Source of the DNA: Serratia sp. Ag1
GTDB taxonomy: Bacteria; Pseudomonadota; Gammaproteobacteria; Enterobacterales; Enterobacteriaceae
Assembly: GCF_000743355.1 (NCBI RefSeq)
Contig: NZ_JQEI01000052.1
Span: 1-45,436, forward strand
DNA: 45,436 nucleotides
Direction of reading: 5' to 3'
How positions within the stretch are numbered: position 1 is the stretch's first letter; the number at the start of each line of letters is the position of its first letter. A model generated the notes under the pieces. It saw only the letters and a program-made list of their open reading frames with translations, had not been told where the DNA came from and did not search any database. Positions 1-45,436 of this stretch are shown here, piece after piece. A program made the translations under genes and the position numbers.

Positions 1-48
1 CAAATTCATTAAACCACTACACAAGTTCGACAAAAATCACCATGAATG

Positions 49-1237
49 GAAACACCCCCACGTGCGTGGGGAAGACGCAGACAGCGTTCGATATGTCTAT
101 CGAGCCATAGAAACACCCCCACGTGCGTGGGGAAGACAAAGGTGTCCACCAACCACTTAATGGTGAAAAGGAAACACCCCCACGTGCGTGGGGAAGACCT
201 TCCGCCGATACTCCCGACAATTCGCGTCCTAAGAAACACCCCCACGTGCGTGGGGAAGACTAGAAAGGAAACGGCCACAGATGCCCTGGCTGAAGAAACA
301 CCCCCACGTGCGTGGGGAAGACCGCTGCATGCCCTTTACGATGCGTCGCAGCGTAGAAACACCCCCACGTGCGTGGGGAAGACGATTTCTCACCAGGTCT
401 GAACAATGTCAGCAGGGAAACACCCCCACGTGCGTGGGGAAGACTGATTTTTATGATCACAGCAAAGATGAATTAGAGAAACACCCCCACGTGCGTGGGG
501 AAGACCTACATCGAGCCAAGTCGAACGTGATGAAATCAGAAACACCCCCACGTGCGTGGGGAAGACTCCCATGACGCGACAACGTTTACCCACAGGGCGG
601 AAACACCCCCACGTGCGTGGGGAAGACGAAAACGTCAAATCGTAACCGGGACGGTGGGTGGAAACACCCCCACGTGCGTGGGGAAGACCCAAGTCTGCAT
701 TTCGCGTTCAATCATCTTTAAGAAACACCCCCACGTGCGTGGGGAAGACCTAGTGCAATTGATGGCATTAATAAGGCAATGGGAAACACCCCCACGTGCG
801 TGGGGAAGACAATCCCTGCTCATCACGCGCAGGCACCCTAAGAGAAACACCCCCACGTGCGTGGGGAAGACTTGTCGTGCTTTACTTTCGCCAAGTGCTA
901 AATAGAAACACCCCCACGTGCGTGGGGAAGACTCACGCGGTTCAAATCGCAAGCCATATGAAACAGAAACACCCCCACGTGCGTGGGGAAGACCCCATCG
1001 GAGTTAACGCTATGTATACATTCAAAGAAACACCCCCACGTGCGTGGGGAAGACGTTTCAGAATATGCGGTACTGACGACGACCACAGAAACACCCCCAC
1101 GTGCGTGGGGAAGACACCGCTTAGACCGCGATGAGTGCGACTATGATAGAAACACCCCCACGTGCGTGGGGAAGACTCTGCCGGTAGCGGGGAGGATGGC
1201 GCGGAGGCAGAAACACCCCCACGTGCGTGGGGAAGAC
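49..1237 (-). CRISPR. Type I-E CRISPR array, 20 repeats / 19 spacers
   Basis: Twenty copies of one 28-bp repeat start at 49, 110, 171, 233, 295, 356, 417, 478, 539, 600, 661, 722, 783, 844, 905, 966, 1027, 1088, 1149 and 1210. I read all of them as identical. Spacers are 33 bp, except the third and fourth from the left (199-232 and 261-294), which are 34 bp. Read on the minus strand the repeat starts GTCTTCCCCACGCACGTGGG and ends GGTGTTTC; its core folds as CCCCAC-GCAC-GTGGGG, the I-E stem-loop processed by Cas6e. This orientation puts the leader at the right end, next to cas2, so transcription runs leftward and the newest spacers should be near 1209. The base left of every repeat on the plus strand is a purine (14 A, 6 G). 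Positions 1-48 contain no repeat remnant, so the distal end is probably complete. Confidence 0.98.
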
Positions 1238-1284
1238 ACCAATATATTGTGAAAGAGCGATAATTGAAACACCATATTTATAGA
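1238..1284 (-). promoter_or_regulatory. CRISPR leader region (short)
   Basis: Only 47 bp, AT-rich, separate the cas2 stop codon from the first repeat. On the minus strand the segment ends in AATATATTGGT directly before the repeat. It holds an 8-bp copy of the repeat 3' end (GGTGTTTC, 1266-1273 on the plus strand) 28 bp before the repeat. I found no perfect IHF consensus in it. Functional leader sequence may therefore extend into the cas2 3' end. Confidence 0.7.
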
Positions 1285-1572
1285 TTATGGGGATTTCAGG
1301 GTTTCAATAATGAGTTGTAATCCGCTGATATTAGTAATTGGTTTTCTGATCTCACCTTTGTAACGAATTTCGTAGCCTGGCGGTTGAGGAATACTTCTAA
1401 ACAGCATAAGACCAGACTCTGTCGGAGAATATTGCATCAAGTAATCAACAACTGTTTGTGCAACAGAATCTTTTACACCAGATACAAACACGTTCGGGCG
1501 AGGCTCGATAAACCAGAGTTTCATACGTCCACGAACAGCAGGTGGTAAGTCATTTGCGAGTACGACGAGCAT
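1285..1572 (-). CDS. cas2: Cas2e, CRISPR adaptation protein
   Basis: This 95-aa protein starts MLVVLANDLPPAVRGRMKLW and has the length and N-terminal pattern of type I-E Cas2. In E. coli a Cas2 dimer bridges two Cas1 dimers to make the integrase complex that inserts new spacers at the leader-repeat junction. The start is supported by a run of five G about 6 nt upstream, and the gene overlaps the cas1 3' end by 23 nt, which suggests translational coupling. The stop lies 47 bp from the array, so its 3' end may also serve as leader DNA. No truncation or frameshift is seen. The family assignment is firm; catalytic activity of Cas2e is not needed for integration in the E. coli system. Confidence 0.96.
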   Translation of the reverse strand: MLVVLANDLPPAVRGRMKLWFIEPRPNVFVSGVKDSVAQTVVDYLMQYSPTESGLMLFRSIPQPPGYEIRYKGEIRKPITNISGLQLIIETLKSP

Positions 1573-2425
1573 GTTTAACCCCCATCAAATCATTAACATC
1601 AACTGTGATCTGATTGAGCAAATCCATGGCAATGACTCGCTTCCTGAATGTTTCAGAGACTTTGTGTTTATCATATCGGCCAGCCATTTCTCGAGTGAGG
1701 GAAAATGCAAGATCAATACAAAGTTGTTCCTTGTAAAGATCGGCTAAATCATAAACAAAAGGTAATGGGCTACCAGAATGAATAAATCCAACATGGGGGG
1801 AATACCCCATGGAGTGGACGGCTGAACACAATATTCCATAAAGCGCTGCATTGGTGGCGGTTAGTACTTGATTGGTCAGATCACTCAGCTGAAATTTGCC
1901 CGGTGTAAACTGGCGTCCTTGCCAACTTACGCCATACTCTTCAGCTTTTTGCTGATATAACGCACGAACACGATTACCTTCCATTCCCATCATGCTGTTT
2001 AAACTCTTACCATCCAGTTCAGCATCAGGAAAACGTTTTGCGAACATCGCTCTGGCGATCTTAAGAGAAGACTCCTCATTGTTGGCAAGAGCCATCTGCA
2101 ATTTAAGATTGCGTGTATCGGCGGTAGGAAGAAAACCTGCGGCATAAAACAGCAGGCTATCCTCTCCAACCCAGCACACAGAGCAGTTGGCTGCGACTGC
2201 CGTTTTAACCGCTTCATGAGTCACTGTGGTACCAGGGCCAAGCAGCAACGTGTTGATGGTTGCGACAGGGATCGGCACCACATTGGCCTCCGAGTCAACC
2301 CACTTTACGCTGCTATCATCTATCTCTAATCGGCCGCGCTCCAGATACAGGAAGGGATATTTGTCTTTTACCTGGGGCAATGATTCACGAGTCACTTTTA
2401 CAAACAGTCGCTCTCCCTTAGCCAT
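1550..2425 (-). CDS. cas1: Cas1e, CRISPR integrase
   Basis: The 291-aa protein is the integrase subunit of the spacer-acquisition complex. Expected metal-binding positions of the family are visible: an acidic residue in GMEGNRVRALY, the histidine in VGFIHSGSPLPF, and the aspartate in FVYDLADLYKEQ, matching E. coli Glu141, His208 and Asp221 by context. The N-terminal beta domain and C-terminal helical domain are full length. Its ATG lies in the TAATG overlap with the cas5e stop, and its end overlaps cas2 by 23 nt, so cas5e-cas1-cas2 are probably co-translated. I see no disrupting mutation, so adaptation appears genetically intact. Confidence 0.97.
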   Translation of the reverse strand: MAKGERLFVKVTRESLPQVKDKYPFLYLERGRLEIDDSSVKWVDSEANVVPIPVATINTLLLGPGTTVTHEAVKTAVAANCSVCWVGEDSLLFYAAGFLPTADTRNLKLQMALANNEESSLKIARAMFAKRFPDAELDGKSLNSMMGMEGNRVRALYQQKAEEYGVSWQGRQFTPGKFQLSDLTNQVLTATNAALYGILCSAVHSMGYSPHVGFIHSGSPLPFVYDLADLYKEQLCIDLAFSLTREMAGRYDKHKVSETFRKRVIAMDLLNQITVDVNDLMGVKHARRTRK

Positions 2426-3141
2426 TAGCTGAACTCCAGCAATGTCACCCGTCGATCCCGATAACGTTTGTGCCGGCCAAACTGCACAGGGACATCGTTC
2501 AAAGTAATAATATCGCCATCTGTTTCCCCCTCAATGACGGCGTAGCTGAGTAACCGCTGTTTGTTATCTGCCAACGTTTGTGCTTGTTGCCAGGCAGCGT
2601 TTGCATCTTCAAATAATCCCTGATAAATCAGTTCGGTTGGTACACAGTTTTTGCGGCCCAGGTACAAATCCCACACCGGGTTTTGTAAAGCGTCAGATAA
2701 TGATCCCGCTTGCGTCTGGGGTACCGCCAATACCACGGCGAAAACCGAATCCTGCAGGTAGTAGCGATAGGTCATTTTGGTACCTCCACCGACGGCCTTT
2801 TTTCCATCAGAGGTTTTAGGTATCAACAGATTTTGCCAGGGGTCACTGTCATCGTAGCCACTACCCACCATCTGAAAGTCACGCAATGCAGGCTCACGTA
2901 GTTGCAGTTGGCCTTTACTATCAATACGGGCGTATGCCCGTACCTCCATGCTCATGTCATTCATTTGCGCCAGCCATTCGATTTCGGGGCCACCAGCCCC
3001 TCGAGCGCAGCAAAGCAGGCCAAGGATACCCGAGCGTGTGGGGAAGTTCAGCGTATCACGTACCCCAAACTTGGAGTCGTGTCCCCAGGCTTGCAGCGGC
3101 CCTTCAAGCCACAAGAGCATATATTGGGTTGATTCGCGCAT
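2425..3141 (-). CDS. cas5e: Cas5e (CasD), Cascade subunit
   Basis: This 238-aa RAMP protein has the Cas5 N-terminal pattern (LLWLEGPLQAWG, then the region of KFGVRDTLNFPTRSGILGLL), which forms the ferredoxin-like fold. In Cascade it grips the 5' handle of the crRNA and contacts Cas8e. The ATG at 3141 has GGGAG 7-8 nt upstream, placed just after the cas7e stop, 12 nt away; an internal ATG six codons in is a weaker alternative. The stop overlaps the cas1 start by one base. It sits between cas7e and cas1 because cas6e has moved upstream. Confidence 0.95.
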   Translation of the reverse strand: MRESTQYMLLWLEGPLQAWGHDSKFGVRDTLNFPTRSGILGLLCCARGAGGPEIEWLAQMNDMSMEVRAYARIDSKGQLQLREPALRDFQMVGSGYDDSDPWQNLLIPKTSDGKKAVGGGTKMTYRYYLQDSVFAVVLAVPQTQAGSLSDALQNPVWDLYLGRKNCVPTELIYQGLFEDANAAWQQAQTLADNKQRLLSYAVIEGETDGDIITLNDVPVQFGRHKRYRDRRVTLLEFS

Positions 3142-3153
3142 CTTTAATCTCCC

Positions 3154-4188
3154 TTACAGATGAGACTGTAGATCAGCAATCAGGCTATCGATACTGTATT
3201 CAAGGTTATCACCCCATTCATAATCCCCTTGTTTGCCAAACAACGAACCGGATAGCTTTTCTTTTTTGTCGAGCCAGGCGTTAAGTTCGACTTTGCTTGG
3301 GGAGAGGAAACCTTCGCCTTTACTTTTCACGGGTTGTTCAAAAGATGCTTGCAGGCGTTGGCCTTTACGCACCAGTACGCGGGCGTATTCCCAGGGGCAT
3401 GCACCCGATTGCGTTGTCTGGCGTGCGTCCGGCACGGCAACATACAGTGCCTTTACAAAGGCATCTACGGCAGTCTTAAAGTTTGCATCTTCTCCCAACG
3501 TTTGTTCCAACTGTCCTAGATCAAGGCTCACATAACGGTAGTAAGTTGCTGAGTTATATTCCAAACTGCCCATATGTGCGGAGCCGCTTTCGTATTCGGT
3601 TTTACAGTCATCCACCGCCGTAAAAAACTCCACTTCGTTGGTCACTTTGTGGGTTGAGATAGCATGTGCGAATGACGCTGCCGCTTCGACATTCATATCC
3701 GGTGCCCTGGCAACCATGCGGCCAAACAGCGCAATATCCAGTGCATCAAGCGTTTTGTTAACGACTTTTTTGGACACTTTTACCAGATCTTTGTCTTTCA
3801 GTTTCGCTACTTCAAAACCATTTTCTTGCGCATAAGTGGCAAACGCTTTGGCTTCAGTTTCACTCAGAAATAACAAGGTATCGTCGGAAAAAAATGCGGC
3901 CATCGCCTCACCACATTGAGTCGCTTGCTCTTCACTGGCACCAAGTGCCAGACACTCATTGGTTAACATGGCGGCTATCTTTTTGCTGCGGATCCCGAGT
4001 CGAATACCAAAATCGGGCATAGCAAGGCGTACTTGACGTTTCCAGCATTGTGACGACACGCGTGCTCGCGGCACGCCGCCGATGATGGCTGACTTGGGGG
4101 CACCGACATCATCACGATTAAGACAGGTCACCGGGAATGATTGCAGGATGTGGAATTCAATACGGGTATTTTTATATGGGGTAGTCAT
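3154..4188 (-). CDS. cas7e: Cas7e (CasC), Cascade backbone
   Basis: This 344-aa protein is the backbone subunit that polymerises along the crRNA spacer (six copies in E. coli Cascade). The N-terminus reads RIEFHILQSFPVTCLNRDD, followed by GVPRARVSSQCWKR, both characteristic of Cas7e. The ATG at 4188 is chosen because AAGGAC lies 6-8 nt upstream and because an upstream in-frame ATG at 4239 would run into cas6e. The 31-nt gap to cas6e is the largest inside the operon. Length is close to E. coli CasC (363 aa). Confidence 0.95.
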   Translation of the reverse strand: MTTPYKNTRIEFHILQSFPVTCLNRDDVGAPKSAIIGGVPRARVSSQCWKRQVRLAMPDFGIRLGIRSKKIAAMLTNECLALGASEEQATQCGEAMAAFFSDDTLLFLSETEAKAFATYAQENGFEVAKLKDKDLVKVSKKVVNKTLDALDIALFGRMVARAPDMNVEAAASFAHAISTHKVTNEVEFFTAVDDCKTEYESGSAHMGSLEYNSATYYRYVSLDLGQLEQTLGEDANFKTAVDAFVKALYVAVPDARQTTQSGACPWEYARVLVRKGQRLQASFEQPVKSKGEGFLSPSKVELNAWLDKKEKLSGSLFGKQGDYEWGDNLEYSIDSLIADLQSHL

Positions 4189-4219
4189 AACATTGTCCTT
4201 GTAAAAGATACTTTGGAAA

Positions 4220-4867
4220 TCAGGCAAATGGATTGTCAATGAGCGGCACTATTTGCAATAGGCCACAGCCAAACGCGCGGCCCTTGCCAATACCATGTTT
4301 AAAGCTGTTGTGAAATTGCGATAGGTTGGTCACAGTGAGCTGCCCCTGAATATGAGCTCTGCCAAGTGTTACCTGTTGGCCAATCTTGTCTTGAAATTGC
4401 AATACCTCAATGGCGTCTACCTGTAAGGTTTGAGGGGCTACCTCGAATCCCCAGCTATTGGCGGCCCGCTGTAAAAACCATTGAGCGATATCAGTGCGGC
4501 CCTTTACCGCAACTCGTTTACCACTCTGTTTATCCTTGCGCACCGGGTTCACCTGCACCTTGAAGCGATAGTTGGAGTGAGTCAAAAACGCATCAGCAAT
4601 GGGCTTGCTGATCACTTTGCCGTATTGGCCCTCTACTTGTGTTGCTGGCTGCCGGTCTGAAACAATCAGCACTTTGCGGCTATAAAAGTCACCGCCCTGA
4701 TCGGCATAAACGATACCGCTTGGGATATGGCTCTGTTTTTCGGCTTCCGCACGTTTATCAGAAAACAAGCTGTACACTACCCGGTGCAACGAATAGACAT
4801 CAGTCACTTTCAGCGCTTTGACGGCGACACGGTCAAGGTGTAGGGCACTTGCGAATAGCTTAGTCAT
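4220..4867 (-). CDS. cas6e: Cas6e (CasE), pre-crRNA endoribonuclease
   Basis: This 215-aa protein cleaves the repeat transcript at the base of its stem-loop and stays bound to the 3' hairpin as the Cascade head. The C-terminal glycine-rich loop GIGKGRAFGCGLLQIVPL is the Cas6e signature, and a histidine in the N-terminal part (VYSLHRVVYSLF) fits the catalytic position of CasE. The start MTKLFASALHLDR at 4867 overlaps the cse2 stop by 8 nt (ATGACTAA). An upstream ATG at 4891 would overlap cse2 further and adds residues not expected for the family. The gene sits between cse2 and cas7e, unlike E. coli, where casE follows casD. Confidence 0.94.
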   Translation of the reverse strand: MTKLFASALHLDRVAVKALKVTDVYSLHRVVYSLFSDKRAEAEKQSHIPSGIVYADQGGDFYSRKVLIVSDRQPATQVEGQYGKVISKPIADAFLTHSNYRFKVQVNPVRKDKQSGKRVAVKGRTDIAQWFLQRAANSWGFEVAPQTLQVDAIEVLQFQDKIGQQVTLGRAHIQGQLTVTNLSQFHNSFKHGIGKGRAFGCGLLQIVPLIDNPFA

Positions 4868-5426
4868 GAGAGAGCTCCGAAGCAGTTTCATCCACCTCTA
4901 CGGCGCGACGATAGAACTCTTGTGCCCAGCGAGCTCGAATCTGCTCTTGCCTGTGCCCGGAAAACCTCAGCAATTGCTCCAGCAACTGGCAGTAATCAGG
5001 TGTGACACCACGGCTTGTCATCAAGGCTAACAATGGCCGTAAAATGCGACAGGCTTCACTCGTACTGGTACAGGCCAGCAGGCGGCGCAGGCGAGCCTTG
5101 GCCTGATCAGACTGATTCCCCTCATCAAAACAGGTGGCAATCGCTGTACCCAAGGGTAACTTGCCATTGGCTGCGGGTTTAGCCTTTGCCAGGGAGGCGC
5201 CTACGGTGCAGTAGGGCAAACGCTCCCACTCTTTTTCGAGATCAACGCTAAAATTGGCCAGCAACTCCCAGCTTTGATATTCCATTGTGGGGTTGTCTGC
5301 TCGTTTGAGCCGAGCAGCAAAGCCGTTGTCCTTTTTGATACGATCAATCACGTAGCTGACGAATCGTTCGGCTCTAGAGAACTTGCCGGGATTTGGGGCC
5401 GTAGTATCTACAGAGGGCTGAGCCAT
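4860..5426 (-). CDS. cse2: Cse2 (CasB), Cascade small subunit
   Basis: The 188-aa helical protein matches the Cse2 family in length, in position directly after cas8e, and in patterns such as LANFSVDLEKEWERLPYCTV and the arginine-rich RRLLACTS. Two copies form the belly of Cascade and stabilise the displaced DNA strand of the R-loop. It starts 13 nt after the cas8e stop with a strong AAGGAG ribosome site, and its stop overlaps the start of cas6e. It is the least conserved Cascade subunit, so the call leans on context as well as sequence. Confidence 0.92.
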   Translation of the reverse strand: MAQPSVDTTAPNPGKFSRAERFVSYVIDRIKKDNGFAARLKRADNPTMEYQSWELLANFSVDLEKEWERLPYCTVGASLAKAKPAANGKLPLGTAIATCFDEGNQSDQAKARLRRLLACTSTSEACRILRPLLALMTSRGVTPDYCQLLEQLLRFSGHRQEQIRARWAQEFYRRAVEVDETASELSHD

Positions 5427-5439
5427 ATAGGTTTTCTCC

Positions 5440-6963
5440 TTAGTCAGCGTTTAAATATTTGGAAAAGTTGGGGCGAGCTTGGGCCCAGGCGTCCATTTGA
5501 CGGGCACTGTCGTTTGGGCATATTTGGTCAAAAACTTGAATGGCGTAAGCAACGAAGGTTTTGCGCAGTTGAAAACGTTGTTGCCTGGCTTCTTCGGTCG
5601 TGTCACAGGCGTTAATCATGCACTGAGCCTGGCGTTCGCAGAGTTGCCAGAAGATCCCAGTCGCTTTCTCAACCTGATTCGCAACAAAGGGTTGAGCCTT
5701 GCCTGTACCGGATTTATCAATATCAGATAGCTGACGGAAATAACGGACAACCGCCCCCCAAAGCGTTTTCTGGATAGCTTCAAGTTGTGCCATTTCATGT
5801 TTTAGGTGTTCCATAAACACGTCGTTAAGCAAGTCGGATGATAGCCACATTTCAGACTGAACGTAGTCGTCAGTACCGGATGCATATTGCTCTCCGGCAT
5901 TACTGCTGACCCGTAAACCGCCTGACCAGAGAGCAAATTGCTCGGCACTGCGAGACACGCGTTTTAGTGTGTGTTTCAGTTGCAGTGTGTCAAAACCAGC
6001 TGTTTTATTTTGCTCGATAAACTGCAATAAGGAGGTTAATTCTCGCCAAGGACGTTTACTTGGATTTACCCATAAGGCTCTCGGTTTTTTCTGGGCAAAA
6101 TCCACCGAAACCGTCGGGTCTGCTTTTCCTTCCAGATAACCTGCATGAGCAATACCATCGGTGTAGTGAATGCCGTTATCCGCCAACAGACAGAATTTAC
6201 CCATCGGTATCAGTCGGCCAATCAGTGACTCTTTTAACGATCGGGCAATTTCATCATCCTCGCCGGTGGGCATCTGTTCCCAGGGAGTAATTCCCAGCGT
6301 TGGATACATTACCAGTTCAGTAATATCCTCATGGGTAAACAAATTTAGCCAAATGCTGTGTGCAACGAAATCACCCAGCCAGAAAGAATGCAATAGACCC
6401 ATGTGCCCAACCGCAATACCGGCTTTGCCGCTGGCAGGCTTCCCCTTGTCGTTTTGTTTACCTTGGTAGCCGGCAGTTAATACCACTGAGTTATCGGTTT
6501 TCTTACCGCTGAGGCCAAATCCCATTTGAACGATAACGGTAATGGCTTTATCAGCATCATTGCTTTTTTGCTCTTGCTGAGTTTCCGTTAGTATCGTTGT
6601 GTTGCCAGTACTGATCTCTGGTGACAATACGCCCAGAGACTTGACTTCAGCAGCCCGAATGGCAGGGATCTGTAAAAACGGTCTTTCGCCGTACAGATAA
6701 AATCTGTCATGCCATTTATCAAGATAATGTAGACACTTGTCCGCCATCCCCTGCCAGCCCATTCGCTTCCAATCATCGTCATCATCGGGTGTTGCCGCAG
6801 TTTGAGCGATGGCTAATAACAGTTTGGTGAGAGCAATTTTCTGCACAGGGTTACCACCTAAAGCACGTAATTGTGGGTTGCTAAAAATCTCTTTCAGGCT
6901 GACCCGGCCCACATCCGCAACGGATATCCAGGGTTCATCAATCAAGTTAAAGCGGTTTTCCAT
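5440..6963 (-). CDS. cas8e: Cas8e (Cse1/CasA), Cascade large subunit
   Basis: The 507-aa protein has the typical Cse1 opening (FNLIDEPWISV) and length (E. coli CasA is 502 aa). This subunit recognises the PAM, starts DNA unwinding and recruits Cas3. A central segment (GHMGLLHSFWLGDFVAHSIWLNLF) and a C-terminal four-helix-bundle region are present. The gene starts 3 nt after the cas3 stop and is followed by cse2 after 13 nt. No internal stop or frameshift. PAM specificity cannot be read from the sequence alone. Confidence 0.95.
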   Translation of the reverse strand: MENRFNLIDEPWISVADVGRVSLKEIFSNPQLRALGGNPVQKIALTKLLLAIAQTAATPDDDDDWKRMGWQGMADKCLHYLDKWHDRFYLYGERPFLQIPAIRAAEVKSLGVLSPEISTGNTTILTETQQEQKSNDADKAITVIVQMGFGLSGKKTDNSVVLTAGYQGKQNDKGKPASGKAGIAVGHMGLLHSFWLGDFVAHSIWLNLFTHEDITELVMYPTLGITPWEQMPTGEDDEIARSLKESLIGRLIPMGKFCLLADNGIHYTDGIAHAGYLEGKADPTVSVDFAQKKPRALWVNPSKRPWRELTSLLQFIEQNKTAGFDTLQLKHTLKRVSRSAEQFALWSGGLRVSSNAGEQYASGTDDYVQSEMWLSSDLLNDVFMEHLKHEMAQLEAIQKTLWGAVVRYFRQLSDIDKSGTGKAQPFVANQVEKATGIFWQLCERQAQCMINACDTTEEARQQRFQLRKTFVAYAIQVFDQICPNDSARQMDAWAQARPNFSKYLNAD

Positions 6964-6966
6964 CGT

Positions 6967-9582
6967 TTATTCCTTATTGGAAATGGCCCGGAAGCCAAGA
7001 TCTTCACGGTATTCAAGCAGGTATTTATCGCCAGCCGGGTAGCCGTCCTGAGTAAGCAATTCGCCTGTTTTGCTGACGATGGCAACGCGCAGCAAAGCTT
7101 CGTCATCTTCTGGTCGACCAAGATAAAACACCTCATGCAGGTGCAGTTTTTCCAGCTCATGTTTAGCGGTTTTGGGCGGGCAATAAGCTGGATTGACTCG
7201 CACCAGTTGCTGGTTAAGGGCTACAGCCAGTTTGCGCCATTCCGCTTTGGTCAGGCGGTGACGGCCATGAGGCAGGGTTAATTCGCTGCCATCGAGTAAA
7301 CGGATATGGGTCGTATCATCTTGTGTGCGTAAGCTGCGCAGTAATAACAGGTCGTGTGTGTCCCGCTCGCTATAGCGGGTTTCCGCTTTGTGCTCTGGCA
7401 ATGTTTTGCCGCCTTTCGATAAAGTCAGCTTGGCCAGAGCCTGTTGGGCCTGTTCGCCAGTACGGAACCGGCTGCCATTTTTCAGTTCGTGCAGCAAGCT
7501 GGCCCATTGCTCAGTTTCAGTGCGTTCGGCATAGGTTTGATCGATTAAAGGGCGAATGCCTGAGGGTAACCGGATTGACTGCATGTCTTTCCAGACTTCA
7601 AGGCTGCGGCACAACACATAGGGTGAGTACACCATGGCGCTCAAGCCAAAAGCAGAGTGAGGATTAGCCAGGGCGTGCTCCAGCGTTGGGGTCAGCAACC
7701 AGCATTCGGGTTTGGCACCGGCATGGCGCGGGGTGTCTGTGTGCCGCCAAAGACGGCCAAGACGCTGTAGCAACATATCGGTGGGGGCAAAGCGGGTTAC
7801 CAGAAAATCAGCGTCAATATCGAGCGACTGTTCCAGTACCTGTGTACCGACCAGAATACGCCCACAGTGTGCACGTTGGGGCCACCCAGCCCGGCCATAG
7901 AGGTTTACCCAACGACCTTCGTTGCGTGCTCGGTCATGAGGAGTAAAACGCGAATGTAGCAAGCCCGTTTCACATCCTGCCTGCGTCGCGCGGCTGGCGA
8001 TATCAAGATACCGCTGTTGGGCTTCCGCAACCGTGTTTTCAATCCATAAGACCTGTTGGCCCTGAGTTGCCCGCTTAAGTGCCTCTTCCAATGCTTGTTC
8101 ATTTTTATCGCATGAATGAAGTATTACGGGAGGATTGTCTACCGTGGGCACCCCCACCTCAACCAGCTTATTTTTTTCCTTCACCGCTGGCAGAGCCGTA
8201 ACCAGTGGGTAGGCGGTGCTGGTTGTTGTCTGTTGTAAGAGCGCTTCACGCCGCGCCTGGCTCAAGGTAGCACTGAGAATAATCACGGTGCAGTCTATTT
8301 GCCGCAGAAATGCCACCAGTTCGTTGAGAATAGTACCGGTGTAAAGATCATAGCTGTGCACCTCGTCCAGGATGACGACCTTGCCAGCCAGACCAAAGGC
8401 TCTGACAAAACCATGTTTGACGTTCATAACCGCCATTAACGCCTGATCAATAGTGCCGACAGCGAACGGAGCCAGTAAACCGCGTTTATTTTGGCTGAAC
8501 CATGAGCCGCCAGGGCGGCCTTCTTCGCCTATTTCAGTATCCTGCAGCCAGGCACCAGAATGCAGCAACAAAGCCTGTTTGGGGGTTTCTGCGCTAACGA
8601 CTTGCTTCAAAAAAGCATTGAAGCGATCGTAAATCTTGTTGGAGGTCAATTGGGTTGGCAACACAAAGTAAATACCCGTCGCTTTTTCCTGTGATAATAG
8701 CCGATAAGCGGCATATAAGGCCGCCTCGGTTTTTCCCATCCCCATCTGGGCTTCGAGAATATAAACCCCAGGCTCCGACACTTGCTCGATAAACAGTGAC
8801 TGCGGTTCACGCAGTTGCATCGTGAGATTAGCGGGATCAAATACTTCAGTAAAAGACAGTCCGTGGCGAATGACGGGCTTGATAAAACCAGCGTCATTCA
8901 AGGCTGCTGCAATATTGGGCCGCCAATCTTCATCAGGGTTTTCAAAAAACTCGCCGGAGCCAATCCAGTCAGAGACTGAAGTTAACCCAGCGACGACACG
9001 GGCCTGGGCTGCGGAGTCAAACTTCGGCCAGTCCGCTTGCAAGCACTCTTTTAGCGCGGCCACCAGTTTCTTGCGTTCGTCAAACCAACTGGGGCCACCA
9101 AAGACGCCAGCATTGCCGCGTTTATCATCAACCGGTGGGTTAAAACCATGGTGTTGACCGAGGATTGCGGCAACATACTTCGGTACTCCAATTTCTTCTG
9201 CTGTGGCCTGACTGACCCCGGCATGTCCCCCCCATTGTTTCTCAAGTTCGGGGGCTACACCGGTCAGTTCCGGTATCTTTGTGTAGTCGATACCGCAGGC
9301 TGAGAGAATCCTTGCCACAAAAGTCGGGCTGACTTTGCCGATATCATGGCTGCCCACAGCCATTTCACTCCCGGTTGGGAACAAACGGTCTCGTATTGAC
9401 TCGGGGAAGCGGGATATCAGCTGGCGCGCAACTTCAGCGACAATCTGGCAGTGGCTTAGCACCGAACGGCCTAAAACGACGGTTCCATCACTTAATATCC
9501 GAGTTTTAGCCGGGCACTTTTCGAAGAAAATCGCAGAGACTATATTGTCGGTTTGTGAAGGCATTTTTGTTAAGCGTCTCAC
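6967..9582 (-). CDS. cas3: Cas3, HD nuclease-helicase
   Basis: This large protein (871 aa from the chosen start) is the interference nuclease-helicase recruited by Cascade. The N-terminal HD nuclease domain shows SHDIGK near residue 80. The SF2 helicase follows with Walker A MGMGKTEAA near residue 280, the DEAD-type box ILDEVHSYD near 405, LSATLS, and the arginine-finger motif QRLGRLWRH; a Cas3 C-terminal domain ends the protein. I chose the GTG at 9582 because AAGGA lies 9 nt upstream; the ATG at 9564 is the main alternative, with a weaker ribosome site. Being first in the operon, its upstream 170 bp should hold the cas promoter. Confidence 0.95.
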   Translation of the reverse strand: MRRLTKMPSQTDNIVSAIFFEKCPAKTRILSDGTVVLGRSVLSHCQIVAEVARQLISRFPESIRDRLFPTGSEMAVGSHDIGKVSPTFVARILSACGIDYTKIPELTGVAPELEKQWGGHAGVSQATAEEIGVPKYVAAILGQHHGFNPPVDDKRGNAGVFGGPSWFDERKKLVAALKECLQADWPKFDSAAQARVVAGLTSVSDWIGSGEFFENPDEDWRPNIAAALNDAGFIKPVIRHGLSFTEVFDPANLTMQLREPQSLFIEQVSEPGVYILEAQMGMGKTEAALYAAYRLLSQEKATGIYFVLPTQLTSNKIYDRFNAFLKQVVSAETPKQALLLHSGAWLQDTEIGEEGRPGGSWFSQNKRGLLAPFAVGTIDQALMAVMNVKHGFVRAFGLAGKVVILDEVHSYDLYTGTILNELVAFLRQIDCTVIILSATLSQARREALLQQTTTSTAYPLVTALPAVKEKNKLVEVGVPTVDNPPVILHSCDKNEQALEEALKRATQGQQVLWIENTVAEAQQRYLDIASRATQAGCETGLLHSRFTPHDRARNEGRWVNLYGRAGWPQRAHCGRILVGTQVLEQSLDIDADFLVTRFAPTDMLLQRLGRLWRHTDTPRHAGAKPECWLLTPTLEHALANPHSAFGLSAMVYSPYVLCRSLEVWKDMQSIRLPSGIRPLIDQTYAERTETEQWASLLHELKNGSRFRTGEQAQQALAKLTLSKGGKTLPEHKAETRYSERDTHDLLLLRSLRTQDDTTHIRLLDGSELTLPHGRHRLTKAEWRKLAVALNQQLVRVNPAYCPPKTAKHELEKLHLHEVFYLGRPEDDEALLRVAIVSKTGELLTQDGYPAGDKYLLEYREDLGFRAISNKE

Positions 9583-9641
9583 TATCAATCATCCTTGCTC
9601 AAAGTAGTTTATCCGCAGACGTCAAACTGAATTCATAGGAC

Positions 9642-9660
9642 ACAACTAAATAAGAGTTGT
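9642..9660. promoter_or_regulatory. Palindrome upstream of cas3, candidate operator
   Basis: ACAACT and AGTTGT flank a 7-bp spacer in the 170-bp gap between the WYL regulator and cas3, about 60 bp before cas3. A second small palindrome (ATTGG-taatt-CCAAT read on the minus strand, around 9720-9735) lies in the same gap. They could be operators for the neighbouring WYL protein. This is inference from position and symmetry only. Confidence 0.4.
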
Positions 9661-9752
9661 ATTGGAATGAGAGCTTGCTATTTATAAAATCCCCGCACAA
9701 TACTGTACGGATATTCAGGTTAATTGGAATTACCAATCCACTGCTTGCGCAC

Positions 9753-10592
9753 TCACCAACTGTTAAAAAACCATTGCTTGATGTCATCTCTGTTTACCAG
9801 CACCAATTGTTGGGCTTCGGGTTTTCCATCAAGATATTTAGTATTTACCTGCAATTCTTTCAGCAAGTAGTCGGCAAGGGCGGCTCGGGTTTTTATCTGA
9901 AGCTGGTTATTTTCCATCTGATAGTCATTGGCAAGAACATCTTGTTGGGCAGGGTTTAATCGTGGGTCAGGTGATAAAACTAACGTAATGTAGGTTTGCC
10001 AGGCTTCATCTTGAACAATCGAGTGGGGCGATAAACCTTCGATTTCTGCTTTTTCTCTAAAGCGACTCAGAACAAGGTCACGAAACCCTTGCGATTTTTC
10101 ACAATATCCTCGCACATGGAAACGGCTTCCTGCTTTGACAATACTGTGTGGGCTAAAGATTCGCCCTTCATTTTCAGGATTAGATAGCGAGGTATAGTTC
10201 ACTTCTATTCGTAAACCTTGATGAATAGCTTTTATCAACGTAGCGATTACTTGACGAGAGATTCTGCGCTCAGGTAATTCAAGCCGGGTTGCACAGGCAC
10301 TGGGTAATTGGCGGGCTAAAACAAAATAGCCAGTTTCAAGCCAGGAAAGAAAATTATCTAACCCACCATGAAAATATTGGGGCTGTTTATCATCAGCAAA
10401 AACGTACTGTGCTTTATTTAACTTGATGAGGTAATCGGGGTGCAAATTTTGATACTGAACAAAGTCTTTATATGCTTGCTGTCGGGTTATGCTGAACTGA
10501 TTTTCAAGGTCTTTATTACGCACTTCTCCCATCCAAAAGGCCAACATCTCAAGAAATGCGAATCGTTCATGAGTTAGCTTGGTACTACTCAT
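9753..10592 (-). CDS. WYL-domain transcriptional regulator (CapW/BrxR-like)
   Basis: The 279-aa protein has an N-terminal winged-helix part (residues about 1-70, with RQQAYKDFVQYQ) and a WYL domain (about 115-200). The segment RIFSPHSIVKAGSRFHVRGYC followed by FRDLVLSRF fits the ligand-pocket strands of BrxR/CapW-type WYL proteins, and a C-terminal extension domain follows. Proteins of this family repress phage-defence operons such as BREX and CBASS until infection. Here the gene lies directly upstream of cas3 on the same strand, about 170 bp away, so it may control the cas operon, itself, or both. The family call is good; the target is inferred from position. Confidence 0.8.
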   Translation of the reverse strand: MSSTKLTHERFAFLEMLAFWMGEVRNKDLENQFSITRQQAYKDFVQYQNLHPDYLIKLNKAQYVFADDKQPQYFHGGLDNFLSWLETGYFVLARQLPSACATRLELPERRISRQVIATLIKAIHQGLRIEVNYTSLSNPENEGRIFSPHSIVKAGSRFHVRGYCEKSQGFRDLVLSRFREKAEIEGLSPHSIVQDEAWQTYITLVLSPDPRLNPAQQDVLANDYQMENNQLQIKTRAALADYLLKELQVNTKYLDGKPEAQQLVLVNRDDIKQWFFNSW

Positions 10593-10652
10593 ATACCCTC
10601 CATGGAATATTGAACCTCATATAGGCTCATCTGCAACATAGCTGATTATTAT

Positions 10653-10705
10653 GGCTTTGTGAATAAGTGCCTGTCCCACCGCTACGGCTTTGTCGAATAA
10701 ATCAG
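10653..10705. repeat. Possible remnant of IS5/IS903-type inverted repeat
   Basis: The sequence GGCTTTGTCGAATAAATCAG at 10686-10705 resembles the terminal repeat of IS903-like elements of the IS5 family, as I remember it (GGCTTTGTTGAATAAATC). A shorter related copy, GGCTTTGTGAATAA, lies at 10653-10666 in the same orientation. No transposase sequence accompanies them, so this would be a scar only. The gap from 10593 to 10740 holds no gene. Confidence 0.4.
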
Positions 10706-10723
10706 ATTGGAGTCAAAGTACTC

Positions 10724-10753
10724 TCTAAAAATGGCCTGGTTCAGGCCATTTTC
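10724..10753 (-). terminator. Intrinsic terminator of the AraC-type gene
   Basis: On the minus strand AATGGCCTG and CAGGCCATT form a 9-bp stem with a 3-nt loop, followed by TTTAG. The stem overlaps the stop codon of the AraC-type regulator. Confidence 0.6.
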
Positions 10754-11127
10754 TGATGAATGATATGCAAAGGGGGTTCGATATGGAGGTCTACGCTCAG
10801 ATCCTGACGGAAATCATAGGGAGTGATATTGAAGCGTTTTCTGAACATATAGGTAAAATGCGACTGGGAACCAAAGCCAAAATCCAGCGCGATATCAAAG
10901 ATGGTCGCCTCACTGCTGCGTAGTTGATACACCGCTCCTGCCAGACGGCGCTCGCGGATATATTTGCCCAGCGAAATCCCCGTCGCTTCTTTGAACAATT
11001 TCTGCATATGCCACAGTGAGTAGCCTGAATACTCAGCCAGCTCTTCAAGGTGGATCACCCGCCCAAGGTGGGTTTCAACCCACTTACTGAGGGCGCAGAC
11101 TAATGAGAGGTGGTGTTCTTGTATCAA
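10741..11127 (-). CDS. AraC-family regulator, SoxS/MarA/RamA-like
   Basis: This 128-aa protein is little more than the AraC DNA-binding domain. It has a first helix-turn-helix around residues 26-50 (LEELAEYSGYSLWHMQKLFKEATG) and a second around 75-100 (IFDIALDFGFGSQSHFTYMFRKRF), followed by the family ending ITPYDFR. Small stand-alone AraC proteins of this type (SoxS, MarA, RamA, TetD) are controlled by abundance and activate stress and efflux genes. The extra 20 residues at the C-terminus are unlike SoxS. It is divergent from the hybrid kinase gene. Which regulon it controls cannot be told from the sequence. Confidence 0.85.
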   Translation of the reverse strand: MIQEHHLSLVCALSKWVETHLGRVIHLEELAEYSGYSLWHMQKLFKEATGISLGKYIRERRLAGAVYQLRSSEATIFDIALDFGFGSQSHFTYMFRKRFNITPYDFRQDLSVDLHIEPPLHIIHQKMA

Positions 11128-11433
11128 TCCACTTACCTAATTGATTTTGTTGTTAAGTTTACACATCCTGCCTGTTTATAAAAATTATATAACTCTATGA
11201 TTTTGCAGGATTTTGTGGTTTAACCCAAGCGAGCAGGCACAGGCAAACGCACTTAGCCTAACTCAGAGATTTGAGGTTGTCATCACCGAGAGTGGAATGC
11301 CTGCTAACCTGAGCCACAGCCCTGCTGGCGTAACGCCCTCATTTTGGGTCAACAAAGACGTTTCCACTACCTTGAATCACATAGTAATACGTCTATGCTT
11401 GAGCTATTGCTGATTATAGGGATGTGAGGCTCT
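11128..11433. promoter_or_regulatory. Divergent promoter region, no gene seen
   Basis: This 306-bp gap separates the divergent AraC-type regulator and hybrid kinase genes and must hold promoters for both. The AT-rich stretch around 11158-11210 is the likely promoter zone. I see no convincing gene or known operator in it. Confidence 0.5.
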
Positions 11434-14400
11434 ATGGCCCCTCAACGATTAGATGAAAGTACGCGCACGCAGAAAGGATTCTCTTTCTGGGATAACTACT
11501 TGGCACATAAGGTTAACTTCTTGCCGGTGTTATTATTTATCGTTGGGGTGATCTTTTCAGGCGTAGGAGCCTGGCGGGTCTATAACGATATTGAACACAG
11601 TGCCAAGGCTGAGTTTCAGCGTAATGTTGAGCGAATTTCCGATGAAATCGTCAGGCGCTTTTCTCAACCTGTCTACGGTTTGAACGGGGCGAAAGGGGCT
11701 TATGCCACCAATAACGACTTAAACCGTGAGCAGTTTCATGCTTATGTCGCCTCCCATAATCTGTCTGTTGAGTTCCCTGGGGTCAGGGGGTTCGGTTTCA
11801 TTCAACGGGTCCAACGCAGTCATTTGGATGAGTTTCTTGCGCGGGTCAGAGCGGATGGAGATCCGGAATTTAGCCTGACTCAGTTTAGTGATAAACATTA
11901 CAATGACCTGTATATCGTTAAGTATATTGAGCCTGCAAAAGATAATCATGGCACTGAAGGGATTGACGTTGGTTCAGAAACCGTGCGGCGGGAGGCCATT
12001 CTTGCCGCGATTAATACCGGCCAACCTACACTGTCGGGTTCTCTTCATTTAGTACAGGACGATCGCAAAACGCCCGGTGTTTTGCTGTTTGTGCCGGTTT
12101 ATGCCTATGGAAGTAACCCCGTAACGCCTGAAGAGCGGCAGGCATCGTTAGTGGGGTTGCTTTATTCGCCGATCATTATTGCCGATCTGTTGCACAATAT
12201 TCCAGAGTTCAGCAATCGGCGAGTGGATATTGAACTGTTTGACAGTACGGATGACTTTTCTAAAAATAATCTGGTTTTTGATGCCGATGGCAGCCAAAAG
12301 CCGGATTTTATGCCAAAAGAAGAACACAGCAATCAGGTCATCAATACAAGAACGTTCCGCCAGTTAAATACATTACCCCTGCCAGGCAGGGAGATGACTC
12401 TGCGAGTCACCAGTATTCCTTCCGTTGAAGCGCTGACAGAACGCTATGCTGCCTGGCTTTTATTGGGCTTTGGTGTGTTACTCAGTTCTGCGCTGGCACT
12501 ATTGCTTCGTCAACAGATCAATGGCCGACATCGTGCAGAGATGTTGGCTCGTAATATGACGGCAGATCTGGAACGTTTGGCGCTGGTGGCGAAGAACACC
12601 TCTAATGCCGTCGTTATTACAGATGTAGATCGCCGTATTGTGTGGGTGAACGAGGGGTTCGAGCGCATTACCGGCTACAGCAAGAATGAATCTCTTGGTC
12701 AGTCGCCAGGGAGGCTACTGCAATGTGCTAATACCGATAAAGATGTTGCGGCGGCCATGAAGGCCGCGCTGGATGCGGGCGAAGCATTTACCGGTGAGTT
12801 AATTAATCGCTCTAAGTCAGGCCAGGAGTATTGGATTGAGTTAGAAATCCAACCTCGTTACAACGACCAGAACGAACCCATCGGTTTTATGGCGATAGAG
12901 TCGGATATCAGTGAGCGTAAGGCTACCTATATGCGGCTTGAGGAGGCGTTACGTGAGAATAACGCATTGCTCAGCACCCTTAATTTACATGGCATAATCT
13001 CTTCCGCCGATCGGGATGGGTTAATAACGGAAGTGAACGACGCATTTTGTAATATCAGTGGTTATCGACGTGAAGAGTTGATTGGCCAGAACTATCGGTT
13101 ATTAGACTCACATACCCATTCCACTGAGTTTTGGCAGGCAATGTGGAAAGATATTGCCAGCGGGATCTCCTGGCGAGCGGAGATCTGCAACAGGGCCAAA
13201 GACGGGCGTATTTATTGGGTGGATACCACTATTGCACCGTTTAAAAATAGCGCAGGTGAGATCGAGCGCTATATCTCTATTCAGATTGATATTACCAACA
13301 GCAAAAATCAGCAAGCTAACCTGACCATTGCCCGTAACCAATTAATCCGTGCGGCAGATGTTGCAGAATTAGGGATCTGGTTTTGGAATATTCCCGATAA
13401 AACCTTCACCTTTGATGAGCGAATGAACGATATTTATGCGCTGCCCGCCGAGTTGTGCAATGTGCCGATTCCTCAGGAGTCTTGGTATAACCTGTTGCAC
13501 CCGGAAGATCGTCAAGAGGTTACGCATGCAGTGAAAATGGCGTTGGAAAGTGAGAATGTTTATCGTCAGAACTTTCGGATTGTGATCAACGGCCAGATAC
13601 GTTTTATTCAATCAAGTGGAATGGTCGAACGGGATGAAAATGGCCGACCAGTTTCGATGATGGGGATCAATCGTGACGTCACGCAGCAGCATGAAGACGA
13701 AAATATACTCCGGGTGGCGAGACAAGCGGCAGAAGCGGCGAATCATGCCAAATCTGCATTTCTGGCGACCATGAGCCATGAGTTGCGTACGCCAATGAAT
13801 GCCATTTTGGGCATGATGACGTTATTAAGAAAAACCGGCCTCAACCATAAACAGGCTGACTATGCGATCAAAATTGAAGCCGCTGCCCGTACCTTATTGC
13901 GGTTACTGAATGACATACTGGATTTCTCCAAGATCGAATCGGGCAAAATGGTGCTGGAATGCATTCCGTTTGATATTCATACCATGCTGCGGGATTTGTC
14001 CGTCATCCTCTCCAGTAACCTGAGAGTTAAAAACGTTGAGGTATTGTTTGATATTGACCCAGGCTTGCCTTCGTTTGTGATTGGTGACGGCATGCGCTTG
14101 CAACAGATCTTGATTAACCTTGGCGGCAATGCGCTGAAGTTTACCGAACAGGGTGAGGTGATACTGTTTATTAAAGTGGTCAAACAAGATGATCAACAGG
14201 TGACTTTACATTTTGGTGTGCGCGACACCGGGATAGGGATCGCCCCTGAGCATCAGGAGCGTATTTTCAGTGGGTTTACGCAGGCAGAAGCTTCTATCTC
14301 GCGCCGTTTCGGCGGTTCAGGGTTGGGGTTGGTTATCAGTCAGCGCTTTGTGGCCTTGATGGGGGGAACCCTCGAGTTAGAAAGCCAGGTCGGTAGCGGC

Positions 14401-16011
14401 AGCTTGTTCCATTTCACCATTACGTTACCTCTGCCTGAGCGTTCCGAGGTAGCCAGCGAGGCTCCTGAGCCCTTGTCAGTCAGGGCTCATGCTTTAAATT
14501 ATTTACGTGTTCTGGTGGTTGATGATAACCCAACGGCCTGCGATCTGATTAAACGTATGGGCGAGTCGTTAAAATGGACCGTGGATGTCGCCAATAGCGG
14601 CAGTGAAGCGTTGCAGTTGATGAAGCAGCAACAGGAAAAAGGTATTACCTACGGTGCCCTGTTTATTGACTGGCAAATGCCGGGGTTGGACGGTTGGCAG
14701 ACCAGTAAATCAGTGCGTGAGCTGATGCCAGAAGGGGTGGTGCCGATGATTGTTATGATCACCGCGCACGATCGTGAAATGTTATTGCAGCGCAGTGAAG
14801 AAGATCAGGCCTTGCTTGATGGCTATCTGGTAAAACCCATTACCGCTTCTATGTTACTGGATTCAGTGACCGATGCATTAAGTGATGGCAAGCAGCCTGA
14901 AGATGTACCGGCCAGGCTGGCGGCGCCTTCACAACAATTGTCGGGCATCCGATTGCTGGTTGTTGAAGATAACGTTAACAATCAGCAGATTGCCCGCGAG
15001 CTACTGGAGGACGAAGGCGCGATTGTGCAGATCGCCAACCATGGCCAGGAAGCGATCGAGATCTTGCAGGACAATCTTGCTTCCTTTGATGTGGTGTTGA
15101 TGGATTTACAGATGCCGGTGATGGATGGTCTAAGCGCCACGCAGTACATTCGTAGCACTCTGGGGCTGGAGGATTTACCGATTATCGCCATGACCGCCAA
15201 TGCGATGGCATCCGATCGCGATGCTTGCCTGGCTGCCGGGATGAACGATCACATTGGTAAACCTTTTGATCTGGGTAACCTGATCCGGGTCATACGGAAA
15301 TACAGCAAGCAGCCGGAGCTCGCTATGATTGCGCATCAACAAACGCTCTCACCGTTATTAACGGAGTGGAAAGCGGCTGCGGCGGTAGCGGGTATTGAAC
15401 TGGAGTCTGCGCTTAATCGCTTAGGCGGAGACGTTCCTTTACTGCAGAAAATGCTCTCGCTGTTTAGCGCTGAACTGGCCGACTTCTCAGGGCAACTCGA
15501 CACCCTGATCGCGCAGCAGGACTGGCGAGCCGCCTCGCGTCTGTTGCACACCGTGAAGGGGTTGGCAGCGCAGCTTGGTGCCACGCATTTTTCGCAAAAT
15601 GCCAGTCAAGGGGAGACATTATTGAGTGGGGAATCTGTGCCTGCTCCAGAAGCTCTGGAAAGCCTGCTGAGCGAAATAAAAGATCAGGCTCGTTCTGTGC
15701 AGGCTGGAATGGTGGAGTTGAGTCGCATGCTGCTGGGTAAAGGGGCGGATGCCGCCTCTGCTGGCGAGGGTGGGGTAGATTCGCTTGATTCTGATTTGAA
15801 CGCGCTGATATTACTGTTACAAAATTCAGATATGGCAGCCCTTGAAGCCATGGATCAATTACAGGCGACTTTTGGCCACCAGGTTGGTGAGGCGTTATCT
15901 CCGCTAAGCCACGCGATCAACCAACTAGACTTCGCACTGGCTATTCAGATAGCTCAAGCGTTGCTGGACAGTGTTTCAATGCAAAGGAATGGACCTCATG
16001 ACAATAACTAA
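11434..16011 (+). CDS. Hybrid sensor histidine kinase (CHASE-PAS-HisKA-HATPase-REC-REC-Hpt)
   Basis: The 1525-aa inner-membrane sensor starts with a transmembrane helix (about residues 28-50), a periplasmic CHASE-type domain, and a second helix (about 338-358). Three PAS/PAC units follow (about 380-490, 510-620, 640-750). The kinase core has the phospho-accepting His782 in SHELRTPMN, then an N-box and the G-boxes DTGIGI and GGSGLGL. Two receiver domains carry Asp1079 (FIDWQMPG) and Asp1224 (LMDLQMPVMDG), and a C-terminal Hpt domain carries His1372 (LLHTVKG). All relay residues are present, so it should work as a multistep phosphorelay. The periplasmic ligand is unknown. Its 3' end overlaps the downstream REC-GGDEF gene, its probable partner. 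Confidence 0.93.
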   Translation: MAPQRLDESTRTQKGFSFWDNYLAHKVNFLPVLLFIVGVIFSGVGAWRVYNDIEHSAKAEFQRNVERISDEIVRRFSQPVYGLNGAKGAYATNNDLNREQFHAYVASHNLSVEFPGVRGFGFIQRVQRSHLDEFLARVRADGDPEFSLTQFSDKHYNDLYIVKYIEPAKDNHGTEGIDVGSETVRREAILAAINTGQPTLSGSLHLVQDDRKTPGVLLFVPVYAYGSNPVTPEERQASLVGLLYSPIIIADLLHNIPEFSNRRVDIELFDSTDDFSKNNLVFDADGSQKPDFMPKEEHSNQVINTRTFRQLNTLPLPGREMTLRVTSIPSVEALTERYAAWLLLGFGVLLSSALALLLRQQINGRHRAEMLARNMTADLERLALVAKNTSNAVVITDVDRRIVWVNEGFERITGYSKNESLGQSPGRLLQCANTDKDVAAAMKAALDAGEAFTGELINRSKSGQEYWIELEIQPRYNDQNEPIGFMAIESDISERKATYMRLEEALRENNALLSTLNLHGIISSADRDGLITEVNDAFCNISGYRREELIGQNYRLLDSHTHSTEFWQAMWKDIASGISWRAEICNRAKDGRIYWVDTTIAPFKNSAGEIERYISIQIDITNSKNQQANLTIARNQLIRAADVAELGIWFWNIPDKTFTFDERMNDIYALPAELCNVPIPQESWYNLLHPEDRQEVTHAVKMALESENVYRQNFRIVINGQIRFIQSSGMVERDENGRPVSMMGINRDVTQQHEDENILRVARQAAEAANHAKSAFLATMSHELRTPMNAILGMMTLLRKTGLNHKQADYAIKIEAAARTLLRLLNDILDFSKIESGKMVLECIPFDIHTMLRDLSVILSSNLRVKNVEVLFDIDPGLPSFVIGDGMRLQQILINLGGNALKFTEQGEVILFIKVVKQDDQQVTLHFGVRDTGIGIAPEHQERIFSGFTQAEASISRRFGGSGLGLVISQRFVALMGGTLELESQVGSGSLFHFTITLPLPERSEVASEAPEPLSVRAHALNYLRVLVVDDNPTACDLIKRMGESLKWTVDVANSGSEALQLMKQQQEKGITYGALFIDWQMPGLDGWQTSKSVRELMPEGVVPMIVMITAHDREMLLQRSEEDQALLDGYLVKPITASMLLDSVTDALSDGKQPEDVPARLAAPSQQLSGIRLLVVEDNVNNQQIARELLEDEGAIVQIANHGQEAIEILQDNLASFDVVLMDLQMPVMDGLSATQYIRSTLGLEDLPIIAMTANAMASDRDACLAAGMNDHIGKPFDLGNLIRVIRKYSKQPELAMIAHQQTLSPLLTEWKAAAAVAGIELESALNRLGGDVPLLQKMLSLFSAELADFSGQLDTLIAQQDWRAASRLLHTVKGLAAQLGATHFSQNASQGETLLSGESVPAPEALESLLSEIKDQARSVQAGMVELSRMLLGKGADAASAGEGGVDSLDSDLNALILLLQNSDMAALEAMDQLQATFGHQVGEALSPLSHAINQLDFALAIQIAQALLDSVSMQRNGPHDNN

Positions 16012-16975
16012 CCTGCCTGACCAGGATGCCACCGTATTTTTACCGGGTCTGGAGAAACCTAAGCTGCTGGTTGTAGATGACCATCCGATCAATATTCAGG
16101 TGCTATACCAAGCATTCTCTGCCGATCATCATGTTTGTATGGCCACCAATGGCAAGCAGGCGGTGGAGGTTTGCATCAAGCAAAAGCCGGATCTGATTTT
16201 GCTGGATATTGAAATGCCGGACATCAGTGGTTATGAGGTTTGTGCTCAGCTCAAGAGTTTACCTGAAACCAAGGATATCCCGATTATCTTTGTGACTGCC
16301 CATATTGATGAAGAGACGGAAACCCGCTGTTTTAATGAAGGTGCAGTGGATTTTATCAGCAAGCCGATCAACCGGAACACGGTCAGAGCACGGGTGCGCA
16401 CCCACCTGTTGTTAAAGGCACAATCCGATCTGTTACGTCAGTTGGTCTATCTGGATGGGTTAACCGAGGTGCATAATCGGCGCTATTTTGATGAGCGGCT
16501 GAGCCAGGAGTGGAAGTTGGCCCATCGTCACCAGACACCGATCAGCCTGATTATTATTGATGTCGATTTCTTTAAGAAATATAACGATCTGTATGGTCAT
16601 TTGGCTGGTGATGACTGTTTACGCCGCGTAGCGAAAACCATTCGCCATGGCTTGAAGCGTGCTACCGATCTGGTTGCTCGCTATGGCGGTGAGGAGTTTG
16701 CCTGCCTGTTGCCCAATACTGAATTAAATGGGGCTATGGCGGTGGCAGAATCGATAAGATCGTTGCTTATCGAGCAGAAAATCCCTCATGCGGACTCTTC
16801 GGTCTCGCCTTTTGTCAGTATCAGTCTGGGTGTCTGTTGCCGCAGTGCCGAGAGCACTGGCGAACTGGCTGACTTCCTGCTACAGGCGGACGCACAGCTA
16901 TATCAGGCGAAAAGAAACGGTAAAAATCAAGCCTGTGGAACACTGCTAGCAAATATCCGGCCTGAAGCCGTCTGA
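15998..16975 (+). CDS. Response regulator diguanylate cyclase (REC-GGDEF)
   Basis: The 325-aa protein has an N-terminal receiver domain (LLVVDDHPINIQVLY, phospho-acceptor in LILLDIEMPD) and a C-terminal GGDEF domain with an intact active site YGGEEF. An I-site RATD sits five residues before the active site, predicting product inhibition by c-di-GMP. The start at 15998 is chosen because AAAGGA lies 9 nt upstream; an in-frame GTG at 15971 and ATG at 15989 are possible. It overlaps the end of the hybrid kinase gene by 14 nt, so the two are probably co-translated: the kinase phosphorelay would set c-di-GMP synthesis, hence motility or biofilm output. The pairing is inferred from gene order. Confidence 0.92.
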   Translation: MTITNLPDQDATVFLPGLEKPKLLVVDDHPINIQVLYQAFSADHHVCMATNGKQAVEVCIKQKPDLILLDIEMPDISGYEVCAQLKSLPETKDIPIIFVTAHIDEETETRCFNEGAVDFISKPINRNTVRARVRTHLLLKAQSDLLRQLVYLDGLTEVHNRRYFDERLSQEWKLAHRHQTPISLIIIDVDFFKKYNDLYGHLAGDDCLRRVAKTIRHGLKRATDLVARYGGEEFACLLPNTELNGAMAVAESIRSLLIEQKIPHADSSVSPFVSISLGVCCRSAESTGELADFLLQADAQLYQAKRNGKNQACGTLLANIRPEAV

Positions 16976-17001
16976 TCCTTCCTCGTTACACAGATAAATA
17001 A

Positions 17002-17035
17002 AAAAGCTTTTCCGGATGGCTTGTCATCATCCGGA
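17002..17035 (-). terminator. Terminator-like hairpin facing left
   Basis: TCCGGATG (17011-17018) and CATCCGGA (17028-17035) form an 8-bp stem with a 9-nt loop. On the minus strand the stem is followed by AAAGCTTTTTTATTT, as in an intrinsic terminator; on the plus strand there is no T-run. No leftward gene is known to end here. Confidence 0.5.
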
Positions 17036-17066
17036 GAAACCAGCTAATCTGAAATTGACCGCAACG

Positions 17067-17102
17067 ATGAATCCAAGTGGTCCAGGCCCGAGAGGCCATT
17101 AA
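17067..17102 (+). CDS. Possible 11-codon leader peptide
   Basis: ATG to TAA encodes MNPSGPGPRGH, with three prolines in eleven residues. It precedes a short stem-loop series and the 37-aa membrane ORF at 17152. There is no strong ribosome site. Proline-rich leader peptides control genes such as mgtA by stalling, which is the only reason to list it. It could easily be chance. Confidence 0.25.
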   Translation: MNPSGPGPRGH

Positions 17103-17151
17103 CCTAAGCAGAGAGTTAACCGTAACAACGTCATGTTGATGGGGTGATCGC

Positions 17152-17265
17152 ATGTTAATAACAGTGATTATTACTCTTTTAGTCATCGTAGGCGTTGCTG
17201 CCTTTATGGTCGCGCCAGTCATGATAGTAAACAATGCGGAAGGTATGGGAGGTGAAGACCAGTGA
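17152..17265 (+). CDS. Putative 37-aa single-span membrane protein
   Basis: The ORF encodes 37 residues starting MLITVIITLLVIVGVAAFMV, one hydrophobic helix, and ending in a short acidic tail (AEGMGGEDQ). GGGGTGA 4-10 nt upstream of the ATG could serve as a ribosome site. It lies alone in the 455-bp gap between the REC-GGDEF gene and cbpA, flanked by hairpins at 17011-17035 and 17307-17343. I do not recognise it. Size and topology resemble regulatory small membrane proteins of enterobacteria, but no function is claimed. A chance ORF is possible; the clean hydrophobic profile and acidic tail argue for a real one. Confidence 0.5.
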   Translation: MLITVIITLLVIVGVAAFMVAPVMIVNNAEGMGGEDQ

Positions 17266-17306
17266 AATCAGTTAACCAACTCACCCATCGATATTAACGC
17301 AACTCA

Positions 17307-17343
17307 ATGATGACAGGTTCCCGCTAAGGAAGCCTGTCATCAT
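17307..17343 (+). other. Perfect 11-bp stem-loop after the small ORF
   Basis: ATGATGACAGG and CCTGTCATCAT pair perfectly around a 15-nt loop, 42 nt after the stop of the 37-aa ORF and about 90 bp before cbpA. There is no T-run after it, so it may be an RNA-stabilising or attenuator structure, not a simple terminator. Confidence 0.6.
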
Positions 17344-17430
17344 CCTGCTACCCGCCTCAATGTTAAATCACCGCGTTAAGTTTCGTTGTCGTCAGCCCGG
17401 CCACCTATAAAAAAATGAGAACATAACGTT

Positions 17431-18345
17431 ATGGAAATCAAGGACTACTATGCCATCTTAGGGGTTAAACCTAGCGATGACATAAAAGCAATCAAGACCG
17501 CTTACCGCCGTTTGGCGCGGAAGTTTCACCCGGACGTCAGCACTGAAAAAGACGCCGAGGCCCGTTTTAAAGACGTTGCTGAAGCCTATGAGGTGCTCAA
17601 GGACAGTGAACGTCGTGCGCAGTACGATCAATTGCTCCAGCAGCGTAACAATCCTGATTTTGGTCGGCAGACGCAGTATACCGAGCAGGGTAATGCTGAG
17701 GACTTCGCCGATATCTTCAGCTCGATGTTTGGTCGCGGTGCGCAAGGGCGGCAGCCACGGCATGCGGCTCGCGGGCAGGATCTGGAACTCAGCGTAGCAA
17801 TGTTCCTGGAAGAAACCCTGAGTGAACAGACGCGTTCCCTGAGTTATACGGTGCCGGTCTATAACATTTTTGGTCTGGTCGAAAAAGAAATCCCCAAAAC
17901 CCTCAATGTGAAAATCCCTGCAGGAGTGGGTGAGGGGGAACGCATTCGTGTAAAAGGACAAGGCGTTCCTGGGACGGATGGGGGGGCGAATGGCGATCTC
18001 TATCTCATCATTAAACTTGCTCCTCACCCTTTGTTTGAGGTGATCGGGCACGATCTGGAGATTGTGGTTCCTCTGGCCCCTTGGGAGGCTGCGTTGGGGA
18101 CTAAAATCTCGTTGCCTACGCTGTCGGATAACATTCTGCTGACTATCCCGGCGGGCAGTCAGGCGGGTCAGCGCCTGCGGTTGAAGGGTAAAGGTCTGGT
18201 CAGCAAAAAGGAAACCGGCAACCTGTATGCGGTAATCAAGATTGTGATGCCAGCCAAACCGGATGAAAAGCAGGCGGCACTCTGGCAACAGCTGGCCGAG
18301 GCGAATACCGCCTTTGATCCCCGCACTGTATGGAGAAAAGCATAA
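17431..18345 (+). CDS. cbpA: CbpA, curved DNA-binding DnaJ-type co-chaperone
   Basis: The 304-aa protein starts with a J domain (residues 1-70) containing the HPD motif in [10 protein letters not shown], then a G/F-poor linker and two DnaJ C-terminal beta domains ([13 protein letters not shown] and [17 protein letters not shown]). It lacks the zinc-finger region of DnaJ. CbpA is a DnaK co-chaperone that also binds curved DNA in stationary phase. Its stop overlaps the start of cbpM (TAATG), the gene for its specific inhibitor, as in E. coli. The ribosome site before the ATG is weak. Length and layout agree with the E. coli protein (306 aa). Confidence 0.96.
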
Positions 18346-18644
18346 TGGCCAAGTTACAGATAACCTTTACCGTGACTGAGTTTTGCCTGCATACGGGGGT
18401 GACCGAAGCTGAATTGAGCGAGGTGGTCGGGCTAGGCGTTATTGAGCCGAGCAATCCAGAAGCCGCGGATTGGGTATTCGACGATGGAGCATTGGCCGTA
18501 TTTAATCGTGCCCGGCGTTTGCAGCGTGAATTGGCTTTGGATTGGCCCGGCATTGCGGTCGCGTTGACGTTGCTGCAGGAGATCGAGCAATTACGCAGAG
18601 AGAACAGCCAGTTACGCCATCGCTTGGAGCGTTTTATTGAATGA
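18345..18644 (+). CDS. cbpM: CbpM, modulator of CbpA
   Basis: This 99-aa protein matches CbpM in length, in its position overlapping the end of cbpA, and in sequence: an N-terminal MerR-like HTH part ([26 protein letters not shown]) and a C-terminal helical segment ([27 protein letters not shown]). CbpM binds the J domain of CbpA and blocks its co-chaperone and DNA-binding activities. The start at 18345 is chosen for the TAATG overlap; an upstream in-frame ATG at 18330 is less likely. Confidence 0.93.
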
Positions 18645-18690
18645 CTGGCATGCTGTATGATGCGGCGTCTGAATCAAGAAGGAAGGTATT

Positions 18691-18930
18691 ATGTCTGACA
18701 TGCTGAGCAACGATCAGGAACTGGTTTCTGATCTGGTTGCCTGCCAACTGGTTATCAAACAAATCCTGGATGTGATCGACGTTATTGCGCCGACAGAAGT
18801 ACGGGACAAGATGGCTAGTCAACTGAAAAATATTGATTTCTCTACTCATCCTGCCGGGGCCGATCCCATCACTAAGCGGGCGATTGAAAAAGCGATCGCA
18901 CTGATTGAGATGAAATTCAACCGCGAGTAA
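18691..18930 (+). CDS. YecJ-like small protein (DUF2766)
   Basis: The 79-aa soluble protein has the pattern [25 protein letters not shown], which I associate with the DUF2766 (YecJ) family of uncharacterised enterobacterial proteins. AAGGAAGG about 7 nt upstream is a good ribosome site. It follows cbpAM by 46 bp on the same strand and is followed by a GC-rich inverted repeat (CCGCC...GGCGG near 18938-18957) that may end transcription. The function of the family is unknown to me; the family name is from memory. Confidence 0.75.
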
Positions 18931-18994
18931 CCTGTGAACCGCCGCACTGCGGCGGTTGTTACCTTGCAGTTTTAATCGAGCCGCATTCTTACCT

Positions 18995-19402
18995 TCAGTA
19001 AAATACCATATCTGAATAGGGCTTCTCCCTACAGGCTGCTAAACGGCTGGCCAGATCTCCGCAGTGAATCTCCAGGGCGTGCTGGTCGGGATCGAGGAAA
19101 TACAGTGATTCTCCTTCGCTGTGGTTATCTTTCCACTCCTTTACACCACTGGCCCGTAAACGCGCAACGAAGGTAGCAAAATTCTCAGGCGCTATGCTGA
19201 AAGCGTAATGCGTGTAGTCGTGGTGGGGCTGTTCACTGCGAGTGTTATCCAGCGCCAGGCATAACCACAGGTCACCCAGTGTCAGATAGGCCCCGCGTGA
19301 CCAGCGGGCTTTGGGGCTAAAACCCAGCGTGTCGGTATAAAAAGCAAAGCTGCGATCAAGATCGCTAACGGCGAGCGTCAGGTGGTTAAAGCCACTTAGC
19401 AT
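18995..19402 (-). CDS. fosA: FosA, fosfomycin glutathione transferase
   Basis: The 135-aa protein is a glyoxalase-fold metalloenzyme that adds glutathione to the epoxide of fosfomycin. Metal ligands expected in FosA are visible: His7 ([12 protein letters not shown]), a histidine in DYTHYAF, and the glutamate in ALEIHCGDL. The DYTHYAF and [14 protein letters not shown] segments and the C-terminal LASRLAACR are family hallmarks. The start at 19402 is the family start; an in-frame ATG six codons upstream is possible. It lies among ordinary chromosomal genes with no mobile element next to it, so it looks like a resident, intrinsic resistance gene. Confidence 0.95.
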
Positions 19403-19508
19403 GATGGGGTGTCTCCTCAAATAAGAAGCGAAAGCGTGTTGGCTGTCATAAATCTGTCGTACCGGTATCGTAATGTCGTCTTGACCTTACGAAACAGAGA
19501 GACAGCTA

Positions 19509-19823
19509 ATGATTAAATGGTATGAAGAAAGTGACGCCGAAGTAAACCGCAGCATCGCGTTAATCACCGGGGAAAGTCCAGAAAAATGGTACCCTTACGG
19601 TGGTGTAAAAGGTAAAGACTATTGCAAGAACCCTGCAGATGCGTGGCCGATTATCTGTGCCCACAAAATCAGTCTCAATGCTCTCAGCCAAGACAGTAAT
19701 CCACAGTGGCAAGCCAGTATCACCACCCAAGGCGGCGTATGGCAGGCCGGAAGCAGCAGCCCATTGCGGGCCGCGATGATCTGTTTTCTGCTAAGCCAGC
19801 AGACGCAAGCTACGTTGGCTTGA
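19509..19823 (+). CDS. DUF2591/NinX-like phage-type protein
   Basis: The 104-aa protein carries the motif KDYCKNPADAWPIICAHKISL, typical of DUF2591 (NinX-like) proteins of lambdoid phages, and an N-terminal NRSIALITGE segment of the same family. The function is unknown. It stands alone between fosA and an MBL-fold gene; no other phage gene is adjacent, so it may be a domesticated or stray copy. AGAGAG a few bases upstream of the ATG could be its ribosome site. Confidence 0.75.
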   Translation: MIKWYEESDAEVNRSIALITGESPEKWYPYGGVKGKDYCKNPADAWPIICAHKISLNALSQDSNPQWQASITTQGGVWQAGSSSPLRAAMICFLLSQQTQATLA

Positions 19824-19857
19824 ATCCGATTTTTGCATCACTCTTCTTTTTAGCCCT

Positions 19858-19922
19858 GATAAATCAATTTATCTGCCAATAGGATAGGCAAAAAAGCCAG
19901 ATGTTTATCATACTGGTGATAA
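19858..19922. promoter_or_regulatory. Two palindromes upstream of the MBL-fold gene
   Basis: GATAAATCAATTTATC at 19858-19873 is a perfect palindrome with 7-bp arms, and TTATCATACTGGTGATAA at 19905-19922 has 6-bp arms. Both lie within 115 bp of the start of the MBL-fold gene and could be operators. No regulator is assigned. Confidence 0.4.
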
Positions 19923-19971
19923 GCCCCAGGCGGGCTATCTTGTATTACTTGGGGCAGGGAGAGGTAGGGGA

Positions 19972-20973
19972 ATGAAGATCACTAATCGCTATTACGATGC
20001 GAATAAAGCGCACCATACGCCGCAGGGATTCTGTAACCCTGAACCGACGTTGCACAAGAAAGGCGATTTGAGACGTTGGCAGGATGAACGCAAAAAGCTT
20101 GGCTTACCCAAGCCACCGCAGGCGGGTTATGAGCAGTTCATCCAAGACTGGTGGCAAGCCGCCGATCTCAGCGGTGAGCAGGACAGCGTGTGGTGGTTAG
20201 GGCACGCTTCGCTTTTGTTGCGGTTAGGGGGGCGCTATATCCTGATCGATCCGGTTTTGTCCCCTCGAGCTTCGCCGCTGAGTTTTTATGGCCCGCAGCG
20301 TAAAACTCCGTCTCCGTTAACGGTGCAGCAACTGCCTGCGGTAGATGTGGTGCTAATCTCCCACAATCATTACGATCATCTGGATCGGCGTACTATCAGG
20401 GAACTGACCAAGCGCTTTCGCCAAATCACGTTCATTGTGCCGCTAGGGCTAAAAAATTGGTTTAGCCATTATCCGGCCAAACGCGTCGTCGAACTGGATT
20501 GGTGGGAAAGCCTGGCGTTGGATGATTTGACGTTTCATGCAACGCCAGCACGCCATTGGAGCATGCGTACTCCTTGGGATCGCAATCGTTCACTGTGGTG
20601 TGGATGGGCGATCCATCATCCCGCACTACGATTTTATTTCACGGGTGACACGGGTTACACAGAGAAACTGGTTGAGATCGGTACTCGTCTGGGGCCATTT
20701 GACCTCGCGGCGTTGCCGATTGGCGCGTATGCACCAAGATGGTTCATGCAGGAACAGCATATGGATCCCCAACAAGCGGTAATGCTGTATCAGCAATTAA
20801 ACTCACCGCGCGTGATTCCAATGCATTGGGGGGTTTTTGAGTTGGCCGACGAGTCATTAGATGAGCCACCGCAGCAATTAAACCAGGCATTAGGAGCCGC
20901 GGGTATTGAGGATCATCGTTTTCATCCATTAAAGATTGGCGAGCGTATTGATCTTGATGTGAGTTCTGTGTGA
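19972..20973 (+). CDS. MBL-fold metallohydrolase, RomA / NAPE-PLD-like
   Basis: The 333-aa protein has a metallo-beta-lactamase fold: the zinc motif SHNHYDHLD near residue 126, WWLGHASLLLRLGG before it, FYFTGDTGY, and IPMHWGVFEL near the C-terminus supplying further ligands. This arrangement is that of the NAPE-PLD/UlaG-like subgroup that includes RomA of Klebsiella and Enterobacter, a gene linked there to the multidrug-response regulator ramA. A good ribosome site (GGGAGAGG) precedes the ATG. No signal peptide is visible. A phosphodiesterase or lactonase role is possible; the substrate is unknown. Confidence 0.85.
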   Translation: MKITNRYYDANKAHHTPQGFCNPEPTLHKKGDLRRWQDERKKLGLPKPPQAGYEQFIQDWWQAADLSGEQDSVWWLGHASLLLRLGGRYILIDPVLSPRASPLSFYGPQRKTPSPLTVQQLPAVDVVLISHNHYDHLDRRTIRELTKRFRQITFIVPLGLKNWFSHYPAKRVVELDWWESLALDDLTFHATPARHWSMRTPWDRNRSLWCGWAIHHPALRFYFTGDTGYTEKLVEIGTRLGPFDLAALPIGAYAPRWFMQEQHMDPQQAVMLYQQLNSPRVIPMHWGVFELADESLDEPPQQLNQALGAAGIEDHRFHPLKIGERIDLDVSSV

Positions 20974-21222
20974 GTAAGGCTGGATTTTTTCAGGGGCGTG
21001 GGTTTTGGTGTGATCGGTTTTAGGCAGTGAATGAGATTGGTCGCGGTAGAAATGCGCATAACACCGAGCCAGTGGCGGCGCTGAAATTCATCTGCGTATT
21101 CTCTTAGAGCGGGGGTTTAAATAAACATTGAGATATTAGAGAAAGTATTTGCTATTTATTTTCTATTGGTTCGTTTTACGCGGAATATCCACGGGTTGAA
21201 GGCCGGGAGTATTTCGCCACGT

Positions 21223-21239
21223 TGCACTTTATTGGTGCA
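21223..21239. promoter_or_regulatory. NtrC-type binding site
   Basis: TGCACTTTATTGGTGCA differs at one position from the strong NtrC site of the E. coli glnA promoter as I remember it (TGCACTATATTGGTGCA). A sigma-54-like TGGCATGTTTATGCA follows at 21252-21266, but its GG-GC spacing is 9 instead of 10. No nitrogen gene is adjacent. Confidence 0.55.
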
Positions 21240-21301
21240 TAATTCCCTGTGTGGCATGTTTATGCACCTATGGGCTGTGGTTTTCCATCGCATAAAACGG
21301 C

Positions 21302-21320
21302 TGAGGCGTTCGCCTTTTTT
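21302..21320 (+). terminator. Terminator-like hairpin
   Basis: AGGC-GTTC-GCCT is followed by six T (21315-21320). It ends no visible gene; it lies about 65 nt downstream of the NtrC-like/sigma-54-like sequences. Confidence 0.5.
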
Positions 21321-21727
21321 GCCAAACAGGACGATGTCTTCCTGCTGTGGCTGGCTTGGTAGCAAAAATCCGAATTGATGAGCCGTTTCGTCCCCTGTTC
21401 ATCGATATTCAAAACTTGCATATAAAATTCCATAAAGATTCAAAAAATTTTATGCTTTACCGTGCGTGAAGGCTTATTTGTTGTCAAAAACCTTTGTCAC
21501 CAGGTTGAAAGAATTGTTAAAACTCAGGCGGCATGCGGAGTTCAGAACCGCATGCGGATAAAGCAGAAAATAGCCAGGGCTTCAACATCTTTTAACGTAT
21601 TTAGGCTATGCATGCGGTTGACCGTTTCAAATATGTGCGACAGGTCGATCAGTGATTAAAAATGGCTTGCCATCGTTTCCAGAGTATGTGATAACGCATC
21701 TGGGTAAAACGAGGTACAGTTCTGTAT

Positions 21728-21844
21728 ATGTGTGGCATTTTCAGTAAAGAAGTTCTGAGTAAAAACGTTAGCGTTGAATACCGCTTCTCTGCCGATCCTT
21801 ATCTTAGTGCCTCAAGCAGTAACGACTCTAGTTTGTCTATGTAA
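21728..21844 (+). CDS. yobF: YobF small stress protein
   Basis: This 38-aa ORF begins [20 protein letters not shown], nearly the same as E. coli YobF ([20 protein letters not shown]). The end differs and the protein is about nine residues shorter than in E. coli. YobF is a small protein of unknown biochemical role, made with CspC and accumulating in heat shock. It lies 41 bp upstream of cspC, in the same arrangement as E. coli. Confidence 0.92.
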
Positions 21845-21885
21845 CGCCTCCGGGCGGTTTAAACAATCCAAAGGAAATACTCAAG

Positions 21886-22095
21886 ATGGCAAAGATTAAA
21901 GGTCAAGTTAAGTGGTTCAACGAGTCTAAAGGTTTTGGTTTCATCACTCCTGCTGACGGCAGCAAAGATGTGTTCGTACACTTCTCTGCAATCCAGGGTA
22001 ATGGCTTCAAAACTCTGGCAGAAGGCCAGAACGTTGAGTTCGAAATCCAAGATGGCCAGAAAGGTCCATCTGCAGTGAACGTTACTGCTATCTAA
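21886..22095 (+). CDS. cspC: CspC, cold-shock-family RNA chaperone
   Basis: The 69-aa protein is almost identical to E. coli CspC, with the RNP1 motif KGFGFITP and RNP2 motif VFVHFSAI intact. CspC is a constitutively made RNA-binding protein that stabilises transcripts including rpoS mRNA. A strong AAGGAAA ribosome site precedes the ATG, and a clear terminator follows at 22113-22142. The diagnostic residues ([34 protein letters not shown]) favour CspC over CspE. Confidence 0.97.
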
Positions 22096-22112
22096 TACAG
22101 CGTCAGCTGTAC

Positions 22113-22142
22113 AAAAAACCCGCCTTTGTGCGGGTTTTTTCG
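22113..22142 (+). terminator. Intrinsic terminator of cspC
   Basis: ACCCGC and GCGGGT form a stem with a short loop followed by TTTTTT. It lies 18 bp after the cspC stop and before the convergent pgeF-like gene. Confidence 0.9.
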
Positions 22143-22162
22143 TTTCTGCGGTTTGCTCAGCG

Positions 22163-22876
22163 TCAACCAGTGATAATAATGCCGGAGTACTGATTGCGCC
22201 CCTTGATATCTGGATGGCTAGGGTCCTGCGCCCGGCGGTGGCAGTTACGGCGATAACTGGTGTATTTAAAGCGCTGTGGCAGCTGTGGGGAACTGTTCAG
22301 CGTGCAGATAGTGCAACTGCCTGCGCGGTCAACCGCAGCAAATCCCAGGCTCCGAAGCTGGTTTTCAGCGATAGTGGCTAAATCCAGATGTCGGTAGCGT
22401 GGGCTGATTAACTCGGGTGGCAGAGGCAAAGCCTGCTGAAAGCGCGCAACCAACTCTTCATTGACCTCATAGCAGCATGGCCCCGCAGCGGGCCCAATGG
22501 ATGCAACCCAGTGGGCGGTGCTGTCATCACGGCTGATGTGTTGCGCCATCTGTTGAAGAATGCCATCCATTAATCCGCGCCAACCCGCGTGAACTGCAGC
22601 AACAGCGCTGCCGTCGTTTCGGCTGAAGATCACTGGCAGGCAATCAGCGGTCAATACGCTGATTAAAATACCTGGTTCACGAGTAAAGAAACCATCGGCT
22701 TCACCGCACACTTGGGTGGGGTGATGGATCTCAACAATACGTGTACCGTGAACCTGTTTTTTTTCTGGTAACGTGGCGCGATACGGCAATAGCGGTTCCG
22801 GCAGCAGGGCGCTTTTGTTGCCAAAGCCATGTTTGATACCGGGAACGGCACTGAGGAGCGGGGAGTAATCGGTCAT
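22163..22876 (-). CDS. Laccase-domain protein (YfiH/PgeF/DUF152 family)
   Basis: The 237-aa protein has the family pattern QVHGTRIVEI, TADCLPVIFS and VAAVHAGWRGL, giving the conserved His, Cys and His ligands of the DUF152 active site. Family members act on purine nucleosides or, in E. coli YfiH, in peptidoglycan editing; older annotations call them polyphenol oxidases. After SYRRN the C-terminus (ending YSGIIITG) differs from E. coli YfiH. The E. coli yfiH gene lies at another locus, next to rluD and clpB, so this could be a paralogue. The exact substrate is unknown. Confidence 0.85.
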   Translation of the reverse strand: MTDYSPLLSAVPGIKHGFGNKSALLPEPLLPYRATLPEKKQVHGTRIVEIHHPTQVCGEADGFFTREPGILISVLTADCLPVIFSRNDGSAVAAVHAGWRGLMDGILQQMAQHISRDDSTAHWVASIGPAAGPCCYEVNEELVARFQQALPLPPELISPRYRHLDLATIAENQLRSLGFAAVDRAGSCTICTLNSSPQLPQRFKYTSYRRNCHRRAQDPSHPDIKGRNQYSGIIITG

Positions 22877-23023
22877 AGAATGTTTTTTACCTGCAACTGA
22901 TGACAGGCTTCAGTGTAACCAGCTTTTCTGGTTGCTGGCTAGCGGCAACAGGGAGTATGCGCCTTGCATCGCACAGAGCCCTTCTTTAGACTAGCCGCGC
23001 CGTATCTCTCTGGAATTCATGTC

Positions 23024-23851
23024 ATGTTCTATCAATGCCCGTTGTGCCATCAGCCTCTCAATCATGCCAGCCAGCAATGGCGTTGTGAAAACAATCACCA
23101 GTTCGACTGCGCCAAAGAAGGTTATGTCAATTTGATGCCGGTGCAGCATAAACGCTCAAAGCAGCCGGGCGATAGTGCCGAAATGATGCAGGCACGCCGT
23201 GTATTTTTGGATGGCGGATATTATCAGCCATTGCAACAGCGGGTTGCAGAGCTGTTAGACACGGCATTGCCGGATGAGGCTGAGGCGTTGTTGGATATCG
23301 GTTGCGGGGAAGGTTATTACACTGCGGCGGTGGCGGCGCAATTAGCGCAAAAACGCAGGATGGCAGCAGTGTATGGCCTGGATGTGGCCAAGGTGGCGAT
23401 CCGTTCTGCCGCTAAACGTTATCCGGCAGTGTCATTCTGTGTTGCCTCCAGCCATCGTTTGCCTTTTGCTGATGCCTCGCTTGACGCCGTATTGCGCATT
23501 TATGCGCCCTGCAAGGCGCAGGAGTTGGCACGGGTAGTGAAGCCAGGGGGGATAGTGGTGACCGTTTCCCCAGGGCCACGTCATCTTTATCAGCTAAAGC
23601 AGCAGGTTTATCAGGATGTTCAGTTACATGCGGAAAACGACGAGCAGCTTGACGGCTTTAGCTGCGAAATCATCGAATCGTTGGCTTATCCGATGATGCT
23701 GCCCGGTGAGCAGGCGGCCAATCTGTTGCAGATGACGCCATTCGCCTGGCGCGCTTCGCCACAGGTGCAGCAAGCACTGGCAGCAACCACCGATTTTGCT
23801 TGTGAAACAGACTTTGCCATTCGCCTGTATCGCCGTTCCAACGGGCACTGA
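23024..23851 (+). CDS. rlmA: RlmA, 23S rRNA (guanine-745-N1)-methyltransferase
   Basis: The 275-aa protein has an N-terminal zinc-binding domain ([12 protein letters not shown] with CENNHQF, giving Cys/Cys/Cys/His ligands), then [13 protein letters not shown] and a Rossmann methyltransferase core with the SAM motif [12 protein letters not shown]. RlmA methylates N1 of G745 in helix 35 of 23S rRNA. I placed the start at 23024, the family start; an in-frame upstream start adds 20 residues with no homology to the family. It lies between the cspC region and mntP, as in E. coli. Confidence 0.95.
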
Positions 23852-23902
23852 AAACCTGCTGCTGCTGGTTTCAGACGGCTGATAAAGTTAGATATTAGGG
23901 AG

Positions 23903-23985
23903 AGCGTGCCGAAGGGGTCGTAGCGGCGTAAGCCGCCGGAGCGCCCCTCGGTGCGCTAGGCCCGGGTATCTCGGGCTAAAAAACA
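23903..23985. repeat. GC-rich nested palindromic element
   Basis: Between rlmA and mntP lie nested inverted repeats: an outer imperfect pair (GTGCCGAAGGGG with CCCCTCGGTGC), an inner GCGGC-gtaa-GCCGC, and a second hairpin GCCCG...CGGGC. The outline resembles small dispersed palindromic repeats of enterobacteria, but I cannot assign it to a named family. Confidence 0.5.
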
Positions 23986-24003
23986 TGTTGTCATCCCCCT
24001 CAA

Positions 24004-24024
24004 ACCTGCTGCTGCAGGTTTTTC
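24004..24024. terminator. Bidirectional terminator between rlmA and mntP
   Basis: AAACCTGC and GCAGGTTT pair around a 4-nt loop, with T on the right and A on the left, fitting the convergent arrangement of rlmA and mntP. A related AACCTGCTGCTG sequence occurs just after rlmA (near 23853). Confidence 0.6.
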
Positions 24025-24038
24025 ACTTTCAGAGGATG

Positions 24039-24608
24039 TCAGGCAAGATAACCCAGGTGCTCAAGCAGAATATTTACCCCAATCCCGATCAGCACCACCC
24101 CGCCAAGAATTTCAGCACGTTTACCCAACAGAGGGCCGATATAGCGGCCAATCATCATCCCCAACGTTGCCATAATCATGGTGGCACAACCAATCGCCAT
24201 TGCAGTATGAACGATGTTGACCTGCAGGAAGGCCAGACCGACGCCGATGGCCATTGCGTCCAGGCTGGTGGCAATAGCGGTAACGACTAACACCCAGAAT
24301 CCGTGACGTTTTACTTTCTGTTCTTCGAGCGGCGCATTCTTGATGCCTTCCATGATCATCCGCGCGCCCAAAATAAACAGCAGACCGAAGGCCACCCAGT
24401 GATCCCATTCGATAATATACTGGCTGGCAAACAGCCCGAGAGCCCAGCCGATTAACGGTGTAATGGCTTCAACGACGCCAAAGATCAGGCCAGTGCGCAG
24501 TGCTTCACGAAAGCGTGGTTTATACAGAGCGGCGCCTTTACCGATCGAAGCGGCAAATGCGTCCATAGACATAGCGAATGCGAGAATGAGGGTTGCTGAC
24601 AAGTTCAT
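24039..24608 (-). CDS. mntP: MntP, manganese exporter
   Basis: The 189-aa inner-membrane protein has six hydrophobic segments and two repeated MntP motifs with paired Asp residues ([16 protein letters not shown] near residues 10-25, and [16 protein letters not shown] in the second half). It exports Mn2+ under excess. Control by the upstream yybP-ykoY riboswitch (24619-24790) is visible in the sequence. The start is the ATG at 24608, 10 nt after the aptamer. The layout yobD-mntP-rlmA matches E. coli. Confidence 0.96.
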
Positions 24609-24618
24609 GTTGAATAAC

Positions 24619-24790
24619 CTCGGCCGGGTGGCTCCATATGCACGTAACCCACCCCCAACCATACGACGGAGTTACGTGCCTATGGTCTCGCCAACCTGTT
24701 CGGCTGCCCGCACCACGTTTCGAGTTGCGAAACGAGTATGTTGATACGGGCGTTTCTGATTATTTAATCCTCAGAAACCGGCTACTCCCC
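24619..24790 (-). promoter_or_regulatory. yybP-ykoY manganese riboswitch (mntP leader)
   Basis: On the minus strand the leader opens with GGGGAGTAGC and closes with GAGCCACCCGGCCGAGG, just before the mntP start. This is the conserved pairing of the yybP-ykoY aptamer, with GAGACC internally. In E. coli the Mn2+-bound form opens the mntP ribosome site. The same position and the same gene make the assignment firm. Confidence 0.93.
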
Positions 24791-24830
24791 AATGACGGCG
24801 CAACCTTACCATAATATTTTTAGCGGAGAC

Positions 24831-24848
24831 AACCTTTAAATGAAGGTT
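24831..24848. promoter_or_regulatory. Palindrome in the mntP promoter region
   Basis: AACCTT-taaatg-AAGGTT is a perfect inverted repeat 41 bp upstream of the riboswitch. It could be an operator, but it does not match the MntR or Fur consensus. The gap 24791-24998 contains no gene. Confidence 0.35.
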
Positions 24849-24998
24849 CTATTTTAATGGCATTGAGAACGGTTTTCACTTGAGGTAAATGTGGCCAACA
24901 TTTCTGCAACTCGAATTATTTAGGGTATCAGCCGCGAATCAAAAGGGGGCTGATAAATTATTCATTAGTGCGGCTGATAAAAGGAAGAGATTTTTTTG

Positions 24999-25457
24999 TT
25001 ACTGATTTTCAACAAAAAAATGATAAATTTTCTCCAGGTCATCTAATTGAGTGACTTGAATCAATAATCTGCGCTGCTCTAAATCAATAACCAAAATGCC
25101 GTCTTCAGATAAATTCATTGCCTTAATACGCGGATATTCAATAAAGGCATTGGCATAAAAGAAACCTTGCGGTTTAAACAACATCTTAGGCCAGCGAATA
25201 TAAGCCATATAGACGGCGATCAAGGCTAACGAAATGAGCAGGTACGTGGTAAATAACGTGCCCTGCGTGGTGATATTGCGGTAAATCAGGATGGTGAGCA
25301 GACCGACAAAAATCAGGCAATCAAGCCGGTTACTGCGCCTTAGCCGAACTTTTAGCAGGGTTTTGCCTTTCCGCAGCTCCATGCCGAATTCGTCGTACAG
25401 CGCATACAGCAGCATCAGGGCAATAAAAATCAGTAATACACCATCGGTCAGCGACAT
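24999..25457 (-). CDS. yobD: YobD, UPF0266 membrane protein
   Basis: The 152-aa protein has three hydrophobic helices in its first 90 residues ([47 protein letters not shown]) and a soluble C-terminal domain ([23 protein letters not shown]). Length and sequence agree with E. coli YobD (DUF986). Function unknown. It follows manZ on the same strand but is separated from it by a terminator. Confidence 0.93.
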
Positions 25458-25472
25458 CTCACTGCTCCCTCA

Positions 25473-25502
25473 ATAAAAAACCGGGGGTGAGTGCCCCCGG
25501 TG
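25473..25502 (-). terminator. Terminator after manXYZ
   Basis: On the minus strand ACCGGGGG and CCCCCGGT form a strong stem followed by TTTTTTATT, 10 bp after the manZ stop and before yobD. Confidence 0.9.
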
Positions 25503-25512
25503 GTTAACGCGA

Positions 25513-26355
25513 TTATAGCCCTAACAACCCGATCCAGTAGCCGAAAATACCGATGGCGAAGAAACCGATAATGATCCACAGCGCATTGACCTTTTTGCGC
25601 AACAGCCACATGCAGCCAAAGGTCAGCAGCAGCGGTACCAGGCCTGGCATCAACTGATCGAGGATGGTTTGTACCGTGGTGATTTTGGTTTGCCCGGTCT
25701 GGTCGGTGATTTTTGAGACCACTAAAGGAATATTGACGTGCGTCCACTTGTTCACCAAGGCCCCCATGACAAACAGGCCGAGAATGGACGCTCCTTCCGT
25801 CAGTTTCTGCAGGAAACCACCGCCCATATCGTTAACGATATCGACCCCTTTGCGATAGCCGTAGGCCACACCGTAATAACGCGTCAGCAGGCGCACCAGA
25901 TTAAACAGCACGAAGAACAGGATCGGGCCGAGCAGGCTGCCGCTCATGGCGATCCCCGCTCCCAGCGCAGCGAATACTGGGCGCACGGTCCCCCAGAAGA
26001 TCGGATCACCTACGCCCGCCAGCGGCCCCATCAGGCCCACTTTGATACCGTTAATCGCTGCATCATCAATTGGCGCACCGTTGGCGCGTTGTTCTTCCAT
26101 TGCCATGGTCACGCCGAGCACGGGGGCGGCAACAAACGGCTGCGTGTTGAAGAACTCAAGATGGCGTTTGATCGCCTGCTTGCGTTCGTCATTATTTTCC
26201 GGGTACAGGCGACGGATCACCGGCACCATCGAGAAACAAAACCCCAGCGCCTGCATACGTTCGAAGTTCCATGACCCCTGGAACAGGTTCGAACGGACGA
26301 ATACGCCCCGAATATCGGCAGGTGTCAGTTTCTTTTGTGTTGTTGTATCAACCAT
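25513..26355 (-). CDS. manZ: ManZ, mannose PTS enzyme IID
   Basis: The 280-aa membrane protein closely matches E. coli ManZ (DIRGVFVRSNLFQGSWNFER, GLMGPLAGVGDPIFWGTVRP, VNKWTHVNIPLVV). With ManY it forms the sugar channel for mannose, glucose, glucosamine and related sugars; in E. coli it is also the entry route for lambda DNA and some bacteriocins. The ATG at 26355 has AGGTGA directly upstream; a GTG three codons earlier is possible. It lies 15 bp after manY and is the last gene of the operon. Confidence 0.97.
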   Translation of the reverse strand: MVDTTTQKKLTPADIRGVFVRSNLFQGSWNFERMQALGFCFSMVPVIRRLYPENNDERKQAIKRHLEFFNTQPFVAAPVLGVTMAMEEQRANGAPIDDAAINGIKVGLMGPLAGVGDPIFWGTVRPVFAALGAGIAMSGSLLGPILFFVLFNLVRLLTRYYGVAYGYRKGVDIVNDMGGGFLQKLTEGASILGLFVMGALVNKWTHVNIPLVVSKITDQTGQTKITTVQTILDQLMPGLVPLLLTFGCMWLLRKKVNALWIIIGFFAIGIFGYWIGLLGL

Positions 26356-26370
26356 TGCTTTCACCTATTC

Positions 26371-27171
26371 CTAGTCCAGTTCGTTATCGAGATCGTTGGC
26401 ACTGGCTGGGCCAGTTTGAACCACCTGAGACTTGTTGTATTTAGGGCTGAGCTGGATATAAAGCACGGCCATCACCACGCCAATCACGCCAAGCGCCACC
26501 AGGTTGAAATTGGTGAAAGCGGCGGTAACGAAGCCCAGGTAGAAGAATGGCATCAGGTAACCAGCACGCATCATGTTGATCACCATCGCGTAACCGACCA
26601 CCACGATCATGCCTCCGGCGATGTTCAAACCGCTGGTGACCACTTCCGGGATCGAGTTAAGCAAGGCGTGAACGCCTGCCGTGCCAACCGAGAACGCCAC
26701 GATTACCGCCGGGATAGCGATACGCATGGCCTGTAACAGCAGGGCAGAGATATGGATAAACGTGATGCCGCGCAGGCTGCCACGTTCTGCTGCGCTGTCT
26801 GCTGCGTGCTGGAAGGCGACGGTCAAGGTACGGACGATAATCGTCAACACTTGGCCAGCCGCTGCCAGCGGAATAGCCAGCGCGATACCGGCCCCGATGT
26901 TTTGCCCACCGGCGATAACCAGAATGGTGGAAATGATGGATGCCAATGCCGCATCAGGTGCTACTGCGGCCCCGATATTCATCCAGCCCAACGCAATCAT
27001 CTCCAGCGTACCGCCGATGATGATGCCGGTTTTCATGTCACCAAGTACAAAGCCAACCAGCGTACAAGCGACTAATGGGCGGTGGAACTGGAATTCATCC
27101 AGCACGGAACCCATCCCGGCAATACAGGCAACGATAAATATCAGCACAATCTGAAGAGTGGTAATCTCCAT
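26371..27171 (-). CDS. manY: ManY, mannose PTS enzyme IIC
   Basis: The 266-aa polytopic protein starts MEITTLQIVLIFIVACIAGM and has the IIC sorbose/mannose-family motif GTLEMIALGWMNIGAAVAPD. It has the same length as E. coli ManY. It forms the transport core with ManZ, phosphorylated substrate being released by ManX. AGGAGAAGTGC just upstream is a good ribosome site, and 56 bp separate it from manX. Confidence 0.97.
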   Translation of the reverse strand: MEITTLQIVLIFIVACIAGMGSVLDEFQFHRPLVACTLVGFVLGDMKTGIIIGGTLEMIALGWMNIGAAVAPDAALASIISTILVIAGGQNIGAGIALAIPLAAAGQVLTIIVRTLTVAFQHAADSAAERGSLRGITFIHISALLLQAMRIAIPAVIVAFSVGTAGVHALLNSIPEVVTSGLNIAGGMIVVVGYAMVINMMRAGYLMPFFYLGFVTAAFTNFNLVALGVIGVVMAVLYIQLSPKYNKSQVVQTGPASANDLDNELD

Positions 27172-27227
27172 TGCACTTCTCCTCTAACCAAGAAAACACG
27201 AGATAAAATAATCAATGGCACAGGCCA

Positions 27228-28190
27228 TTAATTGAGTTTGTTAATCAGATCCATCATTTTTAACCGGGTGTCGGAAGAGACCTTACGCACCTCCAGTTCA
27301 ATACCGTGCTGGTTCAGTTTATTAAACGCCTCGATGTCCTTTGCATCGACGGACACCGCGTTATTCACCTGGGTTTTCCCCTGACGAAACGCCATACCGC
27401 CGATATTGACCGATTTTATCTCTACGCCTCCCTCCACCAGACGCCAGACATCGGTGGGGTTGGTGAACAGCAACATGATACGTTCACCGGCGTATTTCGG
27501 GTTATTCCAGACGCGAATCGCTTTCGCCACGTCGACAACGTGCGCAGTCACGCCCGGCGGAGCCACCTGCGTCAGCAGGGTCTTGCGCACGTGATCGGCG
27601 GCGACTTCGTCACTGACGACAATGATGCGGCTGACGTTGGTCTCCTTGGTCCAACGGGTCGCAACCTGGCCATGAATCAAGCGATCGTCAATGCGTGCCA
27701 AGCCAATTTTCATGCGATCACCGGCACCGAGCAGGGCTTGCGGAGCGGCGGTTTTTATGGGAGGGGGAACGGCGGGCTCAGGGGATTCTGCTACCGGTTT
27801 TTTCAGCGCCTTAATGCCTTCACGACCGGTTTCCAACGACAGTGCGACCAACTCGTCAAAGCTCGGGTTATCGTCACGTGCCATAAAGGTTTCGACCAGC
27901 ATCGGAATATTCACTCCGGTGATCACTTCATAGCGCTCTTTATCAACAGCAATGCGGCTGGCCGCATTAAACGGGCTGCCGCCCCAGGTATCGACCAGAA
28001 ACAGAACGCCATTGCTGGTGTCGAGTTCACTGATTTTCTGATTGTACTTTTCAATTAGCGTTTCGGCGTTCTCACCGGGGACAAAATCTATATAAGCGAC
28101 GTTACCCTGCTCGCCCAATAGCATTTCTGTGGTTTTCAGCAATTGTTCCGCCGCAGTCCCGTGTGTACCGATGATAATAGCTATTGCCAC
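27228..28190 (-). CDS. manX: ManX, mannose PTS enzyme IIAB
   Basis: The 320-aa cytoplasmic protein has a IIA domain (residues 1-130) with phospho-accepting His10 in IIIGTHGTAAEQLL, an Ala/Pro-rich linker (about 133-155), and a IIB domain with His in RIDDRLIHGQVATRW. Phosphate passes from HPr to IIA, then IIB, then sugar. The linker is the only part that differs noticeably from E. coli ManX (323 aa). The operon reads manX-manY-manZ; an Mlc-like site and a CRP half-site lie 150-190 bp upstream. Confidence 0.97.
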   Translation of the reverse strand: MAIAIIIGTHGTAAEQLLKTTEMLLGEQGNVAYIDFVPGENAETLIEKYNQKISELDTSNGVLFLVDTWGGSPFNAASRIAVDKERYEVITGVNIPMLVETFMARDDNPSFDELVALSLETGREGIKALKKPVAESPEPAVPPPIKTAAPQALLGAGDRMKIGLARIDDRLIHGQVATRWTKETNVSRIIVVSDEVAADHVRKTLLTQVAPPGVTAHVVDVAKAIRVWNNPKYAGERIMLLFTNPTDVWRLVEGGVEIKSVNIGGMAFRQGKTQVNNAVSVDAKDIEAFNKLNQHGIELEVRKVSSDTRLKMMDLINKLN

Positions 28191-28762
28191 TCGCTACCTC
28201 CTCGTTGAACTTAAGGTACAGCTTGTACCTTTCTCGTTACCATCCTGGCAGTAGATTCCTGTGGTTTAAAAGGGGCTTGCTCTTGACTTCCCGCGCAGTT
28301 TCATCAACCTGCGCACTGGGTTCTGATGAGCGACAGATTTATTTTAGTGAGTGAAAAAATAAATTATGTGATACCGCTCTGTTATTGGTCGATCGAACTG
28401 CCATTAGCGTTTTTTTAAAGGATTATGCCCGCCATACTTCACGTTACTTGGGAATAGATTTCAGAATAAGGTGCCAAGTAAAAGAAGCCACTTTTCCACA
28501 GAAAAATTTCCTGCTAGAGTGCTCGCTTGTTTTATTACTAAGGAGTGAAGGGCCTCAGCCCTCCCTATGGACTGTCACCGAAGTTACTGTTTTTCAACGA
28601 TCCACCCGCCACCTGCTGGCGTTATTGATATCACCCAGCCCATCGGCTGTTTCCCGGTACTGCAACTCAATTCCACCGTTGTTTCTGTTTGCGCCGCCTC
28701 TGCGCAGGCTTCGTCACGCTTGAGCACCGCTCAACACACCTGTCTTTCTTCTGGAGTCTGAT
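28191..28762. promoter_or_regulatory. Divergent promoter region manX/yoaE
   Basis: This 572-bp gap holds promoters for both genes. It contains the Mlc/CRP-like cluster near 28339-28385 and, on the yoaE side, a small hairpin (AGGGC-CTCA-GCCCT, 28547-28560) followed by an uninterrupted 64-codon frame from 28567 to 28761, ending 2 bp before the yoaE ATG. That frame has no ribosome site at usual spacing and no recognisable homology, so I do not call it a gene. Confidence 0.5.
28339..28363. promoter_or_regulatory. Candidate Mlc operator, with CRP half-site
   Basis: TTATTTTA and AAAAATAAA flank 8 bp, closely resembling the Mlc operators of ptsG and manX in E. coli. Immediately after, TGTGATACCGCTCTGT (28367-28382) has one good CRP half-site. 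manXYZ in E. coli is repressed by Mlc and activated by cAMP-CRP, which fits. Confidence 0.55.
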
Positions 28763-30301
28763 ATGGAAATATTAATGGACCCCTCCATTTGGGCAGGGTT
28801 AATGACGTTGGTGGTACTGGAAATTGTACTGGGTATCGACAACCTGGTGTTTATTGCCATTCTGGCCGACAAACTGCCGCCCAAGCAGCGAGATAAGGCC
28901 CGCGTACTTGGCCTGTCGCTGGCATTGGTGATGCGCCTTGGCCTATTGTCGGTTATTTCGTGGATGGTGACGCTGACTACACCGCTTTTCAGCCTGGGCG
29001 AATTCAGTTTCTCTGGCCGTGACCTGATCTTGCTGTTTGGTGGGGTCTTCCTGCTGTTCAAAGCCACTATGGAGTTGCATGAGCGGTTGGAAGGACATAG
29101 CCATCAAGGCAACCTCAACCGGGGTTATGCCAAATTCTGGGTGGTAGTGGTACAGATCGTTATTCTTGATGCCGTGTTCTCGCTCGATGCGGTGATTACC
29201 GCCGTGGGGATGGTGAACGATCTGCCGGTCATGATGGCGGCAGTGGTGATCGCCATGGCCGTAATGCTGCTGGCGTCAAAACCGTTAACCAGCTTCGTGA
29301 ACGCCCATCCAACCATCGTGGTGCTCTGTCTGAGCTTCCTGCTGATGATTGGCCTGAGCCTGATTGCTGAAGGTTTCGGTCTGCATATACCGAAAGGTTA
29401 TCTGTATGCCGCGATTGGCTTCTCGATCCTGATCGAACTGTTCAACCAAATCGCACGCCGCAACTTTATCAAGCATGAGGCGCGCCGCCCGATGCGTGAA
29501 CGCACGGCGGAAACCATTATGCGCTTGATGGGGCAGGAGCGGACGCAGCAGCAACCGGACGAGACGGCAACGCGCAAAGTGAACCAGACCTTTGCCGAAG
29601 AAGAACGCTATATGATCAGCGGGGTACTGACGCTGGCTTCGCGTACTTTGCGCAGTGTCATGACGCCGCGTACCGAAATCTCCTGGGTGGACTGCGAACG
29701 TTCCCGTGAAGAAGTGCGTGAGCAACTGTTGGATACTCCGCATAGCCTGTTCCCGGTGTGCCGTGACGAACTGGACGAAATCATTGGCGTTGTGCGCGCC
29801 AAAGACTTGCTGGTCGCGCTGGATCAGGGCGTGGATATCGCAGAGTTTGCTGCCCGCACCCCGCCGATGGTGGTGCCGGAAACCATGGATGTGATCAAAC
29901 TGCTGGCGGTGTTGCGCCGTGCCAAAGGCCGCCTGGTGGTCGTGACCAACGAGTTTGGTGTGGTTCAGGGGTTGGTGACGCCGTTAGACGTGCTGGAAGC
30001 GATTGCTGGGGAGTTCCCGGATGAGGACGAAACACCGGACATTATCGCAGAAGGTGAGCGCTGGCTGGTAAAAGGCGGGGCAGATTTACACTCGCTGGAA
30101 CAGTCGTTGGACTGCGACGATCTGGTCAGCCCGACTGAGGACTATGCTTCGTTGGCGGGGTTCCTGCTTTCTCATTACGGCCAGATGCCGAAAGTTGGGG
30201 AGGTAGTGGAATTGAACGCGCTGCGCTTCGAAATCCTTGAAGTGTCTGACTATCGCATTGAGCTAGTCGGTATTACCAAAGTGAAGCCGCTCCACGAATA
30301 A
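28763..30301 (+). CDS. yoaE: YoaE, TerC-family membrane protein with CBS and CorC domains
   Basis: The 512-aa protein has an N-terminal TerC-type membrane domain of seven helices ([18 protein letters not shown] and [19 protein letters not shown] carry the conserved acidic metal motifs), a pair of CBS domains (about residues 290-420) and a C-terminal CorC/HlyC domain. TerC proteins are linked to metal ion export, including manganese. It matches E. coli YoaE along its whole length. The substrate is not established for YoaE. A terminator follows. Confidence 0.95.
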
Positions 30302-30312
30302 TAGCAATCATG

Positions 30313-30343
30313 GTTCAAGCCGGAGGGCTCCTCCGGCTTGTTG
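30313..30343. terminator. Bidirectional terminator yoaE/sdaA
   Basis: AAGCCGGAGG and CCTCCGGCTT pair around GCT in the 60-bp gap between the convergent yoaE and sdaA genes. Confidence 0.8.
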
Positions 30344-30361
30344 CTCTACAGGCTACCGCGA

Positions 30362-31726
30362 TTAATCACACTGAACTTTAATCGCCAAACCACCGCGAGA
30401 GGTTTCGCGGTATTTGGCGTTCATGTCTTTGCCGGTTTCGTACATGGTTTCGATGACTTTATCCAGCGAAACGCGGGGCTCACTGGTGCGGCGCAGTGCC
30501 ATACGCGCCGAGTTGATGGCTTTCACCGCAGCGATAGCGTTGCGCTCAATGCAAGGCACCTGAACCTGACCAGCGACCGGATCGCAGGTCAGCCCCAGGT
30601 TATGCTCCATGCCGATTTCTGCGGCAATGCACACCTGTTCCGGGCTGCCGCCCAACAGTTCGGCCAGGCCTGCGGCGGCCATCGAACAGGCGACACCCAC
30701 TTCGCCCTGGCAACCGACTTCGGCTCCTGAAATAGAGGCATTCATTTTATACAGCGCGCCGATGGCTCCGGTGGACATAAAATAACGGATGTAAATGTCC
30801 GGGCTGACGGAAGCGATAAAGTGATCGTAGTAAGCCAGCACCGCTGGCACGATGCCACAGGCACCGTTGGTAGGTGCAGTGACCACTCGGCCACCTGCGG
30901 CATTTTCTTCATTTACTGCCAGCGCAAACATGTTCACCCAATCGATCACATTCATCGGGTCGTTAGATAGCTTGTCTGAAGAAACCAACATACGACGCAG
31001 CGCCGAAGCACGGCGCGGCACGCGCAGTGGCCCCGGCAGCACCCCTTCGGTATTCAAACCACGATCGATACAGGTACGCATGGTTTGCCAGACGTTGCCA
31101 AAATAGCTTTCGATCTCTTGCTGGCTGTGCAGCGCCAGTTCGTTTTGCATCACCAGGCCAGACAGCGAAAGGCCAGTATTGCGGCAATGTTCGAGCATTT
31201 CACTGGCTGAATGGAACGGATAGGGGACGCTGACCTGGTTGCTGTCGGCTTTACCGAAGTGCTCTTCGTCAACGATGAACCCACCGCCAAGGGAGTAATA
31301 GGTGTTGCTGTAAACCTGCTGGTCTCCGGCAAACGCGTGGATCTGCATACCGTTTTCGTGCAACGGAAGATTATCACTGCGGAATACCATGCCACCGTCA
31401 CGCGGGAAATCCACTTCATGCAGGCCGCTGGCCAGCATGAGGCGCTGACGTTGTTCAACGTCACGAATAAAACCAGGAATGCTGTCAATATCGACCGTCG
31501 CGGGCAGATTGCCCGCCAGACCGAGAATGATGGCGACATCGGTGTGGTGACCTTTACCCGTTAATGAGAGTGAGCCGTAAACATCCACGGCCACACGCGT
31601 GATTGAAGGCATCAGGCCTTTACTTACCAGATCGTCGACAAACTGTTTGCCGGCTTTCATTGGGCCAACCGTATGAGAGCTGGACGGGCCGATGCCGATC
31701 TTAAACATGTCGAAAACGCTAATCAC
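30362..31726 (-). CDS. sdaA: SdaA, L-serine deaminase (4Fe-4S)
   Basis: The 454-aa enzyme converts L-serine to pyruvate and ammonia. Landmarks: KIGIGPSSSHTVGPMKAGK near the N-terminus, the cluster ligands in NGACGIVPAVLAYYDH, GCQGEVGVACSMAAAGL and GLTCDPVAGQVQVPC. It is the same length as E. coli SdaA. Translation starts at GTG (31726) with AAGGAG 8 nt upstream. The 274-bp upstream gap carries its promoter and contains no gene. Confidence 0.97.
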   Translation of the reverse strand: MISVFDMFKIGIGPSSSHTVGPMKAGKQFVDDLVSKGLMPSITRVAVDVYGSLSLTGKGHHTDVAIILGLAGNLPATVDIDSIPGFIRDVEQRQRLMLASGLHEVDFPRDGGMVFRSDNLPLHENGMQIHAFAGDQQVYSNTYYSLGGGFIVDEEHFGKADSNQVSVPYPFHSASEMLEHCRNTGLSLSGLVMQNELALHSQQEIESYFGNVWQTMRTCIDRGLNTEGVLPGPLRVPRRASALRRMLVSSDKLSNDPMNVIDWVNMFALAVNEENAAGGRVVTAPTNGACGIVPAVLAYYDHFIASVSPDIYIRYFMSTGAIGALYKMNASISGAEVGCQGEVGVACSMAAAGLAELLGGSPEQVCIAAEIGMEHNLGLTCDPVAGQVQVPCIERNAIAAVKAINSARMALRRTSEPRVSLDKVIETMYETGKDMNAKYRETSRGGLAIKVQCD

Positions 31727-32000
31727 GCTAAAACTCCTTAAAGAGGCATATTGTTATGGCTGCGACAGCCTGGGCTGCTCGGTGCTTTTAAATCACTTAT
31801 TGATAGTGATTTGTGCCAAGCACTTTTATTTTACAGGTATTTCATAAGGTTTAAGAGAGTATTTACGGTTTTTTTAAAAGATAGATGCGTTGAACAGTAG
31901 TTGAAAAAAAACCGGTGTGAAGTGATAGTGATCGCTTTATGTGTGAAAGTTCTAACAGGTAAGCACAATAATGTGCCAGAGATCACGGAAATCAGCGGCT

Positions 32001-32579
32001 TTAAATGCTTACTTGCTGCGCCAGGCGGCGGATGATGGCTGCGGTCAGCCCCCAGACAAACTGGCTTTGATACCAGGAAAGATACAGCCGGTGCGAATGG
32101 CCGTTGCGGTGAATATCCAGCGGATAATAGCGTGACAACGTTAGCGCCTCATGCAGCGGCATTTCAAACACTTCCGCCACTTCTTCGGCATTGGCATAGA
32201 ATTCAATATCGGGTGGCAGCAGGCCAACCACTGGCGTGACCTGGAAACCGGTGTTGCTGTCGAGCGGAGCCAGTTGCCCCAGCACATGTACTGCCTGCGT
32301 AGGGATCGCCACCTCTTCCTGCGCTTCACGCAAAGCCGTGGCGATCGACGAACCGTCTTCGGCATCGGCTTTACCACCGGGGAAAGCGACCTGGCCTGCG
32401 TGTTTACGCAGTGAGTCGGCCCTGCGGGTCAGCAACAGGGTGGGTTCCGGGCGGTTGATTATCGGGATTAGTACTGCCGCTGGCCGCACATTGTGAGACA
32501 CCTGCGTTGCCTGCGGCAATTGCAGTTGAAAACGGCTGATAAAAGCGGCCAGTGGTGCCGAAGGGTCCTGATATTTCAC
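32001..32579 (-). CDS. nudL: NudL, Nudix hydrolase
   Basis: The 192-aa protein contains the Nudix box [20 protein letters not shown] followed by EEV, preceded by [11 protein letters not shown] as in E. coli NudL (CoA-pyrophosphatase-like). It starts at GTG (32579), overlapping the pabB stop as GTGA, so translation is coupled to pabB as in E. coli. Substrate is inferred from family similarity to CoA-type Nudix enzymes. Confidence 0.94.
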
Positions 32580-33949
32580 GAAACGGTAAACTCCCCCAAC
32601 TGCGGCAAGATGCGGCCCACTTTATCAAAGGTTTCCCGATATTCCGCCTGTTCTTGGCTGTCGGCAACGATACCACCGCCTGCGGAACAATAGATACGGC
32701 CATCTTCGGTGAGCAGCGTTCGGATGGTGATATTGGTATCCATGGTGCCACAGGTGCTGATATAGCCAATGCTGCCACAATAGGCATTACGCCGCTGGGG
32801 TTCCAGTTCTTCAATGATCGCCATAGCGCGCACTTTGGGGGCTCCAGTAATGGAACCGCCGGGGAAACAGGCTCGCAGCAGTTCAGTGGCTGGCGTGGTG
32901 TCAGAGAGCTCCGCAGTGATGGTACTGACCAGGTGATGCACCGCTGGAAAAGGCTCCACGACGAACAGTTCCGGTACGCGCACACTGCCTGGTTGTGCCA
33001 CACGGCCAATATCATTACGCAGCAGATCGACAATCATCAGATTCTCTGCACGATCTTTCTCTGAATGAGCCAACCTCTGCGCCTGTGCGGCATCTTCCGC
33101 TGCGTTGCTCAAACGTGGCAGAGTGCCTTTGATTGGCCGGGTTTGAATCTGCTGGTTTTCCAGCCACAGGAAACGTTCTGGTGAAACGCTCAACACGCTG
33201 TTTTGCGGCAACCGCAGAAAAGCAGAGAACGGAGCGCGGTTGCTGGCGCTCAACTGGCGGAAAGCCTGCCATTCATCCCCTTGATACGGGGCAGAAAAGC
33301 GTTGTGCCAGGTTGATTTGGTAACAATCGCCGCTGTGCAGATACTCCTGAATACGGTGAAATTTTTCACCGTATTGCTGGCGCGTCATATTCGCCTGCCA
33401 GTTGCTGGTCAGGGTAAAAGGCGGGCAGGATGGCGTCTGTTGCTGGCTAAGCCAGCGCCAGCGTTGTTCAACATCGCCATAGCTGAGTAACGTCAGCGTC
33501 TGTTGCTGATGATCGGCAATCAATGCCCAGTCATAAATACCGATTGCCATATCCGGCAGCGCAATGTCTGCCTGCGCCAACTGCGGCAGGGTTTCTACGC
33601 GCCGCCCTAAGTCGTAACCGAACAGACCTAACGCACCGCCCTGAAAGGGTAAAGCCGGGTTTGGCTCTGGGTGCAGGCGTAACGCATCCAACTGCTGTTG
33701 CAGCAGCAGGAACGGATCTTCCGCTGAGTGAGAGCTTTCGGCAGCCTGGCAAATTTCGGTATTTAGCCCACGGGTGGTCAGAGTGACGCGCGGTTCAGCA
33801 ACCAGAATATCGAAGCGATTATGGGGGTGATCGGCAAAGCCAGAGTGCAACAACATGGCCCAGGGTTGTTGCGCCAACGGAGTAAACAGTTCCAGCAGCG
33901 ATTCACGGGTATAGGGCAAAGATTTAAGGTTTGGGGTGATTGCACTCAT
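32576..33949 (-). CDS. pabB: PabB, aminodeoxychorismate synthase component I
   Basis: The 457-aa enzyme uses chorismate and ammonia from PabA to make 4-amino-4-deoxychorismate for folate. It has the chorismate-binding domain with PIKGTLPR (the active-site lysine), [38 protein letters not shown] and YCGSIGYIS. Start chosen at 33949 ([17 protein letters not shown]), the family start; upstream in-frame codons are not expected coding. NudL follows with a 4-base overlap. Confidence 0.96.
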
Positions 33950-34088
33950 CAGCTTCAATAGACCTGAATGACAGGAACGACAATTTTTAGGGGGCATTTT
34001 GCCATACTCTGCTTGCTGGTGCAGCCAACACCCAAGCAACTTGAAGTATTATGGGTATAATCGGCGCCTATTTACTGGGGAGAAACAT

Positions 34089-34331
34089 ATGATTGCTGGT
34101 ATGCCGTCACTGAGTCATCAAGAGCAGCAGGAAGCTGCTGAACGTATTCATCAACTGATGGAACAGGGCATGAGCAGTGGTGAGGCCATCGCGCGTGTCG
34201 CACAGGAAATCCGCGAAAAACATCAAGGGGGTCTGGTTGCGGCCATGTTCGACGATGAAGAAGAAGACGAATCGCAGGAAGCACCAACCGAATATCTGGA
34301 AGACGACGCCGAAGACGACGAAAATTACTGA
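34089..34331 (+). CDS. yoaH: YoaH, UPF0181 small protein
   Basis: The 80-aa protein starts [20 protein letters not shown] and has [20 protein letters not shown], matching E. coli YoaH (59 aa), but carries an acidic C-terminal tail ([10 protein letters not shown]) about 20 residues longer. Function unknown. GGGGAG 6 nt before the ATG is the ribosome site. It is divergent from pabB. Confidence 0.93.
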
Positions 34332-34338
34332 TACTGAA

Positions 34339-34360
34339 CGGGCTCGGCATGCCGAGCCCG
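34339..34360. terminator. Perfect 22-bp palindrome between yoaH and purT
   Basis: CGGGCTCGGCA and its exact complement meet with no spacer between the convergent yoaH and purT genes. It is probably a bidirectional terminator, although no long T-run follows on either side. Confidence 0.65.
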
Positions 34361-34367
34361 GAGATCA

Positions 34368-35546
34368 TCAACCTTGCACTACCACCGCAGCAGCGGCCTG
34401 TTTAGCCAATTCAACCGCTTGTTCAACGTCTGGAGCCGTAGCCAGCGCTACACCCAGGCGGCGTTTGCCGCTAATGTCTGGTTTGCCGAATAAACGCAGC
34501 TGATTATGGCCGTTTAGCGCGTGTTCCAAACCGCTGAAGCACACATCGGCACTGTTTAATTCCGGCAGGATAACCGCAGAAGCCGAAGGCCCGAACTGAC
34601 GGATACTGCCAATCGGCAACCCCAGGAAAGCACGCACATGCAGGGCAAATTCGGACAGATCCTGCGAGATCAGCGTAACCATGCCGGTATCATGGGGGCG
34701 TGGCGATACTTCACTGAAAATAACCTCGTCACCGCAAACAAACAGTTCAACGCCAAATAAGCCCAAACCGCCCAACGCATTAACCACGTTTCTGGCAATC
34801 GCCTGCGCCCGGCTTAGGGCTAACTCAGACATCTGCTGGGGTTGCCAAGACTCACGGTAGTCGCCATCTTCCTGACGATGGCCGATTGGGGCACAGAAAT
34901 GTACACCATCAACGGCGTTGATGGTCAGCAAAGTGATCTCGAAATCGAATTTCACTAATCCTTCCACAATCACCCGGCCTCCGCCCGCACGGCCACCTTG
35001 CTGCGCATATTCCCATGCGCTGGCAAGCTGCTGTTCGTTGCGGATCAGGCTTTGCCCTTTGCCGGACGAACTCATCACCGGTTTGATGATGCACGGATAG
35101 CCAATTTCAGCCACTGCGGCACGAAAACCCGCTTCGCTGTCGGCAAAGCGATAGGTGGAGGTTGGCAAGCCTAACGTTTCGGCTGCCAGGCGGCGGATCC
35201 CTTCGCGGTTCATGGTCAGACGCGTGGCCTCGGCACAGGGCACCACGCGGTGTCCCTGTTGCTCTAGCTCAACCAGCATACTGGTGGCGATGGCTTCAAT
35301 TTCCGGCACGATGTAGTCAGGGCGCTCCTGTTCGATCAGCGCTTTCAGCACCTGACCATCCAGCATATTGATCACATGGCTACGGTGGGCCACATGCATG
35401 GCGGGGGCGTCTTTGTACCGATCAACAGCAATCACTTCCAGCCCTAAACGCTGGCATTCAATGGCAACTTCTTTACCCAGCTCGCCGGAGCCGAGCAACA
35501 TAACGCGGGTGGCAGAGGGGCGCAGGGCGGTTCCAATAGTTAGCAT
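34368..35546 (-). CDS. purT: PurT, formate-dependent GAR transformylase
   Basis: The 392-aa ATP-grasp enzyme makes formyl-GAR from GAR, formate and ATP in purine synthesis. Seen: the N-terminal nucleotide fold [15 protein letters not shown], the ATP-grasp lid [15 protein letters not shown], and metal-site segments [11 protein letters not shown] and [14 protein letters not shown]. Length equals E. coli PurT. The start at 35546 is the family start. A PurR box lies 59 bp upstream, so repression by purines is expected. Confidence 0.97.
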
Positions 35547-35604
35547 AGTTTCGTACCTGGATCTGATGGGAATAATACCGTCTGATAATAGGCGCGCATT
35601 ATAT

Positions 35605-35620
35605 ACGAAAACGATTGCGT
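35605..35620. promoter_or_regulatory. PurR operator of purT
   Basis: ACGAAAACGATTGCGT matches the PurR consensus (reverse form ACGAAAACGTTTGCGT) at 15 of 16 positions and lies upstream of purT. Confidence 0.88.
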
Positions 35621-35783
35621 GTGCAGATGGGGGAGGTGACAAGACCGCTAAACTTGCTGCGGCCCGCAGTTTTTTTGTGGCTGAAATCGGGAATCCACAC
35701 TAACTCTGTTATCATCTGCGCCTGATTCGGTGCCAGCTCAAGGGCCGCGCCGCCTTTCCACCTGCTATATAAGAGTTATTGCC

Positions 35784-37166
35784 GTGAGCACAGTTTCCTT
35801 TTCTTCCCTGCCGCTGCCAGCCGAACAGTTGGCTAACCTCAACGAACTGGGGTATGCCGAAATGACACCGGTACAGGCCGCAGCGCTGCCCGCTATCCTG
35901 AAAGGGCAGGACGTTCGTGCCAAAGCGAAAACCGGTAGCGGCAAGACGGCAGCGTTCGGGATCGGCCTGCTGGACAAAATCAACGTTGCCCAAGTGGCAG
36001 CCCAGGCGCTGATCCTGTGCCCAACCCGTGAACTGGCCGATCAGGTCAGCAAAGAGTTGCGCCGCTTGGCACGCTTTACGCAAAACATCAAAATTCTGAC
36101 CCTGTGCGGTGGCCAGCCAGTAGGGCCACAGCTCGATTCATTGGTGCATGCGCCGCACATTGTGGTAGGAACACCGGGCCGCATACAGGAACATTTGCGC
36201 AAAAAAACGCTGGTGCTGGACGATTTGAAGGTGCTGGTGCTGGATGAAGCCGATCGCATGCTGGATATGGGCTTTGCCGATGATATTGACGATGTGATCA
36301 GCTATACGCCACCGCAGCGCCAGACCTTGCTGTTTTCCGCCACCTATCCGGCGGGTATCGAGCGTATTAGCGCCCGTGTGCAGCGGGAACCGCTGAAGGT
36401 AGAAGTCGATGAGGGTGAAGAACCCACCACCATCGAACAGCGTTTTTATGAAACCACGCGTGACCAACGTCCGGCGGTGCTGGTTGCGGCGATCCGCCAT
36501 TATCAACCCTCTTCCTGTGTGGTGTTCTGCAACACCAAGCGAGATTGCCAGAGCGTATGTGAAGCACTGCAGGCGCGCGATATCAGCGTATTGGCGCTGC
36601 ATGGTGACCTGGAACAGCGCGACCGCGATCAGGTCTTGGTGCGTTTTGCCAACCGCAGTTGCCGCGTGTTGGTGGCGACCGACGTCGCGGCTCGTGGTTT
36701 GGACATCAAGGATCTGGAACTGGTAGTGAACTACGAGTTGGCATTTGACCCAGAAGTGCACGTGCACCGCATTGGCCGCACAGGGCGTGCCGGTTTGAGC
36801 GGGTTGGCCATCAGCCTGTGTACGCCGCAGGAAATGGCACGCGTCCATGCAATCGAAGATTATCTGCAAATAACCGCCAATTGGGTGCCGGTTTCGGAGT
36901 TAAGTGGCGCGTCGAATGCCTCGCTGGAGGCGGAAATGGTCACGTTGTGTATCGACGGTGGCCGTAAGGCGAAAATCCGCCCCGGTGATATTCTCGGAGC
37001 GCTTACTGGTGATGCCGGGTTGACGGCGGCTGACGTGGGCAAGATCGATATGTTCCCGGTACATGCTTATGTGGCGATCCGTAAGGCCAGCGCACGCAAG
37101 GCGCTGCAGCAGCTGCAACAGGGCAAAATCAAAGGCAAAAGCTGCAAAGCGCGGCTGTTGAAATAA
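35784..37166 (+). CDS. dbpA: DbpA, DEAD-box RNA helicase
   Basis: The 460-aa helicase has all DEAD-box motifs: AKTGSGKTAAFG, PTRELADQV, GTPGRI, VLDEADRMLDMG, SATYP, ATDVAARGLD and HRIGRTGRAG. A C-terminal RNA-recognition domain (ETLCIDGG-type segment VTLCIDGGRKAKIRPGDILG) binds hairpin 92 of 23S rRNA, so it acts in 50S assembly. The GTG at 35784 is chosen (AAGAG 8 nt upstream and family N-terminus); there is no suitable ATG. An inverted repeat GGAGCGC-tt-GCGCTCC just after the stop may end transcription. Confidence 0.96.
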   Translation: MSTVSFSSLPLPAEQLANLNELGYAEMTPVQAAALPAILKGQDVRAKAKTGSGKTAAFGIGLLDKINVAQVAAQALILCPTRELADQVSKELRRLARFTQNIKILTLCGGQPVGPQLDSLVHAPHIVVGTPGRIQEHLRKKTLVLDDLKVLVLDEADRMLDMGFADDIDDVISYTPPQRQTLLFSATYPAGIERISARVQREPLKVEVDEGEEPTTIEQRFYETTRDQRPAVLVAAIRHYQPSSCVVFCNTKRDCQSVCEALQARDISVLALHGDLEQRDRDQVLVRFANRSCRVLVATDVAARGLDIKDLELVVNYELAFDPEVHVHRIGRTGRAGLSGLAISLCTPQEMARVHAIEDYLQITANWVPVSELSGASNASLEAEMVTLCIDGGRKAKIRPGDILGALTGDAGLTAADVGKIDMFPVHAYVAIRKASARKALQQLQQGKIKGKSCKARLLK

Positions 37167-37209
37167 TAAACGGCGGAGCGCTTGCGCTCCTGCTGGATAT
37201 AATATTATA

Positions 37210-37225
37210 CTGTATAAAATTACAG
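37210..37225. promoter_or_regulatory. LexA (SOS) box of yebG
   Basis: CTGTATAAAATTACAG fits the LexA consensus CTGT-N8-ACAG and lies 27 bp before the yebG ATG. yebG is an SOS gene in E. coli. Confidence 0.92.
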
Positions 37226-37251
37226 TATAACGACCTTTGAGGAGTGAACAG

Positions 37252-37581
37252 ATGGCTGTTGAAGTGAAATATGTAGTAGTAAGAAACGGTGAGGAAAAAA
37301 TGACTTTCGCTAACAAGAAAGATGCCGATGCCTACGACAAAATGCTGGATCTGGCCGATAGCCTCGGTGAATGGCTGCAACAGGCTCCGATCACCCTCGA
37401 AGAGGAACAGCGTGAAGGGTTGAGCTTTTTTCTGGCAGAAAACAAAGAAGCGCTAGCGCAGATTCTGCGCGGTGCCGCGCCGCAGGAGACAGCAAAAAAA
37501 CCGGCGAAGGCCAAAAGTGAGAAGCCAGCCGCTATCCTGCAAGCAGAACCGGCGCCAGAGTCAGAGCAGCAGGCGGCATAA
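37252..37581 (+). CDS. yebG: YebG, SOS-induced protein
   Basis: The 109-aa protein starts [19 protein letters not shown], matching E. coli YebG, with [15 protein letters not shown] and [17 protein letters not shown]. The C-terminus is a low-complexity Ala/Lys/Pro tail. It is a DNA-damage-inducible protein of unknown activity, here clearly controlled by the LexA box upstream. GAGGAG 8-12 nt before the ATG is the ribosome site. Confidence 0.95.
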
Positions 37582-37616
37582 GCATGCTGTTGCATCATGA
37601 TGAACCAGGAAGCGGA

Positions 37617-37925
37617 ATGCCGCGTGAAATAACCTTTTTCAGCCGCTTTGAGCAAGACATTCTGGCCGGGCGCAAAACCATCACCATTCGGGATGCCAGC
37701 GAGTCCCATTTCTTGCCCGGTGAGGTGTTGCGCGTGTGCCGCAATGAAGACGGCGTCTTTTTCTGCTTTATTGAAGTGCAATCGGTCACGCCAATACGTT
37801 TAAGCGCGCTGACCGAGGCACATGCCCAGCAAGAGAACATGACGCTTGGCGAACTGAAGCAGGTGATCACAGACATCTACCCAGGGTTGGATGAACTGTT
37901 TGTGATCGCCTTTCGCCAGTGTTAA
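37617..37925 (+). CDS. yqfB: YqfB, N4-acetylcytidine amidohydrolase (ASCH domain)
   Basis: The 102-aa ASCH-fold protein has [20 protein letters not shown] followed by [16 protein letters not shown] and [18 protein letters not shown], matching E. coli YqfB, which hydrolyses N4-acetylcytidine. The lysine of GRKTITIRD and the glutamate of AQQENMTL fit the catalytic positions. Start at 37617 preceded by AGGA; an in-frame ATG at 37584 is possible and would place it 2 bp after yebG. In E. coli this gene is elsewhere; here it follows yebG and could be read from the SOS promoter. Confidence 0.92.
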
Positions 37926-38020
37926 TCCATCGCTTTGCTGGGCGATTAATGGTTCTGCGACACAAATTTGCACCTTTCATACATTTGTTGACAAATAATA
38001 CCCTAATCTGAAGATCGTTC

Positions 38021-38050
38021 GGCGAACAGGCCAGTAAATGCCTGTTCGCC
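38021..38050 (+). other. Strong stem-loop in the yebE 5' region
   Basis: GGCGAACAGGC and GCCTGTTCGCC form an 11-bp perfect stem with an 8-nt loop, ending 26 bp before the yebE ATG. There is no T-run after it. It could be a 5'-UTR stability or control element, or an operator. Confidence 0.6.
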
Positions 38051-38076
38051 TGAATCCCCCTGTTCAGAGGTAGATA

Positions 38077-38730
38077 ATGAAAAATAATTGGATGCAACAG
38101 ATTCAATCCATCTTGGGTGACAAAGCCAACTCGATGGGTGGTGCAGAAGGCTTGGGTAAATTACTCGCTCCAACCGCACTGGGTGGTTTGGTCGGTATTT
38201 TGTTGGCGAATAAATCCTCCCGCAAAATGGTCGGTAAGTTTGGTAAAAATGCGTTGATTATCGGTGGCAGTGCGGCATTAGGAGCCGTGTTGTGGGATAA
38301 ATACAAACAGCGAGTCAAAGAAACACATCAGGAAGAAGTGCAGTTTGGCTTGCGGAGCACACCAGCAGACTTGCGTGCCAAGCGTTTAGTACAGGCATTG
38401 GTGTTTGCTGCGAAAAGCGATGGTCATATCGACGACGAAGAAAAACAGGCTATCGATCATAGCTTGAAACAACTGCAAGTGGGTGATGAAGCGCAAGGCT
38501 GGGTACAACAGGCTATAGACCAACCGCTGAACCCGGATCTGATCGCGCAAAGCGTGCGAAACGAAGAAGAAGCGTTAGAAGTGTATTACCTCAGTTGCAT
38601 GGTGATTGATGTCGATCACTTTATGGAGCGCAGCTACCTTGACGCGTTGGCACAGTCGCTGAGAATCCCGGTTGACGTCAAGCAGGGCATTGAGAATGAC
38701 GTTCAAGGTAAAAAACGCGAACTGCAGTAA
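38077..38730 (+). CDS. yebE: YebE, DUF533 inner-membrane protein
   Basis: The 217-aa protein has a glycine-rich hydrophobic N-terminal segment (about residues 25-75, with LGGLVGILLANKSSRK and ALIIGGSAALGAVLW) and a soluble TerB-like domain (KSDGHIDDEEKQAIDHSL). It matches E. coli YebE, a member of the Cpx envelope-stress regulon. I see only a single GTAAA in the upstream region, so a CpxR box is not evident here. Function unknown. Confidence 0.92.
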   Translation: MKNNWMQQIQSILGDKANSMGGAEGLGKLLAPTALGGLVGILLANKSSRKMVGKFGKNALIIGGSAALGAVLWDKYKQRVKETHQEEVQFGLRSTPADLRAKRLVQALVFAAKSDGHIDDEEKQAIDHSLKQLQVGDEAQGWVQQAIDQPLNPDLIAQSVRNEEEALEVYYLSCMVIDVDHFMERSYLDALAQSLRIPVDVKQGIENDVQGKKRELQ

Positions 38731-38801
38731 ACCCGCGGCTTGTTAATCTGGTGGGGATCGTGTCACTCTTGCTTTAATCAAGGTAAGCGGATGATTTAGC
38801 A

Positions 38802-40835
38802 ATGATGACACCTCCCAAGGCAGAGAAACGTCCTTATCCAATCACCATTCACGGTGATACGCGTGTGGATGACTATTACTGGTTGCGTGATGATGAGCGC
38901 ACAGATCCTCAGGTATTGAGCTATTTGCAGGCAGAAAATGCCTATACCGAGGCGCAACTGAAGCCGCAGCAAGAGCTGCGCGAAACGTTGTATCAGGAAA
39001 TGGTCGCTCGTATCCCGCAGCAAGAGCACTCCGTGCCTTACGTTAAGCGCGGTTTCCGTTATCAGACCCGTTATGAACCTGGCAATGAGTACGCGCTCTA
39101 TGTACGCCAGCCAGAAGCGGCAAGCGAACCCTGGAGCACCCTGATTGATGGCAATCAGCGGGCCGAAGGGCACGAGTTTTACACGCTAGGCGGGCTGGAT
39201 GTGAGCCCAGATAACCAGCGTTTGGCGGTGGCGGAAGATTTTCTGTCACGTCGTCAATATGACATTCGTTTCAAGAACCTGCTTAATGACAGTTGGCTTG
39301 ACGAAGTGCTGGAGAATACCTCCGGCAACTTTGAGTGGGCGAATGACTCCTCTACCGTCTATTACGTCCGTAAACATGCGAAAACGTTGCTGCCGTATCA
39401 GGTATATCGGCATGTGGTGGGCAGCGATCCGCAACTCGATGTGTTGGTCTACGAAGAGCAGGACGATACTTTCTACGTCAGCCTGGAAAAAACGACCTCA
39501 GAACGTTTTATCCTGATCCATCTCAGCAGCACCACGACTTCAGAGATTTTGCTGCTGGATGCGGACAACGCCAATAGCACACCGCAGATGTTTATGCCGC
39601 GTCGTAAAGACCACGAATATTCCATCGATCACTATCGCCAGCACTTTTACATTCGTTCTAACAAAGACGGTAAGAACTTTGGTCTCTATCAGAGCGAGCA
39701 GGCCGACGAAGCACAATGGCAAACGCTGATCGCCCCCCGTGCCGAGGTGATGCTGGAAGGGTTTAATCTGTTCCGCGATTGGCTGGTGGTGGAAGAGCGT
39801 ATTGCTGGCCTGACCCAATTGCGTCAAATCCATTGGCTCAGCGGTGAAGAAAAACGCATTGCCTTTGACGACCCAACCTACGTTACTTGGCTGGCGTACA
39901 ACCCGCAGCCAGAAACGGTATTGTTGCGCTATGGCTACTCCTCCATGACTACCCCGAGCACATTGTATGAATTGAATCTGGACAGCGGTGAGCGCGTTCA
40001 ACTCAAACAACAGGAAGTGAAGAACTTCACCGCAGAAAATTATCGCAGCGAGCGGGTGTGGGTGAAGGCGCGTGACGGCGTTGAGGTGCCGGTATCGCTG
40101 GTTTATCGTACCGATCGTTTTGCTCAAGGTGCGAGCCCGTTATTGGTTTACGCTTATGGTTCTTATGGCAGCAGCATGGATCCGGCGTTCAGCGCCAGTC
40201 GCCTTAGCTTGCTTGATCGCGGTTTTGTTTTCGCTCTGGCACATATTCGCGGCGGTGCTGAATTGGGCCAGTTGTGGTACGAAGACGGTAAATTGTTCAA
40301 AAAACAGAATACCTTCAACGACTTTATTGACGTAACCGAAACGCTGATCGCGCAAGGCTATGGTGACCGTCAACGTGTATTCGCCATGGGTGGCAGTGCG
40401 GGCGGTTTATTGATGGGGGCCGTGAGCAATCAGGCACCGCAGTTGTTCAAGGGCGTAGTCGCACAGGTGCCGTTTGTGGATGTGGTAACCACGATGCTGG
40501 ATGAGTCGATCCCACTGACAACCGGTGAGTATGACGAATGGGGTAACCCGAATGACAAGGCTTACTACGACTATATCAAGCAGTACAGCCCTTACGATCA
40601 GGTGAAAGCGCAGGATTACCCGCATATGCTGGTAACCACCGGATTGCACGATTCGCAGGTGCAATACTGGGAGCCTGCCAAGTGGGTAGCAAAATTACGA
40701 GAACTGAAGACCGACGATCACCAATTGTTGTTATATACCGATATGGAGGCAGGGCACGGCGGTAAATCTGGCCGCTTTAAAGCCTATGAGGATATCGCGT
40801 TGGAATATGCATTTATTCTTGCGCTGGCAGAGTAG
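38802..40835 (+). CDS. ptrB: PtrB, oligopeptidase B
   Basis: The 677-aa serine peptidase (S9A family) has an N-terminal beta-propeller and a C-terminal alpha/beta-hydrolase domain. The nucleophile is the serine in [10 protein letters not shown] near residue 532, and the catalytic His lies in [12 protein letters not shown]; the Asp is probably in [14 protein letters not shown]. It cleaves peptides after Arg or Lys in the cytoplasm. Two adjacent ATG codons could start it; the first is listed. Slightly shorter than E. coli protease II (686 aa). Confidence 0.96.
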
Positions 40836-40955
40836 TGCAAACGCGGGCGGTACCGGCTGCCAGCGCTATTATCTGGCTTGGTAACATCTTGGTGCTATTC
40901 AGTGTTTTCTCGTTTTAACGTTGACCAGACGCAGAGCTTCGTCTTTGATAAATGA

Positions 40956-41933
<978 letters not shown>

Positions 41934-41939
41934 ATTGCG

Positions 41940-41968
41940 AAAGCCTGTTATATCGGCAGGCTTTTTTA
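41940..41968. terminator. Terminator pip/holE
   Basis: AAGCCTG and CAGGCTT form a stem with a 9-nt loop followed by TTTTATT. It lies between the convergent pip and holE genes. Confidence 0.85.
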
Positions 41969-42196
41969 TTTCGCTTTAGGCTCATACGGTAGGCGAGAAA
42001 ATTTGTGTGATTCAGCACGATAATGCGCAACACGTTCACGGAAGTAATCCCGCAGATGTGCAGGCTGTTCACGTTCAACCATTTCAGGGATCACCGGCAT
42101 GTTGTAGCGTTCTTTGAACGCCACACCCGAGGCGGCCAGATCGACGTTCACTTTGTCCATCTCATCTTTGGAAAGTTCTGCCAGATTGTAACCCAT
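41966..42196 (-). CDS. holE: HolE, DNA polymerase III theta subunit
   Basis: The 76-aa protein matches E. coli theta in length and sequence: [20 protein letters not shown], then [15 protein letters not shown], and SRLPYEPK at the end. Theta binds and stabilises the epsilon proofreading subunit in the Pol III core. The ATG at 42196 is chosen for the family start; one five codons upstream is possible. The gap from 42197 to 42480 holds its promoter and no other gene. Confidence 0.96.
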
Positions 42197-42480
42197 CGTA
42201 TTTTCCTTCATAGAGCTGCGCTAAATCAGCGCAGAAGGTAATTCAACCTCGGTGACTTGGCAAGCCTGACGTTGTAGCTTGCTTTTCAGCGATACGTGCT
42301 GCCAAACAGCAAAAAACCAGTGATGTACTCGACTTGTTGAAGCACCAGCTTTATGATTCAACGCGATACGTTGCTAAAAACCGCAGCGCAATCATTGTGG
42401 TGGGGTAAGGCTGCGGAAACATCGCTCCGGTAAACAGCCAGCCTCTTATCACCTTCATTATGATAAAAAGGGATTCCTCT

Positions 42481-42864
42481 GTGATCGCAAAAATTCGCTC
42501 ATCCTATCGCCTGCTTTCGACCATTTTTGTGCTGTTCGTCGGCCTTTCTGCCCAGCAGGCTTTGGCCCATGCCCACCTTAAAATGCAGGTTCCTGCGGCA
42601 GATGCCAGTATCAGCTCGGCTCCGAAGATGTTGACGCTGAACTTTTCTGAAGGCATTGAAGCCAGTTTCAGTGGCGTGAAGATAACCGGCCCCGATCACA
42701 AGGCAGTAAAAACCGGCAAGCTAAGCCTGGATCCCAATAACAGTACGCAGATCAACATACCGATTGAAACCGAACTGACTGCGGGGAAATATAACGTCAG
42801 TTGGCACGTAGTGTCTGTTGACGGCCACAAAACCAAAGGTCAGTACAGTTTTACCCTGAACTGA
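42481..42864 (+). CDS. yobA: YobA, CopC-like periplasmic protein
   Basis: The 127-aa protein has a signal peptide ending near LSAQQALA, then the CopC domain beginning HAHLKMQVPAADASI, whose first histidine is the usual copper ligand, and WHVVSVDGHKTKGQYSF at the end. I placed the start at the GTG at 42481 with AAGGGA 7 nt upstream; an ATG at 42460 would lengthen the signal peptide. It overlaps nothing but lies 3 bp before yebZ, and forms the copper-related yobA-yebZ-yebY group. Confidence 0.92.
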   Translation: MIAKIRSSYRLLSTIFVLFVGLSAQQALAHAHLKMQVPAADASISSAPKMLTLNFSEGIEASFSGVKITGPDHKAVKTGKLSLDPNNSTQINIPIETELTAGKYNVSWHVVSVDGHKTKGQYSFTLN

Positions 42865-42867
42865 GCC

Positions 42868-43749
42868 ATGACTCTGGCCGCTTTTTTTGCCCTGTGTCGC
42901 TTGGTGCATTTTGTCGCGGTGATGCTGATGTTTGGCATCAGCTTATTCACCGCCTTGCTGTCGCCACAGCGCTTTTCCCCGCTCATTACCCGTGATTTAC
43001 AGCCGTTATTGCGGGTGTCGGTCTGGCTTTCTGCGGTTACTGCGCTGTTGATATTGGCGGTGCAAGCGGGCTTGATGGGTGAAGGGTGGGCCGATACTTG
43101 GCATTTGGCAACGTGGTGGGTGGTTTTGGGCACCACGTTTGGTGAGGTTTGGCGCTGGCATTTAACGGTGGCCTGGTTGGCGCTACTGGCGCTGAGTTTG
43201 CCAGATCCTAAGCGTGCTAACGTGCTCACCGGGTGTTCGGTGTTGCTGCTGGTAAGCATGGCATTTATCGGCCATGCGGCTATGCATACTGGCACATTGG
43301 GTCTTTTACATCGTCTTAATCATGCGTTGCATCTGCTGGCAGTGGGCTACTGGTTCGGCTGTTTGTTACCGTTACTGGCATGCTTGCGCTACCTGGCGCA
43401 ACCACCGTGGCGCAGCGATGCGGTGTTGGCGCTCATCCGCTTTTCCCGTTGGGGACACGTTGCTGTCGCGGTGGCGATCCTTACCGGCATACTTAACAGC
43501 TGGATTATCCTTGGCCATTGGCTGGTGAACCTCGGCTCTGCTTATCAACGTTTGCTGCTGTTTAAAATCGCATTGGTGGCTCTGATGGTATTGGTGGCGC
43601 TGGTTAACCGCTACGCTATTGTGCCAGCGATGCACAAGCAGCCAATCTTGGCGCAGCGTGGGCTGGTTGTGGCTTGCTGGAGCGAAATAGTGTTGGGTGC
43701 TGCAGCCCTATTATTGGTCAGCCGGTTTGCAACTTACGCACCGCTGTAA
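42868..43749 (+). CDS. yebZ: YebZ, CopD-family inner-membrane protein
   Basis: The 293-aa protein has eight hydrophobic segments and CopD features: conserved histidines in CRLVHFVAVMLMFG, AFIGHAAMHTG and LNHALHLLAVGYWFGCLLPL. CopC/CopD pairs import or handle copper across the inner membrane. It follows yobA by 3 bp, so they are co-transcribed. Matches E. coli YebZ (290 aa). The copper role is known for the family, not shown here. Confidence 0.93.
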   Translation: MTLAAFFALCRLVHFVAVMLMFGISLFTALLSPQRFSPLITRDLQPLLRVSVWLSAVTALLILAVQAGLMGEGWADTWHLATWWVVLGTTFGEVWRWHLTVAWLALLALSLPDPKRANVLTGCSVLLLVSMAFIGHAAMHTGTLGLLHRLNHALHLLAVGYWFGCLLPLLACLRYLAQPPWRSDAVLALIRFSRWGHVAVAVAILTGILNSWIILGHWLVNLGSAYQRLLLFKIALVALMVLVALVNRYAIVPAMHKQPILAQRGLVVACWSEIVLGAAALLLVSRFATYAPL

Positions 43750-43817
43750 TATTGCGGCTTGCTGTGCCCCCCTGATTTGCGGGAAAATTGAATCAAATCG
43801 CAACCTAAGGCTATATC

Positions 43818-44159
43818 ATGAAATCTGTAATTCTTGGCGTCGCCCTGCTGGTGACGGCGACCAGCACATTGGCGGCAGATAAACTGGTTAACGTCACTAA
43901 GCTGGAATATGGCAAACAGTGGGCATTCACCAAAGAGGAAGTGACGCTGCAATGCCGCAAAGGCAATGCCCTGTTTGTGCTCAACAACAGCACCCTGATG
44001 CAGTACCCATTGAATGACGCAGCATTGGCACAGGTGAAAGCCGGGCAGCAACGTGCCCAGCCACTGGAGATGATTCTGCTGGATGATGCTAGTAATCCAG
44101 GCAAGAAAATGAGCGTTGAAATTTTTCGCACAAGAGCAGAAAAGCTCTGTGCGGACTAA
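43818..44159 (+). CDS. yebY: YebY, DUF2511 periplasmic protein
   Basis: The 113-aa protein has a signal peptide (MKSVILGVALLVTATSTLAA) and a small domain with two cysteines (LQCRKGN and EKLCAD) that could form a disulfide. It matches E. coli YebY, always found after yebZ. Function unknown; context suggests a role with the CopC/CopD pair. AACCTAAGG upstream gives a modest ribosome site. Confidence 0.92.
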   Translation: MKSVILGVALLVTATSTLAADKLVNVTKLEYGKQWAFTKEEVTLQCRKGNALFVLNNSTLMQYPLNDAALAQVKAGQQRAQPLEMILLDDASNPGKKMSVEIFRTRAEKLCAD

Positions 44160-44277
44160 CCGATTGTCTACCAACGGGTTATGAAAGGGTTGATGCAGAG
44201 TGTGAGATTTCACGTAATTAATTTCAGTAAGAAATTATCACTTACCGTGCGATTGGCTGGCAAAAATAGCATGTTCA

Positions 44278-44288
44278 GCTACTCTTAA
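44278..44288 (+). promoter_or_regulatory. Sigma-S promoter -10 element of sdsR
   Basis: GCTACTCTTAA matches the RpoS extended -10 consensus KCTAYACTTAA at 10 of 11 positions, placed to start transcription near 44292. SdsR is a strictly RpoS-dependent small RNA in enterobacteria. Confidence 0.8.
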
Positions 44289-44291
44289 AGT

Positions 44292-44396
44292 GCATGGCTG
44301 AGTAAGCCCTGTATAAATGCCAACTTTTAGCGCACGGCTCTCTCCCAAGAGCCATTTCCCTAGACCGAATATAGGATTCGTATTCGGTCTTTTTTT
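44292..44396 (+). ncRNA. sdsR: SdsR (RyeB) small RNA
   Basis: About 105 nt closely matching E. coli SdsR: the block ATGCCAACTTTTAGCGCACG, then CTCTCTCCCAAGAGCCATTT, and the terminator CCGAATA...TATTCGG with a T-run. It lies directly downstream of yebY, as in E. coli. SdsR is a stationary-phase Hfq-dependent RNA that represses tolC, ompD, mutS and others. In E. coli an antisense RNA, SraC (RyeA), is made from the opposite strand; I cannot define its ends here. Confidence 0.95.
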
Positions 44397-44475
44397 ATAT
44401 GTTTGATTTATAATGAAAAATTTCAGTTTCACGAAAATACACGAAATTTCCACGAATTTTGATATTCGGTCTTTT
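44381..44475. repeat. 13-bp direct repeat, likely att core
   Basis: TATTCGGTCTTTT occurs at 44381-44393, inside the sdsR terminator, and again at 44463-44475, overlapping the stop of the integrase remnant. A phage integrated at the sdsR terminator would duplicate such a core. The 69 bp between the copies hold no gene. Confidence 0.7.
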
Positions 44476-44625
44476 ACAACATCACGTACTCTTTCCCCCT
44501 TGTATCCAGGTATTTTTCAGTCATCGCCTCCGATTTATGCCCCAGCAGTTTCTGTGCAAACTCCTTCCCCTTTTCCTTCTGAAGGCCACCAGCAAAGTGA
44601 CCTTAGAAGTGAGTAGATTTGATTA
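44474..44625 (-). pseudogene. C-terminal remnant of a tyrosine integrase
   Basis: On the minus strand about 30 codons read clearly as the end of a lambdoid-type integrase: KEFAQKLLGHKSEAMTEKY, then LDTRGKEYVML and stop. LGHKS and the following Tyr are box II with the nucleophile. Upstream the similarity continues only across a frame change and an in-frame stop, so the gene is dead and its N-terminal part is missing. Its stop coincides with the second att-like repeat, as expected for an integrase gene next to its attachment site. Confidence 0.85.
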
Positions 44626-44672
44626 TGCATCAGCTAACCACATGAGTCGTTTTTACCTGTATGCATGAAAAA

Positions 44673-44700
44673 CCCACAGATTTCTCATGTGGGCTTTTCT
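44673..44700. terminator. Bidirectional terminator
   Basis: CCCACA and TGTGGG form a stem with a T-rich tail on the right and an A-run on the left. It lies between the integrase remnant and hicB, the convergent or read-through boundary of the island. Confidence 0.7.
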
Positions 44701-44777
44701 TTTACTTAGCTAAATTTATTTATGTTAGATTATCTCGATACTTACCTAAATTAAACAAGTGCTTAATTATATGATTT

Positions 44778-45164
44778 CTATACATATTTAAACTCCATTC
44801 TATGTCCTAATGAGTTAACAGCCTTTTGTATCGTATCAATTTTTGTTGAATGCTTAAGGTCGAACAATCTCGTAACCTCCTGTTTTTTAACATTCATTTT
44901 TTCAGCCAATTCGGTCTGGCTCATTCTTGATTCAATAGCCTCAATACTTAAAGGCAGCTCTACATAGTCTCCTGTTACTATACCAGGCTCAGGAATCCTA
45001 TCTCCATCTTCAAAGTAGAATTCAAAAGCTGTTACCAAAGCGTCACGTGCATTTTCAAGCGCTTCTTCTCTGGTTTTTCCCTGCGTAAGAGCTTCAGGTA
45101 TATCAGGGAACTCGACAAAGAATCCGCCTTCTTCAGCTTTACTTAGGTTTACAGGATATCGCAT
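44778..45164 (-). CDS. hicB: HicB-family antitoxin
   Basis: The 128-aa protein has the HicB partial RNase-H fold (MRYPVNLSKAEEGGFFVEFP, DIPEALTQGKTREEALENA) and a C-terminal HTH (SQTELAEKMNVKKQEVTRLF), the same layout as E. coli HicB. HicB neutralises the HicA mRNA interferase and represses the operon. The usual small hicA gene is not visible directly upstream; instead an unrecognised reading frame overlaps its start by 16 nt. Base composition is lower in GC than the neighbouring housekeeping genes, suggesting transfer. Confidence 0.88.
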   Translation of the reverse strand: MRYPVNLSKAEEGGFFVEFPDIPEALTQGKTREEALENARDALVTAFEFYFEDGDRIPEPGIVTGDYVELPLSIEAIESRMSQTELAEKMNVKKQEVTRLFDLKHSTKIDTIQKAVNSLGHRMEFKYV

Positions 45165-45296
45165 ATAATCTCAGTTCTACGTCGCGTTTCCGGGGAACCC
45201 TGGCCCTCAAGGTATTTGACCTCTCTCCATAGTTCATTATGAGAAGATGAAATTATCAGGGGGTATTTTTTATTGAAAGACACTGACTCATTGGTT
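45149..45296 (-). pseudogene. C-terminal fragment of an unknown gene upstream of hicB, cut by an IS
   Basis: An open frame of about 48 codons (…ELWREVKYLEGQGSPETRRR… to stop) ends 16 nt inside hicB, the spacing of translationally coupled genes. It does not resemble HicA. Its upstream end runs into the terminal repeat of the IS3-family element, where a stop occurs, so only the C-terminus is left. It could be an alternative partner or an unrelated gene. Confidence 0.5.
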
Positions 45297-45436
45297 TGTA
45301 GTGGTCAACTAATATTGGCCACCGCATTAGACTGTTCATGGAACAGCCGTTCTGATTCATTTGGCGTTAAGCCGCCGTTGTACCAATGGGGTCTCAGTTC
45401 ACTGTAATACCCTATGATATAGCGGGTAATCGCATT
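45297..45436 (-). mobile_element. End of an IS3-family insertion sequence
   Basis: The element begins with a probable terminal repeat TGTAGTGGTCAACTAATATT and contains the 3' end of its transposase gene; it continues past the window. The exact boundary is inferred from the TG-start typical of IS3-family ends. Confidence 0.75.
45305..45436 (-). CDS. IS3-family transposase OrfB, C-terminal part
   Basis: On the minus strand the frame reads AITRYIIGYYSELRPHWYNG, then GLTPNESERLFHEQSNAVAN and stop. This is the end of the rve/DDE integrase-like domain of IS3-family transposases (the YYS-LRPH-YNGGL-PNE pattern). The N-terminal part is beyond the window edge. Confidence 0.88.
   Translation of the reverse strand, partial: NAITRYIIGYYSELRPHWYNGGLTPNESERLFHEQSNAVANIS

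Follow-up and report, generated by a model that had tools for sequence, protein, structure and literature searches.

A BrxR/CapW-family WYL regulator gene with a conserved predicted operator upstream of type I CRISPR-Cas operons of several subtypes

The window analysed here is a 45,436-nucleotide stretch of Serratia sp. Ag1 DNA in which a WYL regulator gene, a type I cas operon and a CRISPR array lie in succession. A GGAGGG stretch directly 5' of the WYL gene resembles a ribosome-binding site by eye. The cas genes, recognised by NCBIfam models, follow the WYL gene on the minus strand from 9588 to 1285 in the order cas3-cse1-cse2-cas6e-cas7-cas5-cas1-cas2, and the array comes last.

9753..10592, minus strand: BrxR/CapW-family WYL regulator gene (intact open reading frame, 279 residues, ATG start)
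6967..9588, minus strand: cas3 (873 residues, TTG start assumed; TIGR01587, TIGR01596; Cas3e in PADLOC)
5440..6963, minus strand: cse1/casA (TIGR02547)
4860..5426, minus strand: cse2/casB (TIGR02548)
4220..4891, minus strand: cas6e, ahead of cas7e as in the I-E* order (TIGR01907)
3154..4239, minus strand: cas7e (TIGR01869)
2425..3141, minus strand: cas5e (TIGR01868)
1550..2425, minus strand: cas1e (TIGR03638)
1285..1572, minus strand: cas2e (TIGR01873)
49..1237, no strand assigned: CRISPR array of 20 repeats, GAAACACCCCCACGTGCGTGGGGAAGAC

As the initial annotation stated, the WYL gene stands upstream of cas3 on the same strand; the distance measured here is 164 bp. In the I-E gene set of the window, cas6e is placed between cse2 and cas7e, and the repeat is that of I-E* systems, identical to the one given for I-E* in the available text of PMC9981886. 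A Rob/SoxS-like AraC-family gene (10741-11127) precedes the WYL gene on its strand, with no hint of a link between the two. The pairing of a WYL gene with I-E* is already in print: the same text describes it upstream of cas3 in Serratia sp. Ag1, Ag2 and DD3, whose loci resemble the window in repeat, cas6e translocation and WYL position, and for Ag1 it gives contig JQEI01000052.1 and a 20-repeat array. Because this contig is named there and a 20-repeat array is present in both, the window is probably the published Ag1 locus. For Serratia, the available text gives neither an operator nor a mechanism and mentions no WYL gene ahead of other subtypes; the wider, multi-subtype pattern reported below was not found in the literature searched.

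A WYL domain (PF13280) was detected at residues 115-180 of the window protein with an E-value of 1e-10. Searching the PDB with phmmer matched the protein to 7tb5 (E 1.4e-38; its PDB name is merely 'WYL domain-containing protein', and we take it to be a CapW), to the BrxR structure 7t8k (E 2.2e-38), to S. maltophilia CapW 7tb6 (E 2.8e-30), to 7qfz (E 1.8e-27) and to CapW 9c5g (E 1.3e-22). The predicted wHTH-WYL-WCX layout aligns over nearly the full length, residues 9-273 with 26-295 of 7tb5 and residues 10-273 with 14-281 of 7t8k, and these matches, together with PF13280, bear out the assignment to the CapW/BrxR family made initially. The DNA-contact motif, given in the available text of PMC9122589 as SRQQ in Acinetobacter BrxR and as diverged in E. 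fergusonii BrxR, is TRQQ in the window and [TS]RQQ in all ten rows of an alignment of close relatives (A3); in a wider set it varies (SRTQ, TRAQ, SQAT and SRDS among others), including in distant CRISPR-adjacent rows. A conserved WYL-domain Trp is implicated in allostery in the part of PMC9122588 consulted. The window protein departs from BrxR and CapW at this position, having Phe at residue 158; L047 also has Phe, L108 has Tyr and the other 25 rows compared have Trp. The eponymous residues of WYL domains are described as not strongly conserved (PMC4012209). R144, R157, R161, R177 and C164 are invariant in A3, a set that is compatible with a nucleic-acid groove and says no more. The window, L047 and L108 share both a TTAACC arm in the predicted operator described below and a Lys where other close relatives have Gln, a covariation that perhaps reflects a single event.

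To place the gene among its relatives, one genome per species was scanned across 84,980 species with three relatives (A1) as seeds. Nine loci were recovered, 51-80% identical to the window protein, including those of Pragia fontium and Shewanella salipaludis that earlier searches had already given, and in 9/9 the WYL gene precedes a type I cas operon. This operon is I-F in six loci, I-E* in Tolumonas osonensis and I-E in Shewanella NIFS-20-20. In S. salipaludis (L054, 10961-11411) the WYL gene is followed first by 5' pieces of cas1f and cas2/3f and then by an I-E* operon, so that the exchange of one CRISPR subtype for another behind an unchanged regulator has left a visible trace. This consistent placement supports the proposal, made at the outset, of a dedicated switch for the adjoining cas operon, and from the sequences we consider dedicated control of cas by the WYL protein highly likely. 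No relative was found when viral contigs were scanned with the window protein.

When 295 genomes from the order were searched with a ten-row profile, 103 of them gave matches at E 1e-20, and 55 places were fetched from this list with weaker rows excluded; L106 and L107, which repeat L048 and L051, were dropped, and L024 and L025 repeat L055 and L054. A class-wide search at E 1e-55 found five genomes besides the window's own among 369, comprising L153 (I-G), L155 (I-F behind a WYL gene with an internal stop) and three loci in which no cas gene was found (L154, L156, L157). In the resulting set of 70 loci, 33 are CRISPR-adjacent and 37 are not, three of the latter (L120, L127, L138) ending within 370 nt after the WYL stop codon. 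The possibility that the gene mostly occurs without a cas operon, named initially as an argument against a link, thus fails for the close relatives (9/9 with cas) and holds for many of the distant ones; restriction or other defence genes adjoin the WYL gene in some cas-less rows (ten and eight proteins scanned). Because the family profile was built from CRISPR-linked rows, its top matches lean that way; the check on this bias comes from the tree and from the 36 rows without adjacent CRISPR.

The CRISPR-adjacent relatives stand upstream of I-E*, I-E, I-F, I-Fv, I-C and I-G operons. The I-C operon at L111 encodes Cas5c, Cas8c, Cas7c, Cas4 and Cas1c, the I-Fv operons at L112 and L118 encode Cas7fv and Csy4, and the I-G operon at L153 encodes Cas3g, Csx17, Csb1 and Csb2. 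Subtypes were called by tblastn with the Cas proteins of the window, Pragia, L048, L111 and L112, and NCBIfam models were run on the window, L111, L112, L118 and L153, so that the I-E label of L048 rests on gene order and similarity. The I-F locus at L051 (11978-17641) combines a 77% identical Cas1f with divergent Csy1 and Csy2 behind it (31-33% to Pragia).

The gap between the WYL gene and cas3 contains two palindromes that were initially put forward as WYL sites, and a conserved block:

9642..9660, no strand assigned: ACAACT-N7-AGTTGT, the first proposed palindrome; unconserved, at chance level
9723..9737, no strand assigned: ATTGG-N5-CCAAT, the second proposed palindrome; overlaps the predicted operator, with its centre 4 bp off
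9717..9735 (centre 9726), minus strand: predicted operator TGGTAATTCCAATTAACCT, a diverged form of AGGTAAAGTNACTTTACCT (ten-gap alignment and block matrix)
9698..9705, minus strand: CAGTATTG, the conserved CAGNRTTG; its C lies 21 nt from the operator centre and its TTG is a likely -35

Both palindromes are present, but neither exceeds chance, since among 1000 dinucleotide shuffles of the gap (spacer up to 8) at least one perfect palindrome occurred in 72% for arms of 5 and in 27% for arms of 6. Neither is conserved in an alignment of ten gaps, and both were dropped as operators, the second merely overlapping the site predicted here. A switch peculiar to cas6e-before-cas7e I-E systems and acting through these palindromes would fit the position of the window and Tolumonas I-E* regulators as sister rows in the tree; given the chance-level palindromes, and the I-E, I-F, I-Fv, I-C and I-G operons served by the same clades, we regard it as the most improbable of the readings considered.

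The ten-gap alignment holds one conserved block, consisting of AGGTAAAGTNACTTTACCT, about eleven bases and CAGNRTTG, so that a palindromic predicted operator is centred 21 nt before CAGNRTTG, between regulator and cas. At up to two mismatches of 18, AGGTAAAGTNACTTTACCT is present in 8/8 loci (L048-L055), and scanning the corresponding whole genomes at up to one mismatch in 16 bases identified exactly one site in each of the eight, in the WYL-cas gap; this threshold was used because counts at three mismatches were similar to those of a backward control. At the same stringency the canonical form, represented for example by Pragia fontium and Vibrio sp. HA2012, is absent from the window's genome and from Tolumonas. 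The window operator is diverged, with 5/10 positions paired; L047 and L108, its nearest kin, likewise have diverged operators, with the TTAACC arm. A window-type pattern at up to one mismatch occurs on the window contig in the WYL-cas gap only. Uniqueness is not clean for the window, because a second exact match lies elsewhere in its own genome (C16:220214; L173 1715-1733), flanked by genes of fimbrial appearance, as judged by eye; this site may be a chance occurrence or a further target.

Across the wider set, half-sites differ between lineages and the centre remains constant, 21 nt before CAG. The mean number of paired positions is 7.0/10 at this centre vs 1.0-4.2 at the remaining centres between -45 and +25 (n=27). 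These statistics cover 27 of the 33 CRISPR-adjacent loci, L134, L145, L155, L168 and L169 having been dropped (no block at up to one mismatch) and L164 excluded beforehand; L153 was positioned by hand, and removal of six near relatives left 21 representatives. Exact CAGNRTTG was found in 25/33 CRISPR-adjacent loci vs 1/36 others (8/33 lack it), and combined with at least 6/10 pairing at -21 in 17/33 vs 1/36. A 39-nt block matrix built from 26 other loci, with the window excluded, picks window positions 9698-9736 as the best match on both strands of the 45 kb, scoring 14.3 vs 6.9 for the next; it gives the CRISPR-adjacent L117, whose block placement is one base off, a score of -1.5, so at least one such locus is missed. 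From the sequences we consider it very probable that the WYL protein binds the predicted operator. An action on the cas machinery after transcription, rather than through the gap, has a precedent in WYL1, which stimulates Cas13d as quoted in the available parts of PMC9122601 and PMC9122588; the alignment to BrxR and CapW through the wHTH, the BrxR DNA-contact motif, the conserved palindrome in the gap and the six kinds of effector operon served by related proteins all argue against it, and we consider it very unlikely indeed.

The cas6e-before-cas7e order, to which the regulator had been tied initially, turned out to be separable from it, and a constant link was dropped. The WYL gene is present in three of eight loci with this order (window, L047, L054) and absent from five (L026, L042, L043, L044, L045), and most CRISPR-adjacent relatives serve other subtypes. 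Two further I-E*-type finds fall outside the eight: H43, a near copy of H42, and L027, in which cse1 and cse2 were the only genes seen. Among 48 cas1f loci above the family cut-off in the 295 genomes, 13 have the WYL gene immediately upstream, one of them being the stray row L164. The cassette is therefore a frequent option and not a fixed part of these systems. Such optional occurrence would also be expected of a mobile defence regulator that hitchhikes beside cas without controlling it. That reading is very unlikely in our view, as both the operator and its spacing are conserved in lineages whose cas operons differ, and the block is missing as well from the four I-E*-order loci without WYL that were checked (best score -0.1 or lower; L045, which has no cas3, was left out). 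Among these loci, L042 on an E. asburiae plasmid has at 8365-9075 an unrelated 236-residue open reading frame upstream of cas3, with repeated HTH-like segments discerned by eye; its I-E* operon is about 90% identical in Cas3 and in Cse1, and its cas7 is interrupted by an IS21-type element. L043, on a K. pneumoniae plasmid, has CRISPR-like repeats directly upstream of cas3 of its I-E* operon and no WYL gene (8276-9000).

When promoters were scored with general sigma-70 hexamer frequencies, a -35 at the TTG of CAGNRTTG had the best mean score (6.33 vs 2.81 for the next) and was the top promoter in 12/21 representatives. The second-best position (mean 2.81, top in 3/21) places the -35 within the right arm of the operator (start -18). 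Hexamers resembling -10 at spacers of 15-19 exceed composition shuffles (0/2000), and do so at fixed positions (0/5000). The operator centre is 26 nt before the -35-like TTG and precedes the predicted cas start by about 61 bp, and a centre near -61 is the position of class I activators. This placement upstream of the -35 suggests activation. The promoter model is weakest at the window itself, owing to the diverged operator and to the lack of a good -10 after its TTG (rank 19 of 425); the -10 of Tolumonas is poor.

The same dedicated, operator-binding regulator could instead be a repressor relieved by ssDNA or another infection signal. Its closest characterised relatives point in this direction: BrxR and CapW are repressors in the available text of PMC9122601 and PMC9122588, and PMC13373217, in the part consulted, has CapW/BrxR repressing until ssDNA is bound. 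The operator core speaks for it as well. Upstream of brxR in Acinetobacter NEB 394 (L152), the best 10-5-10 palindrome is paired at 9/10 positions and has the core GTAAA-N5-TTTAC of the canonical operator; the available text of PMC9122589 describes the BrxR site as lying upstream of brxR with arms 9/10 and a 5-nt spacer and places it over a predicted -35. The L152 palindrome is putatively this published site, an identification of our own from its fit to the description. An operator over the -35, as in BrxR or DriD, is also the second-best promoter arrangement here and is kept as a rival placement. Against repression, in the best-supported promoter the operator precedes the -35, at constant spacing and near -61. 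Moreover, in L047-L055 the 350 nt that precede the WYL gene hold no match to the canonical operator at up to five mismatches, and an operator copy there was dropped; the BrxR/CapW layout, with the operator at the promoter of the regulator gene, gives way to a predicted operator downstream of WYL and before cas. Because the nearest studied relatives repress, we hold activation of cas at about an even chance, and repression as possible at distinctly less than that.

BrxR, from the BREX loci of Acinetobacter NEB 394 and E. fergusonii, shares with it the near full-length match to 7t8k, the [TS]RQQ motif of close relatives and GTAAA-N5-TTTAC around a 5-nt spacer, but, as far as the available accounts go, its first operator lies upstream of brxR itself and it represses, whereas the geometry at the present CRISPR loci suggests activation. 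CapW, the CBASS regulator, is similar in sequence and likewise adjoins a defence operon, but in the part of PMC9122588 consulted its sites cover part of the -10 element at the CBASS promoter, unlike the operator predicted here. DriD and PafBC appear in the sources available as ssDNA-responsive WYL activators that raise transcription, DriD doing so from promoters with poor hexamers, and DriD provides the precedent for an activator (available text of PMC12340889). They differ in that neither is linked to CRISPR there, and the DriD site overlaps the -35, whereas the predicted operator seems to lie upstream of it. Sll7009 of Synechocystis, described in the available text as an I-D repressor, is also a WYL protein regulating a CRISPR locus, in a different subtype and phylum.

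In our preferred explanation, the WYL protein, encoded in cis, would regulate the cas operon that follows its gene and be dedicated to it. A WYL dimer would bind the predicted operator (9717-9735), which lies between the WYL stop codon and cas3, and set transcription of the cas operon, most likely as an activator that recruits RNA polymerase. It would probably not be autoregulated in the manner of BrxR and CapW, since no operator copy was seen before the WYL gene itself. The switch would be thrown by a nucleic-acid ligand, most likely ssDNA arising from phage attack or DNA damage; the case for an ssDNA-like ligand seems to us evenly balanced. Regulator, operator and promoter would form one portable cassette that now stands before six kinds of type I operon. 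For the explanation as a whole, from dedicated regulator to portable cassette, we see the chances of its being right and wrong as about equal.

A tree of 69 rows, omitting the fragment L171, bears on portability. The CRISPR rows fall into a 25-row clade (support 95/76), a 7-row clade (97/96) and the stray row L164, and every row of both clades is CRISPR-adjacent (32/33 CRISPR-adjacent loci). A single clade of these 32 rows is not rejected (p-AU 0.321), the group having been named after the tree was viewed. With I-E* and I-E pooled as one state and L168 (cas1f only) placed with I-F, at least 14 subtype changes are needed over the 33 rows; shuffled labels need 15.0 on average, and 61/200 shuffles are as low or lower. 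In the present sample, then, regulator lineage does not predict cas subtype, and this independence makes the cassette look portable. A junction is visible between L115 (I-F) and L116 (I-E), which are 98% identical over the first 60 nt past the WYL stop codon and 52% identical over the next 40; their similarity ends behind CAGNRTTG. It is conceivable, though we put it somewhat below an even chance, that the BrxR-like WYL clades provide type I immunity in Gammaproteobacteria with an activator module that is both general and portable, with regulator, operator and promoter recombined as one cassette before I-E*, I-E, I-F, I-Fv, I-C and I-G operons and responding to a shared signal, probably ssDNA.

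Knowledge of what turns on type I CRISPR operons is piecemeal. An association of BrxR with CRISPR at large was already known: of 210 defence systems associated with BrxR in the available text of PMC9122601, 21 are CRISPR-Cas systems. A WYL-operator cassette common to type I subtypes was not found among the matches listed in the open PMC literature, as far as their text was available; 'WYL' is absent from the main text of PMC6360697 on Vibrio CRISPR loci, and the part of PMC7698835 consulted describes WYL genes in S. Typhi and mentions none beside cas3. A common cassette would offer one testable rule for the timing of adaptive-immunity expression across subtypes, would make the target of a regulator predictable from sequence, and would link CRISPR to the DNA-damage and infection sensing of CBASS and BREX. 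Should activation be confirmed, a single family would repress innate and activate adaptive defence, and if the portable activator module held true, unrelated CRISPR effector systems would answer one common signal.

In one genome (G411), two related WYL cassettes stand before an I-C operon (L124) and an I-F operon (L133) with nearly identical operators, so that the two systems may be co-induced. The single non-CRISPR locus with CAGNRTTG, L126, is a WYL row outside the CRISPR clades in which a similar operator and CAGTATTG (3800-3966) precede a restriction-type helicase gene (PLD-helicase-DUF3427), and the layout may therefore reach beyond CRISPR.
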